Source: Candidatus Hecatella orcuttiae
GTDB taxonomy: Archaea; Thermoproteota; Bathyarchaeia; Hecatellales; Hecatellaceae
Direction of reading: 5' to 3'
Length of the DNA: 64,000 bases
NCBI GenBank assembly: GCA_002011035.2
Contig: MTLY02000002.1
Location: 310,001-374,000, forward strand
In this document: positions 1 through 64,000 of the stretch, in pieces
Numbering within the stretch: the stretch's first letter is position 1
How the letters are laid out: each line of letters begins with the position of its first letter
The notes under the pieces: generated by a model
Told to the model about the DNA's origin: nothing
Databases searched by the model: none
What the model saw: only the letters and a program-made list of their open reading frames with translations
Program-made: the position numbers and the translations under genes

Positions 1-443
1 GCCGCATACCGGCCCCTCTCAGCCAAGCCTGCTGAAAAACCCACGACCAAGGGGTGGCTTAGGCCCGGAGTAACCTCGCTGTGGCCGCCTACCACAGCAA
101 CCCCCAACCGGAGGGCGGCTGAGCCTATTTGGGCGGAGATTTCCTTCAAGGTTTTTTCTCCAGACCCCGGGGGAAGCATGATGCAGGAGAGAAGCCACTG
201 AGGCCTGATCCCTCGCGTGGCTACATCGTTGCAGGCGATGTGAGCTGCCGCCCAGCCGATTTTTCTCACCGCGCCGCTGATGGGGTCACAGGATAGGGCT
301 AGGAGGCTTCTCCCCGCCTTGACGATGGCGGCGTCCTCCCCTTTGGCAGGTCCGAGGACCACGTCGCCACGTTTTAAGCCTAAATATCGGAAGACCTGGG
401 CCTTCAAAACCTTCGGGGGTGTTTTTCCCAACGGCAGCTTCAT
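1..443 (-). CDS. AIR synthase-related / HypE-like protein, N-terminal part (runs off window)
   Basis: The minus-strand frame opens at an ATG at 441-443 and stays open to the window edge, giving about 147 residues. It begins MKLPLGKTPPKVL and contains a GDVVLGPAKGEDAAIV stretch, then SCDPISG and a HIACNDVATRGIRP segment. In the PurM/AIR synthase-HypE fold this is the N-terminal ATP-binding half: a glycine- and acid-rich dimer strand, followed by the NDxxxxGxxP loop. The family includes HypE (hydrogenase maturation) and several archaeal AIR-synthase-related proteins of unknown substrate, and the fragment cannot separate them. The start lies 8 bp past the stop of the RPA gene, so the two are probably cotranscribed. 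Confidence 0.75.
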   Translation of the reverse strand, partial: MKLPLGKTPPKVLKAQVFRYLGLKRGDVVLGPAKGEDAAIVKAGRSLLALSCDPISGAVRKIGWAAAHIACNDVATRGIRPQWLLSCIMLPPGSGEKTLKEISAQIGSAALRLGVAVVGGHSEVTPGLSHPLVVGFSAGLAERGRYA

Positions 444-451
444 GCGCTATT

Positions 452-1717
452 TTAACCTCTAGCCTTCTCATCTGAAAACAGTCTGGTGGAGGGTTTGGAC
501 TCCGACTCAGAAGGCTGAGAAATTAGCTCCACGACGGTGAAGCTTCCTGTGGAAAGCTCCGTTTCCCCCTGAAGACCCGGCTTAGCCGTCACGTTTTTCA
601 GCCTGATCTGAACGCCCGGTGGAAACTTGGCCAAGATCTCCGCCTGCTTTCTCCAAGCGGAAACCCTGAGGACGCCGGTTTCATCCCTCAGCCTAAAGCT
701 GGCCACCTGGGTTTGGGTTCCGTCCTTCAGGGTCACTTCCCTCACAGCCGGAGCGTCGACCATCACGCCTTCCACGGTGAGGTTCCTCATGCCGGGGTTG
801 ATCCTGCCTAGGGGTGTAGGCTTGTCTTCCACTGGAGCGGCGGGTGTGGGTGTAGGCGTCAGCTTCAGGTAGGTGTTTCTGTTGACGTGGGCTTCCAGTT
901 CACCCAGCCTGTTCTCCCGGGTTTTCCCCCTGATTACCTCTATTCTGTCTCCCACCCGGGCTTTTTCCACGGCCTCCACCCAGTCGTTCCATACTACGAG
1001 GTTTATCTCCCCGGAGTCATCCCTCAGCCTCAGCCGCATCACCGTCCCCTCCCCTCCGTCGCTTCTGAGAAATTTTCTGGCAGGGTAGGCCTGGATGATT
1101 TCCCCTGAGAGGTTGACTTCTTCCCCCGGTTTCTTCAGGCTTCGGATTTCTTGGAAAAACTCCCCGAGGGCGGGAACTTGGACTTCCCCGCCGACTTGGC
1201 TTGGGGGGATAAGCGCTATCCTTCCGCTGTCAGCCACATGGAGCTCGGTTTTTCCCGCGAGGGAGGTTCGGGTGTAGCCGTGTTCTATCTTCACAACGGC
1301 ATCGGGCTGGATTTTCAGCCGCTCCGCTTCTTCAGCCTTCTGATTCCACAGGTAAACCTCCAGCACTCCTGTCTTGTCCCCTAAAAGCAGCCTCTTGAGT
1401 TTTCCTTCCTGACCGTCCGGTCTCTTGAAGAGTTTTACCGGGTAGACTCCCAGAACCCTCCCTGTGAGGGATACGTCCCTCAAACCTGAGATGACATCTT
1501 CGATTTCAGTGTCAACAGCCAGACTGCTGTCCCAAAGAGAAACTCCAAGGTCTAGAGCCACGAGGAAAGCGGCACCTTCAGGGTTGAGGAGGCTTTTAGC
1601 TTCAGCCCTCTTACTTTCCACCATCTCCAGCAGTTTTTCTCTGGTCAAATCCGGCTTCTCAGCCATAATTTTGACGAGGATAGCTTCAAGCCTGCTGGAA
1701 GGCTGCGGCTCCGTCAT
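452..1717 (-). CDS. Replication protein A (RPA), three OB-folds
   Basis: This 421-residue protein is a single-stranded DNA-binding protein of replication and repair. Three OB-fold blocks can be seen: about 65-150 (LTGRVLGVYPVKLF, later GVLEVYLWN), about 195-280 (GEINLVVWNDW) and about 305-395 (GVLRVSAWR). Each ends in the typical strand with a conserved Trp. The N-terminal 50 residues look like a helical archaeal RPA head (LVKIMAEKPDLTREKLLEMV). I see no C-terminal zinc finger. It sits upstream of and in line with the AIR-synthase-like gene. A separate single-OB SSB is encoded at 17043, so the organism has both a long RPA and a short SSB. Confidence 0.88.
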   Translation of the reverse strand: MTEPQPSSRLEAILVKIMAEKPDLTREKLLEMVESKRAEAKSLLNPEGAAFLVALDLGVSLWDSSLAVDTEIEDVISGLRDVSLTGRVLGVYPVKLFKRPDGQEGKLKRLLLGDKTGVLEVYLWNQKAEEAERLKIQPDAVVKIEHGYTRTSLAGKTELHVADSGRIALIPPSQVGGEVQVPALGEFFQEIRSLKKPGEEVNLSGEIIQAYPARKFLRSDGGEGTVMRLRLRDDSGEINLVVWNDWVEAVEKARVGDRIEVIRGKTRENRLGELEAHVNRNTYLKLTPTPTPAAPVEDKPTPLGRINPGMRNLTVEGVMVDAPAVREVTLKDGTQTQVASFRLRDETGVLRVSAWRKQAEILAKFPPGVQIRLKNVTAKPGLQGETELSTGSFTVVELISQPSESESKPSTRLFSDEKARG

Positions 1718-1887
1718 TTTTTTCCAAGCCCTAAAGAGAAGAGCGGTGGGAGGCGGCTCTTCATCGATCCCTTCATGGTAAGCCGTTACCTAAAATAGAT
1801 TTTGCTCCAAGCGAACTCCCTCAATCTTTAAATAAAGGAGGCCTTCACAATTCTAACGGTTTTTGAGAGAGGTTCTGACCGTGGACG

Positions 1888-3156
1888 GTGGTCGAGTTCC
1901 ATCGGAAAAAGCAGGAGGACTCCTTTCTCCACACTAGAGACGTGGAGGTGGAAGGCCACCTAATCGACTCCATGATCCTCTCCAGGATCTGGGACAGGAT
2001 TATGGAGTTGGGCGGAGATTTTGAAGTTTCCGAATTCCGAGTTGGCAAGCGGAAAACCGACTACAGCTACGCCCGAATGCTAGTCAAGGGAAAAAGCGAA
2101 AGCCACCTGGAAAGGATCCTCCAAGAAATCTACCGGTTGGGGGCTATTCCCCACGAGGTTCAAGAGGCTGTCTGCGAACCCGCCCCCGCGGACATGGTTC
2201 TCCCTGAGAACTTCTACTCCACCACCAACAACCCTACTTTCATCTACTTTAAAGGAAGGTGGGTGGAGGTGGAAAATCCCATGATGGATAAGGTGGTGGT
2301 AGTGGAACCCGACGGCAGCAAGGCCTACTGCAAACCTCTCCGAGAGGTGAGAAAAGGGGAACTGGTGGTCGTCGGCGAGACAGGGGTTAAAGTCAAACCC
2401 CCTGAAAGGCCCCGGGAAAGCATCGGGGTTTTCAAGTTTATGGGAAGTGACGCCTCATCGGAAAAACCCTCCGGCTCCCTGATGAAGCAGATCGCCAAAG
2501 ACCTCTATGACACCAAGAAGGCGGGGGGCAAAATCGTGGCTGTGGCAGGCCCGGCTGTGGTTCACACAGGAGCTGCTGAGGCTCTGGCCAGCATCATCCG
2601 GGAGGGTTTCATCGACGTGTTTCTCTCCGGTAACGCCTTGGCGGTGCACGACGTGGAGGCCGCCCTGCTGGGGACGTCCCTCGGGGTTTCCTTGGAGGAA
2701 GGCGTCCCCTCCGTCCGGGGGCATAGGAACCACATGGCCGCCATCAACGAAATTTACAAGGCCGGCTCCTTGAAGGAGGCAGTGAGGAAGGGTGTCCTCC
2801 GAAAGGGCATCATGTACGAGTGCATCGTTAAAGGTGTGCCTTTTGTCCTCGCAGGGTCCATCAGGGACGACGGGCCTCTTCCCGAGGTTGTCACCGACAT
2901 GGTGGAGGCTCAGAGACTGTACAGGGAGGCTCTCGCCGGAACCAGCATGGTTTTGATGTTCGCCTCCACCCTTCACTCCATAGCCGTGGGAAACATGCTG
3001 CCTTCCACGGTGAAGATCGTCTGTGTCGACATCAATCCCGCCACCGTTACCAAGCTTCTCGACCGCGGCTCCATGCAAGCCATCGGGGTGGTCTCTGACA
3101 TCGGAACCTTTCTCCCCCTCCTCGACCAAGAGCTGAAGCGGCTAAAAGGGGCTTAA
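1888..3156 (+). CDS. TIGR00300 / LOR-SDH domain protein (ornithine cyclodeaminase-type)
   Basis: The 422-residue protein matches the archaeal TIGR00300 family. Its N-terminal domain has EVEGHLIDSMIL and GGDFEVSEFRVGKRKTDYSYARMLVKG. The C-terminal half is Rossmann-like (IVAVAGPAVVHTGAA; SGNALAVHDVEAALLGTSLG; HRNHMAAINEIYKAGS). Members have been tied to ornithine to proline conversion, and current family naming refers to a nickel-pincer-dependent ornithine cyclodeaminase. That function is taken from the family, not shown here. The start is a GTG at 1888. The usual family N-terminus begins close to EVEGHLIDS, so about 20 residues may be extra. Confidence 0.85.
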   Translation: MVEFHRKKQEDSFLHTRDVEVEGHLIDSMILSRIWDRIMELGGDFEVSEFRVGKRKTDYSYARMLVKGKSESHLERILQEIYRLGAIPHEVQEAVCEPAPADMVLPENFYSTTNNPTFIYFKGRWVEVENPMMDKVVVVEPDGSKAYCKPLREVRKGELVVVGETGVKVKPPERPRESIGVFKFMGSDASSEKPSGSLMKQIAKDLYDTKKAGGKIVAVAGPAVVHTGAAEALASIIREGFIDVFLSGNALAVHDVEAALLGTSLGVSLEEGVPSVRGHRNHMAAINEIYKAGSLKEAVRKGVLRKGIMYECIVKGVPFVLAGSIRDDGPLPEVVTDMVEAQRLYREALAGTSMVLMFASTLHSIAVGNMLPSTVKIVCVDINPATVTKLLDRGSMQAIGVVSDIGTFLPLLDQELKRLKGA

Positions 3157-3205
3157 ACCCTAAGCCTCCACGAATCTTCCTCCCTAATTTGGAAGGCGAG
3201 AAAAA

Positions 3206-3643
3206 TTGTCAGCGGGAAAAGGAAGTCTGGAAAACATGCTGGCTGAAGCCTTGAAGGGGGAAGAGAAATCTGTCGAAGAAATATTCTCCGAGAGGAATCT
3301 AGCCGGCTTAGGAGACACTTACATCAACTTCCTCTACTCCCTAGCCTTCAGCCTTAAAAAGAAAAAGCCATGCGGAATGAAAGTCAGCAACAAGGTTCTA
3401 GCCGAAGCCGTCAGGCAGGCGGGAGTCCGAAGGAGGCTTCCCTCCCGGCTTTCAAGGAGAGATATAGGCAGCTCCGCGGAAGCCCTGATAGTCTACGCCG
3501 CCGCCAAAAACCTGATCTCAAGCCGGGAGCTCGTCGACCTGCTCCGAGAGGCAGAAGACCCCGTCTCAGCTTTCAGCCAAGCCCTCACAAACATATGGAC
3601 TAGAGCTGGGCTTCACCTTCCCAGAAGGAAGGCCGAGGGTTAA
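3206..3643 (+). CDS. Ribonuclease III-like archaeal protein
   Basis: This 145-residue protein begins at TTG. It resembles the small archaeal proteins annotated as RNase III family: GLGDTYINFLYSLAFSLKK, then KVSNKVLAEAVRQAGVR and GSSAEALIVYAAA, which together mimic the helical RNase III fold. The acidic pair expected in a working RNase III active site is only partly visible (GDTY near residue 36 and AEAL near residue 90), so activity is uncertain. It lies 50 bp downstream of the TIGR00300 gene on the same strand. Confidence 0.6.
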   Translation: MSAGKGSLENMLAEALKGEEKSVEEIFSERNLAGLGDTYINFLYSLAFSLKKKKPCGMKVSNKVLAEAVRQAGVRRRLPSRLSRRDIGSSAEALIVYAAAKNLISSRELVDLLREAEDPVSAFSQALTNIWTRAGLHLPRRKAEG

Positions 3644-3690
3644 GAAAACAGCCATTCAGCCGGATAAAGCAAAATATAGGGTGAATACCC

Positions 3691-4269
3691 CTGAAACTGC
3701 GGAGCGTAAAACGGGAGATCAGAGTCCTAGGCATCGTAAACGGCAACATGCCCCTCCCTCAAAAACGTTGCCCCTTTTTCGGCGTTGTTTTCAGGGGGAA
3801 GGAATGGCTGGAAGGGCTGCTGAAAGGCTCCGCAGAGTGGAACGGGCTGGATGCAACCCGGAAGATAACTCAAGCAGTGAAAGGATCCAGCCATTATGGG
3901 CAGATCCGCGTCGTCATGCTGATGGGTTTATGCTTCGCCGGCTTCAACGTAGTGGATGTAGCTCAGCTGGCGGAAAACCTCCAAAGGCCTGTGATGGTTT
4001 TCTGGGAAAAAGCGCCTGACCTAGGAAAGCTTAAACGCCAACTCGAATCCCTGCCTTTTGGAGAGAAAAGGGTGAGCATGGTTGAGAAAGCTGGGAACCC
4101 TACTCCATTAAAGCTGGAGGGGGGAAAAACTTTTTGGATTCAGTCCTTTGGGCTGAGTGTGGAAGAAGCTGGGAGAGTGGTGAAGGCAACCTGCAAGCCG
4201 GGGTTCATTCCTGAACCTCTCAGAATAGCCCGCATGGTAGGTTCCGCTTTCACTTCCCTGAAGTCTTAG
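3691..4269 (+). CDS. DUF99 family protein (endonuclease dU-like), paralog 1, non-canonical start
   Basis: The first ATG, at 3748, would remove the first beta strand of the fold. The frame extends upstream through IRVLGIVNGNM to a TGA at 3682 with no ATG, GTG or TTG. CTG codons at 3691 and 3697 (or ATA at 3685) are the only plausible starts, and a GGTGA sits about 6 nt before the first CTG. DUF99 proteins have an RNase H-like fold distantly related to endonuclease V and normally start RVLGxDDGxF. Here the acidic pair is replaced by VNG, which suggests a missing metal ligand. Conserved parts remain: LDATRKI, VMLMGLCFAGFNVVD and the C-terminal PEPLRIARM. A second, more typical copy lies at 49205. 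It may be inactive or have a changed role. Confidence 0.65.
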   Translation: MKLRSVKREIRVLGIVNGNMPLPQKRCPFFGVVFRGKEWLEGLLKGSAEWNGLDATRKITQAVKGSSHYGQIRVVMLMGLCFAGFNVVDVAQLAENLQRPVMVFWEKAPDLGKLKRQLESLPFGEKRVSMVEKAGNPTPLKLEGGKTFWIQSFGLSVEEAGRVVKATCKPGFIPEPLRIARMVGSAFTSLKS

Positions 4270-4320
4270 GGCTATTTGAAAAGAAGCTTTATTAAAGAAA
4301 ATAAAATTAAGCATTAACCG

Positions 4321-5433
4321 ATGAAATTGAAACAGAAGTATGTGTTTACCGGATTTTTAGCATTTACGGTAACGGTGATCGTGGGGTTTGCCCTTGTAGG
4401 AGGCTATATCTTTCAAGAACCGCCAGCAGAGGCGCCAACAGAAACACCGGCGGGCGTTCAACCGACAGCTTCTCCGTCAAAGGAAGCGCCGCTGCAGGTT
4501 CAGCCCCAGCAAACTGAGCCATCAATAGAGGAGCAGCCAGAAGATGGTAAGCCATCGGAGCAAGAAGTGTCGGCGGAACAAGCGGAGCAACTGCAAGACG
4601 TAGCTGTCCAAGAATACCGAAGGCAAAATGTTACTTTTTTGAAGATGGTTTCAAGTGAAAACGGTTTGTATGTTTTAAACGATGAGGAAATAGAAGAACT
4701 TAGAACACTGCGCATAAACACCCTCAGAATATGCCCTCTTTACAGCATAGATTCAAACGGCGACATCAGACAGGATGTGCCAAACTTTCTCATCATCGAT
4801 TTGATCAGAAGGGCTCACAGTGCCGGGTTTGCGGTTTTTCTGGAGCCAAATCTCGCCAGCCGCGGCGGCTTCCCCCATTTGACCGACCCGCAATATGTTG
4901 AAGCCGTGATGGAGATATCCTCAAAATGGGCTGAAATAGCTGAAGAAGAAAACGTGGAGTTTTATTCTCCGTTAAACGAGCCGAATCTCGTTTTTTCGGA
5001 AGAACATCTGGTGGAAGAATGGATGGTTGAGTCTCAAAATCTACGGTCCATGTTTTCAGGCGGGTTGGTGTTAAAGCTGGCCGGCATGGGCCCGGAGGAA
5101 ATTGAAAGTTTAGGAGGATATGACTACTTGGCTTTCGACATCATGTGGGGAGACTCGAATTACGATGAGCTTAGAAACTATTTAAACGCAGCCGTAGCGA
5201 AAGGGAACTCTCTGAAGCAAAAATACGGCCTCAAAGGCTTCTTCTTCGGAGAACTGGGGGCTGAGAAAGCAAGGGTTGATGAAGATACCCAAGCAGAAAT
5301 TTTCAGGACGATTTTGGATGAAACATGGGAAGAAGTTGACGGCTACTGTTTTCTAGGCTGGTCGGAGCTGGAGTTCAGCTTTAAAGACAATGAAAAGGCG
5401 AAAGACGTGATAAGAGAGTGGTTTTCCCGCTAA
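4321..5433 (+). CDS. Membrane-anchored TIM-barrel glycoside hydrolase-like protein
   Basis: The 370-residue protein starts with KLKQK and a hydrophobic segment at about 8-31 (signal anchor). A linker rich in Pro, Glu, Gln and Thr follows to about residue 95, then a (beta/alpha)8-like domain. Clan GH-A-like signatures are visible: LRINTLRICPLYS, GFAVFLEPNL, the NEPN motif with Glu220 as the likely acid/base, and FFGELGAEKA with Glu311 as the likely nucleophile. The protein is therefore probably displayed outside the cell, acting on a beta-linked glycan of unknown identity. The gene and its flanks look more AT-rich than their neighbours, which may indicate acquisition. I cannot assign a GH family by eye. 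Confidence 0.65.
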   Translation: MKLKQKYVFTGFLAFTVTVIVGFALVGGYIFQEPPAEAPTETPAGVQPTASPSKEAPLQVQPQQTEPSIEEQPEDGKPSEQEVSAEQAEQLQDVAVQEYRRQNVTFLKMVSSENGLYVLNDEEIEELRTLRINTLRICPLYSIDSNGDIRQDVPNFLIIDLIRRAHSAGFAVFLEPNLASRGGFPHLTDPQYVEAVMEISSKWAEIAEEENVEFYSPLNEPNLVFSEEHLVEEWMVESQNLRSMFSGGLVLKLAGMGPEEIESLGGYDYLAFDIMWGDSNYDELRNYLNAAVAKGNSLKQKYGLKGFFFGELGAEKARVDEDTQAEIFRTILDETWEEVDGYCFLGWSELEFSFKDNEKAKDVIREWFSR

Positions 5434-5638
5434 GCCGTAAATAAACAGTTTTCCGTCGCGCCATAACAAGACGCTTAAACCTGAAAATACAGGAGAGCCC
5501 TTCAACAGGTCAGAAGTGGCTGTTTTAAAGTCTTTCAGCTTTAGAGGCCTCATTATGGCGGTGTTAAACCTTCGGGGGAAACCTTTAAATCGGAGTGTCC
5601 CTTGCTTTTGAAGCGCTGAAGCGGTCCAGTGATGCCAG

Positions 5639-5986
5639 ATGGAATTCTGTCCTAAATGCGGAATGAGGCTGGTGCTTTCGGTTAAGGAGAAAAAGTCTTC
5701 CCGGGTTTCCCTGAAATGCCCCAACTGCAACTACGTCTTACGAGGCAAAAAGACCAGTCAGCCGGCTTTGGTTAAACCCACCGAGAAACCTTCCAAGGAA
5801 TCCATCATCATCATCGGGGAGAAAGAAGCTAAGCTTAAGACCCTTCCCACCCAGAAGGCTCAATGCCCCAAATGCGGTAACATGGAAGCCTACGTATGGA
5901 TGGTTCAGACCCGGGGAGCTGACGAGTCTTCAACTCAGTTCTTCCGATGTACCAAATGCGGAATGACTTGGCGGGAATATTCTTAG
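5639..5986 (+). CDS. tfs: Transcription factor S (TFIIS-like cleavage factor)
   Basis: This 115-residue protein has two zinc ribbons. The N-terminal ribbon has CPKCG near residue 4 and CPNCN near 29. The C-terminal ribbon has CPKCG near 80 and CTKCGMTWREYS at the end. Between the last two cysteine pairs is the acidic tip of the hairpin (RGADESST), which enters the RNA polymerase secondary channel and promotes cleavage of backtracked transcripts. The usual tip is DE, which is present. Length and layout are normal for archaeal TFS. The promoter region upstream (5434-5638) holds no other gene. Confidence 0.93.
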   Translation: MEFCPKCGMRLVLSVKEKKSSRVSLKCPNCNYVLRGKKTSQPALVKPTEKPSKESIIIIGEKEAKLKTLPTQKAQCPKCGNMEAYVWMVQTRGADESSTQFFRCTKCGMTWREYS

Positions 5987-6008
5987 CACCCTTCACCCGT
6001 CGGAACAC

Positions 6009-7208
6009 TTATTCCCGCAGTTTTTCCAGCTGCTGGAGCAGATATTTTCTAATTTCTTCGGAAGCAGGTAACGGCTGCGTTAGCTTTCCGTTTTTAAGCA
6101 CGGGCTTCAGCATAGACTCTGTTTTTCCTCCGCAAGCCGGGCATGGAGGCTGGGAAGCTTGAGCTGGGAGCACGGTGTCGGTGAGGCATCGGGGGCATCT
6201 CCAAAGCTTCTTGCTTCCCCCCAGTTTTCCTTTTTTAGCCACAGGTTTTCCTTCTTTTTCCACGATGTCTAAGGCGAAGTCTACGATGGGAGCGGCGCTA
6301 ATGGAGGAGCCTATGCCGAAACCCTCCACCCCCGCGTCGATAAGTGGGGGGAGGTCCTTCTCGTCGATGCCTCCTGAAACTAGAATTTTAACGTGGCTGA
6401 AGCCTCTGAGAGACAGCTCCCACCGAACCTCCCGAACTATCTGAGGCAAGTTTCCTCTCCTCGACTTGGGAGTATCCAGCCTCACACCGTAGAGCTTCTC
6501 CCCCAAGGCCTCCGCCGCCTTGATGGCCTCGGTTTTCTCATCGCTGTAGGTGTCCACCAAGGCTATCCGAGGCACCCCTGCCTCCACCACCTCGTCGAAA
6601 GCTTTCCAGGCTTTAGCCTGATCCCCGAAGAGAATGATGAGCGCATGCGGCATGGTTCCCGTGGGCTTTCGTCCGATGAGCTTCGCCCCCGAAAGACTGG
6701 ACACGCTGTCAAAGCCCCCTATGTAGGCCGCCCTGTCCACCATGGGGGAAATGACGGGGTGAATCCGGCGGATTCCGAAAGAAATCAGAAGACTCTTAGG
6801 AGCGAGTTTCCGCATTCTCGCCGCCTTGGTGGCGATGCCCGTAGCTTGGCATAGCAGCCCCAAAAGAGGTGTTTCCAGAAGGCCGAAGGCGCCGTAGGGC
6901 CCCTCCACGACCATTACGGGCGCTCGAACCCCGAAGCTGTCGGTTGGATGGAAGATACTCCCCTCAGGGAGGCTGTAGACGTCGACGGGGTAACCTTCCA
7001 GCAGCCGCAAGGCCTCCTCCAAACCGCAGTACACAGCCCAAGGCCAGCCTTGAGGTAGGCCGGTGGGGGTGATTTCAGCCACCACCTTTACCTTGTTCAG
7101 CCCCTTGGCTTCCAACACTTTTTTCGTGTGGACAAAGTAGATGTCGGTGGTTTCCCCTTTCTTAACTTCTTCTTCAGAAGCTATGTGAAGCCACTTCACC
7201 GTTTCCAC
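6009..7208 (-). CDS. pncB: Nicotinate phosphoribosyltransferase
   Basis: The 399-residue enzyme transfers phosphoribose from PRPP to nicotinate in NAD salvage. Recognisable parts are TDIYFVHTKKVL at the start, GPYGAFGLLETPLLGLLCQATGIAT, FGIRRIHPVISPMVDRAAYIGGFDSVSS, and the barrel strands VRLDTPKSRRG and ILVSGGIDEKDL with the phosphate loop GIGSSIS. A C-terminal zinc ribbon (CPRC near 340, CPAC near 358) is typical of the archaeal form. It is convergent with tfs, with 22 bp between the stop codons. Confidence 0.92.
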   Translation of the reverse strand: METVKWLHIASEEEVKKGETTDIYFVHTKKVLEAKGLNKVKVVAEITPTGLPQGWPWAVYCGLEEALRLLEGYPVDVYSLPEGSIFHPTDSFGVRAPVMVVEGPYGAFGLLETPLLGLLCQATGIATKAARMRKLAPKSLLISFGIRRIHPVISPMVDRAAYIGGFDSVSSLSGAKLIGRKPTGTMPHALIILFGDQAKAWKAFDEVVEAGVPRIALVDTYSDEKTEAIKAAEALGEKLYGVRLDTPKSRRGNLPQIVREVRWELSLRGFSHVKILVSGGIDEKDLPPLIDAGVEGFGIGSSISAAPIVDFALDIVEKEGKPVAKKGKLGGSKKLWRCPRCLTDTVLPAQASQPPCPACGGKTESMLKPVLKNGKLTQPLPASEEIRKYLLQQLEKLRE

Positions 7209-7272
7209 CTTTTCTGAGCTTGGGTTAATTATTAAAACTGTTTAATTTAAGCCACTCAGCCCTTTTATATTT

Positions 7273-7731
7273 TCAAACAGGCTTGGAAACGTTTCGCTCC
7301 CTTGGGGTAAAGGGGTCGTCCCCCAACATGAGGCTTGGCTGGGGGTTCACTCGCCCAGATGGGCTTGGGGAAACTGGGAGAAACCCCACAAGCCTTTCCA
7401 AGTGTCCATGGTCGCTCTTCGCAGAGAATGACTCCACAAGCTTGTCCAGTAGCTGATGGTGTTTTTCCTCATCCTTCAATATGCCTTCAAGGCTGGCGCG
7501 GAGGACTGAATCCTTGATCTTCTTCTTAAGCTGCTTAAGTTCCTCCATCATGTCTTTTTCAGCCTTCAGATGTCCTCGGAGGGCGTTGGCTATTTTCTCC
7601 TTGTCCGCATCTTCCATAACCTCGCCGACTGCTAGGTCGGACATGGCTTGAAACATCAGAGCGTGTTTCCTAGAATCAAACATCAACATGCCCAGCACAG
7701 CCTTTGCCACGGAGTTTCTAGTCTTCTCCAC
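7273..7731 (-). CDS. Ferritin-like helical protein (possibly 5' truncated by a frameshift)
   Basis: The 152-residue frame opens at a GTG. Helices with possible metal ligands are present: FDSRKHALMFQAM near residue 18 and KDEEKHHQLLDKL near 88, the spacing of rubrerythrin/ferritin-like proteins. A C-terminal tail of about 45 residues, rich in Pro and Ser, does not look like the family. Just upstream, a 35-residue frame in another phase (7718-7825) encodes EERELVEIFKKHRANELRLADNLA, which looks like the missing first helix. A frameshift, real or from sequencing, near 7720-7735 is therefore likely. The function is unknown, possibly metal storage or peroxide handling. Confidence 0.55.
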   Translation of the reverse strand: MEKTRNSVAKAVLGMLMFDSRKHALMFQAMSDLAVGEVMEDADKEKIANALRGHLKAEKDMMEELKQLKKKIKDSVLRASLEGILKDEEKHHQLLDKLVESFSAKSDHGHLERLVGFLPVSPSPSGRVNPQPSLMLGDDPFTPRERNVSKPV

Positions 7732-7825
7732 GGTAGGCTAAGTTGTCAGCTAGTCTCAGCTCGTTGGCCCTATGCTTTTTGAAGATTTCCACTAACTCTC
7801 TTTCTTCTGTCTTCAAAATTTTCAC
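7718..7825 (-). pseudogene. Probable first helix of the ferritin-like protein, out of frame
   Basis: A GTG at 7823-7825 opens 35 codons ending at a TAG at 7718-7720. The peptide VKILKTEERELVEIFKKHRANE and LRLADNLAYRGED is strongly helical. It overlaps the GTG start of the ferritin-like frame in a different phase. Joining the two with a one-base shift would give one continuous four-helix protein of about 180 residues. This could be a sequencing or assembly indel, a true pseudogene, or programmed frameshifting; the sequence alone does not decide. Confidence 0.4.
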
Positions 7826-7920
7826 CGAGCAATTTTCCGTTTTAAAGGCAGCCGCCTGAGTTAAGTTTTCCCAGCCTTATCCTCTGACGCGGGGATGGAA
7901 AGGTCTCGATGGGAAGGCGG

Positions 7921-8223
7921 CTACCTCTGGATTTTCCGATTATCTTTCGTTAAATCCTTTTCAAATTTTTTGCAACTGCTTATGATGGCCTTGAACACGT
8001 TGACGGCGTACTTGCTTTCAAGCTTTTTCTTTTCCGCCATTACCGCCACTCTCGACAAAACTTGAGCTTCCCTAGGGCGGTCGATGGTTGGGATTCCCAG
8101 CTTCTGCTTCGCTTTCGAAATTTTTTTGACGAGTTTAAACCTTTCCGCCAGCAGAGCCACAATTCTCGAGTCAACTCTGTCGATCTTTTTCCTAAGCTCT
8201 GCCAGTTCCTTGGCTTTGGGCAT
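7921..8223 (-). CDS. aroQ: Chorismate mutase, AroQ type
   Basis: The 100-residue all-helical protein converts chorismate to prephenate in Phe/Tyr synthesis. It shows the AroQ pattern: LAELRKKIDRVDSRIVALLAERFKLVKKISKAKQ, with the Arg and Lys that hold the substrate, then IDRPREAQVLSRV and the last helix. The length is that of a stand-alone monofunctional enzyme. No other aromatic amino acid gene is nearby. The gene lies 55 bp downstream of the TatD gene on the same strand. Confidence 0.9.
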   Translation of the reverse strand: MPKAKELAELRKKIDRVDSRIVALLAERFKLVKKISKAKQKLGIPTIDRPREAQVLSRVAVMAEKKKLESKYAVNVFKAIISSCKKFEKDLTKDNRKIQR

Positions 8224-8278
8224 AAAAAAAGGTCGACGTTTTCCAATTAAAGTTTTAACAGGCTTCCATGGTCTTCCC

Positions 8279-9040
8279 TCAGTCTAGGGGAAGCTTGAAG
8301 AAGCGCAGCGTGTTTTCAAAAGTCTCCTCAGCTATTTTCTCCCTAGACATGTTCTTCACACTCGCTACTCCCTCCAAGGTTTTAAGAATGTCCGCTGGCT
8401 CTGAAGGTTTACCTCCATAGCTGACGGGGGAATCTGTTTCTAGGAGAAGACGACTCAGAGGCGTGCTCAGGACGGCTTTCCTGTGTTCTCTGCTGTAGGC
8501 TACAGCGGGGGTTGCTGAAACATAGTAGCCGTGGCTTAGCAGGTTTTCTAGAACCTCTTGGGGGCCGCTGAACCAGTGGAAGACAGCTTCTTCAACCCCG
8601 AGTTCTATGGCCATCTTCAAGCTGTCGCCCCACGCTCCTCGGCTGTGAATGATCACCGGCTTCCCGTTGCTCTCCGCCATTTTCAAAAACTCTTCGAAGA
8701 CTTTTCTCTGCAAAGCCTGCTTTTCCCGGTCTCTTCTCGTTTCCTTGTACCAGTAGTCTAGACCTACCTCTCCGACGGCTACAGCTTTCCCGAGATTTCG
8801 GCGGATAAATTCCATGGTGGAATCTAAGGTTGAAGGATTCAGACTCCAAGGGTGGATGCCTAGGGCAGCGTAGACTTTCGGGCGCAGCGGCTTCTCCGCC
8901 AGTTCTAGGGCGAACTTGCTGGAGTGGTAGTCGGAGCCCACGGCGATGATCGCTTTCACGCCCGCCTCCCACGCTCTTCTCAAGGCTTGTTCCAGTTCTT
9001 CCACTTCTTCCAGGTGGGCGTGAGCGTCCACCAGCCTCAA
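8279..9040 (-). CDS. TatD family metal-dependent hydrolase
   Basis: This 253-residue TIM-barrel amidohydrolase starts MRLVDAHAHLEEV, giving the HxH metal site. Further ligands are GEVGLDYW (Glu near residue 90), VIIHSRGAWGD (His near 129), VFHWFSG (His near 154) and LLETDSPVSYGGKP (Asp near 202). TatD enzymes are 3'-5' DNA/RNA exonucleases or DNases in repair and turnover. The length and all expected metal ligands are present. Confidence 0.87.
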   Translation of the reverse strand: MRLVDAHAHLEEVEELEQALRRAWEAGVKAIIAVGSDYHSSKFALELAEKPLRPKVYAALGIHPWSLNPSTLDSTMEFIRRNLGKAVAVGEVGLDYWYKETRRDREKQALQRKVFEEFLKMAESNGKPVIIHSRGAWGDSLKMAIELGVEEAVFHWFSGPQEVLENLLSHGYYVSATPAVAYSREHRKAVLSTPLSRLLLETDSPVSYGGKPSEPADILKTLEGVASVKNMSREKIAEETFENTLRFFKLPLD

Positions 9041-9100
9041 CGTTTGAAACCTTCTCCATGCCTAGATTTCTGCCGAAAAAATTCTACTCTGCTTTTAGGC

Positions 9101-10375
9101 TTAGGCTTCGAAATCCTGTGAAAGTAACGCAGCAGCTTCGGTTCTGCTGAAGAGGATAACTTCCACTTCCTCCCCCTGTTTGAGGATGGTTCCAGCTTGG
9201 ATGATGATGAATCCGTGAGCCTTGGTCAGCGAACTTATGGGGTGCGGCCCTCTGAAGGTAGACTTGACTGTAAACGTTGCGCCCTCCCTCTCCAAGCGGA
9301 CGGGCATGAAGAAGCTTCTTCCCGGCCCTGCCTTGGCATCATGTCCCATCTTGGCTTTGACAACCGGCAGCAGGGATGCGGAAACCCCGCTGAGCATCTG
9401 AAGCACGGGAACAGCGAAATAGTAGAAGGTTCCGATCAAAGGCACATATCTCCCCGGCAGGCACACCACGGGTTTACCTCCTGCCACCGCCAACGTGGTG
9501 AGCCAAGGCGGAATCAAGGCAACTCCCCGGACGATGACCCCGGGAGGGTCTAGAGCGTTCAAGGCTTGGGGGACAAAGTCTTCCTTCCCCACTGAAAGTC
9601 CTCCGATGGTGAGGATGAGGTCGGCTTTCTCAGCCGCTGAGAGCAACGCCTCCCTGATGCTGGCGACTTCGTCTCCCACCACCTCCGGCATGGGAAGGGC
9701 TCCGAGGTCGAAGAGCAGCTTCGAGATAAGCATGGAAAATCCGCCTACGGCTTCCGCAGAGGTCTTCTCAGCCAGCTTCACCAGTTCATTTCCCACGGAG
9801 ATGACAGCCACCTTAGGCTTTTTGACCACCGGGACTTCCCACTTGTCCAAGGCTAAAAGCAAAGCCAAATCCTGCGGCCTCAGAAGGCAGCCTTTCCTAA
9901 GGACGGGCGTCCCTTCCCTTATATCGTCTCCTTTGGGGAGAATGCCCAACCCGGCTCTGAAAGGGCGGTTGACGATGATTTCCCCGTCTCCCACCTCCAA
10001 GCTTTCCAAGGACACCACTACGTCAGCGCCTTCAGGCACCTCCATGTAATGGGAAACATACACAGCTTGCCCCGGAGAAACCTTCACGGCTGAGGGTTGC
10101 CCTGGGATAATTTTCCCTGCGATTTTAAGCCTGACAGGTTTCTCAGCTGAAGCGCCTTGAACATCCTCCGCCCTGAGGGCGTAGCCGTCGAGGAAGACCA
10201 GATTGGCGGAGGGCACGTTCACCTCCGAAACGATGTCCCTAGCCAACACTCTGCCCAAAGCTTCCTGAAGAGGTACGAGTTCCTCCCCCAAAACCTTAGG
10301 TTGAGTCTTTTCTAAGAACCCGTCCAACGCCTCTTTTGGTGGAACAAGCTTCCAGCCTAAACCTTCCATCGTCAA
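9101..10375 (-). CDS. moeA: Molybdopterin molybdenumtransferase, MoeA type
   Basis: The 424-residue protein catalyses insertion of molybdate or tungstate into adenylylated molybdopterin. MoeA features are NLVFLDGYALRAEDVQ near residue 60 (the DGYA motif), the MoCF-like domain with VAVISVGNEL and ILTIGGLSVGKEDFV, and a C-terminal domain with VLRGPHPISSL-like text and GEEVEVILF. The usual TGGxSxGxxD appears as TIGGLSVGKED. A MoaD/SAMP-like protein lies at 19478, but the two are not adjacent. Confidence 0.9.
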   Translation of the reverse strand: MTMEGLGWKLVPPKEALDGFLEKTQPKVLGEELVPLQEALGRVLARDIVSEVNVPSANLVFLDGYALRAEDVQGASAEKPVRLKIAGKIIPGQPSAVKVSPGQAVYVSHYMEVPEGADVVVSLESLEVGDGEIIVNRPFRAGLGILPKGDDIREGTPVLRKGCLLRPQDLALLLALDKWEVPVVKKPKVAVISVGNELVKLAEKTSAEAVGGFSMLISKLLFDLGALPMPEVVGDEVASIREALLSAAEKADLILTIGGLSVGKEDFVPQALNALDPPGVIVRGVALIPPWLTTLAVAGGKPVVCLPGRYVPLIGTFYYFAVPVLQMLSGVSASLLPVVKAKMGHDAKAGPGRSFFMPVRLEREGATFTVKSTFRGPHPISSLTKAHGFIIIQAGTILKQGEEVEVILFSRTEAAALLSQDFEA

Positions 10376-10456
10376 TTCCTCAGGTCAAATAAATGTTTCA
10401 GTATTAAAAAGACCTGCCCCTAGAAAAGATTATCTGCAGAGCTGAAAAAAGACCCT

Positions 10457-10648
10457 CTATTTCTTTCTTTTAACCTTCTGTTTTCGCTGGGGTTTTCGGC
10501 TTTTAGACCGCGACTTAGGCGTAGGCTTCTTTTTCAGGGAGCGCTTGGAAGAAGTTTTAATTCCCCTTTTTCTCCGATACATAGCTCGAACGGTGTTTAC
10601 CGCCATTTTTCTCCGGGATAGGGGGTTGTCTCCCAGTCTCTTGCTCAT
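10457..10648 (-). CDS. Tiny very basic protein, translationally coupled to ParA
   Basis: The 63-residue protein has an N-terminal part (SKRLGDNPLSRRKMAVNTVRAMY) followed by a tail made almost only of Lys, Arg, Ser and Pro. Its start overlaps the end of the ParA-like gene by 4 bp (ATGA type), so the two are cotranscribed and probably coupled. A small DNA-binding partner is the usual companion of a ParA ATPase (ParB or SegB in known systems). I see no ParB or ribbon-helix-helix signature, so a DNA-binding adaptor role is inference from context and charge. Confidence 0.6.
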   Translation of the reverse strand: MSKRLGDNPLSRRKMAVNTVRAMYRRKRGIKTSSKRSLKKKPTPKSRSKSRKPQRKQKVKRKK

Positions 10649-11394
10649 CCTACAAACTCCTTGGCCAAGTTCAGATAAGCTTTCGCCCCCGTGCTTCTGG
10701 GAGCATAGGTTATGATAGGCTGGTGGTGGCTGGGCGACTCCGCCAACTTCACGTTGATGGGAATCACGGTCTTGAAAACTTTACCCCTGAAGGCGTTTCT
10801 AACCTTTTCCTCCACTTCCTTGGACAGGGAAGTTCGCCTGTCGTACATGGTCAGGACGATGCCCTTGACTGAAAGGTTAGGGTTAAGGTCTTCCTTGATG
10901 GTGTTAACGGTGTCCAGCAGTTTGGTAACACCGTCCATGGCAAAATAATGAGTCTGAATGGGAATAATAACCTGGTCGCAGGCGGTTAAGGCGTTAACCG
11001 TCAAAAGCCCCAGGGAAGGAGGAGTGTCGATGAAAACATAGTCAAACCCGTCTAAAGCCTTCAACTTCCGCTTAAGCCTGAACTGCATGTTAACCTCGTT
11101 GGCCAGCTGAACCTGGGCAGCGCTTAATCCTATGCTGGAGGGAGCCAAACTTAGGTTGGGGAAGTCGGTCTTCAGGGTGATGTCTTCCAGTTTAATCTCA
11201 TCCTTCATCAGCAGGTCGCAGGTGGAACTTTGGGGGTTATTTCTCGTCAGATAGTCGGTGGCGTTGGCCTGAGGGTCCAAGTCGACCAGCAACGTGTTGA
11301 AAGAGAAAGAAGACAGAGAAGCAGCTAGGTTGACGCAGAGGTCCGTTTTCCCTACGCCGCCCTTCTGGTTGGCTATGGCGATTTTAACGGTCAT
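10645..11394 (-). CDS. ParA/Soj family partition ATPase
   Basis: The 249-residue protein carries the deviant Walker A motif (NQKGGVGKTDL, residues 9-19), switch I/II elements (LLVDLDPQANATDYL near 38; YVFIDTPPSLGLLTVNAL near 112) and a late IPINVKLAESPSHHQPII block. This is a complete chromosome/plasmid partition ATPase of the ParA type rather than MinD, as there is no C-terminal amphipathic membrane helix. Its partner is the basic protein just downstream. No parS-like repeat array was recognised beside it. Confidence 0.88.
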   Translation of the reverse strand: MTVKIAIANQKGGVGKTDLCVNLAASLSSFSFNTLLVDLDPQANATDYLTRNNPQSSTCDLLMKDEIKLEDITLKTDFPNLSLAPSSIGLSAAQVQLANEVNMQFRLKRKLKALDGFDYVFIDTPPSLGLLTVNALTACDQVIIPIQTHYFAMDGVTKLLDTVNTIKEDLNPNLSVKGIVLTMYDRRTSLSKEVEEKVRNAFRGKVFKTVIPINVKLAESPSHHQPIITYAPRSTGAKAYLNLAKEFVG

Positions 11395-11849
11395 ATAGGA
11401 GCTCTCTCCTCTAATTTTCGCAGTAAATTATAATAACCTTTAACCACGCTAAGAAGTCCTTTCAGCTGAAAACGACCCGCTTGCCATGAAAATCCGTTGA
11501 AATTTTTTTCTCCAAAAAAGATGTACTTCCGTCTATTTTTTTACTGAAATATGTAAAAAGCAACCCCAAATTAGGCTGCGTATTCTCCTCCGGGCAAGTC
11601 TTCGAAGCTTCCACATCCGCTGCCAACCAAGAGCCCTTATTCCCTCTAATTGGGGGATGTTGCCGTTTAAGTTTGTCAGATAACTGTATAATTTCCTCCC
11701 AACCAGCCGTTGATTTCCACGTCTAACCTCCCATCCCACAGGAGAAATCGCCTGAAAACCCTGCTTCAAACCCCCTTTCTCAAGGATGAAACGTAATAAA
11801 ATATCACCTAGAAAGATTGCTTGACGAGAAGGAAAGGGGAGGTGATCCT
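11395..11849. other. Intergenic stretch without a recognised gene
   Basis: These 455 bp between the ParA start and a small plus-strand gene are AT-rich near 11400-11540. A 78-codon minus-strand frame (11533-11769) has no convincing family features or SD and is Arg/Trp-heavy, so it is not called. A possible TATA element (GTAATAAAATATC) lies near 11790 ahead of the small gene at 11850. Confidence 0.5.
11839..11847 (+). promoter_or_regulatory. Perfect Shine-Dalgarno site of the 42-residue gene
   Basis: The sequence GGAGGTGATC (11838-11847) is complementary to the full 3' end of archaeal 16S rRNA and ends 2 nt before the TTG at 11850. Most genes in this window have shorter SD matches. Confidence 0.6.
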
Positions 11850-11978
11850 TTGTCTGAAGGACCCAGAGAAGGAGAAATAAAAATCATCGAAAGGAAGGGA
11901 AGAAAAATCACCATGGTGGCCACCGGTAAAAAGGGATTCGGAGCTTGGAAGATCATCAAAAACGAACCCCTAACCTAA
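11850..11978 (+). CDS. Small basic protein of 42 residues
   Basis: A TTG start lies directly after a full-length SD. The product reads MSEGPREGEIKIIERKGRK then ITMVATGKKGFGAWKIIKNE and PLT. Two short amphipathic strands and a glycine-rich GKKGFGAWK suggest a small beta-rich domain. No family is recognised. The strong SD and a possible TATA element about 55 bp upstream argue that it is real. It is convergent with the tRNA-Phe gene, about 70 bp away. Confidence 0.55.
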   Translation: MSEGPREGEIKIIERKGRKITMVATGKKGFGAWKIIKNEPLT

Positions 11979-12046
11979 CCACCCTATCTCCGCCTAGGTT
12001 TTTTGGCGGCAAACAATTTTTCTCCCTAGTTTTTCAAAAAATCGAA

Positions 12047-12200
12047 TGGTGCCCAGGGCAGGGTTTGAACCTGCGATTGGGCCGGCCTTTGGTCAAGGGC
12101 GGAAGGCCGTCAACCCGGTCTTCAGCTTCACCTACCACCTGCCTTGAGGCGGTATCGGGCGCTCTCCTTAGCCTTTGAGATCAGGCTGAGCTACCTGGGC
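12047..12200 (-). tRNA. tRNA-Phe (GAA) with three putative introns
   Basis: The acceptor strands GCCCAGG (12194-12200) and CCTGGGC (12051-12057) pair, with an encoded discriminator A and CCA (12047-12050). The T arm is GCAGG-TTCAAAC-CCTGC. The anticodon loop CTGAAGA with 3' strand CCGGG gives anticodon GAA at 12121-12123. Three insertions interrupt an otherwise standard 77-nt tRNA-Phe: about 14 nt in the D loop (near 12168-12181), 29 nt in the 5' anticodon strand between CCCG and G (12127-12155), and about 34 nt in the variable region (near 12077-12110). The second and third contain clear hairpins (ACCGCC/GGTGGT and GGCCTT/AAGGCC). Exact splice points are ambiguous by 1-2 nt. Confidence 0.8.
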
Positions 12201-12328
12201 TCAAACATGTGGACGCAGTTTGGGCACATAAATCTTTCTATGAATCTTTCAGGACAACTCTCCTTTTGTTCATGCGGAGTAAGGGTTACAGTGCCCTTGG
12301 GTAGTGTTGACTTGGAGGGGCTTTCCAC
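12191..12328 (-). CDS. Possible 45-residue CPxC protein read into the tRNA-Phe gene
   Basis: A GTG at 12326-12328 opens a frame ending with TAG inside the first bases of tRNA-Phe. The product contains TPHEQKESCPERFIERF then MCPNCVHMFEPR, with a CPNC pair and an upstream CPER that could bind zinc. The overlap with tRNA position 1-10 argues against it, while the zinc-knuckle look argues for it. It lies divergent from the PEPCK gene. Treat as a weak call. Confidence 0.25.
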   Translation of the reverse strand: MESPSKSTLPKGTVTLTPHEQKESCPERFIERFMCPNCVHMFEPR

Positions 12329-12377
12329 TATGCAAATGCTTTAAAGGAGGTGGTGGGTTAAGTTCTGCGAAGTCTCT

Positions 12378-14282
12378 TTGGAGGAAATTGCTGTGAAGGA
12401 TGCCGCCCCCGGCTTCGGAGAAATACTCAAAACCCGGCTGGATGAGGAAGCTTATCGAAGGCTTCTAAGAATAGATAACCCTGCGCTCCACCACTTTGTG
12501 GCAAAATATGTGGAACTCTGCAATCCGGACAGGGTTTACGTCTCCCAGGGCTCGGCGGAGGATATAGAATACATAAAGAATACGGCGGTGAAAAACGGGG
12601 AAGAAATCAAGCTTGCCACAGAAGGCCATACCGTTCACTTCGACAACTACAAGGACCAAGCGAGAGACCGGGAGCACACGTTGCTGCTCGTCTCCAAGGG
12701 GAGGGAGCTAGGCCCTAAGCTGAGGACAGGGGACAGAGAAGAGAAGCTGAAGGAAATTCACGAAATCCTGAAAAACATCATGCAAGGCCATGAGCTCTAT
12801 GTTTGCTTTTACACCCTAGGCCCAGCGGGCTCGGAGTTCACTATACCCTGTGTTCAGCTCACAGACTCCAGTTATGTGGCTCACAGTGAAAACATTCTCT
12901 ACAGGCAGGGATACGAAGAATTCGTCAGGCAGGGCCGCCAAGCCCGACCGTTTAAGTTTGTCCATTCCCAAGGCAAACTGGATGAGAGGAAAACCTCCAC
13001 GAACCTAGACAAGCGCAGAATATACATCGACATCGAAGGTGACACTGTGTACAGTGCTAACACCCAGTACGGCGGCAACTCCATCGGCCTCAAGAAGTTG
13101 GCCATGCGTTTGGCGATAAACCGCGCGTCCAAGGAAGGTTGGTTGACGGAGCACATGCTCATCATGGGCATCCATGGGCCGAAAGGCAGAGTGACCTACT
13201 TCACCGGAGCTTTTCCCTCCATGTGCGGGAAAACCTCCACGGCCATGCTGGACGGTGAGACCATTGTAGGCGACGACATAGCCTACCTTCGAAAGAAAAA
13301 TGGCCGGGTTCGCGCCGTCAACGTGGAGAAAGGCGTTTTCGGAATAATTCAGGGAATTAACTCCAAAGATGACCCCATCCAATGGGAGGTGCTCCACAGC
13401 CCGGTGGAGGTGATTTTCTCCAACGTCCTCGTCACCGAAGACGGCCATGTGCACTGGACAGGGAAGGACGGCGAGGTTCCCCTGCGAGGCTACAACCATT
13501 CCGGTGAATGGTGGAAAGGTAAAAAAGACGAGAAGGGTAAAGAAATCCCCTGCTCCCATCCTAACGCTAGGTTCACCGTGGAATTAAAATATTTCAAGAA
13601 TCTAGATCCCCGCCTCGACGACCCTGAAGGAGTTGTGTTAGACGCCATTGTGTACGGCGGGAGAGATTCAAACACTTGGGTGCCAGTGGAGGAATCCTTC
13701 AACTGGGAGCACGGAATCATCACCAAGGGAGCCTCCCTAGAATCCGAAAGCACAGCCGCCACCTTAGGCGCGGAGGGCGTTCGGGAGTTTAATCCTATGT
13801 CGAACCTGGACTTTCTGTCGATACCCATCGGCCGATATATCGAGGACAACATCAACTTCGGCAAAGACTTGGCGAAGCCGCCTCGCATCTTCGCCGTTAA
13901 CTATTTTCTGAAAGGTGAAGATGGAAACTTCTTGACTGAGAAGACGGATAAGAAAGTTTGGTTTAAATGGATGGAGCTTCGTGTCCACGAAGATGTGGGC
14001 GCCATAGACACGCCTACTGGGAGGATACCTGTCTACGAAGACTTGAGGAAGCTGTTCCAGCTGGTGCTCGACAGACACTACGCTAAGGAAGCCTACATTA
14101 AACAGTTCACTGTCAGAGTTCAGGAAAACTTGGCTAAGATCGACCGAATAACCAAAATTTACAGGGAGTTAACCAGTGTACCTTCAAGGGTGTTCGAGGT
14201 GCTTGAAGAACAGAGGCAGAGGCTCATCCGAGCTAGAGAGAAGTATGGAGATTACATATCGCCCTTCGAACTCGCTTCTTAG
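12378..14282 (+). CDS. pckG: Phosphoenolpyruvate carboxykinase (GTP)
   Basis: The 634-residue enzyme interconverts oxaloacetate and PEP with GTP. It has the GTP-type signatures: YGGNSIGLKKLAMRLAI, HMLIMGIHGPKGRVTYFTGAFPSMCGKTSTAML with the kinase-1 loop near residues 276-289 and its reactive Cys, and VGDDIAYLRK (kinase 2). The first possible start is TTG at 12378. A GGAGG at 12380-12384 would better serve a GTG at 12393, so the true start may be five codons later. The gene is convergent with PEP carboxylase, with 21 bp between the stop codons, placing the gluconeogenic and anaplerotic enzymes side by side. Confidence 0.93.
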   Translation: MEEIAVKDAAPGFGEILKTRLDEEAYRRLLRIDNPALHHFVAKYVELCNPDRVYVSQGSAEDIEYIKNTAVKNGEEIKLATEGHTVHFDNYKDQARDREHTLLLVSKGRELGPKLRTGDREEKLKEIHEILKNIMQGHELYVCFYTLGPAGSEFTIPCVQLTDSSYVAHSENILYRQGYEEFVRQGRQARPFKFVHSQGKLDERKTSTNLDKRRIYIDIEGDTVYSANTQYGGNSIGLKKLAMRLAINRASKEGWLTEHMLIMGIHGPKGRVTYFTGAFPSMCGKTSTAMLDGETIVGDDIAYLRKKNGRVRAVNVEKGVFGIIQGINSKDDPIQWEVLHSPVEVIFSNVLVTEDGHVHWTGKDGEVPLRGYNHSGEWWKGKKDEKGKEIPCSHPNARFTVELKYFKNLDPRLDDPEGVVLDAIVYGGRDSNTWVPVEESFNWEHGIITKGASLESESTAATLGAEGVREFNPMSNLDFLSIPIGRYIEDNINFGKDLAKPPRIFAVNYFLKGEDGNFLTEKTDKKVWFKWMELRVHEDVGAIDTPTGRIPVYEDLRKLFQLVLDRHYAKEAYIKQFTVRVQENLAKIDRITKIYRELTSVPSRVFEVLEEQRQRLIRAREKYGDYISPFELAS

Positions 14283-14303
14283 GCGTTTGGAGTGTTTAAA
14301 ACT

Positions 14304-15794
14304 CTATCCTAGGCTTTTTCTCAGCAGCCCTAAGTGGATTATCAGCTTCCTAGAACCTTCAGCCACGCTTGAATTAGGCCCTTTTAGTAAGGCGGCCAGA
14401 TAGGGTTCCAAGAGAAGGAGGAAAGTCGTATAGTTTTCATCAGGCTCTATCTCAAGTTTGAGTATCCGCTTGGTTTTTTCCACATCTTTTTCCAGAAGCC
14501 GGGAAACATGACTTCCTATGAACTTTGATGCCACTTTAAAATTCAAAAACTTGCCAGCTTTCTTCAAGTCGGAGGTTAAGCCGAGATAGTGTTCTCTTAA
14601 AAACTGAAGCTGCTTGGAGGTCAGTTTCTCCAAGAAGGCTCCGACGCCTAAGAATTCGGGGGGAAGACCTATGGTGTAGAATGCTGCTGTGGTTTTTATG
14701 ACTCGGGGAAGAAGGTAAGGCTTGTGCTCGTTTAAAGTTCTTCCATATTTGACGTCGGAATCTATCGACAGCCTATCTCTCTGGTTAGGGATAAATTTAG
14801 AAATTCTCACGATTATATCCATGAGCTTCGCGAGATGTTTCCGGTAGGACCTAGTTGCCAGTTGGATCATCTTCACCATACTTTCCACATCCTTTTCATC
14901 GAATATTGTAGGTTGAGTTTTGGGAATTTCAGCTCGGAGATGCCTGATCAACCGCTTGACTTTTTCCTTAGGATAGTCGTATCTCAAAGCTGACTGCACG
15001 GTTACAGTTTTGATGCCGCTGTATTCTTTCAAAAAGTTCTCGATGTTCTCAGGTGTAAGGTGTCCTCTGAAAGGTAGGCTTCCGACGCCCAGAATCGGGT
15101 AAATGGGGACGTTTAAATCTTCTGATGATAGACCCAGCTTGCTTAAGGCTATTTTAGCTGCGAGAACAGCAGCTACTAAGCCGCACATCATGGCTGGGTC
15201 TGACCTGCCTATGAAAACCCTTAACCTTTCAGGTTTTCCAGCTTTATTGACGTAAGCCTTTACAGTTCTATCGATGTTGAGCAGTGCAGAAACGGATTCG
15301 AACAGAGGTATGATGCTCATGTCTTCAGGTTTGAGTTTGGCTCCCAGCTCGTTCTTAGCCAAGCTTATTGCCTGATTCATTCTACTTTTAGCGCCCAGCA
15401 GTTCACCGACATCCTTTGTCATAGGGTGAATTATCTCGATTACCGCCGGGCTGTCAAGTGTATTCTGGGTCAGATAGTTAGCTTCGATCGCCGCCATTAC
15501 GGACATGATCTGACGGAAAGCTGTTTCCTCCCTTGCACTGGGCATTCTCGGGGTTACGAAAATGTCTCTACCCGGCTTCAGTTTGCTTTCCACAGCCTTG
15601 AGAACTATCTGCGACACCTGATGGTACGGTGTGAGTTTACCTTCATAGTCAACCTTGTATTCGTCGCAGTGGAGTCTCTCCCTATAGCCGTTGAGAAAAG
15701 CCTCCAACGCCTCATCGACTTCCTCCTGTACGGGAACGTATTTTTTGGCAGAATCGGGATGCTGGGTTGCCATTACCGTTGGTACGCCGCCCAT
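14304..15794 (-). CDS. ppcA: Archaeal-type phosphoenolpyruvate carboxylase
   Basis: The protein belongs to the short archaeal PEP carboxylase family (about 500 residues), which fixes bicarbonate onto PEP to make oxaloacetate. The family N-terminus (xMSTQHPDN) appears here as MGGVPTVMATQHPDSAKKY, so I place the start at the ATG at 15792-15794. The frame is open 42 codons further, to a GTG near 15920 with a GAGG about 10 nt upstream, so an N-terminal extension is possible. Other landmarks are TPRMPSAREETAF, IEIIHPMTKDVGEL, FIGRSDPAMMCGLVAAVLAAK and YPILGVGSLPFRGHL. Confidence 0.9.
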   Translation of the reverse strand: MGGVPTVMATQHPDSAKKYVPVQEEVDEALEAFLNGYRERLHCDEYKVDYEGKLTPYHQVSQIVLKAVESKLKPGRDIFVTPRMPSAREETAFRQIMSVMAAIEANYLTQNTLDSPAVIEIIHPMTKDVGELLGAKSRMNQAISLAKNELGAKLKPEDMSIIPLFESVSALLNIDRTVKAYVNKAGKPERLRVFIGRSDPAMMCGLVAAVLAAKIALSKLGLSSEDLNVPIYPILGVGSLPFRGHLTPENIENFLKEYSGIKTVTVQSALRYDYPKEKVKRLIRHLRAEIPKTQPTIFDEKDVESMVKMIQLATRSYRKHLAKLMDIIVRISKFIPNQRDRLSIDSDVKYGRTLNEHKPYLLPRVIKTTAAFYTIGLPPEFLGVGAFLEKLTSKQLQFLREHYLGLTSDLKKAGKFLNFKVASKFIGSHVSRLLEKDVEKTKRILKLEIEPDENYTTFLLLLEPYLAALLKGPNSSVAEGSRKLIIHLGLLRKSLG

Positions 15795-16031
15795 CTGCGA
15801 AAACCTTACCGAGAATGGAAAAAGGCCTTCTACATAAGTCTTCTCTTCAAAGCTGAAAACATCCAAACCTTGACGGTCAAGGCGCCTCGAATTTTCATCT
15901 GCAAGTATTCTCATAAACACAATATGCTTTCCTCATGGTTCATGTTGACTGTTTCGAGTTGAATTGGAGACAGAGGCCTATTCCATTTGTGTATCTGTGG
16001 AGGAATAGAATTTATAGGCTCATGTCCAAAG

Positions 16032-16697
16032 ATGATAGGTATGGTCCGGGTTCTCAAGGCCGTCTACGATTCTATACTGAATCTCGAGGTAGAGGACATA
16101 GCTTCCTTAGTCCAGAAGGCATTAGATGAGGGAATAAGCGTCCCTCAAATTCTAGACAAGATGACGGAGGCCATGAGAACAGTTGGCAGAAAATTTGAGA
16201 ACATGGAATATTTTCTCGCAGACCTTCTCATGGCGGCGGAAGCCTTCAAGCAAGGTTTCCAGATACTGAAACCTCATCTTCAAACTTTCCGACGCTCAGA
16301 GCCTTTGGCGACCGTGGTCATCGGCACGGTGAAGGGGGACATCCACGACATCGGCAAGAACATGGTGTCCACCATGCTCACCGTGGAAGGCTTCCAGGTG
16401 ATGGACTTGGGTGTGGACATCCCGGCTGAAAAATTTGTGGAAGAAACTGAAAAAACTGGTGCTGAAATCCTAGCTCTGTCCGCCTTGCTTTCCACATCCC
16501 TGAAAAGCATCGAAGAAGTTATAGGGCTTCTGGAGGAAAAAAATCTGAAGGGCAAGGTTAAAGTCATCCTAGGCGGCACAGCTGTGACAAGGGATTTTGC
16601 TAGACAGGTTCACGCCGCCTATGCAGAGGATGCTGTTCAAGCCGTGGAGATGTGCAAAAAGCTGGCAGGAAAAGTTTTCCTTCAACCTAAAACTTAA
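16032..16697 (+). CDS. Corrinoid (B12-binding) methyltransferase protein
   Basis: The open frame begins at 15987 but the ATG at 16032 gives the normal N-terminus. A helical cap domain (about 10-90) is followed by the cobalamin-binding Rossmann domain. The domain has VIGTVKGDIHDIGKNMV, where His105 of DxHxxG is the lower cobalt ligand, followed by DLGVDIPAEKFVE, LSALLSTS and VILGGTAV. This is the corrinoid protein of MtaC/MtbC/MtmC-like three-part methyltransfer systems. No substrate-specific methyltransferase or MtbA-like partner lies beside it. A BtuF-like binding protein at 33074 could supply the cofactor. The substrate is unknown. Confidence 0.87.
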   Translation: MIGMVRVLKAVYDSILNLEVEDIASLVQKALDEGISVPQILDKMTEAMRTVGRKFENMEYFLADLLMAAEAFKQGFQILKPHLQTFRRSEPLATVVIGTVKGDIHDIGKNMVSTMLTVEGFQVMDLGVDIPAEKFVEETEKTGAEILALSALLSTSLKSIEEVIGLLEEKNLKGKVKVILGGTAVTRDFARQVHAAYAEDAVQAVEMCKKLAGKVFLQPKT

Positions 16698-17042
16698 TAT
16701 GAGATGCTGATGAAATAATTAACGATCGAGTTAACCGGACGGGTAAGTTAAAGTAGCCTCAGGCTGCTTAGCTTTTCTCCAACGGTTTAAGCTCGAAAAA
16801 GGAAAAGGCTTTTTCGCCTTGAAAGCAGCGAAAGAAAAGAGATAAGTCAAACCGTAAGGAAACGAAATCCGAGTCGAAGTCTATGTTTTATCAACAGATA
16901 AGTTTTGGTGACACGCTTTCTTTGAAAGAGCACAGTTTAACCAGGTTTCCGAGGTTTTCTGCTGCCACTCTTCGCTTCCATTTGAAGCAAGCCAAGTTGG
17001 AAGAATTGAAACCTGTCTGGTTGCGGATGCGAAAGAAAGGGG
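16698..17042. other. Intergenic region with two short hairpins
   Basis: These 345 bp lie between the corrinoid protein and the SSB. They contain AGCCT/AGGCT (near 16755-16770) and AAGGC-TTTTTC-GCCTT (near 16806-16822) inverted repeats, the second with T- and A-runs nearby, which may end transcription of the corrinoid gene. A 61-codon frame at 16883-17068 overlaps the SSB start and has no family features, so it is not called. Confidence 0.45.
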
Positions 17043-17348
17043 GTGAAACGTTCATTGAAAATATCTGAGCTGCATGTGGGCATGAGGTCCGTGAACATTC
17101 AAGGTAAAGTCTTGGAGATATCGGAGCCTAGGACGGTGATTTCGAGGATAACCAACAGGCCCAACCGCGTCGCCACAGCGGTTTTGGCAGACGAGTCAGG
17201 GAAGATCAACTTGGCTCTCTGGAATGAACAGATAGACTCTGTTAAACTTGAAGACGACGTTCAGATTGAAAACGGCTACGTCTCCGAATTTCGGGGAATA
17301 AAGCAGCTTAACATAGGGCGCTATGGAAGCCTTAAGGTTTTGCCTTAA
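17043..17348 (+). CDS. Single OB-fold ssDNA-binding protein (SOSS-B-like)
   Basis: The 101-residue protein starts at GTG after AAAGGGG. It is one OB-fold: SELHVGMRSVNIQGKVLEISEP, ATAVLADESGKINLALWNEQ (strand with the DNA-stacking Trp near 60) and VQIENGYVSEFRGIKQLNIGRYG. This matches the short SSB of Thermoproteota and the eukaryotic SOSS-B1 core, without the acidic C-terminal tail. It probably protects ssDNA alongside the three-OB RPA at 452. Confidence 0.85.
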   Translation: MKRSLKISELHVGMRSVNIQGKVLEISEPRTVISRITNRPNRVATAVLADESGKINLALWNEQIDSVKLEDDVQIENGYVSEFRGIKQLNIGRYGSLKVLP

Positions 17349-17394
17349 TATTTCCTGAAAACTGTTCACACTCATCAGCAGGAGGGAAAAATGT

Positions 17395-17625
17395 ATGGGT
17401 TATGAAAGAAGGTCGACCTACTCGGGTCGAGGCTTTAGGCCCTACCCTGTCGAAGTTGGCAAGGAATACGATGTGGACATCATGGAAACCAGCCGACGGG
17501 GAGAGGGAATAGCCCGAATCCAAGGCTTCGTGGTGTTCGTTCCTGAAACGAAGCCCGGTGACCACGTCAAGATCAAGGTGACCCGAATAGGTCGAAGATG
17601 CGCAAACGCCGAAGTAGTAGGATGA
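17395..17625 (+). CDS. TRAM domain protein
   Basis: The 76-residue protein is a basic N-terminal stretch (YERRSTYSGRGFR) followed by a single TRAM domain: VEVGKEYDVDIMETSRRGEGIARIQGF and VVFVPETKPGDHVKIKVTRIG. Stand-alone archaeal TRAM proteins bind RNA and have been proposed to act as RNA chaperones. The size and architecture are normal. It lies 46 bp after the SSB on the same strand. Confidence 0.9.
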   Translation: MGYERRSTYSGRGFRPYPVEVGKEYDVDIMETSRRGEGIARIQGFVVFVPETKPGDHVKIKVTRIGRRCANAEVVG

Positions 17626-17722
17626 AAATCAGCGTCCACGAAACTCGGCTTGAGATTTTCCGCAGCCGTAAAGGCTTGCAGTAGATGAGAGGCTTCATCC
17701 TAAGGTTCCAGGTTAGTTAGGC

Positions 17723-18391
17723 TTGGACACCTCCAAGATCGAAAAGAGGCCTCTTCCGGAACACCATCGAGGCTTCAACCTCTCTAAAGCTCGGAAAATT
17801 CAAGAAACCTTAGCAAAACGGGTGGAAATCAGACCTCTCCCTCTCACGGAGGTGAAACTGGTGGGGGGAGTGGACGTGTCCTACATGGAAGACCGCGCCA
17901 AAGCCGCTGCGGTGGTTTTAGATTTTCAGACCATGGAACAGAGGGAGGCTAAAATTTCATGGACTCGGGTGGCGTTTCCTTACATTCCAACCTTCCTAGC
18001 TTTCAGGGAGGCTCCACCTATTGTTCAGGCCGTGCAAAAGCTTGAAAACCGCCCCCATCTTCTGCTGGTGGACGGTCATGGTGTTGCTCATCCTTTGGGC
18101 TGCGGGCTGGCTTCTCACGTGGGTGTTCTTCTGAAAATTCCCACGGTCGGAGTGGCCAAAAGGCTGCTATGCGGGGAAGTTGGAGAATTTGAGGGGAGGC
18201 GGGCGCCGATTTTTTTAGGCGGGAAAATTGTGGGTATGGCTTTGGCTCCTAAGCCGGGAAAAAAGCTCCTCTACGTTAGTGTGGGAAACCTGATAACGTT
18301 GGACGAAGCGGTGGATGCTGTTTTCCGATGTATCAGGGAGCACGTTCAACCGGAACCCTTGAAGATAGCTCACCAGCTATCTCGGGTCTGA
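17723..18391 (+). CDS. nfi: Endonuclease V
   Basis: The 222-residue enzyme cleaves DNA (and in some lineages RNA) near deoxyinosine. Active-site parts visible are GGVDVSYM (first Asp near residue 52), FREAPPIVQAV (Glu near 95), LLVDGHGVAHP (Asp near 114), GVAKRLLCG and the later strand VGMAL. The start is TTG at 17723. The window also carries two copies of the distantly related DUF99 family. Confidence 0.92.
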   Translation: MDTSKIEKRPLPEHHRGFNLSKARKIQETLAKRVEIRPLPLTEVKLVGGVDVSYMEDRAKAAAVVLDFQTMEQREAKISWTRVAFPYIPTFLAFREAPPIVQAVQKLENRPHLLLVDGHGVAHPLGCGLASHVGVLLKIPTVGVAKRLLCGEVGEFEGRRAPIFLGGKIVGMALAPKPGKKLLYVSVGNLITLDEAVDAVFRCIREHVQPEPLKIAHQLSRV

Positions 18392-18419
18392 AAAATCGTT
18401 CTTATTAATATTTATAGGT

Positions 18420-18427
18420 AGGTACCT
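18420..18427. promoter_or_regulatory. AGGTACCT palindrome upstream of RbkR
   Basis: A perfect 8-bp palindrome, with an extra AGGT just before it, lies 27 bp before the rbkR start and directly after a TATA-like TTATTAATATTTATA. RbkR proteins bind palindromes near riboflavin genes in other archaea, so this could be an autoregulatory site. That role is inference. Confidence 0.3.
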
Positions 18428-18453
18428 CTTAAGGAGTTGAAAAGGGTTGAACT

Positions 18454-19155
18454 TTGATCGAGCCCCGGCAGTGGTTTCTCCTGTTAAAGCTGGCGGAACT
18501 GGGAGGTCTTAAAAGGCAGATTTTCACCACAACCAGCAGCCTTGCCAAAGAGCTCCTTTGCTCCCAGCAGACGGCTTCTAGGTGGTTGAGGGAACTCTCT
18601 CAAAAAGGTCTGATTGAAAGGAAAATCAACCTTCGAGGAGAGTATTTGAGTCTTACAAAAAAGGGAAGAGACGAGTTGATGGCTGTTCATGCAGCCCTAG
18701 CCGCCTTGCTAAGGCCTTCCAAGGTGGAGGCCCTCCGTTTGGCTGGTAGAATTTTCACCGGCATCGGCGAGGGAGCCTACTACATTACCAGAAATGGTTA
18801 TGAAAAGCAGTTCATCGCCAAACTGGGCTATAAGCCGTATCCCGGAACCGTCAACCTGCGGCTTTCAGGAAGCCACGACTTGGCTGTCAGAAGGGAGATA
18901 GAAGTTCTCCCTAGCATTCTTATTGAAGGTTTCAGCAACGGTGTCCGAACTTATGGGACCTTAAGGTGCATACCCGTCTTGGTCGACGGCAAAATTAAAG
19001 GCCACGTAATCCTCATCCAGAGGACCCATTATGATAATTCCGTGGTGGAGGTCATCGCCCCCATATGCATCCGAGAAGCCTTAAAGCTTAAAGACGGCGA
19101 CCTAGTCCGGCTGGAAATTCCGCTTCCCCAGCTTCAGCCTGCGCTCCGAAGCTGA
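18454..19155 (+). CDS. rbkR: RbkR: HTH regulator fused to CTP-dependent riboflavin kinase
   Basis: The 233-residue protein has an N-terminal winged helix (about 10-85: SLAKELLCSQQTASRWLRELSQKGLIER) and a C-terminal DUF120 domain (about 97-225). The kinase domain makes FMN from riboflavin using CTP. Its landmarks are GRIFTGIGEGAYYI, YPGTVNLRL (nucleotide and metal loop) and the VIAPICIREALKLKDGDLVRLEI end. This fusion is the known RbkR design, where the kinase also regulates riboflavin genes. The start is TTG at 18454. An ECF S-like membrane protein at 32385 is a possible regulon member. Confidence 0.9.
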   Translation: MIEPRQWFLLLKLAELGGLKRQIFTTTSSLAKELLCSQQTASRWLRELSQKGLIERKINLRGEYLSLTKKGRDELMAVHAALAALLRPSKVEALRLAGRIFTGIGEGAYYITRNGYEKQFIAKLGYKPYPGTVNLRLSGSHDLAVRREIEVLPSILIEGFSNGVRTYGTLRCIPVLVDGKIKGHVILIQRTHYDNSVVEVIAPICIREALKLKDGDLVRLEIPLPQLQPALRS

Positions 19156-19233
19156 AACAATCCTCTTTAAGGCTTATATAAGCTTCCCTGCTCAAAACCA
19201 GTAGGTTGGTTCAGCTTTGGGAGGACGTCAACC

Positions 19234-19428
19234 CTGCCTAAAGAGATAAAGGACGTGGAGGAGTTCCTGAAGCTTTCAGCCAAAGCTGAAGTCTGCTTCC
19301 TCAAGAGGTCTGAAGATGGAGTGAAGCTCAAACTTCGAACCTCCAAGTATCTCTACACTCTCAAAACGGATGAAAAGCACGTGGAAGAAGTGAAAAAGAA
19401 AATAAAATGCCGTGTAGAGGAAATTTAA
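19234..19428 (+). CDS. rpl38e: Ribosomal protein eL38, starting at CTG
   Basis: The 64-residue product reads PKEIKDVEEFLKLSAKAEV, then CFLKRSEDGVKLKLRTSKYL and YTLKTDEKHVEEVKKKIKC. This is the eL38 pattern (EIxDVxxFLxL...VKLKLRTxKYLYT). No ATG, GTG or TTG occurs in frame between the upstream region and the conserved PKEI. A CTG at 19234 takes the place of the initiator Met, 9 nt after a GGGAGG SD. eL38 occurs mainly in TACK and Asgard archaea and eukaryotes, which helps place the organism. Confidence 0.9.
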   Translation: MPKEIKDVEEFLKLSAKAEVCFLKRSEDGVKLKLRTSKYLYTLKTDEKHVEEVKKKIKCRVEEI

Positions 19429-19477
19429 ACAAAAAGTCAGCCCGCCGAATGTTTCCTCCGAGAGGGTGGAAAGGGGA

Positions 19478-19771
19478 ATGAAGGTTAAAGTCGAATTCGT
19501 AGGATTCCTGAAGAACTTAGCAGGCCTTCAGCAGACAGAGCTCAGCCTCGACCGGGAGTCGTGTCAAAAACTTTCCTTGCTCATAGACCTTCTGGAGAAA
19601 AAGTTTGGAAAAAACTTGGGCGTAAACTTGGTGGAAAGAAGACCCGACGGAGTAAGGCTTCTCCCCTTAGTTCTGAAGAACGGTGTAGAGGTAAGCGCCC
19701 TCCAAGGATTAAACACGCCGGTGGAGGAGGGGGACTCCTTGGTTTTCGTGCCCGTTTCCCATGGAGGATAA
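19478..19771 (+). CDS. MoaD/ThiS/SAMP-like ubiquitin-fold protein
   Basis: The 97-residue beta-grasp protein starts KVKVEFVGFLKNLAG, continues with LSLLIDLLEKKFG and ends VEEGDSLVFVPVSHGG. The C-terminal Gly-Gly is the site of thiocarboxylation in MoaD or of isopeptide bonding in SAMP proteins. It may serve molybdopterin synthesis (moeA is at 9101), sulfur transfer or protein modification; no E1-like partner is adjacent. An in-frame GTG at 19466 is a less likely start. Confidence 0.82.
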   Translation: MKVKVEFVGFLKNLAGLQQTELSLDRESCQKLSLLIDLLEKKFGKNLGVNLVERRPDGVRLLPLVLKNGVEVSALQGLNTPVEEGDSLVFVPVSHGG

Positions 19772-19861
19772 AAATTCAGAGATACCCTCCTCCACCGGAA
19801 TGTTTCCCACCAACCATCCCTAAGTGGTGTTTCTTTTCCGATGCGGAATGCGGCTGGGGGA

Positions 19862-19890
19862 GGATTTAAAATTCAAGCTTTCTCATATAT
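19862..19890 (+). promoter_or_regulatory. Possible promoter of a structured RNA
   Basis: TATA-like ATTTAAAATT (19864-19873) and CATATAT (near 19884-19890) precede the structured element at 19936-20028 on the plus strand. No coding frame follows. The assignment rests on position only. Confidence 0.3.
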
Positions 19891-19904
19891 TCGGTAAACC
19901 CCAT

Positions 19905-20100
19905 GCTTCCCCATCAGAGGCAAGTTCTGCCTAAGGAGTTGGAGGAGCCTCCGCTGCTATGATGAACCAATAAGCCGGACAGAAGGCTTGAATAGACGGC
20001 GGAGGAGACCTACCCTAACCTCCAACTCGGGTAGAAGGACTGCAGGCGGGCTGTTGGGCGGAGAAACGTCAAGGCCTCTTTTGGCGAGGCGTCTGACTGC
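19905..20100 (+). ncRNA. Candidate structured RNA of unknown family
   Basis: A nested set of perfect helices lies in a gene-free region. GAGTTGGAGG (19936-19945) pairs with CCTCCAACTC (20019-20028). Inside it, CCTCCGC (19948-19954) pairs with GCGGAGG (19999-20005), and innermost AAGCC (19972-19976) pairs with GGCTT (19985-19989) around loop GGACAGAA. A GGCA/TGCC hairpin precedes them. CTACCC inside could pair with GGGTAG just outside (20029-20034), like a pseudoknot. A GCCTC/GAGGC hairpin follows near 20070-20090. The ATGATGA and loop ACAGAA recall RNase P conserved region V, but the rest does not fit. The strand is inferred from promoter-like text. Confidence 0.5.
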
Positions 20101-20126
20101 CTCCAGTTCGTCTGGAAAAGGCAGCC

Positions 20127-20945
20127 TTATCCCAGCTTGTAAGAAAGGATGAGGATCGCTGAGAACACGGCCAAAAACATGGACTCCCTCAGCCCAACCC
20201 TGAGGACGGCGGAGGTGTAAGTTTTTCTTCTCCCAACTCTCACCAACCTCGCCGAGAAAACCGAAAAAGCCAAAATCGTAAAGGGGGGAATGAGACGTGC
20301 TGCTGTCAGAAAGCCTGCTACTCCCAAGGAAAGGACATGTTGCAAGATCGAAAGCCAGTAGGCGGTCATCCTTTTTGGCTTGGACTTCGCTGAATCTGTT
20401 TTGAGCTCAGCAAATTCTACCTTCATTTCCGACAATAAAGTTCGGATGTAACTGTTGGTTGGAAAGTGGTAGAGGAGAAGAGTCAGCCACAGCATCCAAG
20501 CGGTTAAGTCGAAGCTGCCGGTCATGATGTAGTAGCCGGCGGGCGCTGCCAGTGTTAAACCTGCGATTCCAAGGTACTCTCCCCCCACACGAGACCCAAA
20601 CCTGTACTGAGCTAGGGGAGGAAGGATGACTAGGAGGAAGGCAACTCCGCCCAAGGGTATGAGAAACACCAAGCTGTACAAATGCACCAGCATGGCTAGG
20701 GTTAAAACTGAGACTCCTGAAACCACGGTAAACCAGCGGAAGGAGCCTCGCGTCCCCTCGGGCCTCACCCAGTCTTCGAACAGACGCTCAGCCACCAGGG
20801 CCAGAAAAGTTCCTGCGAAAAACAGTAGTAGCTTTCCCAAGTCAAAAAATTGACTGATCCCAACCCCGGTGAGGGAGGTGATAAGCCAGATTACCACAAT
20901 CCCTCTTTGGGTGGGTCTGATCCTCCGCCAAAAGGCCGGACTCAT
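20127..20945 (-). CDS. Polytopic membrane protein of unknown function
   Basis: The 272-residue protein has about eight hydrophobic segments, for example GIVVIWLITSLTGVGI near 15, LLLFFAGTFLALVAE near 38, VSVLTLAMLVHLYSLVFLIPLGGVAFLLVIL near 76-107 and a final LAVFSAILILSY. A charged loop around 175-195 splits it into two halves. It faintly resembles YwiC-like membrane proteins, but no defining motif is seen. No function is assigned. Confidence 0.7.
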   Translation of the reverse strand: MSPAFWRRIRPTQRGIVVIWLITSLTGVGISQFFDLGKLLLFFAGTFLALVAERLFEDWVRPEGTRGSFRWFTVVSGVSVLTLAMLVHLYSLVFLIPLGGVAFLLVILPPLAQYRFGSRVGGEYLGIAGLTLAAPAGYYIMTGSFDLTAWMLWLTLLLYHFPTNSYIRTLLSEMKVEFAELKTDSAKSKPKRMTAYWLSILQHVLSLGVAGFLTAARLIPPFTILAFSVFSARLVRVGRRKTYTSAVLRVGLRESMFLAVFSAILILSYKLG

Positions 20946-21111
20946 GGTTATGGCTTGTTAAGATTTTAAAGTAAGCTTTATCCTTTTGAGGATAAGAGGA
21001 CGTATTTTTCGATGAAAAAGCATCCCTTATAGGAGTTAATCTTGGGGCTGATTACTATAATTTTTTATATATTTACTATTTATTATAGAAAACTCTTGAG
21101 GGTAGGTTCAA

Positions 21112-21537
21112 ATGTCGGAGGAGGAAATACGCAGGGTAATGGAGGAGATTCTCCAAGGCTGTAAGGTTTGCACCCTAGCCACCGAAAGCGGTGGAAAACC
21201 TTGGGCTACAACCATGTTCTTCGCGGTGAAGGGGACGAATTTTTACTGCATAGTTGAAAATCGCGGCCACGGTATGGCGAATCTTAAAAAGAACCCTCAC
21301 GTGGCGTTGGCTATAGACAACAGAGTTCCGGATAGGTTTGTTCAAGCGGCAGGTACAGCTGAGGTGGTGGAAGGCGAGGAGGAAGCAGAAGGGAGAAAGC
21401 TTGTGCTGGACAGGGTGCCCGAGTATCGGCCTTTCTTCGAAATGGTCACCACCTCGCTGGTTAGAATAGTTCCGAAGGAAATCCATGTCACCGACGTTCC
21501 CCGAGGATGGTTTCCCGCGAAAGTCCTGAGGCTTTAG
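21112..21537 (+). CDS. Pyridoxamine 5'-phosphate oxidase-like flavin-binding protein
   Basis: The 141-residue protein is a split beta-barrel of the PNPOx-like family that binds FMN or F420: CKVCTLATESGGKPWATTMFFAVKG near 16-40, GHGMANLKKNPHVALAIDN near 54-73, AAGTAEVVEGEEEAEG and a closing strand. The reaction is unknown. The AT-rich upstream region (TTTTATATATTT near 21063) is a strong promoter candidate and GAGGGTAGG serves as SD. Confidence 0.85.
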   Translation: MSEEEIRRVMEEILQGCKVCTLATESGGKPWATTMFFAVKGTNFYCIVENRGHGMANLKKNPHVALAIDNRVPDRFVQAAGTAEVVEGEEEAEGRKLVLDRVPEYRPFFEMVTTSLVRIVPKEIHVTDVPRGWFPAKVLRL

Positions 21538-21564
21538 ATCAGAAGGCCGGAAGACTCGCCGAAT

Positions 21565-21843
21565 TTACTGGGAGAACCGCTGTTTTCCACGCTTTTCCTC
21601 TCCCAGAGAAAGCTCATACCAGAAGAGGGCGTGGAAGAATCTTCGGAAAAAAATCAGGATCACCGCCAAGGTGAAGAGAACCCCTAACCATACGAGGATG
21701 TCGGAGGTTAAGGCTCCCAGCTCTCCGGAGGTCCATGTCTTCACCAGAGGCATGTAGAGCTCAGCCAGCAGCCAAGCTGCCTCCAAGCATAGAACCCAGA
21801 ATAGGACCACGGCCGCATACAGTTTCCAGAATTTCCCCAGCAA
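21565..21843 (-). CDS. Small two-helix membrane protein
   Basis: The 92-residue protein has hydrophobic helices at about 6-30 and 47-72, then a charged C-terminus (ELSLGEEKRGKQ). It begins 2 bp after the stop of the GT4 transferase and is probably the last gene of that operon. No family is recognised; a helper subunit for the transferase is possible but unproven. Confidence 0.65.
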   Translation of the reverse strand: MLGKFWKLYAAVVLFWVLCLEAAWLLAELYMPLVKTWTSGELGALTSDILVWLGVLFTLAVILIFFRRFFHALFWYELSLGEEKRGKQRFSQ

Positions 21844-21845
21844 GT

Positions 21846-22844
21846 CTAACCCCCCAACATGAAAAGGGCGGTTGCCAAGGCGAGAGCTCCTGTGAGCAGG
21901 TTTAAAGCCATGAACCCCCTTACAACTTCTTCCTCCCTCAGAGGCTGAGAAGCCACCATCAGCCTAGTCAAGGTTACCGGAGCCTGCCTGCTGGGGCTGG
22001 CTGCGATCCGAGGGCCCGCCACTAGAAGGGTGGGGCGCTCTTTTATCCCCCGACGCTCCACCAGCCTCCCCAAGCTGGAGAGAATGAGGGAGCCGTTGAT
22101 GAGAGCTGGGAGGAGGACGATGAGGGTTAAAACCTCCAAGCGGCCGATGATGGCTGCCGCGGCGAAGGCAGCCCCCACTGCTAGGCTTCCTCCATCTCCG
22201 GGGAAAACCTCAGCTGGGTAGCGGTTATGCCGGTAGAAGCCGTAGGTGCAGGCTGCGAGAAGACCGAGGAGGAAGGCTGTTTCCCACTGGCTGAAAAGCA
22301 CGGCGATGAGGGTGAGGAAGAGGGCGGAGATGGTGGAGGTTCCTGCCATCGACCCGTTTAGGACGTCCAGCATGTTCACCGAGTTCGCCAGCACCGTGAC
22401 CAGCAGAGGCATGAAAATGAAAGGATAGATGAGGGTAAGCCTTAACCCGCCCACAAAGGGAAGCACCGGGTAGGGCGTGTACATTCCCAGAATCAGGAGG
22501 GGAAGCGCGGCCAAGGTCACAGCAGCCACCTTCTCCAAGGGGCTCAAAGGCCTCAGCCAGTCGTCCACAACGCCCACCACCGCAGCCACGACCACCGTAG
22601 AAAGAAAGGCCGCCGCGGTCAGGCTGAACTCAGGGTTGAGGGCTGTGAAAAAACCCATGCCCACCGCCAAGCCGACGACGATGGTCACCCCGCCCATCTC
22701 AGGGATAAGCGGCCTGTCCGGCTTGTGGACATCCCTGCCGCAGATGCCCTTCCTCAACATGAGGCGGGCCCAAGGCTCGGTCAGCCTTTCCACAGCCAGA
22801 AAACCTAGGAGGAGGCTGAGGGCTGCCGTGAACGCGGGAAGCAC
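21846..22844 (-). CDS. Glycosyltransferase family 4 (MraY/AglH/GPT-like)
   Basis: The 332-residue, about ten-helix membrane enzyme transfers a sugar-1-phosphate from UDP-sugar to a lipid phosphate carrier. Signature loops are DKPDRPLIPEMGGV near 40, VVGVVDDWLRPLSPLEK near 88 (the DDxx metal site), NSVNMLDVLNGS near 155 and FPGDGGSLAVGAAFA near 213. In archaea this starts N-glycan or surface-polysaccharide assembly. It is in a run with a sugar nucleotidyltransferase and two kinase-like genes, all on the minus strand. Confidence 0.9.
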   Translation of the reverse strand: MLPAFTAALSLLLGFLAVERLTEPWARLMLRKGICGRDVHKPDRPLIPEMGGVTIVVGLAVGMGFFTALNPEFSLTAAAFLSTVVVAAVVGVVDDWLRPLSPLEKVAAVTLAALPLLILGMYTPYPVLPFVGGLRLTLIYPFIFMPLLVTVLANSVNMLDVLNGSMAGTSTISALFLTLIAVLFSQWETAFLLGLLAACTYGFYRHNRYPAEVFPGDGGSLAVGAAFAAAAIIGRLEVLTLIVLLPALINGSLILSSLGRLVERRGIKERPTLLVAGPRIAASPSRQAPVTLTRLMVASQPLREEEVVRGFMALNLLTGALALATALFMLGG

Positions 22845-22887
22845 CGGGAAGCTTATGGTTTTTTTCCTCCGACGTTTTCGAAGCCGG

Positions 22888-23997
22888 TTAGGCTAAAATT
22901 CTAGGGCCTATGAGGCTTATGCCTACTTCCTTGTGGGGGCAGATGGAAACCTTTCTAACCAATTTCAGGGCGTCGGCTACAAAAGCGTGGTCTCCGATGA
23001 CGGTTTGGTCTCGGATTTTAACTCCTCTCCCTATCACGGCTCCTTCCCCCACAACCGAATCTTGTATAAGGCTGCGGGCTCCTACTTCAGCCCTGTCGAA
23101 GACGACGGCTTTCTTTATTTTGCATCTTTCCCCCACGTGTACACCGTTGCCTAGGACCGCATAGGGGCCTACCACCGCTCCGGCTGCTATTTTCGCTTTC
23201 TCCCCAACCCAGACAGGGGGGCGAAGCTGTGCTTCCCGAGCCACTTTGGCGCCTCTGCCGATCTCCAGTCTACCTTCAGCTCTAAGCTCCAAGACCTTGA
23301 AGTTAACCGCCATAAAGTCCTCGATCTTACCTATGTCGCTCCAGAGGCCTTCATGCTTGAATCCGTAGAGTTTTCCCTCCTCAGCCAGCCGGGGGAACAG
23401 TTCTCTTTCTAGAGAGAATCTCCTCTCCTCCAGCCTCCGGAAGATCTTGCGGTCTGTAAGGTAGATTCCAGCGTTTATCAGCCCCTTTCTCTTTCCCCCG
23501 CGAGGTTTTTCCCTAAACTTCAAGATTCTCCCCTTTCCATCTACTTCCACAACTCCATAGCGGCTGACGTCTTTCACCTCTCGAAGCGTCAGAGTCATTA
23601 CAGCGTCATACTCTTCCATGTGGCGGCGGTGTGCCTCCCTCAGAGCTGCAAAATCCACATCAGACCAGATGTCGCCGTTGAGGATGAGCAAGGGCTCCCC
23701 CGGCTTGAGTTTTAAGATTTTTTCCGCCAGCTTTATGGGGCCGCCTGTGCCGAGGGCTCTCGGCTCCTTGGAGTACAAAATCCTCAAACCGTACTTGCGC
23801 CTACCGAGGAAAGCCTGTAAGGCTGCGGCCATGTAGTTCACGGCCAAGACGACTTCGGAAACCCCTGCCTTAGAAAGGTTTTCCAGCGTCCAGTCGAGGG
23901 CGGGGCGGTTGAGGATGGGAAACAAAAGTTTAGGCCTAGTGCAGCTTAAAGGCCTCAGCCTGGTTCCCGGGCCTCCTGCGAGGATTATCGCCTTCAT
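22888..23997 (-). CDS. Sugar-1-phosphate nucleotidyltransferase, LbH C-terminus
   Basis: The 369-residue enzyme makes an NDP-sugar from a sugar-1-phosphate. The N-terminal nucleotidyltransferase has MKAIILAGGPGTRLRPLSCTRPKLLFPI (metal and NTP loop) and ILNGDIWSDVDF. The C-terminal left-handed beta-helix has hexad repeats such as AKIAAGAVVGPYAVLG and GAVIGRGVKI. The nucleotide and sugar cannot be told by eye. A second homolog is at 37123. This copy lies upstream of the GT4 gene and downstream of the APH-like kinase. Confidence 0.88.
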   Translation of the reverse strand: MKAIILAGGPGTRLRPLSCTRPKLLFPILNRPALDWTLENLSKAGVSEVVLAVNYMAAALQAFLGRRKYGLRILYSKEPRALGTGGPIKLAEKILKLKPGEPLLILNGDIWSDVDFAALREAHRRHMEEYDAVMTLTLREVKDVSRYGVVEVDGKGRILKFREKPRGGKRKGLINAGIYLTDRKIFRRLEERRFSLERELFPRLAEEGKLYGFKHEGLWSDIGKIEDFMAVNFKVLELRAEGRLEIGRGAKVAREAQLRPPVWVGEKAKIAAGAVVGPYAVLGNGVHVGERCKIKKAVVFDRAEVGARSLIQDSVVGEGAVIGRGVKIRDQTVIGDHAFVADALKLVRKVSICPHKEVGISLIGPRILA

Positions 23998-24030
23998 GGC
24001 TTGACACCTGAGGTTGAGTTGGGCTGGCTG

Positions 24031-25137
24031 TTAGGTTTCCAGATACTGGTTTACATCCTTCCAGTCCAACCTGTCAGTGGACAATATGTTATGGAGGAAG
24101 TTTATGAGTTTTCGCCGCACTTCAAAGCTGAGGGTCGGATACCATTTAGGGCTTGCCAAAACCAACGCCCTCCAAGCGTAGAAAGGCTGAACGACCTCCA
24201 ACAGCTCCTCGTCTCCTGTCTTGTCGAGGTAGTTTTTCATGAAGGCTTCGAACAGTTTCTGGAAGGGCCCTGCTAGTTTTCCGTGGGATTGAAGGGAGTA
24301 GAAGATGTAGTTCACCGTCATGCAGGACACGTCGTCGCCGGCTTCCCCCCACTCCCCCCGGCTTCGATCTAGCACCGTGAAGTCTACACCTTCCCTGAAG
24401 AGGACGTTCCAGGGGTGGAAGTCTCCGTGCACTTGGCAGAGGCGGTGAACTCGGTCTTTGAGTTTCCACCTCCAGTCCACGCATGTTTTCTCTATTCGGT
24501 GAAGCTCCTCGCGGCTGATGAACCTCTCCTCCGGAGGGTAGTTGTCGATGAGGCCCATGATGCATTCCCCATGCCCTAGGAGGTCGCGGATCCTCCGCGT
24601 GTAAAGGCTGGGCATATCGTTTTTCCTGAAGGAGTGAATTTTCACCAGATAGTCGGAGAGAGCCAGACAGCGGTCCAAGTCCAGCGGGCGGAGGTTCCCC
24701 CTGCTGGAAACCTCGTCCAAGTCCCAGTGATACTCCTTTCCCTCCACTTTTTCCAAGAGGATGAAGAATTCGCCGCAGGAGCCTAGGGAAGCCATGGTGC
24801 CGTCTTCCCGCACAGCGCCTAGGTCAAGGGATTTAACATGCCCCTCCAGCCTGTTGTAGGTTTTATGAGCTAGGATGAGGTTCTGAGCCCTGTCGCTGAG
24901 GTACTCGTGGCCGAAGCTGTCCTGCCTCATGGTCTGAAGCACGACGCTGCGTTTTTCCCCACGGACTTGAAACTCGATGAGATAGGATTTCCCGTAGCCG
25001 AAACCCTTGAGCTCCAAGAAGGGCTCGGAAACTTTAGCCCTTTCCACCCCCAGTTCTTCCACGTGGGTTATTCTGGCTTCTCCTCGGTAAAGGGAGGCCA
25101 AGTAGTTTTGGAGTTCAGCTAAACTGAGGCTTGTCAT
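24031..25137 (-). CDS. APH-type phosphotransferase
   Basis: The 368-residue protein has the aminoglycoside-phosphotransferase/choline-kinase fold: VHGDFHPWNVLF near 236 (catalytic loop with Asp) and FTVLDRSRGEWGEAGDD near 254, where a DxD-like metal site would be expected. Its likely substrate is a small molecule or sugar rather than an antibiotic, because it overlaps the APS-kinase-like gene by 4 bp and precedes a sugar nucleotidyltransferase. A sugar kinase feeding the nucleotidyltransferase is a reasonable inference. Confidence 0.8.
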   Translation of the reverse strand: MTSLSLAELQNYLASLYRGEARITHVEELGVERAKVSEPFLELKGFGYGKSYLIEFQVRGEKRSVVLQTMRQDSFGHEYLSDRAQNLILAHKTYNRLEGHVKSLDLGAVREDGTMASLGSCGEFFILLEKVEGKEYHWDLDEVSSRGNLRPLDLDRCLALSDYLVKIHSFRKNDMPSLYTRRIRDLLGHGECIMGLIDNYPPEERFISREELHRIEKTCVDWRWKLKDRVHRLCQVHGDFHPWNVLFREGVDFTVLDRSRGEWGEAGDDVSCMTVNYIFYSLQSHGKLAGPFQKLFEAFMKNYLDKTGDEELLEVVQPFYAWRALVLASPKWYPTLSFEVRRKLINFLHNILSTDRLDWKDVNQYLET

Positions 25138-25733
25138 GTTGTTCCTCCTCTTCTGGAAACATTCCGCCTTTTCCCGGCTTGAACTCCAAACCTGCCCGCT
25201 AAAGCTTTAAGGATTTTTTCAGCAGCCTGCCGAGGGGACACGGCGTCCGTTTCTACGATCACCTCAGGCTTGTGGGGTTCCTCGTAGGGAGCACCCATGC
25301 CGGGAATGGTTCCGCTCAGATTTTTGAAGGCTTTTTCGTAGATTTTTTTAGGGGCTCCGAAGGTTTTCCCTCGGCTTTCCTCCCTCCGGATGCAGGTGGG
25401 TAGAGGACATTTCAAATAGACTTCCATGAACTTCTTAATTTCCCTGCGAGCCTTATCCCTGTAGCTTCTTCTGTTTCCCGTGGCGTCGATGATTATGTTT
25501 GTTCCCCCCTCCGTCAGCTGCTTAGCCATGAAGACTAGGACATTGTAGACCATCTTCCGCTCTTTCTCCGTGTAGGTTGGTTTGGGGGTTAAGATTTTCC
25601 GAAGCCTATCAGAGGATAGGATTTGAACAGGAACCTTCTTTTCGCGTAGTTTACGCGCCACTAGTCGGGCTAGAGTGGACTTTCCCGACCCCGGTAAACC
25701 TGTGAGCCAAACAGCCCAGCCTTTCATTTTCAA
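25134..25733 (-). CDS. cysC: Adenylylsulfate kinase-like protein
   Basis: The 199-residue P-loop protein has WLTGLPGSGKSTLARLVARKL near 10-30, SSDRLRKILTPKPTYTEKERK near 40 and IIIDATGNRRSYRDKARRE near 82, followed by the GTIPGMGAPYEEPHKPEV tail typical of APS kinases. APS kinase would make PAPS for sulfation, but no ATP sulfurylase or sulfotransferase is nearby. It is coupled to an APH-type kinase. It may instead phosphorylate another substrate in glycan synthesis. Confidence 0.82.
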   Translation of the reverse strand: MKMKGWAVWLTGLPGSGKSTLARLVARKLREKKVPVQILSSDRLRKILTPKPTYTEKERKMVYNVLVFMAKQLTEGGTNIIIDATGNRRSYRDKARREIKKFMEVYLKCPLPTCIRREESRGKTFGAPKKIYEKAFKNLSGTIPGMGAPYEEPHKPEVIVETDAVSPRQAAEKILKALAGRFGVQAGKRRNVSRRGGTT

Positions 25734-25852
25734 CCATCCGTAAAGTTTGCGGATTTTTCACTCAGCCTAAATCACAATTATTAAATGGCTTAAAGGGTTA
25801 AATCTTTAATTGTAAGAAGTTTCCTAAATCAAGATTAGAAGCTCTGGAAAGG

Positions 25853-26473
25853 ATGTTCATGATCTTCTGGCGACGTAAGGAGAAGAAAGAAACAGAGCCT
25901 CCGAAAAGCCTTTCCACAGAGGTCCCTCCAGTTTTGAAGGTTGAGAGAAGCTTCACCCCCGAAGACATCGAAAAAGCCAAAAGCGAACTCAGACTCTCCA
26001 CCGTGGAGAAAGACATTCTCGGTGAAACTGTAACCCATCTTTACGAGGCCGCGGCGGAAGGGAAGATCACTCCTGAAGAAAGAGACCGCCTCATCTCAAA
26101 GTACAAGGACCAGCTGGCCATGTTGGACTCCATCGTCGAACGCAACCAGCGGATCATCAGCCTTCACGAACTGGAAGAAACCCGCGCCGAGCTTGCTAAA
26201 ATGTTCCATGATAAATTCATGGAGGTCAACACCAAGATCGAAGAGTTCCGGAGAAAACTTGGACTGAAGACCAAGGAAACCGTAGAGCTAAAGCTAGCCC
26301 CAAAGGTTGAAAGAGAAGCCAAACCGTCTCCCCCGGAAAAGGTTTCTCCACCAACCCCCACACCCGCTCCCCCGCCGAGGAAGCGGACGAAAGCCGACGA
26401 GGAACTGGAAAAGCTGAGGGAAGACCTCCAAAAGGAACTGGAAAAACTGGAGCAGATTGAGCTGGAGGCCTGA
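25853..26473 (+). CDS. Coiled-coil protein with proline-rich linker
   Basis: The 206-residue protein has a basic start (FWRRKEKKE), then a helical region (about 32-140) with AAEGKITPEERDRLISKYKDQLAMLDSI and a coiled coil, followed by a Pro-rich linker at about 160-182 (PPEKVSPPTPTPAPPPRKR) and a final charged coil. The layout of coiled coil plus proline linker plus C-terminal helix recalls CdvA-type scaffolds of archaeal ESCRT systems, but the N-terminal PRC barrel of CdvA is missing. No function is assigned. It ends 8 bp before the RpiA start and is likely cotranscribed with it. Confidence 0.65.
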   Translation: MFMIFWRRKEKKETEPPKSLSTEVPPVLKVERSFTPEDIEKAKSELRLSTVEKDILGETVTHLYEAAAEGKITPEERDRLISKYKDQLAMLDSIVERNQRIISLHELEETRAELAKMFHDKFMEVNTKIEEFRRKLGLKTKETVELKLAPKVEREAKPSPPEKVSPPTPTPAPPPRKRTKADEELEKLREDLQKELEKLEQIELEA

Positions 26474-26478
26474 CCTAG

Positions 26479-27171
26479 ATTCCCTCTTGGCGGGAGAAGG
26501 CGAAAAAGAGAGCTGCAGAAGAAGCGGTTAAACTCGTGAAAGACGGGTTTGTTGTAGGGCTGGGAAGCGGCAACACCGTCGCCCACGCCATAGCTGAACT
26601 CGGGCGGAGGGTGAGAGTTGAGGGGCTACAGGTTTCAACCGTCCCCACCTCCTACCAAGTCTTCTTCGCAGCCATCAAAGAAGGGTTGAAGGTCACTTCC
26701 CTAGACGCTCACCCCCAGCTCGACCTAGCCATCGACGGAGCTGACGAGATCGATGGAAAGCTGAACTTGGTGAAGGGAGGCGGGGCCGCGCTCGCTCGGG
26801 AGAAGATGGTAGCCTTTTCAGCGAAAAGATATGTCATCATAGCCGATGAAACCAAGCTGGTGAAAAAACTGGGCTCCACCCATCCTCTGCCCGTGGAAAT
26901 TCTACCCTTCGCCGCCTCGGTAACCTTAGAGAGGATTAAAAAACTCTGGAAGAAAGCTGAAATCCGGGAAGGCGGGGGAAAAGTGGGGCCCCTCATCACC
27001 GACAACGGAAACTTCATCGTAGACGTCCACTGCGGCCCCTTGAAAGACCCTGAGAAGGCCGATGGAATGTTGAAGGCTATCCCCGGTGTGGTGGAAACAG
27101 GACTATTTCTTAAGCTGGCGGATGTTGCCTACGTAGGCGACAGGGAAGGCCGGGTTAGAAAGTTAGCTTAG
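26479..27171 (+). CDS. rpiA: Ribose-5-phosphate isomerase A, probable ATT start
   Basis: The enzyme interconverts ribose- and ribulose-5-phosphate. The first standard start (GTG 26536) gives KDGFVVGLGSGNTV and cuts off the N-terminal helix found in all RpiA proteins. The frame extends upstream as WREKAKKRAAEEAVKLVKDG to an ATT at 26479 directly after an in-frame TAG, 10 nt after GGAGG. ATT is the only plausible initiation codon. Catalytic parts are GLGSGNTV, DGADEID near 90, KGGGAALAREKM and the late ADVAYVGDREG. About 230 residues is normal. Confidence 0.9.
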   Translation: MPSWREKAKKRAAEEAVKLVKDGFVVGLGSGNTVAHAIAELGRRVRVEGLQVSTVPTSYQVFFAAIKEGLKVTSLDAHPQLDLAIDGADEIDGKLNLVKGGGAALAREKMVAFSAKRYVIIADETKLVKKLGSTHPLPVEILPFAASVTLERIKKLWKKAEIREGGGKVGPLITDNGNFIVDVHCGPLKDPEKADGMLKAIPGVVETGLFLKLADVAYVGDREGRVRKLA

Positions 27172-27181
27172 GTCCTTTCAG

Positions 27182-27868
27182 CTAGGTCCATATTCCCAAG
27201 GCGGTGATGAGAAGGCCGCCCAGCAACACGGAGAGGATAACTTTGAGGTTGAATTTCTCATGGGCTTCAGGCAGCAGGTCGCTGGCTCCGATGTAGATGA
27301 AGGTGCCGGCTGCGAAGGCGAGGATATGCTCAAACACAGCTTCAGGGATCAGAAAAGAAAGCAAAGCCCCCAGAGGAGTGAACATGGCAGCCAGAAACAA
27401 GGCTATCAGTATCTTAGAGCCGCGGTATTTGGCTTTCATGATCACCGCCATGGAAAGCCCTTGGGGTAGCTCATGGGTTGCAACCGCTAGGGCTACTGTA
27501 ACTCCCAGTATGGGGCTGAGGATGGAGCCTACGGCTATTCCCGCACCGTCGACAACGTTGTCCAAGGTTAAACCGCTCACCGGAAGCCATCCCACGTGGT
27601 GAAATTTGTAGGGGCATTCCCTCTCTTGGCAGGCGTGGATGATGGTTAACTTTTCAAAGAAGTAAAGGAAGAAAAAGCCCAGCCCAGCCGCCCAAAGGCT
27701 TCCTTTCACCTCGGGGAGCATGACCAAGAGGGCTGTGGAGATCAGAACCCCCGCGGAGAACCCCGCTAGGTATCGGAGGTCCACGTTCTTCAGCCCAGTG
27801 TAAAGGGCCAAAGCCCCTCCTAGGATGGTGGCTGCGCCGGCGATGAGGGCTAAAATAAGAAATATCAA
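27182..27868 (-). CDS. ZIP family metal transporter
   Basis: The 228-residue protein has about eight transmembrane helices. The metal-binding signatures of the central helices are LTLDNVVDGAGIAVGS near 98 and ATHELPQGLSMAVIM near 132, with the His and Glu ligands. These transporters bring zinc, iron or manganese into the cytosol. It is convergent with rpiA, with 10 bp between them. Confidence 0.9.
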   Translation of the reverse strand: MIFLILALIAGAATILGGALALYTGLKNVDLRYLAGFSAGVLISTALLVMLPEVKGSLWAAGLGFFFLYFFEKLTIIHACQERECPYKFHHVGWLPVSGLTLDNVVDGAGIAVGSILSPILGVTVALAVATHELPQGLSMAVIMKAKYRGSKILIALFLAAMFTPLGALLSFLIPEAVFEHILAFAAGTFIYIGASDLLPEAHEKFNLKVILSVLLGGLLITALGIWT

Positions 27869-27944
27869 CGGTAAGCTCGCCTATCAATAGGGCATTAGAA
27901 GAAAGTGGGTTTTTTAAGGCTTTTCGAAGAGGCTCCCTTTTGCC

Positions 27945-28859
27945 TCATCCGCCTTTGAGGTAGCGGTAGGCGTTTACCGCCGCGGTTATGCCTTCCCCCA
28001 CGGCAACGCCTACCTGGCGTACGTTCCCCGTCACGTCTCCCGCGGCATATACAGCTTTGAGGCTGGTTTCCTGCTTCCGGTTGACGAGGATGAACCCTTC
28101 ACCGTCAACCCGAACTCCTGCTTTCTCCGCCAACTTGCTTTGGGGAGCTTCGCCCACGTAAATGAATACGCCGTCCACGGGAAGAGCTGCCTCTTCCCCT
28201 GTTAGGCTGTTGGCCAGTTGAACACGGGCTACATGCCCGTTTCCTTCTATTGATTTGACTAAAGTGTCCCAAAGAATCTCTACGCCGCTTTCCTCCAACC
28301 TCTCTCGGAGGACAGCGTCCGCCCTAAGCTGGCTTCTTCGGTGCACGAGGTAAACTTTTTTCGCTAAATCCTTAAGGTGAAGCGCCCCGGACACAGCGGA
28401 GTTTCCTCCGCCCACCACCATGACAGTTTTATCCTTGAAGAAGGGGCCGTCGCAGGTGGCACAGTAGCTGACGCCTTTGCCTTTGAATTTTTCTTCACCG
28501 GGGACTCCCAGTTTTTTGGGAGCGCATCCAGTGGCGATGATCACCGCCCGGCAGGAGTAAAGGTTCCTGTCGGTTTTCACCTTCTTCTCCTCCCCGTGGA
28601 GGACCAGTTCCAAGACTGTTTCCGGGGCGTGGATTTTCGCCCCATACTTTGCAGCTTGCCTATGCAGCCTGTCCATGAGTTCGAGGCCGGTCACGGGTTC
28701 GACGCCGGGATAGTTTTCTATCAAAGCGGCTTCCGTAGCCAGTCCGCCTAGTATTTCCCCTACGACAAGCGTGTTCAACCCCATTCTCGCCCCGTAGAGT
28801 CCAGCTGCCAAGCCGGCGGGGCCTGCTCCGACGATGATGAGCTCGAAGTTTTCGGCCAA
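27945..28859 (-). CDS. trxB: Thioredoxin reductase
   Basis: The 304-residue flavoprotein has FAD loop IVGAGPAGLAAGLYGARMG, redox pair CATC near residue 134, NAD(P)H loop VMVVGGGNSAVSGALHLKDLAKKV, and the C-terminal AAGDVTGNVRQVGVAVGEGITAA. Length and order are normal. It would reduce thioredoxin or a glutaredoxin-like partner, none of which is adjacent. Confidence 0.92.
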   Translation of the reverse strand: MAENFELIIVGAGPAGLAAGLYGARMGLNTLVVGEILGGLATEAALIENYPGVEPVTGLELMDRLHRQAAKYGAKIHAPETVLELVLHGEEKKVKTDRNLYSCRAVIIATGCAPKKLGVPGEEKFKGKGVSYCATCDGPFFKDKTVMVVGGGNSAVSGALHLKDLAKKVYLVHRRSQLRADAVLRERLEESGVEILWDTLVKSIEGNGHVARVQLANSLTGEEAALPVDGVFIYVGEAPQSKLAEKAGVRVDGEGFILVNRKQETSLKAVYAAGDVTGNVRQVGVAVGEGITAAVNAYRYLKGG

Positions 28860-29019
28860 AATTTCCCCCTCAGCCTCGAAAGGCTTCCGCCATGATTTTC
28901 ATCTGATGTAAAGGCTTATAAAATATGATAGAATGAAGGTAATGTCGGAAAGTCTAAGTTCAGGTATGCACGCAGCCGAGGTCAGTCTTGAGAAAAGCTC
29001 TGCTGGTGAATGGTTAATT

Positions 29020-29736
29020 TTGGCTATAATCCGCTACAGCATCTTCGGAAGCCCTAACATCGGCATCTATTCTCTGGCCACCGACAAGTTCGTCATGCTT
29101 CCCGCCGGAGTTTCGGCCAGAAAAATTGAGAGGGCTGAAAAGGTTCTAAAGGTTAAGGCTGTAAGCCTGGATTTAGGCTACTCTAAACTGATAGGAATCC
29201 TCGCAGCCGCCAATTCCCACGGCATAATCCTACCTCACTACATTTCCGACGAGGAAGTCAGCTTCATCCGGAAACAGTTGGACGTGAGGGTCGACAGGCT
29301 TAACAGCAAGCATACATCCCTGGGAAACCTGATCCTAGCTAACGACCGCGGCGCGGTGGTAGCGCCTCTCTTCAGCCGAAGGGAGGTGAGGAGAATCGAA
29401 GAAACCTTAGCCGTTGACGCTGCCTCCAGCCCGCTGGTAGGTCTGCCTCTTCCCGGCTCCTTGGCCGTCGCAACCAACCAAGGGGCTCTCGTTCACCCTG
29501 AAGCCTCGGAGGAGGAGAAGAAATTGCTGTCAGAAGTCCTGAAGGTTCCGGTAAGCGTGGGAACCATCAACGGAGGTGTAACCTTCCTGAGCAGCGGCAT
29601 CCTTATCAACAGCCATGGGGCGCTGGTGGGTGCTTTCACCACAGGCCCTGAACTCATGGGCATTTCAGCTATCCTCCCCTCCAAAGCTCGAAGTCGAACT
29701 CGGGATTCCTCTAAGCCCTTGAATAGGAAGAGTTAA
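29020..29736 (+). CDS. eif6: Translation initiation factor aIF6
   Basis: aIF6 binds the 50S subunit and blocks early joining. The pseudo-symmetric five-fold repeat is visible: SIFGSPNIGIYSLATDKF, NSHGIILPHYIS, NDRGAVVAPLFS, NQGALVHPEAS and NSHGALVGAFTTGPEL. The family start matches a TTG at 29020 (giving LAIIRYSIFGSP) with GGTGA 10 nt upstream. A longer frame from 28933 would add 29 residues unlike the family. A basic Ser/Arg-rich tail of about 18 residues follows the usual end. Confidence 0.9.
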   Translation: MAIIRYSIFGSPNIGIYSLATDKFVMLPAGVSARKIERAEKVLKVKAVSLDLGYSKLIGILAAANSHGIILPHYISDEEVSFIRKQLDVRVDRLNSKHTSLGNLILANDRGAVVAPLFSRREVRRIEETLAVDAASSPLVGLPLPGSLAVATNQGALVHPEASEEEKKLLSEVLKVPVSVGTINGGVTFLSSGILINSHGALVGAFTTGPELMGISAILPSKARSRTRDSSKPLNRKS

Positions 29737-29775
29737 GAATTTTCCTTCTTATCGTATCTTGGGATTCGAAGGGAA

Positions 29776-30231
29776 GTGTCTGAAAGGAAACCTACCCAAG
29801 TAGGCTGGATTCCGATGGGGCGGGGAATAGGAAGCGAAAGGGAGCTTGTCCGTAAACTCGACGGCCTCGGGTTCGCCGTCCTCCGAGCTCCTGCTTCCGG
29901 CTCCCGAACGAAGCTGGACCGCCCTGACATCCTAGCCGGCCGGAAGGGTTTCTGCCTTGCCTTGGAAGTGAAGACCACAGCGAAAAGTATCCTATACGTT
30001 GAGAAGGCGTCTGTAGCCCAGTTGCTCCGGTTCTCCGAGAGATTCGGCGCCAAGGCCATGCTTGCTGTGAAGTTTAAACATAAAGGGAAGGGGTGGCTTC
30101 TCCTCGAACCCGGGAAACTCCCCTCCACCAGGAAAGGCTACAGAATAGCCTTCAAAGAAGCCTTAAAAACGGGTAAAAGCTTGGAATCCCTTGTCGCCCA
30201 CAAGCTTGAAACCTACCTTCAGCCTTCTTGA
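29776..30231 (+). CDS. hjc: Holliday junction resolvase Hjc
   Basis: The 151-residue nuclease resolves four-way junctions. The archaeal Hjc core is complete: GSERELVRKLDGLGFAVLRAPASGS (first Glu near 24), KLDRPDILAG (Asp near 53) and CLALEVKTTAK (ExK near 67-69). It follows aIF6 by 39 bp and is followed by RtcA 26 bp later, all on the plus strand. Confidence 0.92.
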   Translation: MSERKPTQVGWIPMGRGIGSERELVRKLDGLGFAVLRAPASGSRTKLDRPDILAGRKGFCLALEVKTTAKSILYVEKASVAQLLRFSERFGAKAMLAVKFKHKGKGWLLLEPGKLPSTRKGYRIAFKEALKTGKSLESLVAHKLETYLQPS

Positions 30232-30257
30232 AAAACCCAAACAGGTGAAGAGAAAAC

Positions 30258-31343
30258 TTGGAGTTCGTGGAAATCGACGGCAGCATGCTGGAGGGAGGCG
30301 GGCAAATCCTCCGGGTTTCCGCAGCCCTCTCCGCCCTCACAGGTCGGGCTGCCCGAATTTTCAACATCAGGGCTAAGCGGAACCCTCCGGGCCTTCGCCT
30401 TCAGCATATCGCAGCCCTAAAGTCTGTGGCTTCCGTGGCGGAAGCTGAGGTGGAAGGCCTAAACCTCGGCTCCTCGGAGGTCAGGTTCAACCCCAAAACC
30501 TTGAGGGGAGGGGAGTTCCTCTTCCAGATCGGAAGCGCTGGAAGCACCATGCTCATCCTCCAAGCGTTGGCTCCGGTGGCAGCCTACGCTCCGAAGACCA
30601 TGTTCGCCGAGATCCACGGGGGAACCAACAACAAGTGGGCGCCTCCCGTCGAATACGTGCAGCAGGTTCTTTTCCCAACCTTGGAAAAGATAGGCTTCCG
30701 GGGCAGTGTTGCGCTGGTGAGAAGAGGCTTCTACCCACGAGGAGGCGGCGTGGTCAGGGCTAGGCTGAATCCGGCTCGAAGGCTGACGGCCGTTGACTTC
30801 ACAGATTTCTCCAAGGTTTCCCAGATTCGGGGACTGGCCTACGTCTGCCGCCTCCCCGGCCACATCGCCTCTAGGATGGCTAAAACCGCCTTGGAAATGC
30901 TTAGGGACGCCGGGTATGCCGACGTGGACATTCAGGTGGAGGTTCTTCAGGATGGGGATGGCGCCTGCGCGGTGAGCCCCGGCTGCGGCCTGTTTTTGGT
31001 GGCGGAGCTTCAAAACGGCTTGAAGATAGCTGCGGACAGTTTGGGGGAGAGGGGGAAACCTTCGGAGAAAGTGGGCGCTGAGGCTGCTGAAGCCCTTCTA
31101 AGCCAGCTGGGAACCAAGGCGCCTGTGGACACGCATCTAGCAGACCAGCTTATCGTCTGGTTGAGTCTAGCTCAAGGTGTTTCAAGGCTTAAAGTCTGCA
31201 AGCTCACTCTTCACGCGTTGACCTCCATGGAAGTCTGCAAGCTTTTCGTAGGGGCGGGCTTCAAGGTGGAGGGAAAGCTGGGGGAAACCGCCAACATAAC
31301 CTGCGAAGGAGTAGGCTGGAAGAACAGGTTTCTCGAACCCTAA
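30258..31343 (+). CDS. rtcA: RNA 3'-terminal phosphate cyclase
   Basis: The 361-residue enzyme adenylylates 3'-phosphate RNA ends to 2',3'-cyclic phosphates. Landmarks are DGSMLEGGGQILRVSAALSALTG at the start, IRAKRNPPGLRLQHIAA, MFAEIHGGTNNKWAPPVEYV, FYPRGGGVVRA and a C-terminal VDTHLADQLIVWLSLAQG that carries the nucleophilic His. The window also contains a Clp1/Grc3-type 5' kinase and an MJ1316-domain protein, other RNA-end handling genes. Confidence 0.92.
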   Translation: MEFVEIDGSMLEGGGQILRVSAALSALTGRAARIFNIRAKRNPPGLRLQHIAALKSVASVAEAEVEGLNLGSSEVRFNPKTLRGGEFLFQIGSAGSTMLILQALAPVAAYAPKTMFAEIHGGTNNKWAPPVEYVQQVLFPTLEKIGFRGSVALVRRGFYPRGGGVVRARLNPARRLTAVDFTDFSKVSQIRGLAYVCRLPGHIASRMAKTALEMLRDAGYADVDIQVEVLQDGDGACAVSPGCGLFLVAELQNGLKIAADSLGERGKPSEKVGAEAAEALLSQLGTKAPVDTHLADQLIVWLSLAQGVSRLKVCKLTLHALTSMEVCKLFVGAGFKVEGKLGETANITCEGVGWKNRFLEP

Positions 31344-31359
31344 GGAGCCGTTTGGAGCT

Positions 31360-31947
31360 GTGATGCGCATTTACAGCCTCCGAAAAGAAGGCGCATGGTT
31401 CTGCGTAGGCATGGAGGAGGACGACTCTGTTTCCTTCTCCAGTTTCTCCCCCAAAAGTTTAAACCACGCCCTCCAAGCTTACGGGGGCTTCCCGGGCGAA
31501 GGCTGGAAGGTGGAAGAGAAACCTTCTCCGGAGGCGAAGGAAATCTTGGAAGCCCTAGCCGAAGCCTACATGGGGAGGGAGACCAACGTGAAGCCTCCCC
31601 TCGCCTTGGGAAGGCTGTCCCCCTTCACGAGGAGGGTTCTGGAAGCCGTGCGGGAGGTTCCCCGAGGCTTCACCGCCACCTATCGGGGCGTAGCTGAAGC
31701 TGTGGGGGTTCCTAGGGGAGCCAGAGCCGTGGGGAACGCTGTGGCCGGAAACCCGTTCTCCCTTCTCGTTCCCTGCCACCGCATCATAAAGTCAGACCTC
31801 ACCCTAGGCCGCTACGGTTTAGGCGCCTCCGTCAAGTTGATGCTGCTGAAGCGGGAAGGCGTAAAGATTTACCTCAGCCCCTCCAGCCGAAAACTCCGGG
31901 TCGACGTGCAGCACGTCTTAAAAAAAGGAACCCGGCGGCTGGCATAG
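31360..31947 (+). CDS. ogt: Methylated-DNA-protein cysteine methyltransferase
   Basis: This suicide enzyme removes alkyl groups from O6-methylguanine. The C-terminal domain has RGFTATYRGVAEAVGVPRGARAVGNAVAGNPFSLLVPCHRIIKS, with the acceptor Cys in PCHR near residue 144 and the RAVGNA Arg finger/DNA helix. The N-terminal half (about 1-80) is divergent. It may start up to three codons from the chosen position (TTG/ATG cluster). It follows rtcA by 16 bp. Confidence 0.92.
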   Translation: MMRIYSLRKEGAWFCVGMEEDDSVSFSSFSPKSLNHALQAYGGFPGEGWKVEEKPSPEAKEILEALAEAYMGRETNVKPPLALGRLSPFTRRVLEAVREVPRGFTATYRGVAEAVGVPRGARAVGNAVAGNPFSLLVPCHRIIKSDLTLGRYGLGASVKLMLLKREGVKIYLSPSSRKLRVDVQHVLKKGTRRLA

Positions 31948-32042
31948 GCGGGAAGTCTCGCCCAAAAAACCTATGCTCATATATGCCACTTTTTCACATT
32001 CACCTCCAGCCGAGCTCTAGTCTTGACTCAGCTTAGGTCACG

Positions 32043-32258
32043 TTGCCTAAACCCGGTGATACGTTTGATGGGGCATTAGTTTTTTCGTTTTTCAGTGCAA
32101 AAAAGTATATATTCAACGGCAGCGAGGTTTCGGAGGGTTCTTCCCTGAAGTGCGCTTGGTGTGGAAGCGTTCTCAGCAAAAATTCCGCCTACTATCCTAG
32201 GTCGATGAAAGAACCTGTCTGCCGAAGCTGCTACCGGAAATATGGAGAAGACTACTGA
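32043..32258 (+). CDS. Small four-cysteine zinc-ribbon protein
   Basis: The 71-residue frame starts at TTG. The C-terminal half holds CAWC near 37 and CRSCYRKYGEDY near 59, a CxxC-CxxC pair likely to bind zinc. The N-terminal half (MPKPGDTFDGALVFSFFSAKK) is less convincing, and an ATG near 32066 could be the real start. No partner is evident. Function unknown. Confidence 0.55.
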   Translation: MPKPGDTFDGALVFSFFSAKKYIFNGSEVSEGSSLKCAWCGSVLSKNSAYYPRSMKEPVCRSCYRKYGEDY

Positions 32259-32384
32259 GCTTCGGTGATGCTGCGGGAAGGCGGGGACGATAGCTATCAG
32301 TTTCGTTGGAAAGAATTATGGCACTTATTTATGAGTAATAACTTATTAATAGTACTCCAGATATAAGCCTTCTCGGCTGGAACT

Positions 32385-33017
32385 ATGATGCGCAAGCCGA
32401 ATATCGTAGGCATTGCAGGCGCAGCTGTGCTGGCAGCCTTATCTGTGACCTTACAGCTTCTACCTCCCCTTTTCCTAACCCCTTGGTTCATGAGAATAGA
32501 CTTCGTGGCGGTGCCTTGGATTTTGGCCTGGATCTTCTTCGGATTTAGGCCGGCGGCCCTCAGCCTCCTCATAAGCGTCCCCTTGGTGGGGCTTCTCGGC
32601 CCCTTCGCTGGAGGCTGGGTGGGAGCCATCATGAAATCCGCAGCCAGCGTGTGGATGATCGCCGTGCCAGCCGGCTTCGCCTGCAAGTTCGGAGTTAACC
32701 GTCTGCTTCACAGCAAATGGCTTTACGCTTTGGTGGGCCTTGTGGCTGTAGCCGTACGGGATTTGGCCACCATCCTTTTCAACCTGTATTTCGCCATTCC
32801 CGTCTTCTTCGGGATGACCGTCCGCCAGGTGGTGGAGTTTTTCTCCAACCCTGTTTTCCAGAGCTTTGTAGGCCTCTCCCTAGGGGCGGCTGGGATAACG
32901 GCTGTAGCCGTGGAGATAGCCTTCTGGAACTCCGTTCAAGGCTTCATCGACCTCTATGTGGCCTTAGCCTTAGGTTTAGCCGTCCTCCGCAGGCTGAAGA
33001 TAAGGCCGGCCTCTTGA
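32385..33017 (+). CDS. ECF transporter S component-like membrane protein
   Basis: The 210-residue protein has about six transmembrane helices beginning GIAGAAVLAALSVTLQLL, then RIDFVAVPWILAWIFFGFRPAALSLLISVPL and GGWVGAIMKSAASVW. This is the layout of energy-coupling-factor S components, which bind a vitamin. The substrate is not visible. Riboflavin is possible because an RbkR regulator is encoded in the window, but no matching operator was found. No ECF ATPase or T component is adjacent, so it would use a shared module. Confidence 0.65.
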   Translation: MMRKPNIVGIAGAAVLAALSVTLQLLPPLFLTPWFMRIDFVAVPWILAWIFFGFRPAALSLLISVPLVGLLGPFAGGWVGAIMKSAASVWMIAVPAGFACKFGVNRLLHSKWLYALVGLVAVAVRDLATILFNLYFAIPVFFGMTVRQVVEFFSNPVFQSFVGLSLGAAGITAVAVEIAFWNSVQGFIDLYVALALGLAVLRRLKIRPAS

Positions 33018-33073
33018 GCGCCAATCCGCCTCGGTTTTCGCTGAGTATTTTTGGCTAACCTGAGCCTCCGAGC

Positions 33074-34363
33074 TTACCGCTGCCACCACATGAAGATGGG
33101 CGGTAAAACTATCAGGTCCACAGGTTCACTTACGCTCGTTGCATAGGCCGGGTCATCTGGAACGAAGATGATGTAAACCTTCAGCGTAAGCCACAGCCTT
33201 TCGGAAGGTAGCTGCCAGTTAAAGGAGTAGTTGCCGTTTTCCACCCTGATGTCGCGGAGGATGATGTCGTACTCTGGGCCTCGGCCTGAGTAAGCTACGA
33301 AGATGATGGACCCGTTTACTGCGGGCTCCACCGAGCCCACGGTCTCTAGGCTTGCACCAGCTTCAACAATAGGCAGTTTCATGGCAAAGGGCAGAGGAAC
33401 CACCGGTAAGTCTAAATTCATCGTCACCAAGGTGGGCCGCTGAGTCTGTATGACTATTTCCGGGTGAAGGATAGAGGCCAAAGTGTAGAGGCCGTTCACT
33501 ATCCGGGGCCCCGGCCTTAGGAAAAGGTCCTCGTCCACCACGTAGATTCGCTCATTTCGCACAGCGTCGATGATGTCCCACCCCGGCCTGCTCTTGACAT
33601 CGTTCGGGGACACTCCTCCGGCTGAGTGAGATTGGAGGATGATGAACTCGGGGTTGCGGTCGATGATGGTTTCGCTGCTCACAACCGGGTACTGGGAAAG
33701 GGCGTCGTGGAAAATGTTACTCCCACCTGCCTTGGTTATGATCTCGTCCACCCACGTGTCGGGGCCGAAGCTCATGAAGGGGTCATGCCAAAGCTCAAAA
33801 TAGACCCGGGGCGTGTAATCCGCCTCAGCGGCTACAATGTCTTCAACCCGGGAAACTTGGTCCATCATCTCCTGCGCCACCCTGTTTCCTCCTTCCACGT
33901 TTCCCGTGGCCGTTCCCACTAAGATGGCGTTCTGGATTACATCGTCGATGCTTTTGGGGTCTAGGGCGATCACCGCATAGCCTAGGTCGCTGAGTTCCTC
34001 AACGTAGGGCAGCTGAACTCCGGCGGTGGCGAGGATGAGGTCCGGCTCCAAGCCGATGACCGCCTCGATGCTGATGGAGCCGAAGCCTCCCACGGTAGGT
34101 AAGCCCACAGCTTCAGGAGGATAATCCGAGTAGGTGTCCACCCCCACAACCTGAGGCCCCGCGCCCACCGCGAAGAGAAGCTCCGTGTTGCTGGGGGCCA
34201 AGGAAACGATTCTTTGAGGAGGATAAGGATCAATCGTCACCGACCTCCCCAAATTGTCCACCACGGTAATCGAGTCAGCCGAAGCGGAAGGAACAACCCC
34301 GCCCGCCAAGGAAGCCAAAAGCAAAACCAAGACGAAATAGGTAAGGACTGCCCTCATACGCAT
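33074..34363 (-). CDS. BtuF-like periplasmic-type substrate-binding protein
   Basis: The 429-residue protein starts with a signal peptide (RAVLTYFVLVLLLASLAGGVVP, about 4-27). A class III binding fold follows (about 35-310): VDNLGRSVTIDPYPPQRIVSLAPSNTELLFAVGAGPQVVGVDTYSDYP, and later VYFELWHDPFMSFGPDTWVDEII. The 120-residue C-terminal extension is beta-rich and ends in IVLPPIFMWWQR, which may act as a surface or membrane anchor. The family binds cobalamin, siderophores or heme. B12 fits with the corrinoid protein at 16032. No permease or ATPase gene is adjacent. Confidence 0.82.
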   Translation of the reverse strand: MRMRAVLTYFVLVLLLASLAGGVVPSASADSITVVDNLGRSVTIDPYPPQRIVSLAPSNTELLFAVGAGPQVVGVDTYSDYPPEAVGLPTVGGFGSISIEAVIGLEPDLILATAGVQLPYVEELSDLGYAVIALDPKSIDDVIQNAILVGTATGNVEGGNRVAQEMMDQVSRVEDIVAAEADYTPRVYFELWHDPFMSFGPDTWVDEIITKAGGSNIFHDALSQYPVVSSETIIDRNPEFIILQSHSAGGVSPNDVKSRPGWDIIDAVRNERIYVVDEDLFLRPGPRIVNGLYTLASILHPEIVIQTQRPTLVTMNLDLPVVPLPFAMKLPIVEAGASLETVGSVEPAVNGSIIFVAYSGRGPEYDIILRDIRVENGNYSFNWQLPSERLWLTLKVYIIFVPDDPAYATSVSEPVDLIVLPPIFMWWQR

Positions 34364-34375
34364 TCCCTCTTAATG

Positions 34376-34406
34376 ATATATGGATGGTTAATCCATCCTT
34401 ATATAT
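34376..34406 (-). promoter_or_regulatory. Operator-like palindrome beside the TATA box of the BtuF-like gene
   Basis: GGATGG (34382-34387) and CCATCC (34393-34398) flank TTAAT, extended by ATATAT on both sides. On the minus strand, TTAAATATATAAGG is followed directly by the palindrome and then by a short leader to the ATG at 34363. This is the usual place for an archaeal repressor. The regulator is unknown; a metal or cobalamin sensor is possible. Confidence 0.55.
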
Positions 34407-34548
34407 TTAACGCACCAAAACCGGCAACGGCAGTCAGTTTTTTACCCTCTTTTCTCTTCAGTCGATTTTTGATTAAACTTTAAATTTAGCCGCTGTGAAA
34501 CGAAATATGCGCAATTATATCTACTGGATGATTAAAAGGTAGGCTGCG

Positions 34549-35883
34549 TTGGAGTTCGAAGTTTTGAAGAAGGTTTACGAGTTAACCCAATTTGGGTTAA
34601 CGCTCCTTCAGGCTAAGGTTTACGTTGGGCTTCTTCAGCTCGGCAAGTCTTCTGCAAGTCAGATAGCGAAGACGGTGAACATGCACAAGGCGGAGGCCTA
34701 CCGGGTTTTGAGAGAGTTGGAGAAGTTGGAGTTGGCGGAGGCTTCGTTAGGCCGTCCGATAACATTCCAGCCTGTCCATCCCCGAAAGGCGCTTACAAGG
34801 CTTCTCTCTCAGCTTTCTTCAAAAATGAAGAGCTTGAGCGCGAAGAAGAGGGAGCTGAGCTTATGGTTATCTTCCATTCCCAAAAGAAGCGTAGTGGAGG
34901 AGAAAGAGCATGTTAGGTTTGAATTGATTTCGGAGCAAGCTGGCAACAAGAGAATAGCCTCCATGCTGAAGCGTGCAAAAAAGGAGTTTCTCTTCGTTAC
35001 GCCGGTTGAACTTTTGGGAACCTACATTTCCATGTTAGACGGCGCAACGCTTAGAGGACTTATGCGAAGGGGAGTGAAGGTTAAGGGTATTTTAGAGGTA
35101 AAACAGTTCACTGACAGATTTTTAAACCATCTCATGGGATTGGTTAAACGCTACCAGAGAGTGGTTGACCTCAGACATTCTGACGACCTAGCCTCCCGCC
35201 TCACAATTTGCGACGGCAAAGAGCTGTTGGTCGGCGCTCAGGTTAAGCCTGGGATGGGAGAGCGTTTTGACCTCTGGACTAACAGTCCGAGTTACATTGC
35301 CATAACGAAGAGGTTCTTTGATGAAATGTGGGTTGACTCCGTACCCATGGGTGAAAGAGTTCAGGAGCTCAAGACAGGGGAACCTAGGGAGCTTTTCACC
35401 GTCATCAAAAACTTTGGAGCTTTCAGGGATAAAGCTCTTGAAATGATGAACAGGGCTGAAAAGGAAATGTTGTTCATCTCCGGCGTCCGAGGTTGGCGTC
35501 AGGTAGCCCAAGCTGGTTTGGTGGAAGCATTCACCAAAACCTTAAAAAGAGGTGTGAAGGCCAAGGGCATCGTCGAGGTGGAGGAAGAAAACTTGAAGGA
35601 TGTTAAGAAGCTTCGCAAATACTGCGAACTACGGCATCTGAGCCACCTCAACACTCGGATCTTCGTCGTTGACGGGGAAGAAATGACCTACGGCTATGCG
35701 ACAGAAAAGTGGACCCGCATCTGGACGAACAGCAAATCGTTCGTTGCCGCTGCCAAAGAACACTTCCAACGGCTATGGGAAATATCGTCCAATGTCGACG
35801 CTAGGATTTCCGAGCTGGAAACGGCTTCGTTGAAGAATCCTAGTCTAGCCCAATGGATGCAGGCGGCGTCTTTCCCTGTGTAA
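34549..35883 (+). CDS. TrmB-like regulator with duplicated effector domain
   Basis: The 444-residue protein starts with a winged helix (about 8-80: YELTQFGLTLLQAKVYVGLLQLGKSSASQIAKTVNMHKAEAYRVLRELEKL), as in TrmB sugar regulators. A short coiled coil (85-115) and two similar PLD-like effector units follow: about 130-270 (KEFLFVTPVELLG to LDLWTNSPSY) and about 300-425 (KEMLFISGVRGW to RIWTNSKSF). No signal peptide is present. The effector is unknown. It is transcribed away from the BtuF-like gene and could regulate it, which is inference. Confidence 0.82.
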   Translation: MEFEVLKKVYELTQFGLTLLQAKVYVGLLQLGKSSASQIAKTVNMHKAEAYRVLRELEKLELAEASLGRPITFQPVHPRKALTRLLSQLSSKMKSLSAKKRELSLWLSSIPKRSVVEEKEHVRFELISEQAGNKRIASMLKRAKKEFLFVTPVELLGTYISMLDGATLRGLMRRGVKVKGILEVKQFTDRFLNHLMGLVKRYQRVVDLRHSDDLASRLTICDGKELLVGAQVKPGMGERFDLWTNSPSYIAITKRFFDEMWVDSVPMGERVQELKTGEPRELFTVIKNFGAFRDKALEMMNRAEKEMLFISGVRGWRQVAQAGLVEAFTKTLKRGVKAKGIVEVEEENLKDVKKLRKYCELRHLSHLNTRIFVVDGEEMTYGYATEKWTRIWTNSKSFVAAAKEHFQRLWEISSNVDARISELETASLKNPSLAQWMQAASFPV

Positions 35884-35916
35884 TCTGTTTTGCTTGAGGC
35901 TATTTTTCCTACATGT

Positions 35917-36114
35917 TCATGTATAGGCGTGGATTATCTTGCCAGGGAAGTTCTCCGGAGAACTTCCCTTAGAGTTTTGGTTGGTGGAGCTTACGTAGAT
36001 TTCCTTAACCTCATGTTTTTCTTTCAGTAGCTTCCTTATGATTTCACCTATTTCCGCGGGGGCCCCGAAACATTCGAACTGCATACCTTTAACCTTAAAT
36101 TTTAACTTAATCAT
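35917..36114 (-). CDS. Small alpha/beta protein of 65 residues
   Basis: The product is KLKFKVKGMQFECFGAPAEI then GEIIRKLLKEKHEVKEIYVS, followed by a Ser/Asn-rich tail. A strand-strand-helix-strand pattern is plausible. No family is recognised. A GGGGCC-rich leader and no obvious SD make the start uncertain. Confidence 0.4.
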   Translation of the reverse strand: MIKLKFKVKGMQFECFGAPAEIGEIIRKLLKEKHEVKEIYVSSTNQNSKGSSPENFPGKIIHAYT

Positions 36115-36361
36115 GGTTATAGGCCCCTTAAACAGGGAATCAAAAGAAAGCTGCTTTTTCTATTAAAGATTAGTAAGTTATATTCCAACTTTATTTATAG
36201 GTAAATAAAGAGGCTGCCTATCTTTCAGCACCACCCAACCGGTGGAAAAGGCTGAATGCTGAAATTCTTGACGGCTCCCCGGGCTAAAGTTTATCCCTGA
36301 GCCCCGAATTTTATTTGACCGTGGAACCGATTGAAAGAAGACTCCCTCAGGCGGTTTTAAC

Positions 36362-37003
36362 ATGGTGGCCCCTCCTTCGGTAAGAGTCCTCGCCCTAGTA
36401 TCCGGGGGTCTTGACTCCCCGGTGGCTGCGTATCTGGTAGGGAGGAGTCTGGGCGTGGAGGTTTCTGTTCTTCATTTAGACAATTTCCCCCTTTTAAAGG
36501 AGACAGGCCGCTTGAAGGCGTTGAGGTGCTGGGAGAAGCTGAAAAGGCTTAAGGTGGTGGGAGAGGCCTATGTTCTCCCTCACAGTCACAGCCTTTTGGA
36601 GTTCTACAGAAAATGCGAGCGGAGGCTGGTGTGCGTGCTCTGCCGAAGGCAGATGCTGAGGGTAGCGGAGAAGCTGGCGGAGGAGCTCTCAGCCTCAGCC
36701 TTGGTGACGGGGGAAAGCCTAGGCCAGGTGGCCAGCCAGACTTTGGCCAACATCGCCGTAGAAGACCAAGCTGTGAAGCTTCCGGTCCTCCGCCCTCTTA
36801 TCGGCTTTAACAAGGAGGAGATCGTGGCGATTTCCAAGCAGATAGGAACATACCTTGACTCCATCATACCCGGGGGATGCTGCGCCAACCCTAGGAAGCC
36901 TGCCACCCAAGCTAGGCTGGAAAAGGTCTTGGAGGAAGAGGCCAAGCTGAACCTAGAAGCTATGACGGCCAAGTCTTTAGCCGGGAAAAAAGTATACTCC
37001 TGA
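36362..37003 (+). CDS. ThiI-like PP-loop sulfurtransferase (AANH domain only)
   Basis: The 213-residue protein contains the PP-loop ALVSGGLDSPVAAYLVGRSLG near 10 and the ThiI-specific regions YVLPHSHSLLEFYRKCERRLVCVLCRRQMLRVAEKLAEEL and VTGESLGQVASQTLANI. It ends with GGCCANPRKPAT and lacks both the THUMP and rhodanese domains of bacterial ThiI. It probably adenylates and thiolates tRNA U8 or serves thiamine thiazole synthesis, possibly with separate partners. Confidence 0.82.
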   Translation: MVAPPSVRVLALVSGGLDSPVAAYLVGRSLGVEVSVLHLDNFPLLKETGRLKALRCWEKLKRLKVVGEAYVLPHSHSLLEFYRKCERRLVCVLCRRQMLRVAEKLAEELSASALVTGESLGQVASQTLANIAVEDQAVKLPVLRPLIGFNKEEIVAISKQIGTYLDSIIPGGCCANPRKPATQARLEKVLEEEAKLNLEAMTAKSLAGKKVYS

Positions 37004-37122
37004 GCGGCTACAGAGGCTCCTGCCAGTGGAAAGCCTTTTTTGCCGGCGAGGGCAACCCGCCGGAAGGTTCTAGTTAGTTTTTAACCTTCAAAGAAATAAA
37101 AAGTAAGGAAGGCTGAGGGGAG

Positions 37123-38223
37123 TTGAAGACCATCATCTTAGCCGGCGGCTACGCCACTAGGCTGAGGCCTCTGAGTATCACGCTGCCTAAACCCCTTTTT
37201 CCCATCCTCGACAAGCCCATCCTCGACTGGATGATGGAAGGCCTAAGCCGGGCAGGTTTGAAGAACATCATCCTCTCCATCCGGTATTTTGCAGAGGAAA
37301 TCATGGGAAGATATAGCACCGGCCTTGACTTCGGCGTAGACGTTCGCTACGCTCGCGAGGTTACCCCTTTAGGGGATGCAGGTCCTCTGCGTCTGATCCA
37401 CAGCCTCTACGGGCTGGATGAAACTTTCATGGTGGTTAACGGAGACATCTTCGGAAACATCGACTTCCAAGCTGTGGTGGATTTCCACCGAAGAAAGGGA
37501 GGGATCGCCACCGTTCTGCTTACCAAAGTTAAAGACCCCGGGCACTACGGCGTAGCTGTACTCGACTCGGAGGGCAGGATCGTGAAATTCGTGGAGAAGC
37601 CCAAAGCCAGAGAGGCGCCTTCCAACCTAGCCAATGCAGGGGTTTACATCTTCGAACCAGAAGTCTTGAAGTTCGTGCCTGAAAATGCGAGGATGAAGCT
37701 GGCCGCGGAGCTGATGCCGCAGCTACTTTCCACTGGAAACGTTTTCGGCTGCATTCATGAAGGCCTGTGGACGGACATCGGTAACCTTTCAGCTTTCCTC
37801 CAAGCCAACTTCGATGCCCTGAAACTTTACCGCCCTGAGGGCTATGTAAGCCCCAACGCAGAGGTTCACCCCGAAGCCGAGCTCCTCCAACCAGTTTACG
37901 TCTCCCACGCTGTGAGGGTGGACGCTTACTCCAAGGTGGGCCCCTACGCCGTGCTAGGCCGGGACACCACTGTGGGAAAAACCGCCAGGGTCTACCGAAG
38001 CGTCCTGTTTCCCTCCGCCTTCATCGACACCGGAGCCTTGGTGAAAGGCAGCATCGTGGGTAACGGTGTTGTGGCTGGGAAATGGACTACCTTCAGTGAG
38101 GGAGTAGTAGTGGGGGGCGACGTCACAGTAGCCGACGAGGTCACCCTTGCCTCCGGCGTCATCGTTTTCCCCTACAAAGAGCTCACTGAAAGCGTGGAGG
38201 AGCCGGGAAAGATCATCGTTTAA
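37123..38223 (+). CDS. Sugar-1-phosphate nucleotidyltransferase, second copy
   Basis: The 366-residue protein starts at TTG: KTIILAGGYATRLRPLSITLPKPLFPILDKPIL, with FMVVNGDIFGNIDFQ (metal Asp) and KFVEKPKAREAPSNLANAGVYIFEPE. The C-terminal left-handed beta-helix has VDAYSKVGPYAVLG and GKTARVYRSVLFPSAFIDTGAL. It resembles mannose- or glucose-1-phosphate nucleotidyltransferases. The homolog at 22888 sits in a glycan cluster, while this copy stands alone. Confidence 0.88.
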   Translation: MKTIILAGGYATRLRPLSITLPKPLFPILDKPILDWMMEGLSRAGLKNIILSIRYFAEEIMGRYSTGLDFGVDVRYAREVTPLGDAGPLRLIHSLYGLDETFMVVNGDIFGNIDFQAVVDFHRRKGGIATVLLTKVKDPGHYGVAVLDSEGRIVKFVEKPKAREAPSNLANAGVYIFEPEVLKFVPENARMKLAAELMPQLLSTGNVFGCIHEGLWTDIGNLSAFLQANFDALKLYRPEGYVSPNAEVHPEAELLQPVYVSHAVRVDAYSKVGPYAVLGRDTTVGKTARVYRSVLFPSAFIDTGALVKGSIVGNGVVAGKWTTFSEGVVVGGDVTVADEVTLASGVIVFPYKELTESVEEPGKIIV

Positions 38224-38230
38224 CATGTTT

Positions 38231-38257
38231 TCTTTAAACCCCCCTTTCCACTGGAAG
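38231..38257 (-). other. Origin recognition box-like element far from the main origin
   Basis: On the minus strand the text CTTCCAGTGGAAAGGGGGG followed by TTTAAAGA matches the ORB pattern (TTCCAGTGGAAA, a short spacer, then a G-run) seen three times at 41.5-41.8 kb. It is intergenic, between the nucleotidyltransferase and the cyclo-ligase gene, about 3.2 kb from the orc1/cdc6 gene. Confidence 0.5.
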
Positions 38258-38357
38258 AAAACCGAGGGAATTCCAACCATCCCAGGAAAGCAAGCGCCGC
38301 GACGGGCCTCAATTGATGCTATGGGTTTTTTTGGGACTGTGTCAGAGGGAATTTTAC

Positions 38358-39044
38358 ATGGGCGCGAAAACCTCTAAACGGCGGGGGAGAGAGCCTCCCC
38401 ATTCCTCAGGACTCTCCTTCCTTGAGGTAAAGGAAGAAAAGCAGAGGCTTAGGCGTAGAATCTGGAGGCTGCTGGAACAACGCCAAGCGGCATTATTTCC
38501 TTTCCCCGTTTGGGGGAGGATGCCCAACTTCGTAGGCTCGGATGTCGCTGCTGAAAGGCTCCGCCAGCTAAAAGAGTGGGCTGCTGCTTCGGTTGTTTTC
38601 TGCAACCCCGACTACGCTCAAAAACCCGTCAGGGAAAGAGTCCTCAAGGACGGGAAAGCTCTGCTCATGGCTACGCCTAGGCTTAAGGCCGGCTTCCTTT
38701 TCATCCCTCCAAGGGACGCAAGAGGCAGGGAAAGCTACCTAGCCACCATCAAGGGGGCCTTCCGCCACGGCACCGCCCTTCCACTGGAGCGGGCTCCGAA
38801 ACCCGACTTGCTGGTCACTGGCTGCGTGGCGGTGGACTTGGAAGGCTTCAGGCTTGGAAAGGGCGGCGGCTACGGGGACAGAGAAATCAGAGAGATTCAG
38901 GAAAGGTTCGGCAGGATTCTCGTGGTCACCACCGTCCACGACTTACAAGTGGTGGACAAGGTTCCAGTGGAAAAGGGGGATGTGAAAGTCGACATCATCG
39001 TAACCCCAACTCAAACCTACCGGGTTGACGGGAAGGAAAGCTAA
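38358..39044 (+). CDS. 5-formyltetrahydrofolate cyclo-ligase family protein
   Basis: The 228-residue protein starts at the ATG at 38358 (the frame is open from 38313). It has VKEEKQRLRRRIWRLLEQRQAALFP, FVGSDVAAERL, LLMATPRL, LVTGCVAVDLEGFRLGKGGGYGDREI (the nucleotide/phosphate loop of the family) and VVTTVHDLQVV. Archaeal members are longer than bacterial MTHFS and may act on tetrahydromethanopterin-type or other folates. The stop overlaps that of the convergent DUF1786 gene by 4 bp. Confidence 0.82.
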   Translation: MGAKTSKRRGREPPHSSGLSFLEVKEEKQRLRRRIWRLLEQRQAALFPFPVWGRMPNFVGSDVAAERLRQLKEWAAASVVFCNPDYAQKPVRERVLKDGKALLMATPRLKAGFLFIPPRDARGRESYLATIKGAFRHGTALPLERAPKPDLLVTGCVAVDLEGFRLGKGGGYGDREIREIQERFGRILVVTTVHDLQVVDKVPVEKGDVKVDIIVTPTQTYRVDGKES

Positions 39045-40126
39045 GCTAAGCCGGCCTTTTCTTCTCCAAGCTTCTTCCTCACCGCCTCCACTAAACCTAA
39101 GGTTCCCGCCATCATGACATCGCCCCCAGGGTAGGCGAAGTGCACCTTTAAACCGGAGTCTTTCAGCATCCCCCGCCGGGGCCCTGTGGCTGCGACCAGT
39201 TCTAGGTTCTTAAACCCTCGAGGCGAGGAGATATAAAAGGCTCCGTGACCGCCGTCAGCTAGGACTTCTTCGGATGTTAACCTCCCCTCCGCCAAGTTCA
39301 CTGCGAAGGTTTCCAGTTTAGAAGGCGTCAGCAGGGAAGTGTGATGCTCCATCAGCCCCAGCACAGTGCCTTTATCCACCACCGCCATGATGGTGTGCGA
39401 GTTTCCCAAGTTCATGGCCAGCACACAGTCAGCGAATTTGACGGCTTCATCTTGAAGACAGCCTAAAACAGCCGCGGGCACGCTGTCCATGACCCATACA
39501 CCGATGTTTGGCAGCTGCCGTTTAGCCGCCTTGACTCCCGACTTCATCCTATAGTAGCAGTCGGGAATTCTGTCTTCAGAAAACATAAGGCTGGCAAGTG
39601 AAGGATCCTTCAAGAGAGGCTCCCTCATTTTTTTCAGCCTAAACTTGTTTCCAGCTTCCCCTCTTGGGGGAACCCCGTGGTCCTGCACAGCCAAGGCCAC
39701 AGCGTCTAGGTTCTCTAGTTTTTCTCCGAAACTCTGCAAGAACAACGCTAAGGCTTTTATGTTCACTTCTTGAGTTTCAAGACGGGGACCGTTCCAAGTC
39801 TCGGGGGCTTTGCTTAAAACTTCCACCCCCAAACGCCTAACCCTGTCTAGGTCGTTGTAAAAGGTGTAGGCTGCAGCCTCCGTGGCGTAGAAACGATATC
39901 CCTGCTTCAAGAAGTCTTTCACCACACCTGTTAAGGCGCCACCGCCTACTGTGTCTCCTGTGATGAGAAAGCGCCGCCCTTTCTCCGCCAAGGCTTTTAG
40001 TTTTTCAGCCAAAATCCCCGTTGGGCTTGGAAGCACCAGTTTGATGCAGTTCTCCAAGTTTTTGTTAGAGTCGTAGAGTAAAATGTCCTCCGTCCCCGAA
40101 CCGATGTCTAAAGCCAGAATTTTCAA
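39041..40126 (-). CDS. DUF1786 family protein (actin/hexokinase-like fold)
   Basis: The 361-residue protein begins MKILALDIGSGTEDILLYD and has a second phosphate-like loop FLITGDTVGGGAL, a DSVPAAVLG strand and MNLGNSHTIMAVVDKG near 238, a pattern consistent with an ASKHA-like ATPase. It matches DUF1786 (COG4012), whose function is not known; annotations as pyruvate formate-lyase activase-like are not supported by motifs here. It is convergent with the cyclo-ligase gene. Confidence 0.75.
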   Translation of the reverse strand: MKILALDIGSGTEDILLYDSNKNLENCIKLVLPSPTGILAEKLKALAEKGRRFLITGDTVGGGALTGVVKDFLKQGYRFYATEAAAYTFYNDLDRVRRLGVEVLSKAPETWNGPRLETQEVNIKALALFLQSFGEKLENLDAVALAVQDHGVPPRGEAGNKFRLKKMREPLLKDPSLASLMFSEDRIPDCYYRMKSGVKAAKRQLPNIGVWVMDSVPAAVLGCLQDEAVKFADCVLAMNLGNSHTIMAVVDKGTVLGLMEHHTSLLTPSKLETFAVNLAEGRLTSEEVLADGGHGAFYISSPRGFKNLELVAATGPRRGMLKDSGLKVHFAYPGGDVMMAGTLGLVEAVRKKLGEEKAGLA

Positions 40127-40208
40127 GGCTTAACCTCCCCGCCGCGGGGAAGACTGTTCAAAAAGCTAGGGGGCGCTCAGAGGTTAAAGAAGGTTTCCCA
40201 GCCGCTGG

Positions 40209-41414
40209 CTATTTAATGAATCCTTTGAGGTGTAGGTCTTCTCGGAAAATTCTTTCCAAAGTGCTGAAGGGCACTTTTAAACGGATTTTTTTAGTCCGCC
40301 CATAACGTCCTAGGCTGGCAATTTTGGCATTAACCGCCCCCAGCATGTCCAACTCGTTCAGGAGGCCGCTTATCCTCCGCTGAGTCAGGGCTTCAACTCC
40401 AATCCTCTGAGAGAGTTCCTCATAAGCCTCATAAAGTTCTCCAGAAAAGAGGCCTTCTCTCGCCGTCTGCTTTTTTTCGTAGAGCACAAAAAGAATTAGC
40501 TTAGAATGAAGGGGGAGAGAGTTTAAAACCTCCAAAACCCGGTCATGTTCTATCTTCCTCTGCGCATCTCGCACATGCTCCTCCGTCACTACACTGGCGC
40601 CGTCCCTCTCAGCCACTTCCCCAGCAACCCTTACCAAGTCGAGAGCCCGCCTTGCATCCCCATGCTCAGCGGCAGCAAGGGCTGCACAGAGGTTCAGTGT
40701 AGCGGAGGGAAGACTTCCGTTGCGGAAGGCCAACTTTACCCTCTGTTGCAGAATATCCCGAATCTGCTCAGCGCTATAAGGTTTGAAGACCATTTCCTCT
40801 TCGCTGAGGCTGCTGAGGACTCTGGCGTCTAACATGTCCTTGAAATAGAGGTCGTTAGATATGCCTATGGTGGTGAGGCTGCTGGATTTCAGCTCTTCGT
40901 TGATGCGGGTTAACTTGTAGAGCAACCGGTCTCCATGTTCTTTGACTAAAGTGTCAACTTCGTCCAAAGCAACGATAAAGGCGCAACGAGCATCGTTTAA
41001 TCCTTCTTTAAACCTGTCCAAGGCTTCTGCCACTGAAAGCCCAGTGAAGGGAATGCTAACTCCTACAGCTGAGCACATGTTTGAAACTACTCTATACTCG
41101 GTTCCTGCTGCTCGGCAGTTTGTGTAACAAATTCTCACTTTTTCCCCCCTTTTTTCGCTTTTTTTAACCAATCTCTCCAGAACATACCTTGTCACCGCCG
41201 TCTTTCCTGTCCCAGTTTTACCGTAAGCAAAAAGATTGGAGCATTTCATTTTTTTAAGGGAAGGAGCAAGGATGGAGGCAAATCTTAATATTTCTTTTTC
41301 TCGGTGAGGGAGTTCTTTCGGTACAAAATCATGTCTCAAGACTTCCCTGTTTACAAATATTGAAGATTCACCTGCATATTTTTCGAAAAGCTGCTCTAGT
41401 TTATCTACAGACAA
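40209..41414 (-). CDS. cdc6: Orc1/Cdc6 replication initiator
   Basis: The AAA+ protein recognises origin DNA and loads MCM. I take the TTG at 41412-41414 (401 residues), which follows GGCGAGGC. The frame is open a further 33 codons but that part is unlike the family. Landmarks are SSIFVNREVLRHDFVPKELPHRE (initiator-specific), NLFAYGKTGTGKTAVTRYV (Walker A), CAFIVALDEVDTLVKE (Walker B), TTIGISNDLYFKDMLD (sensor 1) and a C-terminal winged helix (LSQRIGVEALTQRRISGLLNEL). The gene lies directly beside the ORB-bearing region. Confidence 0.93.
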   Translation of the reverse strand: MSVDKLEQLFEKYAGESSIFVNREVLRHDFVPKELPHREKEILRFASILAPSLKKMKCSNLFAYGKTGTGKTAVTRYVLERLVKKSEKRGEKVRICYTNCRAAGTEYRVVSNMCSAVGVSIPFTGLSVAEALDRFKEGLNDARCAFIVALDEVDTLVKEHGDRLLYKLTRINEELKSSSLTTIGISNDLYFKDMLDARVLSSLSEEEMVFKPYSAEQIRDILQQRVKLAFRNGSLPSATLNLCAALAAAEHGDARRALDLVRVAGEVAERDGASVVTEEHVRDAQRKIEHDRVLEVLNSLPLHSKLILFVLYEKKQTAREGLFSGELYEAYEELSQRIGVEALTQRRISGLLNELDMLGAVNAKIASLGRYGRTKKIRLKVPFSTLERIFREDLHLKGFIK

Positions 41415-41530
41415 TGCCTCGCCTCTAGAACTTTCTCTAAAACAGCGAGAGACAAAATAAATGGTTGACTTAAGAAAAGAAGACATGAAACACAAAAAGA
41501 ATAGATTAGACATAAAAGATTAACCAGTAC

Positions 41531-41553
41531 ACCCGCCGGTTTCCACTGGAAAA
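41531..41553 (-). repeat. ORB 1
   Basis: Minus-strand text TTTTCCAGTGGAAACCGG then CGGGT. It contains the dyad core TTCCAGTGGAAAC and a weaker G-run than the other two. It lies within 120 bp of the cdc6 start. Confidence 0.7.
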
Positions 41554-41700
41554 TAAGTTAGGTGCCCAGAAAAAATATATTACAAATGCCAAAAGATACC
41601 TCATACGGTTTATCTTTGTTTCAGATATAAAATTACTCAACCAAACTTTTAATGTTAACCTCAATTTCTCTGTAACAACATCACTTCTTAGAAATTTAAC

Positions 41701-41726
41701 TTTTCCAGTGGAAACATAGGGGTGGA
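41701..41726 (+). repeat. ORB 2
   Basis: Plus-strand text TTTTCCAGTGGAAACATAGG then GGTGG, with the full ORB core and G-run. It faces ORB 3. Confidence 0.75.
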
Positions 41727-41770
41727 GCAGGCGATATAAGTTCAAATTAAAACCGTTCACAAAATATAAT

Positions 41771-41798
41771 ATTTCAACCCCCTTATTTCCACTGGAAA
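41771..41798 (-). repeat. ORB 3
   Basis: Minus-strand text TTTTCCAGTGGAAATAAGGG then GGTTGAAA, the best match to the long ORB form (core, spacer, G-run). It is inverted relative to ORB 2. Confidence 0.75.
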
Positions 41799-41966
41799 AG
41801 GAAGATACGGCCTCTTAAAGGATATTTTCCTTAGAAAAGGTTGTGAAAAGGTGAAAAGAAATTTTTCTTTAGAAACTCCAATTTCTAAATTTTTCCCATA
41901 CGATCCCTGTTTGACTTCACAATTAAATTTATTACATTGTGAAGAGAAGTAAGTGAAGGACAGACG

Positions 41967-42377
41967 TTGGAATTGAGAAAGGTAAAAGTGGAGGTCGAAG
42001 ACATCAAAGGAAACAAGTACACCTTCACGGTTAGTTCTCCCATAAACCGAGATAAAATAATCAAGTTCATCGACCTAGTAGAAATGATGGCCGGTTCTTT
42101 GGAAATTAAAAATCCCTCCTCCTCAGACACGAAATTTGAAAAAATCCTCCAAACCGTGAAAGAACACTATCCTTTTCAATGGTTTACATCCACTGAAGTT
42201 CAGTTAGCTTATGAAGAAAAATTTAAGGAGCCCATAAGCCTCAGCACCGTTTCCACCTACCTAAGCAGGTACTGGGAACAAAAAATTCTAACCCGCGAAG
42301 GCTCTCCAGCCAGTCTTCGGTATAGACTTAACCCTGAGGTTTTAAATTCAGCACCGAAACAAGAACGTAGTGGCTAG
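41967..42377 (+). CDS. Small origin-adjacent protein with winged-helix-like C-terminus
   Basis: The 136-residue frame starts at TTG. The N-terminal half is beta-rich (KVKVEVEDIKGNKYTFTVSSPI), followed by a helix (DKIIKFIDLVEMMAGSLE). The C-terminal half looks like a winged helix (QWFTSTEVQLAYEEKFKEPISLSTVSTYLSRYWEQKILTREG). The position next to the ORBs suggests a DNA-binding role at the origin. It is not long enough to be a WhiP-type initiator. No family is recognised. Confidence 0.65.
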   Translation: MELRKVKVEVEDIKGNKYTFTVSSPINRDKIIKFIDLVEMMAGSLEIKNPSSSDTKFEKILQTVKEHYPFQWFTSTEVQLAYEEKFKEPISLSTVSTYLSRYWEQKILTREGSPASLRYRLNPEVLNSAPKQERSG

Positions 42378-42380
42378 AAT

Positions 42381-43100
42381 TCAGAGAGGCTCTTCTTTAA
42401 CAGAAAACTCAAAACTTTTCCTGATCCTTTCACTTAAACTATAGCTGAAAGGTATTACATCAGTGTTTCTAACCACATAACCTTCTCTGTAAAGTTTTTT
42501 CATTAACCTCGCTGCGTGCTCCCGTGTTTTGCCGATGACCTCTCTAATTTCCGGAGCTGTTTTAGGGCCGCTGCGGTACAAAACTTTTAGGACAGCCATC
42601 TCTGTGGGGGTTAAGCGAGCGATGGAGACGTTTCCCCCCTCTAGCGTTGGACTCGGCTCCTCCAAACGTGGAGTCAAGCCTCGCATTTTTTTATCTTGGG
42701 CATTAACCTGCTGTTCAAGCTGGATACGCTTTTCATCTAGGGCAGATAGTTTATCGTTATGGACTTTCAATATTTTTGCGAATTTTGTCTGAGCGCGGAA
42801 GAGCTCTTTGATATTGGCGGTTAATGCTGATAACGTTTCCCTCTCAGCTTCATGGAAAGATTGAAGGCGGTTTAACTCTGAAAAGGAAGCTTCAATTCTG
42901 TGCAGAGCATAGGAGACACTCTCCTCAACTTTAGCCATCTTCTTACTTAACTGAACTATGGAAAGCTGAACCAAGTCGCTTAACTCCCCTAGAGAACTCT
43001 TTTTAGGCCTTCTGAATAGAAGCAGTGCGAGAAGAAATCCGAAGGCCGCTGTAAAACTCAACAAGCCTAGAAAAAACACTTCTCCGGAAAAAACCGTCAT
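42381..43100 (-). CDS. Membrane-anchored coiled-coil protein with winged helix
   Basis: The 239-residue protein starts with one transmembrane helix (about 6-29: GEVFFLGLLSFTAAFGFLLALLLF), followed by RRPKK on the likely cytosolic side. A long coiled coil follows (about 36-140), then a C-terminal MarR-like winged helix (about 160-225: RLTPTEMAVLKVLYRSGPKTAPEIREVIGKTREHAARLMKKLYREGYV). It could tether DNA to the membrane. It is convergent with the origin-adjacent small gene, and its 5' side faces the palindrome array at 43119-43500. Confidence 0.78.
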   Translation of the reverse strand: MTVFSGEVFFLGLLSFTAAFGFLLALLLFRRPKKSSLGELSDLVQLSIVQLSKKMAKVEESVSYALHRIEASFSELNRLQSFHEAERETLSALTANIKELFRAQTKFAKILKVHNDKLSALDEKRIQLEQQVNAQDKKMRGLTPRLEEPSPTLEGGNVSIARLTPTEMAVLKVLYRSGPKTAPEIREVIGKTREHAARLMKKLYREGYVVRNTDVIPFSYSLSERIRKSFEFSVKEEPL

Positions 43101-43118
43101 GAAATCTCACTCACCCTC

Positions 43119-43500
43119 TCACATGTGACCTGAAGAAAATCACAGAAATAATCACCTGTGACCTCTTCAACTGCATAATTCCCACCTGATATCACAAGTG
43201 ATGCTTTTGTAAGCAAGCACATCACATTTGACCTGACATTCATTCAAAAAATTATTCTCTTTATCAGGATTTAAACCTTGTGATTCCACCTACAAATCAT
43301 GTGACATCACGTTTATATGATAATTTTTCATTAAAAAGGAGTTATTCGGTGAAAAGAAGCTTATTTTTAGGGCTAAAATTGTTTTTAAACAATAATATAA
43401 GTTTTTATGTTAAGACATCACATGTCAAGTCACAGCTGATGTTTATTTATGATTTCAGGCGGTCACGGCATCACATGTAATCTGTGACATCACGTTTGAT
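43119..43500. repeat. Array of TCAC/GTGA palindromes (iteron- or operator-like)
   Basis: At least seven related sites lie in 380 bp: TCACATGTGA (43119-43128, perfect palindrome), TCACCTGTGA (43152-43161), ATCACAAGTGAT (43191-43202), TCACATTTGA (43222-43231), TGTGACATCACGTTT (43300-43314), ATCACATGTCA (43418-43428) and ATCACATGT (43470-43478). The exact 15-mer TGTGACATCACGTTT recurs at 43483-43497. The region is AT-rich and carries no believable gene. It ends at the stop of the 167-residue protein and starts at the promoter of the membrane-anchored winged-helix gene. Confidence 0.75.
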
Positions 43501-43993
43501 ATTTCAATGACTTGGGAGAAGTCAAAGTATTTAGGGCTTTTTCCAAGGCCTCCCTTACAGAAACAATGGTTGCGGCTCTTTGAAGTTCGTCGGAACTTGA
43601 TGAGGACTCTTCGCGGACTTGTCTATGTAAATCTAAATAGTCCTTCAGTCTACTGGACAATTCGATGTATTGTTGGAAGGCAGGCAAGTCGAAGATCCCC
43701 AGGGAGCCCAGTAATAAAAACGTGTATATTGACTTTATTATGTTTTTCTGAGCTTGTTTCAGGGTTCTATTGAAAGAACCTTTACTAATTTTTCCTTTAA
43801 TTCTAAAATAAGTTTTTTCTTCAGTTATCATTTTATTTCCAGATAAATATGGAATTATAGTGTCTATTAGAAACGTTTCCAGCTGCGTTTTGGTTAAATG
43901 ACTGTTTTTAAGTAGAATATCAGTGATGGGGTCTTGGTCGAGGTTTCTTAGCCATTTTTTGAATTCTTCAGGGTCCTTTAATTCCACGCTCAA
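43490..43993 (-). CDS. All-helical protein of unknown function, near the origin
   Basis: The 167-residue protein begins ELKDPEEFKKWLRNLDQDPITDILLKNSHLTKTQLETFL and appears helical throughout, with a possible helix-turn-helix at about 30-75 (KNSHLTKTQLETFLIDTII) and a coil near 115-140. The last codons overlap the final palindrome repeat. No family is recognised. The neighbourhood suggests DNA binding or control of the array, which is inference. Confidence 0.6.
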   Translation of the reverse strand: MSVELKDPEEFKKWLRNLDQDPITDILLKNSHLTKTQLETFLIDTIIPYLSGNKMITEEKTYFRIKGKISKGSFNRTLKQAQKNIIKSIYTFLLLGSLGIFDLPAFQQYIELSSRLKDYLDLHRQVREESSSSSDELQRAATIVSVREALEKALNTLTSPKSLKYQT

Positions 43994-44132
43994 GGAAACA
44001 CCCTGAAAGAATACGTTTTTGTATACCAGTATTTAAATCTTCCCGCAATCATAAGGTCTAAGGTTCCAATTTTTGGAGGCTTACCATACCTTTAGAAGCT
44101 AGGTGAGCAGGGAAACCCAGGCTTTCCGGAGG

Positions 44133-45428
44133 CTAAACAGAAATCTTGGCGGAAAAAGGCTTACCGCCAAAGGTTTTTTCACAGACTTCCGCAACTTTTT
44201 CACGGAATTGCGGCAAGGTATAGACTCTCACAATGTCCATAAACTGGGTTAGGGATGCTAAAAGAGGAGAAAGCTCCGTGGCTTTTTGAACAATCACACC
44301 CGCAGGGGTCTTCCGGTAGACGAGGATGTCTGACCGCTGCCTCTCCACTGGGTTGATGGGTACGGAAAGAACTTGAGGGACGTCGATGACGATGAAGTCC
44401 GGGTCAACTCCGGTTTTTTCCCCGATTTCAACCTCAACCTCGCGGCGGATGTTAGGTTTGTTGAGGAGGTTGGAAAAGAAGGTGTCTTTTCTGAATATGA
44501 TAAGCTCGTAGGTGCTCTTCAGAAGCTTTCTGCTGCGAACCCCCAAAATATATTGGTAGGCTTTCTGAAGCTTTTGGTCGACTTCCTTCTTGAGGGAGAG
44601 CAGTCCTTCTAGGACTTTACCGTCGTCCAATCGGAGAAACTCCTCCACGTCTTTGAAGGAGGCGAGGCCCAATTTTTCGCAGGCAAAATCCATGGCCCTT
44701 GCAATCATAACATTAGTCGCCCGCACTGTTCGGTGGAAGTAGACAGTGTTAAACATTTCCATCCTAGCGATGATGAAGGATTCCAAGACGCCGAAAGCCC
44801 CTGAACCGTCGGCCATCAGCCTCTTCTCTATCAACTCTAGGGATGAGATAAGCCGCTGGGCATCCACCTTTCCATATTCCACTCCAGCGAAGTAGGAGTC
44901 CCGAGCCAGATAGTCCATGATGTCTGCGGAAAAGTGGCCGGCGATAACCTGGTTCAGAAAAATTCTCTCCGTACGGTCTAAATGTCCTGTGGAAAGCTGA
45001 GCTATCTCTTTCTTGGAGAAGCCATGACTGGAAAGGATGTCCCCGATTTCGCTGCTCTCAATCACCCACTGGGTGAGGTCTTCGTGAGTTTGATGGCGGT
45101 GCTTTTCGAGGATTTCTTCGTAGACATGGGAGAAGGGGCCGTGGCCTACGTCATGAAGCAGCCCTGCTAGACGGACTTTTTGAATTTCCTCCTCCGAAAT
45201 GTAGCCCTTTTCGGCGAGATAGACTCCCAGCATGCCTGCCAAGTGCATAACCCCGAGGGAGTGGAGGAAACGGGTGTGAACGGCGCCAGGGTAGGTTAGC
45301 TCAGCTCCTGCCAGCTGCTTGATGTTCCTCAGCCTCTGGACGGGGGTGGAATCGATGAGCTTCTTCTCCACTTCTGTGAATCGGATGTAACCGTGGACAG
45401 GGTCCTTGATTTCTCCAACTCCTTTCAA
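44133..45428 (-). CDS. HD-domain phosphohydrolase (dNTPase/SAMHD1-like)
   Basis: The 431-residue protein has the HD metal site: VHTRFLHSLGVMHLAG (His near 51 and 57), LAGLLHDVGHGPFSHVYEEIL (HD near 91-92) and a later Asp in FSADIMDYLARDSYFAGVEYG near 172. The start KDPVHGYIRFTEVEKKLIDSTPVQRLRNIKQL is typical of the SAMHD1/YdhJ group. It probably hydrolyses dNTPs or a related phosphoester. All ligands expected for the family are present. Confidence 0.87.
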   Translation of the reverse strand: MKGVGEIKDPVHGYIRFTEVEKKLIDSTPVQRLRNIKQLAGAELTYPGAVHTRFLHSLGVMHLAGMLGVYLAEKGYISEEEIQKVRLAGLLHDVGHGPFSHVYEEILEKHRHQTHEDLTQWVIESSEIGDILSSHGFSKKEIAQLSTGHLDRTERIFLNQVIAGHFSADIMDYLARDSYFAGVEYGKVDAQRLISSLELIEKRLMADGSGAFGVLESFIIARMEMFNTVYFHRTVRATNVMIARAMDFACEKLGLASFKDVEEFLRLDDGKVLEGLLSLKKEVDQKLQKAYQYILGVRSRKLLKSTYELIIFRKDTFFSNLLNKPNIRREVEVEIGEKTGVDPDFIVIDVPQVLSVPINPVERQRSDILVYRKTPAGVIVQKATELSPLLASLTQFMDIVRVYTLPQFREKVAEVCEKTFGGKPFSAKISV

Positions 45429-45446
45429 TGGAAGGATCAGTTTAAC

Positions 45447-45809
45447 TCACCTGAAGTGAATGCTGGTTTTCGAATTTCCCATGCTCTTAACGAGGTTCAT
45501 CAGCGTTCGACCTGCTAGGGGATCGTTTTCTTGGGGGATAAACACCGAAGCTAGGGCGGTCTTGCCCCATTTGGCTGCCAAATATTCCGCCAAAACCCTA
45601 GCGAGGTGGGAGTTCTTATAGCCGAGGAGAAGGCTTGAAGAATGAGGCGCGGAAGGAGGAATGGGCGGGGTTGCCACGGCTAGGGTGCCCAGTTTAGTTT
45701 TCTCCCCTTCGAAAAAGAAGCTTAGGATAGCGTTGTCCAGTTCGAAGATGTAGACTGAAAATTTTCTTCCTTCCAGCTCCACTGTTTTGCTTAGGGCTTG
45801 GGGGAACAT
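45447..45809 (-). CDS. PAC4-like proteasome assembly chaperone family protein
   Basis: The open frame reaches back to 45947, overlapping the opposite endonuclease III gene, but the family-like part starts at an ATG near 45809 (about 120 residues). Visible features are FSVYIFELDNAILSFFFEGEKTKLGTLAVATP and SSLLLGYKNSHLARVLAEYLAAKWGKTALASVFI. This pattern resembles the archaeal PAC4-domain proteins. A role in proteasome assembly is family-based and uncertain. It lies 18 bp upstream of the HD phosphohydrolase start. Confidence 0.6.
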   Translation of the reverse strand: MFPQALSKTVELEGRKFSVYIFELDNAILSFFFEGEKTKLGTLAVATPPIPPSAPHSSSLLLGYKNSHLARVLAEYLAAKWGKTALASVFIPQENDPLAGRTLMNLVKSMGNSKTSIHFR

Positions 45810-45880
45810 CACTCCTTTAATCTCCAAGAAATCCTTAAAACATTGTGCTGGAAAAGGGAAATAACTTTTTGCGGAGGATG

Positions 45881-46627
45881 ATAGATAAAGTTCAACCGCT
45901 TGAGGCGGCGACGACTTTGAAGCAGGATGCCAGCTGGATGGGTTCAATAATTTCCAGACTTAGGAAACACTTCGGAAAAATAATGTGGGCCAAATCGAAA
46001 GACTCTTTCGAGATTCTCGTGGCAACGATCCTAAGTCAAAACACCTCCGATGTCAACAGCCATCGCGCCTTCAGAGAGTTAAAAAAAGCCATGAAGCTTA
46101 CTCCGCAGGTTCTGGCTGAAAAGCCTCTGGGAGAGATCAAGCAGGCCATTCGAACAGCTGGGCTGGCTGAAATCAAAGCTAAAAGGTTGAAAGAGGCTTC
46201 CAAGTTCATCTTGAGGGAACTGGGAGGAAACCTGTCCAAAGTGTTCAACCTCCCTCCAGAAGAGAGTAGAAATTTTCTGCTGAGATTACCAGGTGTCGGA
46301 GATAAAACCGCCGACGTCATCTTAGTTTTCGCGGGGGGAATCCCCGTTGTTCCAGTGGATACGCATCTTTTCACCATAGGGAAGAGGCTGGGGCTTACAG
46401 CTTCCAGCCGCTACCAAGATGTCAGAGCAGCCTACGAGCGGCTTATCCCTCCAAAGGAAAGGGCGGAGGCCCATGTTCTCTTCATCGAGTTGGGGAAAAA
46501 AATCTGCACGGCTAGGAATCCTAAGCATGAAGCTTGCCCTATTCTAGACCTGTGTCCCACGGGGCTGAAATCTGTCTCCCAAGTGGATGATGAGGCTGAG
46601 AGGCGGCTTTCTGATACAGGCATGTGA
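45881..46627 (+). CDS. nth: Endonuclease III-like DNA glycosylase
   Basis: The enzyme removes oxidised pyrimidines from DNA. I favour the ATG at 45881; the frame is open from 45845. The helix-hairpin-helix is LPGVGDKTADVILVFAGG with catalytic Lys, and the catalytic Asp is in VVPVDTHLF. The C-terminal iron-sulfur loop is CTARNPKHEACPILDLC. In most family members the order is C-x6-C-x2-C-x5-C, and here the second Cys is His. The cluster may therefore have a His ligand or be lost. About 250 residues is slightly longer than usual. Confidence 0.87.
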   Translation: MDKVQPLEAATTLKQDASWMGSIISRLRKHFGKIMWAKSKDSFEILVATILSQNTSDVNSHRAFRELKKAMKLTPQVLAEKPLGEIKQAIRTAGLAEIKAKRLKEASKFILRELGGNLSKVFNLPPEESRNFLLRLPGVGDKTADVILVFAGGIPVVPVDTHLFTIGKRLGLTASSRYQDVRAAYERLIPPKERAEAHVLFIELGKKICTARNPKHEACPILDLCPTGLKSVSQVDDEAERRLSDTGM

Positions 46628-46777
46628 CTATTTCCCACCTCCGTGGGGGAAGCTTCAGCATTTTTTCGTCAATTTTTCCTCTCCCAGCAGGCTTTAATCC
46701 CGTTTCCAATCCTTCTCTGATGATTGTGAAATTTTATATGATGTCCTTCACGCATAAGACTTGAGGCTGCAAAAGAA

Positions 46778-47413
46778 TTGAAACCGCTTAAAAACTGGGA
46801 AAAGAAGGATTCTCTCTTCGGAAAAATTAGCGACCGCTTCCACCGCACTCCGCCTTTGAGGGATAAGGTTTTCAACTCCCTCTACAAACTTAACAGCATC
46901 CAAGCTAAACTGGAGCAGTTGACCAACAAACTGGAGCAGAAGGATCGGGAGCTCTTTGGCAAATGCGCTGAATCCATGGCCCGGGGAGATGAGGAGCGTT
47001 CGAAGATCTATGCCAACGAGTGCGCTCAGCTGAGGAAGATGGCTAAAACCGTTTTGGGAAGCCAGCTGGCCATCGAGCAGGCTGCTTTAAGGCTGGAGAC
47101 GGTGAAGGAATTCGGAGACGTGGCCAAGGAGATGATGCCTGTAGCTGGTGTAGTTCGGTCGTTGAAAGGGAAGCTGGTGGGAGTTATGCCTGAAGCCTCC
47201 TTGGAGCTCAACGAAATTGGAGAAACATTAAACGAGATCATGTTCGAGGCGGGGGAAGTCTCCGCGTCGGCTCCCAGCTTCCAAGCCTCAGGGGAAGAGG
47301 CTCAGAAAATCCTTCAGTCCGCTTCGGTTTTGGCTGAGCAGAAAATGAAAGAGAAATTCCCCAAACTTCCAGTGGGAGAATTTGCGGAGGAGCGTTCTCC
47401 CGACCTCGGCTAG
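46778..47413 (+). CDS. cdvB: ESCRT-III (CdvB/Snf7-like) protein
   Basis: The 211-residue helical protein starts at TTG. Helices 1-2 are about 30-105 (SLYKLNSIQAKLEQLTNKLEQKDRELFGKCAESMARGDEERSKIYANECAQLRKMAKTVL), and helix 3 onward runs from about 106 to 160. These match the Snf7 core of archaeal CdvB proteins that constrict membranes in division. The C-terminal segment has EEAQKILQSASVLAEQKMKEK, like the autoinhibitory helix, followed by KFPKLPVGEF, which could be a MIM2-type Vps4-binding motif. No CdvC/Vps4 or CdvA gene is in the window. The paralog follows 102 bp later. Confidence 0.82.
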   Translation: MKPLKNWEKKDSLFGKISDRFHRTPPLRDKVFNSLYKLNSIQAKLEQLTNKLEQKDRELFGKCAESMARGDEERSKIYANECAQLRKMAKTVLGSQLAIEQAALRLETVKEFGDVAKEMMPVAGVVRSLKGKLVGVMPEASLELNEIGETLNEIMFEAGEVSASAPSFQASGEEAQKILQSASVLAEQKMKEKFPKLPVGEFAEERSPDLG

Positions 47414-47515
47414 TCTTCAAAACAGTCCGCAGCCTAGTCTTTCAAGACTTCCTTCAAGCTACTCCGCTTCCCCCCTCAACAGTGCGAGGTGGTTTAGGAT
47501 AGAAGGTTATTTCCG

Positions 47516-48493
47516 ATGGGAAGAGAGGAAAGACTTGAAGATGAAGTCCTAAGGATCTTTTTCGTCCTCTTGTCTGTGGTGAGTTGGTTTTTTATTCTCC
47601 AGTGGGCAGCGGAGCTTCTAGGCTGGCCCAGCCGGCCGGCGGGGTGGTCCTACCTCGCCGCCTTCTACGGGGCCTCTGCCGCCTATCTGGTGGGAAGGAC
47701 GAAAGGGCGGCTTAGAAAGGTCGTCTACGACTCCCCTTTTGCCGCTTATATCAACCTCCTGATAATCCTCGTCCCCCTATTCCTCATCTACCTAGCCTTG
47801 GCAAATCCCCCGCTGGAGGAGGCTCCTGGAAAAATCAGCCGACTGACGGCTTCAAGCCCCCTCACCTTGGCTTCAGGTTGGCTTTTCTCCTTCACCGCCT
47901 ACAGGTTTCTGGACAAGCTCTACGACAGGATTTTTGGGGTTTTCGAAAAAACCGGCCCCAGAGTCAGCTTCAAGACATCCGGCCCCATTCAAAGAGATGC
48001 GGAGGAGGTAGCGGGGAGGCTTGAGGTTGAGGCTGGAAAGCTGGCAGCCAAAGCCTCTGCTTGGGAGAAGCATGCCCACAGGTTGTACGATAAAGCCTTA
48101 GCAGCTCAGGTTTCAGGAAAAGCCGATAAAGCCAGCGCCTACCTTACAGCCTACTGGGAGGCGAAGAAGAACTCAGACCTGCTGGTGAAGGTGCAGGTGC
48201 AACTGGAAGGCTTAGTGGAGAGGCTTAAAACCCTCCACAGCTTCGCGGAAACCATGGCCGAGATGCCCTCCGCCTTCAAAACCATTTCAGAGCTTAAAGG
48301 GAGACTGAAGGGAGTTATTCCCGCTTTCTCCGGCGAACTGGAGAAGATAGGGCGAACGGTAGAAGAGCTTCTGGCCAAGACGCAGGCTCACGGCGGCAGC
48401 CTCCCAGAACAGCTCCAGGGAAAAGAGGCTCAAAAAATCCTCCTAGAAGCCGGCGGCGTAGCAGAGGCGAGGCTGAGGCATGGGAAAGACTAA
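47516..48493 (+). CDS. Membrane-anchored ESCRT-III paralog
   Basis: The 325-residue protein combines an N-terminal membrane domain with a C-terminal ESCRT-III-like domain. Hydrophobic helices lie at about 13-36, 44-61, 75-96 and 112-133. From about 150 the sequence parallels the upstream gene: WEAKKNSDLLVKVQVQLEGLVERLKTL; KGRLKGVIPAFSGELEKIGRTVEELL against KGKLVGVMPEASLELNEIGETLNEIM; and GKEAQKILLEAGGVAEARL against GEEAQKILQSASVLAEQKM. The MIM2-like FPKLP tail of the soluble copy is missing. A domain fusion that fixes ESCRT-III to the membrane is therefore likely. Confidence 0.78.
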   Translation: MGREERLEDEVLRIFFVLLSVVSWFFILQWAAELLGWPSRPAGWSYLAAFYGASAAYLVGRTKGRLRKVVYDSPFAAYINLLIILVPLFLIYLALANPPLEEAPGKISRLTASSPLTLASGWLFSFTAYRFLDKLYDRIFGVFEKTGPRVSFKTSGPIQRDAEEVAGRLEVEAGKLAAKASAWEKHAHRLYDKALAAQVSGKADKASAYLTAYWEAKKNSDLLVKVQVQLEGLVERLKTLHSFAETMAEMPSAFKTISELKGRLKGVIPAFSGELEKIGRTVEELLAKTQAHGGSLPEQLQGKEAQKILLEAGGVAEARLRHGKD

Positions 48494-48549
48494 TCTGCTT
48501 TGGAACCTGATCCTTAGGTGAAGTTTCCCTGTCCCTCGGAGGGTTTTGG

Positions 48550-49188
48550 ATGCTGGTCAAGAGACTGACGGTAGGGCCGCTGATGGGAAACTGCTACATC
48601 GTAGGCTGCGAGGAGACGGCTAAGGCCGCGGTCATCGACCCGGGGGCAGAGCCTGAGCGAATCTTAGAGGCGTTGAAGAAAAGCCGTTTAAAGCCTGTTT
48701 ACATTGTCAACACCCACGGCCACCCGGATCATGTCTCCGCCAATGCTCCGGTGAAGAGGAGGACCAGCGCCCTGATTCTGATACACGAACTGGACGCCTC
48801 CCTGCTTTCTTCCCCCCGCCTAGACTCGGAGATAGAGCTCCTCCTCGATGTCGGGGAGAATTCCCCCCCGCCTGACAGGCTGTTGAAGGACGGGGAAACC
48901 ATCCGGGTGGGGAAGGTCACGTTTCAAGTCCTCCACACTCCCGGCCACACCCCCGGCAGCATCTGCCTCCTCGCCGAGGGCAGCCTCTTCACCGGAGACA
49001 CCCTCTTCGCCGGCAGCGTGGGTAGGACGGACCTCCCCGGCGGCTCCCCGGAGGCCTTGAGAAACTCGCTCCAGCGGAAGCTTCTGCCCTTGGACGACGG
49101 GTTAACCGTCTACCCTGGACACGGACCCCCCTCCACCTTAGGCTACGAGAAGAAGCACAATCTCTTCCTCAAGTCTTCTTTTCTCTGA
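48550..49188 (+). CDS. Metallo-beta-lactamase fold hydrolase (glyoxalase II-like)
   Basis: The 212-residue protein has the family metal site: VNTHGHPDHVSANAP near 58, HTPGHTPGSICLL near 133, TGDTLFAGSVGRTDLPGG near 151 and VYPGHGPPSTLG near 193. The layout is that of small hydroxyacylglutathione hydrolase-like enzymes; the substrate is unknown. It follows the ESCRT pair on the same strand with a 56-bp gap. The DUF99 gene follows. Confidence 0.88.
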   Translation: MLVKRLTVGPLMGNCYIVGCEETAKAAVIDPGAEPERILEALKKSRLKPVYIVNTHGHPDHVSANAPVKRRTSALILIHELDASLLSSPRLDSEIELLLDVGENSPPPDRLLKDGETIRVGKVTFQVLHTPGHTPGSICLLAEGSLFTGDTLFAGSVGRTDLPGGSPEALRNSLQRKLLPLDDGLTVYPGHGPPSTLGYEKKHNLFLKSSFL

Positions 49189-49204
49189 GATTGAAGGCAC
49201 AGGG

Positions 49205-49819
49205 TTGGAGGCCGCTGGGTTGGTGAGGGTTCTGGGCGTGGAAGATGGCAGTTTTCCCAGCTGGCCGGCTGGGGTTAAGAAGGGAAAGGCTCTTCTCGCC
49301 GCGGTCACTCTCCGAGATTTCACCGTCGAAGACGTTGCCCTCGCTTGGGTGGCTGTAGACGGCTGGGATGCCACCGAGGCCGTCATCCAGATGGTGAAGC
49401 AGGGAGGGAAAAAACCAGACTTGGTGATGTTGGCCTCCCTTGCCTACGCCGGCTTCAACCTCGTCGACCCGGAGGAGGTTCACCGCCGCCTCCGCCTCCC
49501 CGTCCTCATTGTAAACCCCCAGAAACCCGACAGCTTAGCCGTGGAAGCCGCCCTTAAGAAGCATTTCCCCAACTGGAAGCAGAGACTCGCCATCTTGGAT
49601 AAGGCTAAAAAACCCTACAAACTCAGCTTGGAAGAAGGCGGAGAAGTGTTCTTCTACACCTACGGCCTAAGGGCCTTCGAAGCCCGAAAGCTCATCAAAA
49701 AACTGACAGTCTTCGGCCACCGCCCCGAACCCTTGAGGGTCGCCCGGCTGATAGCCCGAGGTCTCAGCCCTTCAAGGCGCGCCAAGCATCCGAGAAAAAT
49801 CCATCACGGTCAAGGCTAA
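49205..49819 (+). CDS. DUF99 family protein (endonuclease dU-like), paralog 2
   Basis: The 204-residue protein starts at TTG: GLVRVLGVEDGSF, carrying an acidic pair in strand 1 where paralog 1 at 3691 has VNG. Further conserved parts are DGWDATEAVIQMVKQ, PDLVMLASLAYAGFNLVD and FGHRPEPLRVARLIARGL. The RNase H-like fold is related to endonuclease V, and a role in cleaving deaminated DNA is family-based. The 3' end overlaps the convergent polB gene by 48 bp. Confidence 0.85.
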   Translation: MEAAGLVRVLGVEDGSFPSWPAGVKKGKALLAAVTLRDFTVEDVALAWVAVDGWDATEAVIQMVKQGGKKPDLVMLASLAYAGFNLVDPEEVHRRLRLPVLIVNPQKPDSLAVEAALKKHFPNWKQRLAILDKAKKPYKLSLEEGGEVFFYTYGLRAFEARKLIKKLTVFGHRPEPLRVARLIARGLSPSRRAKHPRKIHHGQG

Positions 49820-51367
49820 GGTTTTCAGATTGACCACCGCTGCCACACCGGGGGTGGGCGTTAACCCCAGCCTCTGCTGGTAGAGGGTCTGCTTTTGCCA
49901 ACACCCGGAATTGATCAGCCTCACCCCCCGGTAGTAGGTTTGGTCGAACACATGAATGTGGCCTGCGTGGTAAACGTCGGGAACCCGGTCCACCACCATC
50001 CAGTCCCGGGTCTCCGGGGCTATGGGGGTCCTCTGCCCGTAGACAGGGCTCAAATGCCGACCCTTGAGAAGGCCCAGCATGGCCTTGGCGGGGTTCCGGT
50101 GGCTGACGTTGGGCATGGAGACTAGGACGTCCTCCAAGCTTCGCCCGTGGTGGAGGAGAAACTCAACTCCGTGAAGCCTCACCTGCGCCGGGTTTCCCAG
50201 GGAAACCAGCTGAGAGCCGCATTTCTCGTAGAGGGCTTCGGCGTATTTTTTAGAAAGAGCCGGCTGGGGTAAAGCCTTTCGAACGGCGTCGTGGTTTCCC
50301 GGAATGACAATGATGACAATGTGGTCTGGAACCTGTTCGAGCAGAGCGGCAGCTGCCTCGTATTGGCGGCAAACGTCCTGAATCTCCAACTCTTCTTCCT
50401 GCTGAGGGTAGACTCCTATCCCGTCGACCAAGTCTCCTGCCACCAGAAGATACTTGACCTTTCCGGCGAGCTCCCTCTCCCGGCGGCCTCCCCCGCCTCC
50501 CCTCAGCCACCCGAGAAAGGCTTGGAAAAGTTTCCCCTCAAAGACCTTGCTTCCCACGTGGAGGTCTGAAATCAGCACAGCGTTTACCTCCTCTGGGGAA
50601 AAGCCGGGTCTCCTCTGGGGAACATCCGGCAGGATTAGGTCTTCCGCCACAACCAAGCCGTTTCCAGTTTTAACGCCTACCACCCCTACAACTTGGTCTA
50701 AGAGCAGATTTCGAGCTTTGTCCACCAGCATGGGATTGGAGTCTTGGACGAGAACCTGAGCCTCTGCCTCCAAGTCATCCACTCTCAGAAAGAATCTTTT
50801 CCCACGGCTGACTTTTTCCGCCACCATGCCCACGAACTTAACCTTAGCTCCCGCCCTACCCTCCAAAGACTCCCTGATGGTGGCTGCGTCCCTCAAATCC
50901 AACCTTTGCCTCAGCAACCTTTTCAGCTGCTGAAAGCGGCTTCTGAAATATTCCATGAAGGCTTCCACGCTTCCCTTGGAAGCCAGCTGAAGAGTAGGGT
51001 CCATGACCACCTCCACCCTAGCTTCCACATCCTTGGCCTCCGGGCGGAAGATCCCTTTACCCATCTCCACAGGTTCAGCTTCCCGAAGCCCCTCTGTGGC
51101 AGCGCGCTTCTCCCTCTCCAGCGTGGAAGCCTCCTCCACCATGGCTTTGCTGACAAAGGGAAAAGAAGGAGGGGCCTCTGATAATTTCTTCAAAACTCTG
51201 TCGACAATCTGCTCCGGATCTTGACGTTGGGAGAGGGTTTGGAGGAGGCTGAAAGCTTCCGCCTGCATCTGGTAGCCGGCTTCGTGGACCTTTCGAAGAG
51301 CCCGCTTCACTTTTTCATCCGGCTGAGCTTCTGGGGTTTGACGGTAGCCTAAGGTTTCAGCCTCCAA
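49772..51367 (-). CDS. polB: DNA polymerase D small subunit (DP1)
   Basis: The 531-residue protein is the exonuclease subunit of PolD. An OB-fold (about 165-240: AKVKFVGMVAEKVSRGKRFFLRVDDLEAEAQVLVQDS) precedes the calcineurin-like phosphoesterase (about 260-500). Its metal motifs are AVLISDLHVGS, LVAGDLVDGIG, VIPGNHDAV, FLLHHGRS and DVYHAGHIHVFD. All Mre11-like 3'-5' exonuclease ligands appear intact. The N-terminal 100 residues are helical. The large subunit is not in the window. PolD excludes a classical crenarchaeon. Confidence 0.94.
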   Translation of the reverse strand: MEAETLGYRQTPEAQPDEKVKRALRKVHEAGYQMQAEAFSLLQTLSQRQDPEQIVDRVLKKLSEAPPSFPFVSKAMVEEASTLEREKRAATEGLREAEPVEMGKGIFRPEAKDVEARVEVVMDPTLQLASKGSVEAFMEYFRSRFQQLKRLLRQRLDLRDAATIRESLEGRAGAKVKFVGMVAEKVSRGKRFFLRVDDLEAEAQVLVQDSNPMLVDKARNLLLDQVVGVVGVKTGNGLVVAEDLILPDVPQRRPGFSPEEVNAVLISDLHVGSKVFEGKLFQAFLGWLRGGGGGRRERELAGKVKYLLVAGDLVDGIGVYPQQEEELEIQDVCRQYEAAAALLEQVPDHIVIIVIPGNHDAVRKALPQPALSKKYAEALYEKCGSQLVSLGNPAQVRLHGVEFLLHHGRSLEDVLVSMPNVSHRNPAKAMLGLLKGRHLSPVYGQRTPIAPETRDWMVVDRVPDVYHAGHIHVFDQTYYRGVRLINSGCWQKQTLYQQRLGLTPTPGVAAVVNLKTLALTVMDFSRMLGAP

Positions 51368-51450
51368 CCGTTCAACCTACCTGCCTTGAAAACAGCCGTC
51401 CGCATTAGTGTAGATTAGAAAACGATTTAAAACTTGCCAATGCCAGTTTT

Positions 51451-52458
51451 ATGGTGAAGAAGCTGTCTGTTGAGGTTAGGAAAATTCAGAGGACAGCTGA
51501 CGGAACCTACATGCTTTCCCTGCCTAAAAACTGGGCTAAACGCTTCAACCTCAAGAGAGGCTCCCCCATTTACTTGAGGGAGCGAAGCGACGGCTGCTTA
51601 GTTTTAGACCCTGAATATGCCGTGGAGGTTTCTCCGGAGATAACGTTGAAGGCTTCGGAGAGGCTGGAAGACCGCATCCTCAGCAGCTACCTCCTCGGCT
51701 ACGAGCTTATCTTGGTTCAGGCTCCCAGGGTTACGGAGGAATTAATGAAGCGAATAAAGAGGGTGGTTGCCCGCCTCATCGGAGTTGAAATCATCGAAGA
51801 AAGCCCTCAGACGGTGGTTTTGCAGTGCCTCCTCAAGGCTTCCGCCTCGCCTCCGGAAAAAATTCTCCGCCGGCAATACGTCCTTTCCTCCAGCCTCTGC
51901 AGGGATGCTCTAAGCCACCTCGTCGACTTCGACGTCGAAAAAGCCGCCTTGGTGAGGGCGAGGGACGAGGAAATCGACCGGCTTTACTTTCTCTTGGTCA
52001 GGCTTCTCCGAAGCCTCATCCTGAACCCTCGCCTCAGCGAGAAGCTCAACATTTCCCTCATCGACTGCTTGGACTACAGGCTGATAGCCAGCCTCATCGA
52101 AAACATGGCTGACGAGGCGGTGAAGATAGCGGAATCCACCGTGGCCATGGGCGCAGAGGGAAGGCTTCCTCCAGAGTTAACTCAGGCAATAGCAAGCTTT
52201 CAGGAGAGCTTTCAGGCTGCCTTTGAAGAGGCCATGAGGGCTCTGTTTTCCAAGGATGAAAGACTTCAAACCTCCGCCCTGCGGAAGAAAGCGGAGTCCC
52301 AGCGGGCTTTGGAAAAGATAAAAGAAACCTTCACCCTCTACCAGCAGCAGACGCCCCCCGCCTTCTACAACCTCATCTTTCTCTTCGACCAGATTGTAGA
52401 CTACCTCACCGACATGATAGATTTGGTCACACCTTCCCCTCCGCCCAAAACCAGTTGA
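51451..52458 (+). CDS. AbrB-PhoU domain regulator
   Basis: The 335-residue protein has an N-terminal SpoVT/AbrB swapped-hairpin domain (VRKIQRTADGTYMLSLPKNWAKRFNLKRGSPIYLRERSDGCLVLDPEY) and a long PhoU-like helical region (about 115-330) with EEIDRLYFLLVRLLRSLIL and ENMADEAVKIAES. Such archaeal proteins are annotated as phosphate uptake regulators. No Pst transporter is near. It is divergent from polB with 83 bp between starts. Confidence 0.87.
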   Translation: MVKKLSVEVRKIQRTADGTYMLSLPKNWAKRFNLKRGSPIYLRERSDGCLVLDPEYAVEVSPEITLKASERLEDRILSSYLLGYELILVQAPRVTEELMKRIKRVVARLIGVEIIEESPQTVVLQCLLKASASPPEKILRRQYVLSSSLCRDALSHLVDFDVEKAALVRARDEEIDRLYFLLVRLLRSLILNPRLSEKLNISLIDCLDYRLIASLIENMADEAVKIAESTVAMGAEGRLPPELTQAIASFQESFQAAFEEAMRALFSKDERLQTSALRKKAESQRALEKIKETFTLYQQQTPPAFYNLIFLFDQIVDYLTDMIDLVTPSPPPKTS

Positions 52459-52511
52459 AAAAAGGCGGCCGGGAAACCGTCACCACCCCGGCGGGGAGCC
52501 GCGTTCAAAAC

Positions 52512-53687
52512 TCATCCAACAACTTTTCGAAATCCTACTCCACCGGCAAGGAAGAGGGCGATGGAAAGCCCGGCGTAGGATACCGCCGCCGCGATGGAAA
52601 AGCCCGGTTGAAAGCCGTAGGCGGAGATAACCTGCCCCAAGAGGGCTGGGCTGGCGGCCATGCCGGCGTAGAAGCAGGTGCTGTAGGCTCCCATGGCTAG
52701 GCCTCTTCCCCCCTGCGTTGTGGTCTCGGCGAGGAGGGCGCTGGCGGAAAGGAAGGTCATTCCCATGGCTAAGCCCACCAAGCCCATCAGCGCCGCGAGG
52801 ACCGGGAGGTTGGTGGAGGAGGTTAGGAACAGGGTGGCGGAGGCTGCTGTGAGGAGGCCGAGGAACATGAACGGCATCCTCCTGCCCAGTCGGTCGGAGA
52901 GGGTGCCGAAGGGAAGCCGGATGGCGGCGCTGGCCGTGGACTGGGCTGTGAACAGCAGGCCGATGGCGAAGACGCTTAGGCCGATGCTTTTGGCGTAGAG
53001 CGGTATGAAAGCCGGCGTTATCCCCCAGGTGAAAGTCAGGCAGAACGCTGAGACAAAGCAGACGAGGGCTACCCGGTTGGCGAACAGCAGCCTAAACTCT
53101 TGGAGGATGCGGGCGGAGGGCAAAGCCGCCTCCTTCCGTTTTGTGCTGGGAAAGGCGGTGAGGCCGAACAGCAGGCCTGCGGTGATGATGAAGCCGGAGA
53201 GGGTGAAGGAGCCCTTGAAGCCGGCAAGTCCGGCAATTAGGCCTCCGAAACCCGGCCCCACCGCCATGGCCACGGCCATGAACGTGGTATACAGCCCGTA
53301 GGCTCGGCCGAAGCTGAGGCTTCCGGACACATCCCCGACGAAAGCGATGATGGAAGGCGTGTAGGCGGCGATGCCTAGGCCGGCTAAGGCGTAGACGGCT
53401 AGGATGAGGTAGGGCTGCCCGGCGAAGGGGAGGAGGAAAGAAACCGCGGCGTTGATGAACGCGCCCAAGAGGACCAGTCGCCTCCGCCCCAGCCTGTCGG
53501 AGGTCAGCCCGAAGGGAATGGCCACCGCCGAGGCGGCCAGCATGAAGGCGGCGGTGATGAAGCCCACCTGGGTGAGGGTGGCTCCTTGGGCTTGGGCGTA
53601 GAGGGGAATGATAGGCAGCCTCATGAAGGCTCCGAGGTAGACGAGAAAAGTAATGGTGCAGGCGACGAAGAGGGGCGGCAGCCTCAT
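52512..53687 (-). CDS. Major facilitator superfamily transporter
   Basis: The 391-residue protein has about 12 hydrophobic helices in two similar halves. The loop-2/3 signature GLTSDRLGRRRLVLLGAF and its repeat GTLSDRLGRRMPFMFLGLL mark both halves. Drug/sugar exporter or importer; the substrate is unknown. Length is normal. Confidence 0.88.
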   Translation of the reverse strand: MRLPPLFVACTITFLVYLGAFMRLPIIPLYAQAQGATLTQVGFITAAFMLAASAVAIPFGLTSDRLGRRRLVLLGAFINAAVSFLLPFAGQPYLILAVYALAGLGIAAYTPSIIAFVGDVSGSLSFGRAYGLYTTFMAVAMAVGPGFGGLIAGLAGFKGSFTLSGFIITAGLLFGLTAFPSTKRKEAALPSARILQEFRLLFANRVALVCFVSAFCLTFTWGITPAFIPLYAKSIGLSVFAIGLLFTAQSTASAAIRLPFGTLSDRLGRRMPFMFLGLLTAASATLFLTSSTNLPVLAALMGLVGLAMGMTFLSASALLAETTTQGGRGLAMGAYSTCFYAGMAASPALLGQVISAYGFQPGFSIAAAVSYAGLSIALFLAGGVGFRKVVG

Positions 53688-53809
53688 TCTAAACCTCCTA
53701 TCTTAAATTTCCTCCCCCCTTATCAGGTTGCCTCTCCCAGGTGGGAGGTGCCCGCCGAAAACAGGCTGATTTTTTCTTCGGAATGTCCATCAAAATAGTG
53801 GGGAGGCGG

Positions 53810-55168
53810 ATGGAGCGGAGGGACGTCGTCACGTCATTCCTCGAGCATGAAGGGAAAATCCTGATCCTGAGGAGGAGCGAGAAGGTGGGAACCTACCGGG
53901 GAAGGTGGGCTGGCGTCAGCGGCTACCTGGAGGAGGGCGAAGACCCTCTCCACCGGGCTTTGCAGGAGCTCAGGGAAGAAGTAGGGCTAACCTCCGAACA
54001 GGTTCAACTGCTCCGGAAGGGTAAGCCTTTACTGGTTCCAGACTTGGAAAAGAAAGTCGTCTGGAAGGTTTACCCCTTCCTTTTCAGGGTGAAGTCTGAC
54101 CGAATTCAGATGGACTGGGAGCACCGGGAATGCCAGTGGATAAGGCCTGAGGAAATAGGCCGGTATGAAACCGTTCCAAAGCTGGAGGAAACTTTGGAAA
54201 GAGTCTGGGAGAAACCCGGCGGGCAGCCGTTGGACCCGCAGGTCCTCAGGGAAATCGAACTCATCAAAGCAGACCGCTGGAAGGGCGCAAGCCAACTGGC
54301 CCGGGAAGCCCTGAGGGTGGTGAAGCTGGCGGCGGAAAGATACTCCCCACCCAAGGCGGCTGATGCGGGGGACTATCTAGGCTACCTGAAGCAGGTGGGC
54401 CGGCTGCTGATGGAGGCAAGGCCCAGCATGGCGGCCTTGGCCAATAGCGTCGGCTTCCTCCTCCATCAACTGCTGGAAAAGGGGAAGACGGAGCCTCCCT
54501 TTTCCCTTAGGGCCTTCGCCCTTTCCAAGGCTGAGGAGCTTATCCGGCAGTCGGAGGAGGCCTCTGCGGCTGCTGCCCGGAAGGCAGCGGAGCTGTTTCC
54601 GCGGAAGGCCAAGGTGATGACCCACAGCTACAGCTCCACGGTTCTACAGGCCTTCCACCACGCCCTCCAAGCTGGAAAGGGGGTGGAGGCCGTGGTCACC
54701 GAGTCTCGGCCCCTCTGCGAGGGAACAGCCACAGCCAAGGCTCTCTCTGAGATGGGTATCCCCGTGGCCTTCATCGTCGACGCGGCGGCCGGCTGCTTTA
54801 TGGATCGGGTGGACTTGGTGCTGGTGGGCGCCGATAGCATCCTAGCCGACGGCTCCGCCGTCAACAAGGTGGGCACGCTGACGATGGCCTTGGCTGCGCG
54901 GAGAAGCCGGGTGCCCTTCTACGTGGTCTGCGAGAGGCTGAAGTTTCACGTCCGCAGCCTGCTGGGGGAAGCGGTGGCGCTGGAGGAAAAGGACCCCTCC
55001 GAGGTTGTGAACCCTCAAACCCTGCCGGGGGTTGGGGTGAGAAACGTTTACTTCGACATCACCCCGGCTGACTGCCTATCCGGAATAGTGACCGAGGACG
55101 GAGTCCTAAAGCCCCCCAGCGTCTCCGCCCACATGGAGGAGATGCTGAAAAACCTGTACCTAGAATAG
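53810..55168 (+). CDS. NUDIX hydrolase fused to eIF2B-like (R15P isomerase-type) domain
   Basis: I choose the ATG at 53810, which follows GGGGAGGCGG; upstream ATGs in frame give an odd start. Residues about 1-135 are a NUDIX domain: GYLEEGEDPLHRALQELREEVGLTSE carries the GxnExxxxREUxEEx box. Residues about 150-450 resemble eIF2B alpha/beta/delta-like isomerases: KVMTHSYSSTVLQAFHHAL, VVTESRPLCEGTATAKAL, VDLVLVGADSILADGSAVNKVGT and FYVVCERLKF. Ribose-1,5-bisphosphate isomerases of AMP degradation belong here. The fusion suggests linked hydrolysis of a nucleotide and isomerisation of its sugar phosphate, which is inference. Confidence 0.85.
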   Translation: MERRDVVTSFLEHEGKILILRRSEKVGTYRGRWAGVSGYLEEGEDPLHRALQELREEVGLTSEQVQLLRKGKPLLVPDLEKKVVWKVYPFLFRVKSDRIQMDWEHRECQWIRPEEIGRYETVPKLEETLERVWEKPGGQPLDPQVLREIELIKADRWKGASQLAREALRVVKLAAERYSPPKAADAGDYLGYLKQVGRLLMEARPSMAALANSVGFLLHQLLEKGKTEPPFSLRAFALSKAEELIRQSEEASAAAARKAAELFPRKAKVMTHSYSSTVLQAFHHALQAGKGVEAVVTESRPLCEGTATAKALSEMGIPVAFIVDAAAGCFMDRVDLVLVGADSILADGSAVNKVGTLTMALAARRSRVPFYVVCERLKFHVRSLLGEAVALEEKDPSEVVNPQTLPGVGVRNVYFDITPADCLSGIVTEDGVLKPPSVSAHMEEMLKNLYLE

Positions 55169-55192
55169 CCGGGCCAGTGGGATGAGAGAGGA

Positions 55193-55316
55193 TGGCGCCG
55201 GGGAAGGGATTTTCCTGCCCAAGGCATTTTGAACCCCTGAGGACCCGAAGGTCCACTGGATGTTCCGTCGCGGAGGCGATCTCGAGTCCAGCGCGTTACC
55301 GCTCCGCCACCCCGGC
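55193..55316 (-). tRNA. tRNA-Ser (CGA) with two putative introns
   Basis: The acceptor strands GCCGGGG (55310-55316) and CCCCGGC (55197-55203) pair, with G73 and encoded CCA (55193-55195). The anticodon loop CTCGAGA gives anticodon CGA (55282-55284) between CTGGA and TCCAG. About 19 nt (55261-55279) interrupt this arm just 3' of the loop. The long variable arm GGACC-TTC-GGGTCC is normal for Ser. The T loop TTCAAA-T is split by about 18 nt (55210-55227). Removing both leaves 87 nt with CCA, normal for a class II tRNA. Confidence 0.8.
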
Positions 55317-55408
55317 TAAGCTTGATAGCGCCGGGGTTGTTTTAAACCGTTTCCCCGCCCCCTTCAGGCTAGGTTTATTAAGCTGGCTCTGGGACAGTTT
55401 AACCAGCG

Positions 55409-56107
55409 GTGGCCCGGATGAACCGGAAGGAATTGAAGAAGCTGGCCGCTGGGATCAAAGACCGAAAATTCAGGGCTCAGGTGGAAAGTTTCATCGACAA
55501 GACTCTAACTCAGGGTGAAAGAAAGGGGCGGGGAAGCCTAACTTTCTTCACAGCTCCCGCCGGGCGGACTAAGCATCATTCCTATCCCGGCGGCTTGGCG
55601 GAGCACACGGTCTCCACCGTCAAGCTCGCCCTCGCGCTGGCGGATGTGCTGGAGGAATGCTATGGCTGGAAGAAGGTGAACAGGGATTTCCTCATCGCCG
55701 GAGCCCTCATCCACGACCTCTACAAGCCCGCCGTCTACGTCCTCCGGGAAGACGGAACCTACGACGTATCCCCCCTAGGCCAGCGGCTGGACCACCTGTC
55801 CCTCCTCCTGGGGGAGGCTTACAAACACGGCTTTCCAGTGGACTTTCTCCACGTGCTGGCCGCCAGCCACGGGGAATGGGGACCCATATCCCCTCGGACG
55901 CTGGAAGCCCTCCTCGTCCACCTCGCCGACCTAGTGGACTCTCGGCTGGTGGGGGAAATTCAAAAAGCCGCCTACTTCGCAGCCAAAGACCTAGGCGAAC
56001 AGCCCCTCACCCTGACGCCCAAGGAGGCCTTGCGCCTCCTCGAAGACGGGGAAAAGCTGAGGAGAACCCTTCGGAAAGCCGGAGCCGGGAAGGGGCCGTC
56101 GGGCTAG
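55409..56107 (+). CDS. HD-domain protein
   Basis: The 232-residue protein (start GTG at 55409 or ATG at 55418) has HHSYPGGLAEHTVST near 57-71, AGALIHDLYKPAVYVL (HD near 103-104), LDHLSLLLGEAYKHG and LAASHGEWGPISPRTLEALLVHLADLVDSR. The metal-binding residues of the HD superfamily are all present. It is distantly like YhaM-type 3'-5' exonuclease HD domains without an OB-fold. The substrate is unknown. Its stop overlaps that of the convergent Clp1 gene by 4 bp. Confidence 0.8.
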   Translation: MARMNRKELKKLAAGIKDRKFRAQVESFIDKTLTQGERKGRGSLTFFTAPAGRTKHHSYPGGLAEHTVSTVKLALALADVLEECYGWKKVNRDFLIAGALIHDLYKPAVYVLREDGTYDVSPLGQRLDHLSLLLGEAYKHGFPVDFLHVLAASHGEWGPISPRTLEALLVHLADLVDSRLVGEIQKAAYFAAKDLGEQPLTLTPKEALRLLEDGEKLRRTLRKAGAGKGPSG

Positions 56108-57204
56108 AGGGCGGAGTCTTCGAAAACCTGCCCCACCTCCACCTTCTCCACCGGCCTGTCGACAGAGGTTAACACCTTCAAAGTTTTCTTCTCCCAGTCC
56201 ACATGCTTCAAGACGCCTAAGCCCAGAAACCTCTCCGCGGCATCGTAAAGGCCTAGGATGGAGCCCTTTTCCAAGGAAAAACCAGCCTCCGGAGGCTTCA
56301 CTTTTCCCAAGGGCAAGACCTTAACCGCGGGAGTCTTCAAGTGTTTCCGATACATCTGCCACCGGAGCTCTTTTCTTTCCTCACGGGTCCGCCGTCTCAC
56401 CGCCGGAGAGGCTTTCACTCTCATCAGCTCAAGGCCTTCTTTTTCCAAGGCTTCAGCCAGCGTTCCTGTCGTCTCCCTCCCTTGAAGAAGCACAGCGCAG
56501 CGGGCTTCAGCGGCTTGGAGGAGGCGAAGCTTGTAGGCTTGAGCGTCCTCCCCATCCACCCAGCCGTCGGTGTTCAGGACGGTGAGGGGGAAGCTCCCCC
56601 GACTTTCCCGGCAGAGGACGGAGACGGCTTTCAAAATTTTCCCCTGAACCTGAGACGGCGAAGTGGCGCCCACGAACAGCAAACGGTCCGGGTTTTCGAA
56701 GGATAGGTCGTAGACAAGGTGGGTAAGAGCGCAGGAGCCGATGGTGGTGGGCGGCCCTAAGTCCGACTGCCCGGGGTCGCTGTCCACGATGTTCACCTTC
56801 AAAGGATGCGGATGGAAGCCTAAGGCCTTGTTGGCCAAGAACATGGTGAAGGTGGTCTTCCCCACGTCCACTCCCCCTAGGACGGCGGCCACGGTGTTTC
56901 CCCCCTCCGCCCTCCTCAGAACGGTTTCAGCGGCCCTTTCCCAGTCTTGGGGGATGGAGTTTCCCTCAAACTCCTCCACCAAGCTGCCCTCGCCCAAGGT
57001 CAGCTGAAAGCGGGAGGCTTGGACGCAGAAAGCGGGGACGGTTCTCCACCGGCGAACTCTGACCTTCAAGCCCGCTGGCAGAGGCGCGCCCAAGACAGAG
57101 ACCTGCCCGCTGAGAAGAGTGAGGGAGGCGGAGCCGTGGAGGATGAGGGTTTTCCCCGGGGCTACGGAAACCTCCCGAAGGCTCAGGTTGTTCCCCTCCT
57201 TCAA
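56104..57204 (-). CDS. Clp1/Grc3-type polynucleotide 5'-hydroxyl kinase
   Basis: The 366-residue protein has an N-terminal beta domain (about 1-75), a P-loop kinase core with VAAVLGGVDVGKTTFTMFLANKALG near 108 and VNIVDSDPGQSDLGPPTTIG near 137 (the DxDxGQ motif of the family), and a C-terminal RNA-binding domain. Such enzymes phosphorylate 5'-OH RNA (and DNA) ends and may act in tRNA splicing repair. That is relevant because introns are found in two tRNAs here. The RuvC-like gene lies 17 bp upstream. Confidence 0.9.
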   Translation of the reverse strand: MKEGNNLSLREVSVAPGKTLILHGSASLTLLSGQVSVLGAPLPAGLKVRVRRWRTVPAFCVQASRFQLTLGEGSLVEEFEGNSIPQDWERAAETVLRRAEGGNTVAAVLGGVDVGKTTFTMFLANKALGFHPHPLKVNIVDSDPGQSDLGPPTTIGSCALTHLVYDLSFENPDRLLFVGATSPSQVQGKILKAVSVLCRESRGSFPLTVLNTDGWVDGEDAQAYKLRLLQAAEARCAVLLQGRETTGTLAEALEKEGLELMRVKASPAVRRRTREERKELRWQMYRKHLKTPAVKVLPLGKVKPPEAGFSLEKGSILGLYDAAERFLGLGVLKHVDWEKKTLKVLTSVDRPVEKVEVGQVFEDSAL

Positions 57205-57221
57205 GCCTCTGCGGCTTCACC

Positions 57222-57920
57222 TTAGCGGAAGGCGATCTCCAAGGCTGAGGCCTCATCCCTCTCCCTCCGCCCTATCCCCAGCCTCCTAGCCTTGGCGGTG
57301 GTATCCCTTTCGTCGACGAGGAGGATTTGAGCTTGGACTCCTGTCTCCTCAGCCACGGTCTCCACTACCCTCCTAACCGCCTCGTAGGAAGACCCCTCGC
57401 TCTCCGCTCCCAGCCGACCTCGGCCTCCCACCTTGACCACCAGCTTTTTCACACCCCACCCTGTCACTGCCGCCTTTAAGGCTTCCTTCAGCTGAGCGAG
57501 GCTGCGGTAGCTGGCCTTCTGCACCACCGTCCTTCCCAGCAGGGCAGCGTAGCCCACGGTTTTCCCCGGGTCGATGCCCACCGTCAAGGCTTCAGGGATG
57601 ACAGAGGGCAGACCCTTGACGGCTCTGAGGGCTTGAGCAACAGCCTCCTTCACAGTGTCTCCCCGGCAGGCGATGACAGTGTGATGCTTAACTCGCCTCG
57701 CCTCCTGCTCCGTCGTCAGCACAGCCTTAACGGTGAGGGGCACAGGGTCCTCGGGTCTTCGAAGAATAAACCCCAGCCCTTGCTTCCTCAGCTCCTCCCT
57801 TAGCCGATAGCTGAGCTCTCCGTCAGAGGTGGCCACGGCCACCGCCGCTTCTCCCATGGGTTTAGAGTGCCCGCTTAAACCCATAAAAGCTCCGCCGAAG
57901 GAAGGATAGGTTTTTATCAA
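57222..57920 (-). CDS. RuvC/YqgF-like RNase H-fold protein
   Basis: The C-terminal half has ALTVGIDPGKTVGYAALLG near 120, KKLVVKVGGRGRLG near 165 and LVDERDTTAKARRLGIGRRERDEASALEIAF at the end. This resembles RuvC/YqgF folds with acidic residues in DPGK, VDER and DEAS. The N-terminal 110 residues are less clear. The likely start is the ATG giving GEAAVAVATSDGEL or the one 9 residues earlier. An archaeal protein of the DUF460/COG2433-like type is possible. Function unknown, perhaps nucleic-acid cleavage. Confidence 0.65.
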   Translation of the reverse strand: MIKTYPSFGGAFMGLSGHSKPMGEAAVAVATSDGELSYRLREELRKQGLGFILRRPEDPVPLTVKAVLTTEQEARRVKHHTVIACRGDTVKEAVAQALRAVKGLPSVIPEALTVGIDPGKTVGYAALLGRTVVQKASYRSLAQLKEALKAAVTGWGVKKLVVKVGGRGRLGAESEGSSYEAVRRVVETVAEETGVQAQILLVDERDTTAKARRLGIGRRERDEASALEIAFR

Positions 57921-57952
57921 CCTGAAAAACTTTTACATTTAACCCTTCCAAC

Positions 57953-58027
57953 GCCGGGATGGCCGAGCGGTTAGGCGGCGGGCTGCAGACCCGCTTCATG
58001 CAGGTTCAAATCCTGCTCCCGGCTCCA
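57953..58027 (+). tRNA. tRNA-Cys (GCA)
   Basis: The cloverleaf is GCCGGGA acceptor, D arm GGCCGAGCGGTTAGGC, anticodon arm GCGGG-CTGCAGA-CCCGC with anticodon GCA, T arm GCAGG-TTCAAAT-CCTGC, then TCCCGGC and T-CCA. CCA is encoded. No intron. A short TATA-like region lies near 57910-57940. Confidence 0.95.
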
Positions 58028-58132
58028 AACTCGGTTGACCTTTGTTCCTATTTTTATTATTCAGCTGCTCCCACATGGGCTATTGATTTCCAAGCCAAAA
58101 GTTAGGTGTAGCTGCGCTCTTTGGGGTGAGCT

Positions 58133-59179
58133 TCACCCAGCTTCTTTTTCGAGCTGAGCCATCAGCTTGTCGATTTCCCAAGCCCACTCTCTTCTCCACC
58201 GGCGTTTGGTGGGGTCGTCAAGCCAGGAGCCGTCGATGCCGTTGAGGACGAACTCCCTGAAGTCGGCTGGCGAGAATCCCATGTACTCCGCCATCACGAT
58301 GTACTCCTTTGTAGGGTTGGTCTTGAACATGGGGGGGTCGTCGCAGTTTACCATGATCTTCAAGCCGCGTCTCGCCATCTCCTTGATGGGGTGGTTGGCG
58401 AGGTTGTTTCCGAAGTAGACCCAGGCTGTGGAAATCGGGCAGACGGTGAAGACCACGCCTTCCTCCGCGCATCTTCTGGTGAGGGCTTCGTCCTCGATCA
58501 CGTGGTAGCCGTGGTCGATGCGCTCACAGCCGAGGAGGTCGAGGCATGTTTCCACGTTGCGTGGAGGGGCATCCTCGCTGGCGTGGGCGGTCAGGTGAAG
58601 GCCATGCTGGGCGGCGAGCCTGTAGGCTTTCCAAAACTTTTCAGGCGGGTTGTCGGCTTCCGCGTAGTCCATGCCTATTCCGATGAGCTCGTCGCGTGGG
58701 TTTTCGATGACGGTTTTAACCATTTCAAAACCTTTCTCCGGGGGTTCCATGCGGTTGATGCCGGCGATCATCTTGCACCGGATGCCGTAGTCCCTCTCCG
58801 CGTCGCGGATTCCGTCGCGGATTCCGTCGATGGCAGTGTCGTAGGGTACGCCTAAATCCATGTGAACCTTGGGACTCCAGAACATTTCCCGGTAGCGCAC
58901 GTTGTGCTCCGCCGCCTCCTGCAGGGTTTCGTAGGTGATCCTCCGAAAATCATCCCGATCCCGCACCGCCCGCGCCACCAAGTCGTATATCTGGAGAAAC
59001 CTGTAGATGTCCGGGTAATCGTAGAGGTCCTCAGGCTTATCGTGGGGAGGCAGCTTCACCCCATGCTTTCGAGCAAGCTCCACAAACGTTGAAGCCTTCA
59101 CCGAACCCTCCAAGTGAACGTGAAGCTCAACCTTCGGAATCCTGCGGAGAAAATCGTGCAGATCCATAGCTGTTCCCAA
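58133..59179 (-). CDS. add: Adenosine deaminase
   Basis: The 348-residue TIM-barrel enzyme deaminates adenosine to inosine. Metal and catalytic residues are in PKVELHVHLEGS near 15-27, LTAHASEDAPP near 196, RIDHGYHVI near 220, VCPISTAWVYFGN near 247 and MVNCDDPPMF near 272, where most members have NTDDP. All catalytic positions are present. It may instead act on a modified adenosine, as some archaeal members do (family knowledge). Confidence 0.88.
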   Translation of the reverse strand: MGTAMDLHDFLRRIPKVELHVHLEGSVKASTFVELARKHGVKLPPHDKPEDLYDYPDIYRFLQIYDLVARAVRDRDDFRRITYETLQEAAEHNVRYREMFWSPKVHMDLGVPYDTAIDGIRDGIRDAERDYGIRCKMIAGINRMEPPEKGFEMVKTVIENPRDELIGIGMDYAEADNPPEKFWKAYRLAAQHGLHLTAHASEDAPPRNVETCLDLLGCERIDHGYHVIEDEALTRRCAEEGVVFTVCPISTAWVYFGNNLANHPIKEMARRGLKIMVNCDDPPMFKTNPTKEYIVMAEYMGFSPADFREFVLNGIDGSWLDDPTKRRWRREWAWEIDKLMAQLEKEAG

Positions 59180-59271
59180 CCTAAACTTTAGGTGATTAAA
59201 ATTTACGCTGAACGTTTAATTTAGCTTTTCGATTGCTTTGAACATTCCAAGAAAGTCCGGTGTTCAAATAC

Positions 59272-59359
59272 TGGTGCGGGGAGTGGGATTTGAACCCACG
59301 AACCCCTCCGGGACAGGGTCCTAAGCCCTGCGCCTTTGACCAGGCTTGGCGATCCCCGC
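59272..59359 (-). tRNA. tRNA-Leu (TAG)
   Basis: The acceptor strands GCGGGGA (59353-59359) and TCCCCGC (59276-59282) pair, with A73 and CCA encoded. The anticodon arm CAGGG-CTTAGGA-CCCTG gives UAG. The long variable arm GTCCCGGAGGGGTTC and T arm GTGGG-TTCAAAT-CCCAC are typical of class II tRNA-Leu. No intron. Confidence 0.93.
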
Positions 59360-59366
59360 TCCTTCG

Positions 59367-59672
59367 CTACCCGCGGCAACGGGTTTTCTTCCACAAGGTC
59401 TCCCCGGTTTTGGTGTTTTTTATTTCTAAGACCCTGTGGAAGGGGATGAAGACCTCGGCTGCGCCCTCCCGGTAGAGGAACCAAGACCCGCCTGCCTTCA
59501 CCACCCGGCTGCAGGGCACCGTCTTCCTGTCTTCCGCTACTCCCCGGTGGGTGAAGGTTACGGTGTAGTCTTCGGGGTTAAGTCTTCTATCCCACAGAAA
59601 CCTATTAAAAACATCCCTCAACTTATGTTTTTTCGGCAACCTTTTTGGCCTCTGCCCTTTTTTGGTTTTCAC
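59367..59672 (-). CDS. MJ1316/DUF504 RNA-end recognition domain protein
   Basis: The 101-residue protein begins with a basic head (KTKKGQRPKRLPKKHKLRDVFNRFLWD), then the domain core: DYTVTFTHRGVAEDRKTVPCSRV and FLYREGAAEVFIPFHRVLEIKNT. The MJ1316 domain is linked in family annotation to RNA repair and recognition of 2',3'-cyclic phosphate ends. It is close to the Clp1-type kinase (56104). The stop lies only 7 bp downstream of the tRNA-Leu 5' end, so the two are nearly contiguous on the minus strand. Confidence 0.85.
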   Translation of the reverse strand: MKTKKGQRPKRLPKKHKLRDVFNRFLWDRRLNPEDYTVTFTHRGVAEDRKTVPCSRVVKAGGSWFLYREGAAEVFIPFHRVLEIKNTKTGETLWKKTRCRG

Positions 59673-59679
59673 CGGCCCT

Positions 59680-60249
59680 TCAGCCGAAAAAGGTCTGAAG
59701 CAGCGCAGGGGTAACGAAGACCTCGATGACCGCCGCCAGAAAAAGTAAAGGCAAGATTCGGAGGGCGAAGAAGAGGAAGCCTTCTTTCATCACCAAGCCC
59801 AGCCCCCTTTCGCCCCTGAGCTTTCGTACGGCCATGAAGCCGAACTTAAGGCCGATGGCGGAGCCGAGGATGACTGCTGGAAGCTCGAGGACTCCGTGGG
59901 GTAGGATGGCCGCCAGCAGGAAGAAGAAGCCCTCCCTCTTCACGGTTTCAAAGGCAACCAGTCCTATGGTTAAGCCGTTGAGGGAGATGAAGAGGAGGGG
60001 AGGGATTCCGAAGAAAACACCCAGCAGCATCACCAAGAAGCTTTTCCCCGCGTTGTTGATAAAAATGAACACAACAAACTCCACTGCTGTCAGCTCTTGG
60101 ACGCCGCCGTAAAATTCCCTTAAAGCCTCCATGAACTCCGCTGAAAGCTCTCCTCCGGCAAGGTAGCCGATGAAAGTAAAGGCGAAGAAAAGAAACAGCA
60201 TAGCTAAGAAAGGCCGTTTCATAGGGTAAAGATATTGCCACCTCTCCAA
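59680..60249 (-). CDS. SpoIIM family membrane protein
   Basis: The 189-residue protein has about five transmembrane helices: PFLAMLFLFFAFTFIGYLAG, TAVEFVVFIFINNAGKSFLVMLLGVFFGIPPLLFISLNGLTIGLVAF, and LLAAILPHGVLELPAVILGSAIGLKFGF. The NNAGKS and LPHGVLELPAVIL motifs are characteristic of the DUF95/SpoIIM family, which is widespread in archaea and may have a role in membrane shaping. Function unknown here. Confidence 0.87.
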   Translation of the reverse strand: MERWQYLYPMKRPFLAMLFLFFAFTFIGYLAGGELSAEFMEALREFYGGVQELTAVEFVVFIFINNAGKSFLVMLLGVFFGIPPLLFISLNGLTIGLVAFETVKREGFFFLLAAILPHGVLELPAVILGSAIGLKFGFMAVRKLRGERGLGLVMKEGFLFFALRILPLLFLAAVIEVFVTPALLQTFFG

Positions 60250-60373
60250 TTTTTTCCCTCAACAACCATCTGGATCAGAAGCAGCTCTAAATCTAGGTAA
60301 GCGTACCCATCTTATATATGTCAGCGGAAACAATAAAACCTTTTATGTAAAAAAGGTTCTCCTTGGAATGCTG

Positions 60374-61618
60374 CTAAGGGAAAAGACCCTTAAAGGCCTC
60401 GGCAACCCGTTGCACGGCAAGAATCATAGCAGCGGTTCTCATGTCAACATTTTCTTTCTTCGCCAATTGGTAAACGTCGTTGAAAGCCTTAACCATCTTC
60501 CGCTCAAGCTTTTGGTTGACTTCCTCCTCTGTCCACTGCTCTCGGTGCAGGTTCTGAACCCACTCAAAGTAGCTGACGGTAACCCCGCCGGCGTTGGCGA
60601 GGATGTCAGGAATAAGCAGGATGCCTTTTTCATATATTATCTTGTCCGCTTGAGGCGTCGTCGGGCCGTTGGCGCCTTCGCTGACAATTTTAGCTTTAAC
60701 CTCCGCCGCGTTTTTTTCCGTTAGAACACTTTCCAAAGCACAAGGCATCAGGATGTCGCAGTCCAATGTCAGAAGTTCCTCGTTAGTTATCTCCTCAGCT
60801 CCAGGATAGCCGAGCACAGAGCCGGTTTGCTGTTTATGTTCCCTTAGTTTCACGGGGTCTATTCCGGAGGGGTTGTAGACGCCTCCTTTGGAGTCGGACG
60901 CCGCTATGAGCCTAGCGCCCATCTCCGCAGCGATGACAGCGGCATGATATCCCACGTTTCCATAACCTTGGACGGCAACTCTGGCATCCTTGATGCTCAT
61001 ACCGAGTTTGCTGCACGCTTCTCTGGCGCAGATGGCCACGCCTCTTCCCGTAGCTCCCAGCCTGCCGAGGGAACCTCCGATGCTCACCGGTTTACCTGTA
61101 ACTATTTCGGGCACCGCATAGCCTTTGATGGTGCTGTAAGTGTCCATGATCCAGGCCATAACTTGGGGATTGGTGTAAACATCCGGGGCGGGGACATCCT
61201 TGTAGGGGCCTATCTCGTCGAGGATCATGGTCGTGTACCGGCGGGTCATCCGCTCCAGTTCCCCTTGGGACATTTCCTTGGGGTTGCAGACCACTCCGCC
61301 TTTGGCTCCTCCGTAGGGGATGTCCATCACAGCCGCCTTCCAGGTCATCCACATGGCGAGGGCCTTAACCTCGTCCAAGTCCACCTTGGGATGGTATCTT
61401 ATGCCTCCCTTGTAGGCGCCCCTCCAAGGGTTATGCTGAACCCGGTAGCCTGTGAACACCTTCACCTTGCCGTCGTCCATCTTAACCGGCACTGATACGA
61501 TGAGAACTCTTTTAGGATGTTTGAGTAACTCCGTGATGTTGGGGTCTAATCCTATCTTCTCTGCAGCCATCTCCAGCTGTTTAATGGCGATGTGGTAAGG
61601 GTTAGTATCTTGGCTCAC
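60374..61618 (-). CDS. gdhA: Glutamate dehydrogenase
   Basis: The 414-residue enzyme interconverts glutamate and 2-oxoglutarate plus ammonia. Landmarks are FTGYRVQHNPWRGAYKGGIRYHP, DIPYGGAKGGVVCNPKEMSQGE (catalytic Lys region), PDVYTNPQVMAWIMDTYS and the dinucleotide fold VAVQGYGNVGYHAAVIAAEMGARLIAASDSKGGVYNP. The glycine-rich GYGNVG is typical of the group using NAD or NADP, and cofactor choice cannot be read with confidence. Confidence 0.95.
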   Translation of the reverse strand: MSQDTNPYHIAIKQLEMAAEKIGLDPNITELLKHPKRVLIVSVPVKMDDGKVKVFTGYRVQHNPWRGAYKGGIRYHPKVDLDEVKALAMWMTWKAAVMDIPYGGAKGGVVCNPKEMSQGELERMTRRYTTMILDEIGPYKDVPAPDVYTNPQVMAWIMDTYSTIKGYAVPEIVTGKPVSIGGSLGRLGATGRGVAICAREACSKLGMSIKDARVAVQGYGNVGYHAAVIAAEMGARLIAASDSKGGVYNPSGIDPVKLREHKQQTGSVLGYPGAEEITNEELLTLDCDILMPCALESVLTEKNAAEVKAKIVSEGANGPTTPQADKIIYEKGILLIPDILANAGGVTVSYFEWVQNLHREQWTEEEVNQKLERKMVKAFNDVYQLAKKENVDMRTAAMILAVQRVAEAFKGLFP

Positions 61619-61776
61619 GGCAAATTCACACCTCTCTGCGAGAAGATACGTTATTCAAGTTAATAATAAAATTTTCCACCTTCTATATACATCCAGAAAA
61701 ACGTTGGTATTATTTATAGGTAGTAGATAGTTCTTAATGAAAACTTCCAAGAAGGCTTCGGCTGGGAAATTTCTCT

Positions 61777-62931
61777 TCAAAATCCGTAGATCATGTTGTT
61801 TAAACCCAGAAGGTGCAGGTTGCCTACGTGCACTCTCCTGAGGTGTTTCTTGGCCGCCTGATAGCATCGTTCCACCTGCTTCTCCGGTGTCACCGGAAGA
61901 TCCACCATCAAGTGGTCGGGGTGGAAGATGAGCAGTGAGTAGGGTATACCCTCGTCCAAGCTTGAAATGAATCGAGCTATCTCTCCCACTTCCCCCTCAT
62001 CCACGTAGCCGGGTACGAGGAGGGTTGTGGCATTGACCACCGGCAGCCCAGGGCGCTTGGTGGAAAACTCCCTTGCAACCATTTCGAAGTTTTCGTAAGC
62101 CCTCTGGTTGGGGACCCCGCTCAAAGCGAGGCTGAGGATGGGGGTGAAGGCTTTGAGGTCGAACTTCAGGTTTCCCCCGCTTTCCCAAGCTAGCTCCGCG
62201 GCCTCCCTCACCAGCTTGGGGTTTCCGCAGCCGTTCCATTCGAAGCAGATCCTCAGAACGCGGTTAGGGTTTTCTTCCCTCAAGGTTTTGGAAAGCCGGA
62301 GGGCGAAGGGAAGCTGCGGCTCAGGGGAGCCTCCGAAGAAGCACAGGCACGTGTAAGTGGAGTCGGCGGAAACCCGGCGGAGGAGGTCGCCTTGCTCCAC
62401 AGTTTGACCTACGTTGATTTCCTTATGGTTCATGTTCTGACAGAAGAAGCAGTCAAAATTGCATCCGTAGAAGAACACGGCCAAGTTAGAGTAGCCTACC
62501 TCAGCCCCCGGCCTCCGGGCATACTTGGGATAGCCTTCCCCGGTGCCCCCTGGGCAGAAATAGGCGGCGCAGCAGTTGGTCACGTGAGGGTCCCGGTAGG
62601 CGTGGAGAACCCCTCGGTCGGGTTTGGTGAGGCTGACCAGTCTTCCATCTTGGTTCCAGCGGAGGCCGCAGTAACCCTTTTCCCCCGGGCCCATCCTGCA
62701 TTCGTTGGAGCAGAGAGTACAGGGGATACCCCCTGAGGTCTTAGGTGGGCTTGGGGGTAGCCCCCATTGAAGGCGGCTTCTCCGGTGGGCTTTTAGGATG
62801 AGGGGCTCCGCTTCCTCCGCCTTCTCCTTCAGGCAGGAGGGGCAGACTCCCAAGGCTTGGGCTATGAGGCGGTCTTTTCTCCCGCAGAGCATGCAGGTCT
62901 TTTCCATCCAACCTAAAGCCTTGAAAGACAT
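61777..62931 (-). CDS. Radical SAM protein with N-terminal zinc ribbon
   Basis: The 384-residue protein begins with CMLCGRKDRLIAQALGVCPSC (zinc ribbon, about 13-34). A second Cys group follows (CTLCSNECRMGPGEKGYCG near 72-90), then the radical SAM cluster CNFDCFFCQN near 154-161 and a barrel with FFGGSPEPQLPFAL, GNLKFDLKAFTPIL and YVDEGEVGEIARFISSL. The PflA-like extra cysteines and order match archaeal radical SAM proteins of the activating-enzyme type. Target not known. It is probably cotranscribed with no neighbour. Confidence 0.82.
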   Translation of the reverse strand: MSFKALGWMEKTCMLCGRKDRLIAQALGVCPSCLKEKAEEAEPLILKAHRRSRLQWGLPPSPPKTSGGIPCTLCSNECRMGPGEKGYCGLRWNQDGRLVSLTKPDRGVLHAYRDPHVTNCCAAYFCPGGTGEGYPKYARRPGAEVGYSNLAVFFYGCNFDCFFCQNMNHKEINVGQTVEQGDLLRRVSADSTYTCLCFFGGSPEPQLPFALRLSKTLREENPNRVLRICFEWNGCGNPKLVREAAELAWESGGNLKFDLKAFTPILSLALSGVPNQRAYENFEMVAREFSTKRPGLPVVNATTLLVPGYVDEGEVGEIARFISSLDEGIPYSLLIFHPDHLMVDLPVTPEKQVERCYQAAKKHLRRVHVGNLHLLGLNNMIYGF

Positions 62932-63021
62932 GGTTTACATTCAGTATTGTGGAAGTCCGCTTTCTCTAAAAGCCTTATCCCCAAGGCCGCTTGGGTTATG
63001 TTTCCGGTAGGTCGCTGCCGG

Positions 63022-63216
63022 TTATTTGTAGGCTACCAGTTTGGCTCCCAGCTCCTTTTCTAGCTGCTGAAGCTTCTTCAACCTAGCCTTAGACAGTTTA
63101 GCGGGGACAGGCGGCTTCTGAACTGCCAGAAGGACAATGCCCAGGCTTTTCTCCAACTCCCTAACCTTCCTGAGTTCGGAGTCAGCCAGTTTCGCGAATC
63201 TGCACACGGGCTTCAC
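63022..63216 (-). CDS. Small protein with two helical repeats
   Basis: The 64-residue product carries a repeated unit: LADSELRKVRELEKSLGIVLLAVQ then LSKARLKKLQQLEKELGAKLVAYK, a helix followed by a strand. The resemblance suggests internal duplication. No family is recognised. It stands alone between the radical SAM gene and histidyl-tRNA synthetase, divergent from the latter. Confidence 0.6.
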   Translation of the reverse strand: MKPVCRFAKLADSELRKVRELEKSLGIVLLAVQKPPVPAKLSKARLKKLQQLEKELGAKLVAYK

Positions 63217-63352
63217 CTCCCAGTAAAGACAGCGGCATATCCAAATATTAAGGAAGCGACGGCTCAGTAAGGCCTAACCATGGGAAAGCTGGGCTTAGCC
63301 TTTTATTGCTCCAGCAGCTTTTCTAATCTGTAACCTGTTTGAGGGGAGAAGG

Positions 63353-64000
63353 CTGAAGAAAAATTTCCCCCTGCCCCGGGGCATGAGGGACATCGAAGCT
63401 GAGGAGGCGGGACGCCGGCTTTGGGTCAACCGCAAAATCCTCGAGGTCATGGAGAGGTACGGCTTTCAACTGGTGGAGCCTTCCCCCATCGAAAGCCTCG
63501 AAACCCTAGAAGCCAAATGCGGCCCCAGCATCCGGGAGGAAATCTACTGGTTTGAAGACAAGGCCCGCCGAAAACTGGGTCTAAGGTTCGACCTCACCGT
63601 GGGGCTGGCGAGGATGGTGGCCAGCCGCCCTGACTGGGCTACACCCCTGAAGCTCTGCGCCCTCTCCAACATGTGGCGCTACGACGAACCCCAGTACGGG
63701 CGCTACCGCTGCTTCTACCAGTGGGACGCGGAAATCTTCGGAAGCCCCCTGCCTGAGGCGGACGCGGAAGTTATCGCCCTCAGCGTCGACGTTCTCGAAA
63801 ACTTGGGGCTGAAAGACTTCGAGGTCAGGATCAGCAACCGAAGGCTGGTGGAAGCCTTCCTCAGCCAGCTGGGCTTGGAAAACCAGGAAAAGCGGGAAGC
63901 CGTGTTGAGGGTCATTGACAAACGCGGCAAACTGGAGGAAAACCGCTTCACCCAAGAGCTGGAAAACCTGAACTTGGCCGCCGAGCAGAGAAACCGTCTG
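63353..64000 (+). CDS. hisS: Histidyl-tRNA synthetase, N-terminal part, CTG start (runs off window)
   Basis: The frame reads KKNFPLPRGMRDIEAEEA and continues to the window edge with class II motifs: LRFDLTVGLARMVASR, CALSNMWRYDEPQYGRYRCFYQWDAEIFG (motif 2 with the ATP-binding Arg) and ALSVDVLENLGL. The conserved PRGMRDI lies before the only in-frame ATG, at 63383, so initiation must be upstream. The only candidates are CTG codons, with 63353 directly following GAGGGGAGAAGG. This matches the CTG start seen for eL38. Confidence 0.9.
   Translation, partial: MKKNFPLPRGMRDIEAEEAGRRLWVNRKILEVMERYGFQLVEPSPIESLETLEAKCGPSIREEIYWFEDKARRKLGLRFDLTVGLARMVASRPDWATPLKLCALSNMWRYDEPQYGRYRCFYQWDAEIFGSPLPEADAEVIALSVDVLENLGLKDFEVRISNRRLVEAFLSQLGLENQEKREAVLRVIDKRGKLEENRFTQELENLNLAAEQRNRL

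Follow-up and report, generated by a model that had tools for sequence, protein, structure and literature searches.

A tRNA-Phe gene with three introns

The window analysed here, a 64,000-nt stretch of Candidatus Hecatella orcuttiae (contig MTLY02000002.1, positions 310,001 to 374,000), contains on its minus strand (12200-12047) a tRNA-Phe(GAA) gene, which is very probably a working single-copy gene carrying three archaeal introns of the protein-spliced kind. Read 5' to 3' and with the introns bracketed, the gene is GCCCAGGTAGCTCAGCCTG[atctcaaaggctaa]GGAGAGCGCCCG[ataccgcctcaaggcaggtggtaggtgaa]GCTGAAGACCGGGTTG[acggccttccgcccttgaccaaaggccggcccaa]TCGCAGGTTCAAACCCTGCCCTGGGCACCA. The introns are exactly 14, 29 and 34 nt long and are located, in standard tRNA numbering, at 18/19 in the D loop, at 30/31 in the 5' anticodon strand and at 46/47 in the variable region. 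Their excision yields a perfect 77-nt cloverleaf with all stems paired, a GAA anticodon and an encoded CCA, in which the invariant bases and all cloverleaf pairs are intact. The initial annotation had described all parts of a 77-nt tRNA-Phe with three non-canonical insertions of about 14, 29 and 34 nt between 12047 and 12200; the coordinates and lengths proved exact, the strand is minus, and the three sites as well as the completeness of the tRNA were confirmed.

All exons and introns lie on the minus strand. Exon 1 (12182-12200), delimited by alignment to intron-less tRNA-Phe orthologues, comprises the 5' strand of the acceptor stem, positions 8-9, the 5' strand of the D-stem and the D loop through G18. 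Intron 1 (12168-12181) separates it from exon 2 (12156-12167), to which the same alignment assigns G19-G20-A21, the 3' strand of the D-stem, nt 26 and the anticodon-stem nt 27-30; joining of these two exons restores G18-G19. After intron 2 (12127-12155) follows exon 3 (12111-12126) with nt 31, the anticodon loop CTGAAGA (anticodon GAA), the 3' strand of the anticodon stem and the variable nt 44-46. Exon 4 (12047-12076), located behind intron 3 (12077-12110), includes the variable nt 47-48, the T arm, the 3' strand of the acceptor stem, the discriminator A and the encoded CCA, and its joining to exon 3 restores the variable region TTGTC.

By eye, a candidate A/T-rich TATA-like element, AAAGATTTATG, was recognized on the minus strand about 30 nt upstream of the gene (within 12201-12240), and a T run, CGATTTTTTG, is located directly 3' of it on the same strand. 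Further upstream the plus strand encodes a GTP-type PEP carboxykinase (12378-14282), a gene widespread in bacteria and archaea, whose nearest relatives (up to 74%) are found in WOR-3, Thermoplasmata, Aminicenantes and other unrelated phyla, a distribution that suggests horizontal transfer of the gene.

Bulge-helix-bulge motifs at the exon-intron junctions

All three junctions (3/3) display the bulge-helix-bulge (BHB) signature, which consists of a bulge xG|A, a 4-bp helix (4/4 pairs) and a bulge AA|x, and each of the introns starts with A and finishes with AA. The four nucleotides preceding the 5' bulge pair fully with those preceding the 3' bulge if G-U pairs are allowed. For intron 1 the elements are bulge TG|A, helix AGCC/GGCT and bulge AA|G, for intron 2 CG|A, CGCC/GGTG and AA|G, and for intron 3 TG|A, GGGT/GCCC and AA|T. 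Intron 2 possesses both an inner helix of 8 bp (TACCGCCT/AGGTGGTA) and an outer helix of 2 bp and thus forms a full BHB. Introns 1 and 3 are relaxed motifs, the former being devoid of an inner helix and the latter, with the inner helix CGGCCTT/AAAGGCCG, having little outer helix (weak or absent).

The occurrence of such helices by chance was estimated by shuffling the intron sequences. In 200,000 shuffles of the three introns, no case arose in which every junction had a 4-bp BHB helix as strong as that observed; the chance rates per site were 0.001, 0.023 and 0.047, corresponding to a product of about 1e-6. When the whole precursor is folded at minimum energy, its acceptor and T arms are kept, and the intron 3 motif and the central helix of intron 1 are formed. 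The central helix of intron 2 is replaced in this fold but does form if its region is folded in isolation; therefore, removal of the introns may be ordered. The intron 3 region folded alone was no more stable than its shuffles (z 0.20).

Copy number and detection of the gene

A second tRNA-Phe was not found in the 1.75-Mb genome with a tRNA-Phe pattern, the Rfam tRNA model or a tRNA-Phe-specific covariance model. According to the initial annotation, an intact second copy without a spliced product from this locus would mark the gene as degenerate; the pattern and the two models recovered only the locus at 12200-12047. Because the genome is 97.1% complete and consists of three contigs (estimated contamination 4.25%), a hidden second copy is unlikely. 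The locus, being the only tRNA-Phe gene found, should be essential.

The gene escaped detection by ARAGORN and by the Rfam tRNA model at gathering score. A covariance model of the mature tRNA-Phe scores it only at E 7.7e-4, so that lack of a match to this model in other genomes does not indicate absence of the gene there. A second model, whose training included introns, likewise did not report the tRNA-Phe of the window at E 1e-9.

Intron-less orthologues and shared intron sites in the class

We scanned 201 genomes of the class with a covariance model built from the spliced product; in a sample of 200 genomes the class comprises no fewer than 27 families and 84 genera. Within the same family, genome G006 harbors an intron-less tRNA-Phe which differs from the spliced product at 2 of 77 positions, and this close agreement fixes the intron boundaries independently. 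Intron-less tRNA-Phe genes were also detected in the same-family genomes G001, G003, G005 and G007. In an alignment of 17 sequences the intron-less orthologues align to the spliced product without gaps, and each of the three insertions coincides precisely with its predicted junction. The genomic neighborhood is not conserved: none of four neighboring proteins of the window (0/4) was found near the intron-less orthologues.

The sites themselves are used repeatedly in other genomes of the class, as determined by a spliced aligner. An intron at 30/31 of tRNA-Phe, with the same bulges, occurs in many families, and the 46/47 intron, with the same GGGT/GCCC helix, is present in G063 (locus L277) and G014 (L295). 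The 18/19 insertion recurs in G024 (L287) with a weaker motif. Moreover, tRNA-Phe introns in the T loop near 59/60 were found in all three of these loci, which belong to other families of the class. The tRNA-Phe of G024 carries three introns (18/19, 30/31 and T loop), and that of G014 probably has three as well. The helices of the 30/31 site show strong covariation in an analysis of 18 sequences, where 92.7% of the cells in the helices hold standard pairs versus 35-45% when the partners are slid, and 42 cells changed on both sides versus 13 expected from shuffles. As the exon half of the central helix belongs to the D and anticodon stems, the intron bases have followed changes in the exon.

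Introns in other tRNA genes

Many tRNA genes of the source genome contain introns, often at non-canonical positions and in some cases two or more, with several parses being approximate; introns are therefore a general trait of this genome. A tRNA-Lys(TTT) gene in L161 (contig C3, 675600-676300, plus strand, gene at about 374-524 of the locus) was parsed, again approximately, with three introns, the first of them directly after position 9. On the minus strand of L015 (contig C2, near 57000) a tRNA-Glu(TTC) was parsed with two D-arm introns, located after mature nt 12 and 21. Further long tRNA-like genes of 148-199 nt are located in L028 (C1, 85094-85254), L159 (C3, 553300-553950) and L136 (C1, near 357100), some of which may contain three or more introns on low-confidence parses. 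An origin of the tRNA-Phe introns as copies from other tRNAs was considered and rejected, as their similarity to the tRNA introns of the genome did not exceed that of shuffled controls (P 0.07, 0.24 and 0.40).

In genomes of the same family the tRNA-Tyr(GTA) genes carry a canonical 37/38 intron of 44-50 nt (L217 and L218 in G002, L219 in G004 and L220 in G005). G002 lists two copies of this gene, each at a contig end.

Splicing endonuclease and ligase

The initial annotation had recommended inspection of the endA genes for the heterotetrameric type, and two separate EndA genes are indeed encoded in the genome. EndA alpha (184 aa) matches the catalytic chain 3p1z_B of Aeropyrum pernix (1.2e-46) and retains the catalytic residues Tyr121, His129 and Lys160. 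Its Lys40, in the crenarchaea-specific loop, aligns with Lys44 of A. pernix, a residue to which broad specificity has been attributed (PMC6379350), and is invariant in 15 sequences (14 homologues and A. pernix). EndA beta (189 aa) is encoded just past the end of the window, with the match at contig position 374751-375140, and has no catalytic histidine. Judged by these sequence features, the genome encodes a predicted two-gene splicing endonuclease of the (alpha-beta)2 type, with an alpha subunit whose lysine loop is tied to broad specificity. Both subunits were detected in most genomes of the class sample, within which EndA alpha shares 51-74% identity, versus 47-51% with named MAGs of Nitrososphaeria, Methylarchaceae and Methanomethylicota. 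Together with the size of the class, these identities suggest a Bathyarchaeia-like lineage of TACK archaea as the probable affiliation. A gene for an RtcB ligase is present in the genome as well (1.6e-177).

We infer that transcription, cleavage, the order of removal and RtcB joining take place in the organism along the following lines. The precursor would keep its acceptor and T arms and fold into a BHB or relaxed BHB at the junctions. The (alpha-beta)2 endonuclease would then cut 3' of the second nucleotide in each 3-nt bulge, i.e., at xG|A on the 5' side and at AA|x on the 3' side, and an RtcB-type ligase would join the exons to a standard tRNA-Phe.

Alternative explanations

The failure of standard tRNA finders at this locus could be taken as a sign of a degenerate pseudogene with random insertions, with a functional tRNA-Phe encoded elsewhere, for instance in a gap of the 97% complete genome. 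Intact cloverleaf pairs and invariant bases after excision, three precise BHB junctions, the lack of any other tRNA-Phe found in the genome and the use of the same intron sites by other genomes of the class render this very improbable. An assembly in three contigs with 4.25% estimated contamination leaves some room for artefacts of assembly or sequencing. Such errors would not yield three BHB motifs sharing the bulges xGA and AAx. Moreover, in independent genomes the same sites carry introns with identical bulges, and we consider this explanation extremely unlikely.

It is likewise highly unlikely that the insertions are self-splicing introns (group I or II) or derive from a mobile element and are not spliced by an endonuclease. 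For Caldiarchaeum, tRNA introns have been suggested to originate from inserted mobile elements (PMC3293823), but the introns of different tRNAs in the present genome share no significant similarity. With 14-34 nt the insertions are far below the size of known self-splicing introns and match no Rfam intron family, and the BHB geometry together with the matching EndA in the genome speaks against both variants. Endonuclease-spliced archaeal introns thus remain the preferred reading.

Comparison with known multi-intron tRNAs

In archaea, tRNAs that contain as many as three introns have been described above all in Thermoproteales (PMC4390854, PMC4033280, PMC8450103). Reported three-intron tRNAs of Pyrobaculum include tRNA-Glu(UUC) of P. 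calidifontis and tRNA-Pro(UGG) of P. islandicum (PMC4390854, PMC8450103). These share with the tRNA-Phe described here three short protein-spliced introns, BHB or relaxed BHB motifs and a broad-specificity (alpha-beta)2 endonuclease; they differ in isotype and, most likely, in lineage. Multiple non-canonical tRNA introns also occur in Thaumarchaeota (PMC8450103) and in Caldiarchaeum (PMC3293823). Caldiarchaeum subterraneum, a member of the TACK archaea but not of Thermoproteales, has a tRNA-Thr(GGU) with multiple non-canonical introns, including one in the variable region; these are only two, however (24/25 and 45/46), and their sites neighbor those described here without being identical (PMC3293823). 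A eukaryotic parallel is the tRNA-Ile(UAU) of the red alga Cyanidioschyzon merolae, for which three introns are reported, located in its D, anticodon and T arms; organism, isotype and sites are different (PMC9602550).

Insertions comparable to intron 1 also occur in public MAGs. The tRNA-Phe genes of Methylarchaceae HK01M and archaeon H03B2 (L208/L209) as well as of Nitrososphaerales and Nitrososphaeria DRTY6_bin.124 (L210/L211) carry, at the same 18/19 site of the D loop, an insertion of about 14-15 nt with A at the start and AA at the end; for L208/L209 the spliced aligner places it 1 nt off the MAFFT alignment, with the shared A...AA boundaries kept. In contrast to the tRNA-Phe of the window, these genes contain either a single intron or an additional one in the region of the D-stem, and none at 30/31 or 46/47.

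Ordinary archaeal tRNA splicing and the published three-intron tRNAs of Pyrobaculum mean that this kind of gene is already known, though uncommon. The initial annotation was correct in that multi-intron tRNAs are known mainly from Thermoproteales, but overstated their rarity elsewhere, as tRNA introns abound in this genome and class and the same tRNA-Phe sites are occupied in relatives. No published three-intron case was found for this archaeal group; in a literature search on tRNA introns combined with Bathyarchaeota, the one paper retrieved names the group only in a footnote.

Implications for tRNA intron evolution

The gene represents a clean three-intron tRNA-Phe case with close intron-less relatives and probably lies outside the classic order. 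To a further proposal we assign slightly less than an even chance: multi-intron tRNA genes may have spread separately within the class, in parallel with Thermoproteales, so that the tRNA-Phe sites 18/19, 30/31, 37/38, 46/47 and 59/60 are filled in varying combinations from genome to genome. If this is true, the contrast between five intron-less genomes of the same family and the three introns found here implies that gain in this lineage, or loss in its relatives, was recent enough to be dated.

An essential tRNA that is invisible to common tRNA finders can make genomes of this group seem to be devoid of tRNA-Phe. Close relatives with zero introns beside a three-intron genome offer a clean comparison for the gain and loss of archaeal tRNA introns, and the same comparison bears on whether a broad-specificity splicing endonuclease permits such gain and loss.

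Follow-up and report, generated by a model that had tools for sequence, protein, structure and literature searches.

Our study revealed a 325 aa protein that, judged by homology and predicted fold, belongs to the archaeal CdvB (ESCRT-III) family and is integral to the membrane. It is encoded 102 bp downstream of a soluble ESCRT-III gene and on the same strand, in a stretch of 64,000 nucleotides from Candidatus Hecatella orcuttiae (the window). The initial annotation of this DNA had described a soluble ESCRT-III followed by a TM-anchored paralog, and this arrangement was borne out, as both ORFs were recovered (Table 1), both products matched CdvB profiles and four TM helices were predicted in the second. 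The reading that we favour, with a probability of roughly 45 %, is that the anchored protein is an accessory ESCRT-III that would tether or seed its soluble neighbour, beside CdvA.

Table 1. Coordinates of the ESCRT-III pair, its domains, the flanking genes and CdvA (window positions unless another contig is given)
Feature	Position	Strand	Details
Endonuclease III (nth)	45845..46627	+	Pfam HhH-GPD E=4.4e-17; upstream of soluble ESCRT-III
Soluble ESCRT-III, CdvB1/B2-like	46778..47413	+	211 aa; TTG start; NCBIfam match
Integral-membrane ESCRT-III paralog (predicted)	47516..48493	+	325 aa; ATG start; four TM helices, short linker, core
Four-TM domain (predicted)	47516..47953	+	Residues 1-146; topology prediction, AlphaFold2 helices
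ESCRT-III core helices a1-a5 (predicted)	47984..48481	+	Residues 157-322; AlphaFold2, Foldseek
Metallo-beta-lactamase-fold hydrolase	48550..49188	+	Pfam Lactamase_B E=5.1e-34; next gene 3' of anchored gene
Endonuclease dU family protein	49205..49819	+	Pfam Endo_dU E=5.1e-51
CdvA	C3:429542-429883 of window genome		PF18822 E=2.9e-23; NF041007 E=1.6e-31; PRC barrel, weak match

The soluble protein was identified as an ESCRT-III by NCBIfam (CdvB1/B2, E=2.6e-60; CdvB, E=2.1e-35), its match to Pfam Snf7 being sub-threshold (E=3.3e-4). It carries an N-terminal amphipathic stretch (SLFGKISDRFHR) and a MIM2-like C-terminal tail, FPKLP, and prediction found no TM helices in it. This is the third ESCRT-III of the family, mostly adjoining nth, which is conserved upstream of it in relatives (L046, L047, L048, L057 and L081). 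The soluble partners of the window genome (G000) and of a second genome that encodes an anchored protein (G001) were orthologous, with a clade support of 95/95 in the tree, and relatives of the soluble protein that carry a name put the family in the Hecatellales, Bathyarchaeia.

Residues 151-321 of the anchored protein matched the CdvB1/B2 model NF041005 with E=9.2e-18 (NCBIfam), at 64 bits, which is below the curated equivalog cut-off of 350 bits. Pfam Snf7 gave no match, and the protein would therefore be overlooked by routine annotation; there was also no match to PF18822 or PRC, i.e. it is not a CdvA. A two-row profile, made from the window anchored protein and its G001 ortholog and run against the PDB, hit CdvB2 (9s97, E=3.7e-25) and CdvB (9s9j, E=8e-22), the matches being confined to the C-terminal half. 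This half had been said to align with the neighbouring protein in blocks, and these blocks in fact belong to a single uninterrupted alignment of the soluble protein with the anchored core, which scored 171 (shuffles, 37 +/- 6.5). Profile searches and structure prediction had been proposed as a check for ESCRT-III in the C-terminal half, and both pointed to it. The AlphaFold2 model, made for the window copy with the G001 ortholog left out, predicted the five-helix ESCRT-III core with a pLDDT of mostly 84-98 over residues 161-290 and lower values over a5, and Foldseek returned nine significant matches, every one a CdvB2 (9s97-9s99) or CdvB (9s9j) chain, at target TM-scores of 0.61-0.77.

Four hydrophobic N-terminal helices, as initially proposed, were given by both TM prediction and AlphaFold2. 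A simplified insertion-energy scale placed them at approximately residues 11-29, 42-60, 79-97 and 114-132, where TM2 and TM4 of the window copy were weak or marginal and those of the G001 ortholog clearer, and the AlphaFold2 helices spanned residues 3-34, 43-61, 74-96 and 115-146. The TM2-TM3 loop (GRTKGRLRKVVYD) is rich in lysine and arginine, with five basic residues in the window copy and the ortholog alike, and because of this the positive-inside rule would place the loop, both termini and the core in the cytoplasm. The linker from TM4 to the core was short and modelled at low confidence; no amphipathic stretch was found in it, and N-terminal amphipathic helices of the CdvB1/CdvB2 type were not seen. 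A TM anchor at the N-terminus is geometrically sensible, and would be compatible with entry into a filament bound to the membrane, because in the solved Sulfolobus homologues it is the N-termini of the CdvB paralogues that mediate membrane binding, through short amphipathic helices (PMC12818579).

The anchored proteins of G000 and G001 are homologous over the TM domain and most likely orthologs, given the similarity of this domain (z=19.7 against shuffles preserving the TM pattern) and the shared partner. Between these two genomes, identity was 52 % for the soluble partners, 54.5 % for CdvB1 and 54 % for CdvB, against 22.5 % for the anchored core and 34 % for the anchored TM domain, within which TM2 with the basic loop reached 53 % and TM4 45 %. 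The better conservation of the TM domain than of the core suggests, from a comparison of two sequences, that the anchor is not passive, since the quickest drift should be seen in an anchor that is. These values are the ground for the main rival to tethering or seeding, namely that the protein works through its four-TM domain (a lipid- or protein-binding membrane module, a channel or a sensor) and that the core serves mainly as an address tag, directing this domain to the membranes on which ESCRT-III assembles. We consider this somewhat unlikely, as the pattern comes from two sequences only, the domain has no Pfam family and no homologue outside them, and its model, at a pLDDT of 61 when modelled alone, is of low confidence, so that no activity can be named. 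A membrane-inserted ESCRT-III acting beside CdvA as an obligate template, whose TM domain would sense or select the site and whose core would seed a dedicated soluble filament, is in our judgement unlikely.

The branches of the anchored cores were approximately 5 changes per site long in the tree, and this fast evolution suggests a weakened filament-contact constraint. With branches of this length the tree gave the cores no placement and showed no single clade; a single origin (p-AU 0.50) was not rejected, and the same was true of their derivation from the soluble partner (p-AU 0.38). The initial annotation had reported the loss of the FPKLP tail from the anchored copy, and the window copy indeed ends 3 residues past a5 and lacks a C-terminal MIM2 for Vps4, the G001 ortholog having a degenerate tail, ILPETP. 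MIM2 is not universal across the wider ESCRT-III superfamily, so its absence argues against a CdvB-type function and not against superfamily membership. Of the window pair, only the soluble copy would therefore be a substrate of Vps4, although this is less certain for G001, given the degenerate tail of its anchored protein. The anchored protein could also be a non-polymerising cap or brake, the diverged core of which binds the soluble subunit and is unable to extend the filament. Consistent with this are the missing MIM2 of the window copy, the fast evolution of the core and the retention of just 29/55 widely conserved core positions in the window copy and 32/55 in the G001 copy. However, the fold is predicted to be intact, a5 of the window copy keeps 8/10 conserved positions and sequence does not separate a cap from a seed, and we find a cap or brake quite improbable.

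ESCRT-III proteins were present in all eight genomes of the family and the anchored one in two of these, the window genome and G001, which belong to different genera and are 97-98 % complete; it was absent from two of the four genera. Conservation of the pair in related genomes had been proposed as a check; the pair is kept in a second genus, and the anchored gene is missing from 6/8 family genomes. No further credible match to the TM domain turned up in 257 class genomes, 398 phylum genomes, GTDB r220 contigs or viral contigs. Three weak class matches to it (E 2e-4 to 9e-3) were rejected, as their frames looked unrelated on reading. A survey of relatives for other TM-bearing ESCRT-III proteins covered the best-scoring ESCRT-III matches; in L072 and L078, what looked like TM segments lay 5' of the start codons that are probably correct, and the long frames of L060 and L127-L131 had no TM anchor.

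In both genomes that have it, the anchored gene lies directly downstream of the orthologous soluble paralog, at different chromosomal sites: the G001 pair is found between Alba-like and NDK-like genes (named by eye) and the window pair in an nth/Endo_dU neighbourhood. As the pair is kept at two unrelated loci, both genes move as a unit. The metallo-beta-lactamase-fold gene is not a conserved partner and is absent beside the G001 pair. The anchored gene is likewise absent at the soluble locus of the g4 genomes (G003, G005; L045, L046), where the Endo_dU gene directly follows the soluble gene, and of the g3 genomes, where a nucleotidyltransferase-like gene does so. Also in this part of the window, positions 42381-43100 encode an apparently membrane-anchored regulator with one N-terminal TM helix, a coiled coil and a MarR-like winged helix, and L081 and L087 have a TM-plus-coiled-coil gene resembling it close to their nth/ESCRT locus.

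The simplest reading of this distribution is that the anchored gene was present in the family ancestor and was then lost twice, because G001 takes the deepest branch among the CdvB sequences of the tree and G000 groups with g3; alternatively, transfer may be its source. The very long branch and the absence from 2/4 genera could be taken as signs of a decaying duplicate without function. We regard this as very improbable, as the frames are intact in two genera (325 and 346 aa, the latter in G001), the TM domains have stayed alike well beyond their shuffles and the same partner adjoins the gene in both.

The window genome (1.75 Mb, 97 % complete) has four ESCRT-III genes when searched with the anchored protein, itself included, and a separate cdv cluster (L005 9002-11834) encodes a CdvB1-like protein, a CdvB whose C-terminal region is winged-helix-like, and a Vps4 with an MIT domain. 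Directly upstream of this cluster are two adjacent paralogs of approximately 190 aa (L005 7612-8809), conserved in the Hecatellales relatives L082, L083 and L088. The genome further encodes two tubulin-superfamily proteins, CetZ-like by eye (L095 1495-2598, C3:491365; L096 1492-2829, C3:340669); one of the genes precedes the cdv cluster by approximately 10 kb, and a similar gene is located near the L088 cdv cluster.

A search across genomes with PF18822 recovered CdvA from the window genome, where its coiled coil matched strongly and its PRC barrel weakly (E=7.5e-4), from G001 and from 4/4 g3 genomes; the two g4 genomes (90 % and 61 % complete) yielded none. The initial annotation had proposed that a permanently anchored paralog could replace CdvA as nucleator, and had named as a check the absence of CdvA from genomes with the anchored copy. 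The location of CdvA could be read in favour of this, as the gene has left the operon of the other cdv genes in the window genome (L005) and its Hecatellales relatives (L082, L083, L088) and sits within it (CdvB1-CdvA-CdvB-Vps4) in other Bathyarchaeia (L084, L085, L086, L089). However, both genomes with the anchored protein have CdvA, and the g4 genomes in which no CdvA was found lack the anchored protein, the reverse of what was expected, and replacement of CdvA as division-ring nucleator was rejected as scarcely credible. The premise that CdvA brings archaeal ESCRT-III to the membrane is in need of correction as well, as the CdvB paralogues bind membranes themselves; in a 2026 structural study, CdvA filaments did not bind membranes in vitro and showed no membrane-binding region, and further tether partners were postulated (PMC12818579). 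Elsewhere in the window, positions 25853-26473 encode a 206 aa protein that combines a helical hairpin with a charged Glu/Lys-rich tail. An ESCRT survey reports an additional CdvA-like protein for Bathyarchaea (PMC10936438), with which this one may be identical, although it matches neither PF18822 nor NF041007.

Taken together, we prefer the tethering or seeding of the soluble paralog by an accessory anchored one. The four N-terminal TM helices would stand in for the short amphipathic helices of CdvB proteins and hold a complete ESCRT-III core at the cytoplasmic face, where this fixed core would bind or co-assemble with the soluble subunits encoded just upstream. A soluble filament could in this way be tethered or seeded at sites chosen by the TM domain, and Vps4 would remodel the soluble copy via its MIM2-like tail and not the anchored copy of the window. 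Such a system would be accessory, as the canonical CdvA, CdvB1, CdvB and Vps4 are retained in the genome and the anchored gene was lost from, or never present in, related genera. Counting against this reading are the fast evolution of the anchored core, the better conservation of the TM domain and the absence of the gene from 6/8 family genomes, all of them with ESCRT-III proteins.

A search of the main texts of freely available papers gave no account of an archaeal CdvB with a TM anchor, and there is none in the consulted passages of the ESCRT survey (PMC10936438). The principle of an ESCRT-III on TM helices is not wholly new, because TM-bearing Snf7 homologues have been mentioned for bacteria (PMC11237479). 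A built-in TM anchor is nevertheless unusual among archaeal ESCRT-III proteins, as all archaeal relatives with a solved structure contact the membrane by short surface helices only. With regard to how archaeal ESCRT-III rings are tethered, a natural ESCRT-III-TM fusion in a genome with a full Cdv set offers a two-gene system for direct tests of tethering and seeding. The fusion also illustrates that TM-fused ESCRT-III proteins can slip past Pfam annotation.

Among known systems, the Snf7/PspA-clade proteins of bacteria that carry a TM segment (e.g. OGG56892.1) and the actinobacterial Snf7-RND fusions, likened here by description, resemble the anchored protein in joining an ESCRT-III-superfamily domain to TM helices, but occur in operons with an ABC transporter and an AAA+ ATPase, or as a transporter fusion, and have no link to a CdvB pair (PMC11237479). 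CdvB1 and CdvB2 of the Sulfolobales (PDB 9s97-9s99; NF041005) share with it the five-helix core, the best sequence and fold match and an N-terminus that is the membrane end, whereas theirs consists of amphipathic helices on an otherwise soluble protein with MIM2 and the window copy has four TM helices and no MIM2. CdvA is the proposed functional analogue, in that it puts ESCRT-III at the division site, yet it comprises a PRC barrel and a coiled coil, has no TM helices, is not an ESCRT-III and coexists with the anchored protein in the same genome. CHMP7/Chm7 of eukaryotes has its own N-terminal membrane-binding part, a winged-helix region, and recruits other ESCRT-III subunits; with a winged-helix region in the place of four TM helices, its likeness to the anchored protein is a functional analogy only.
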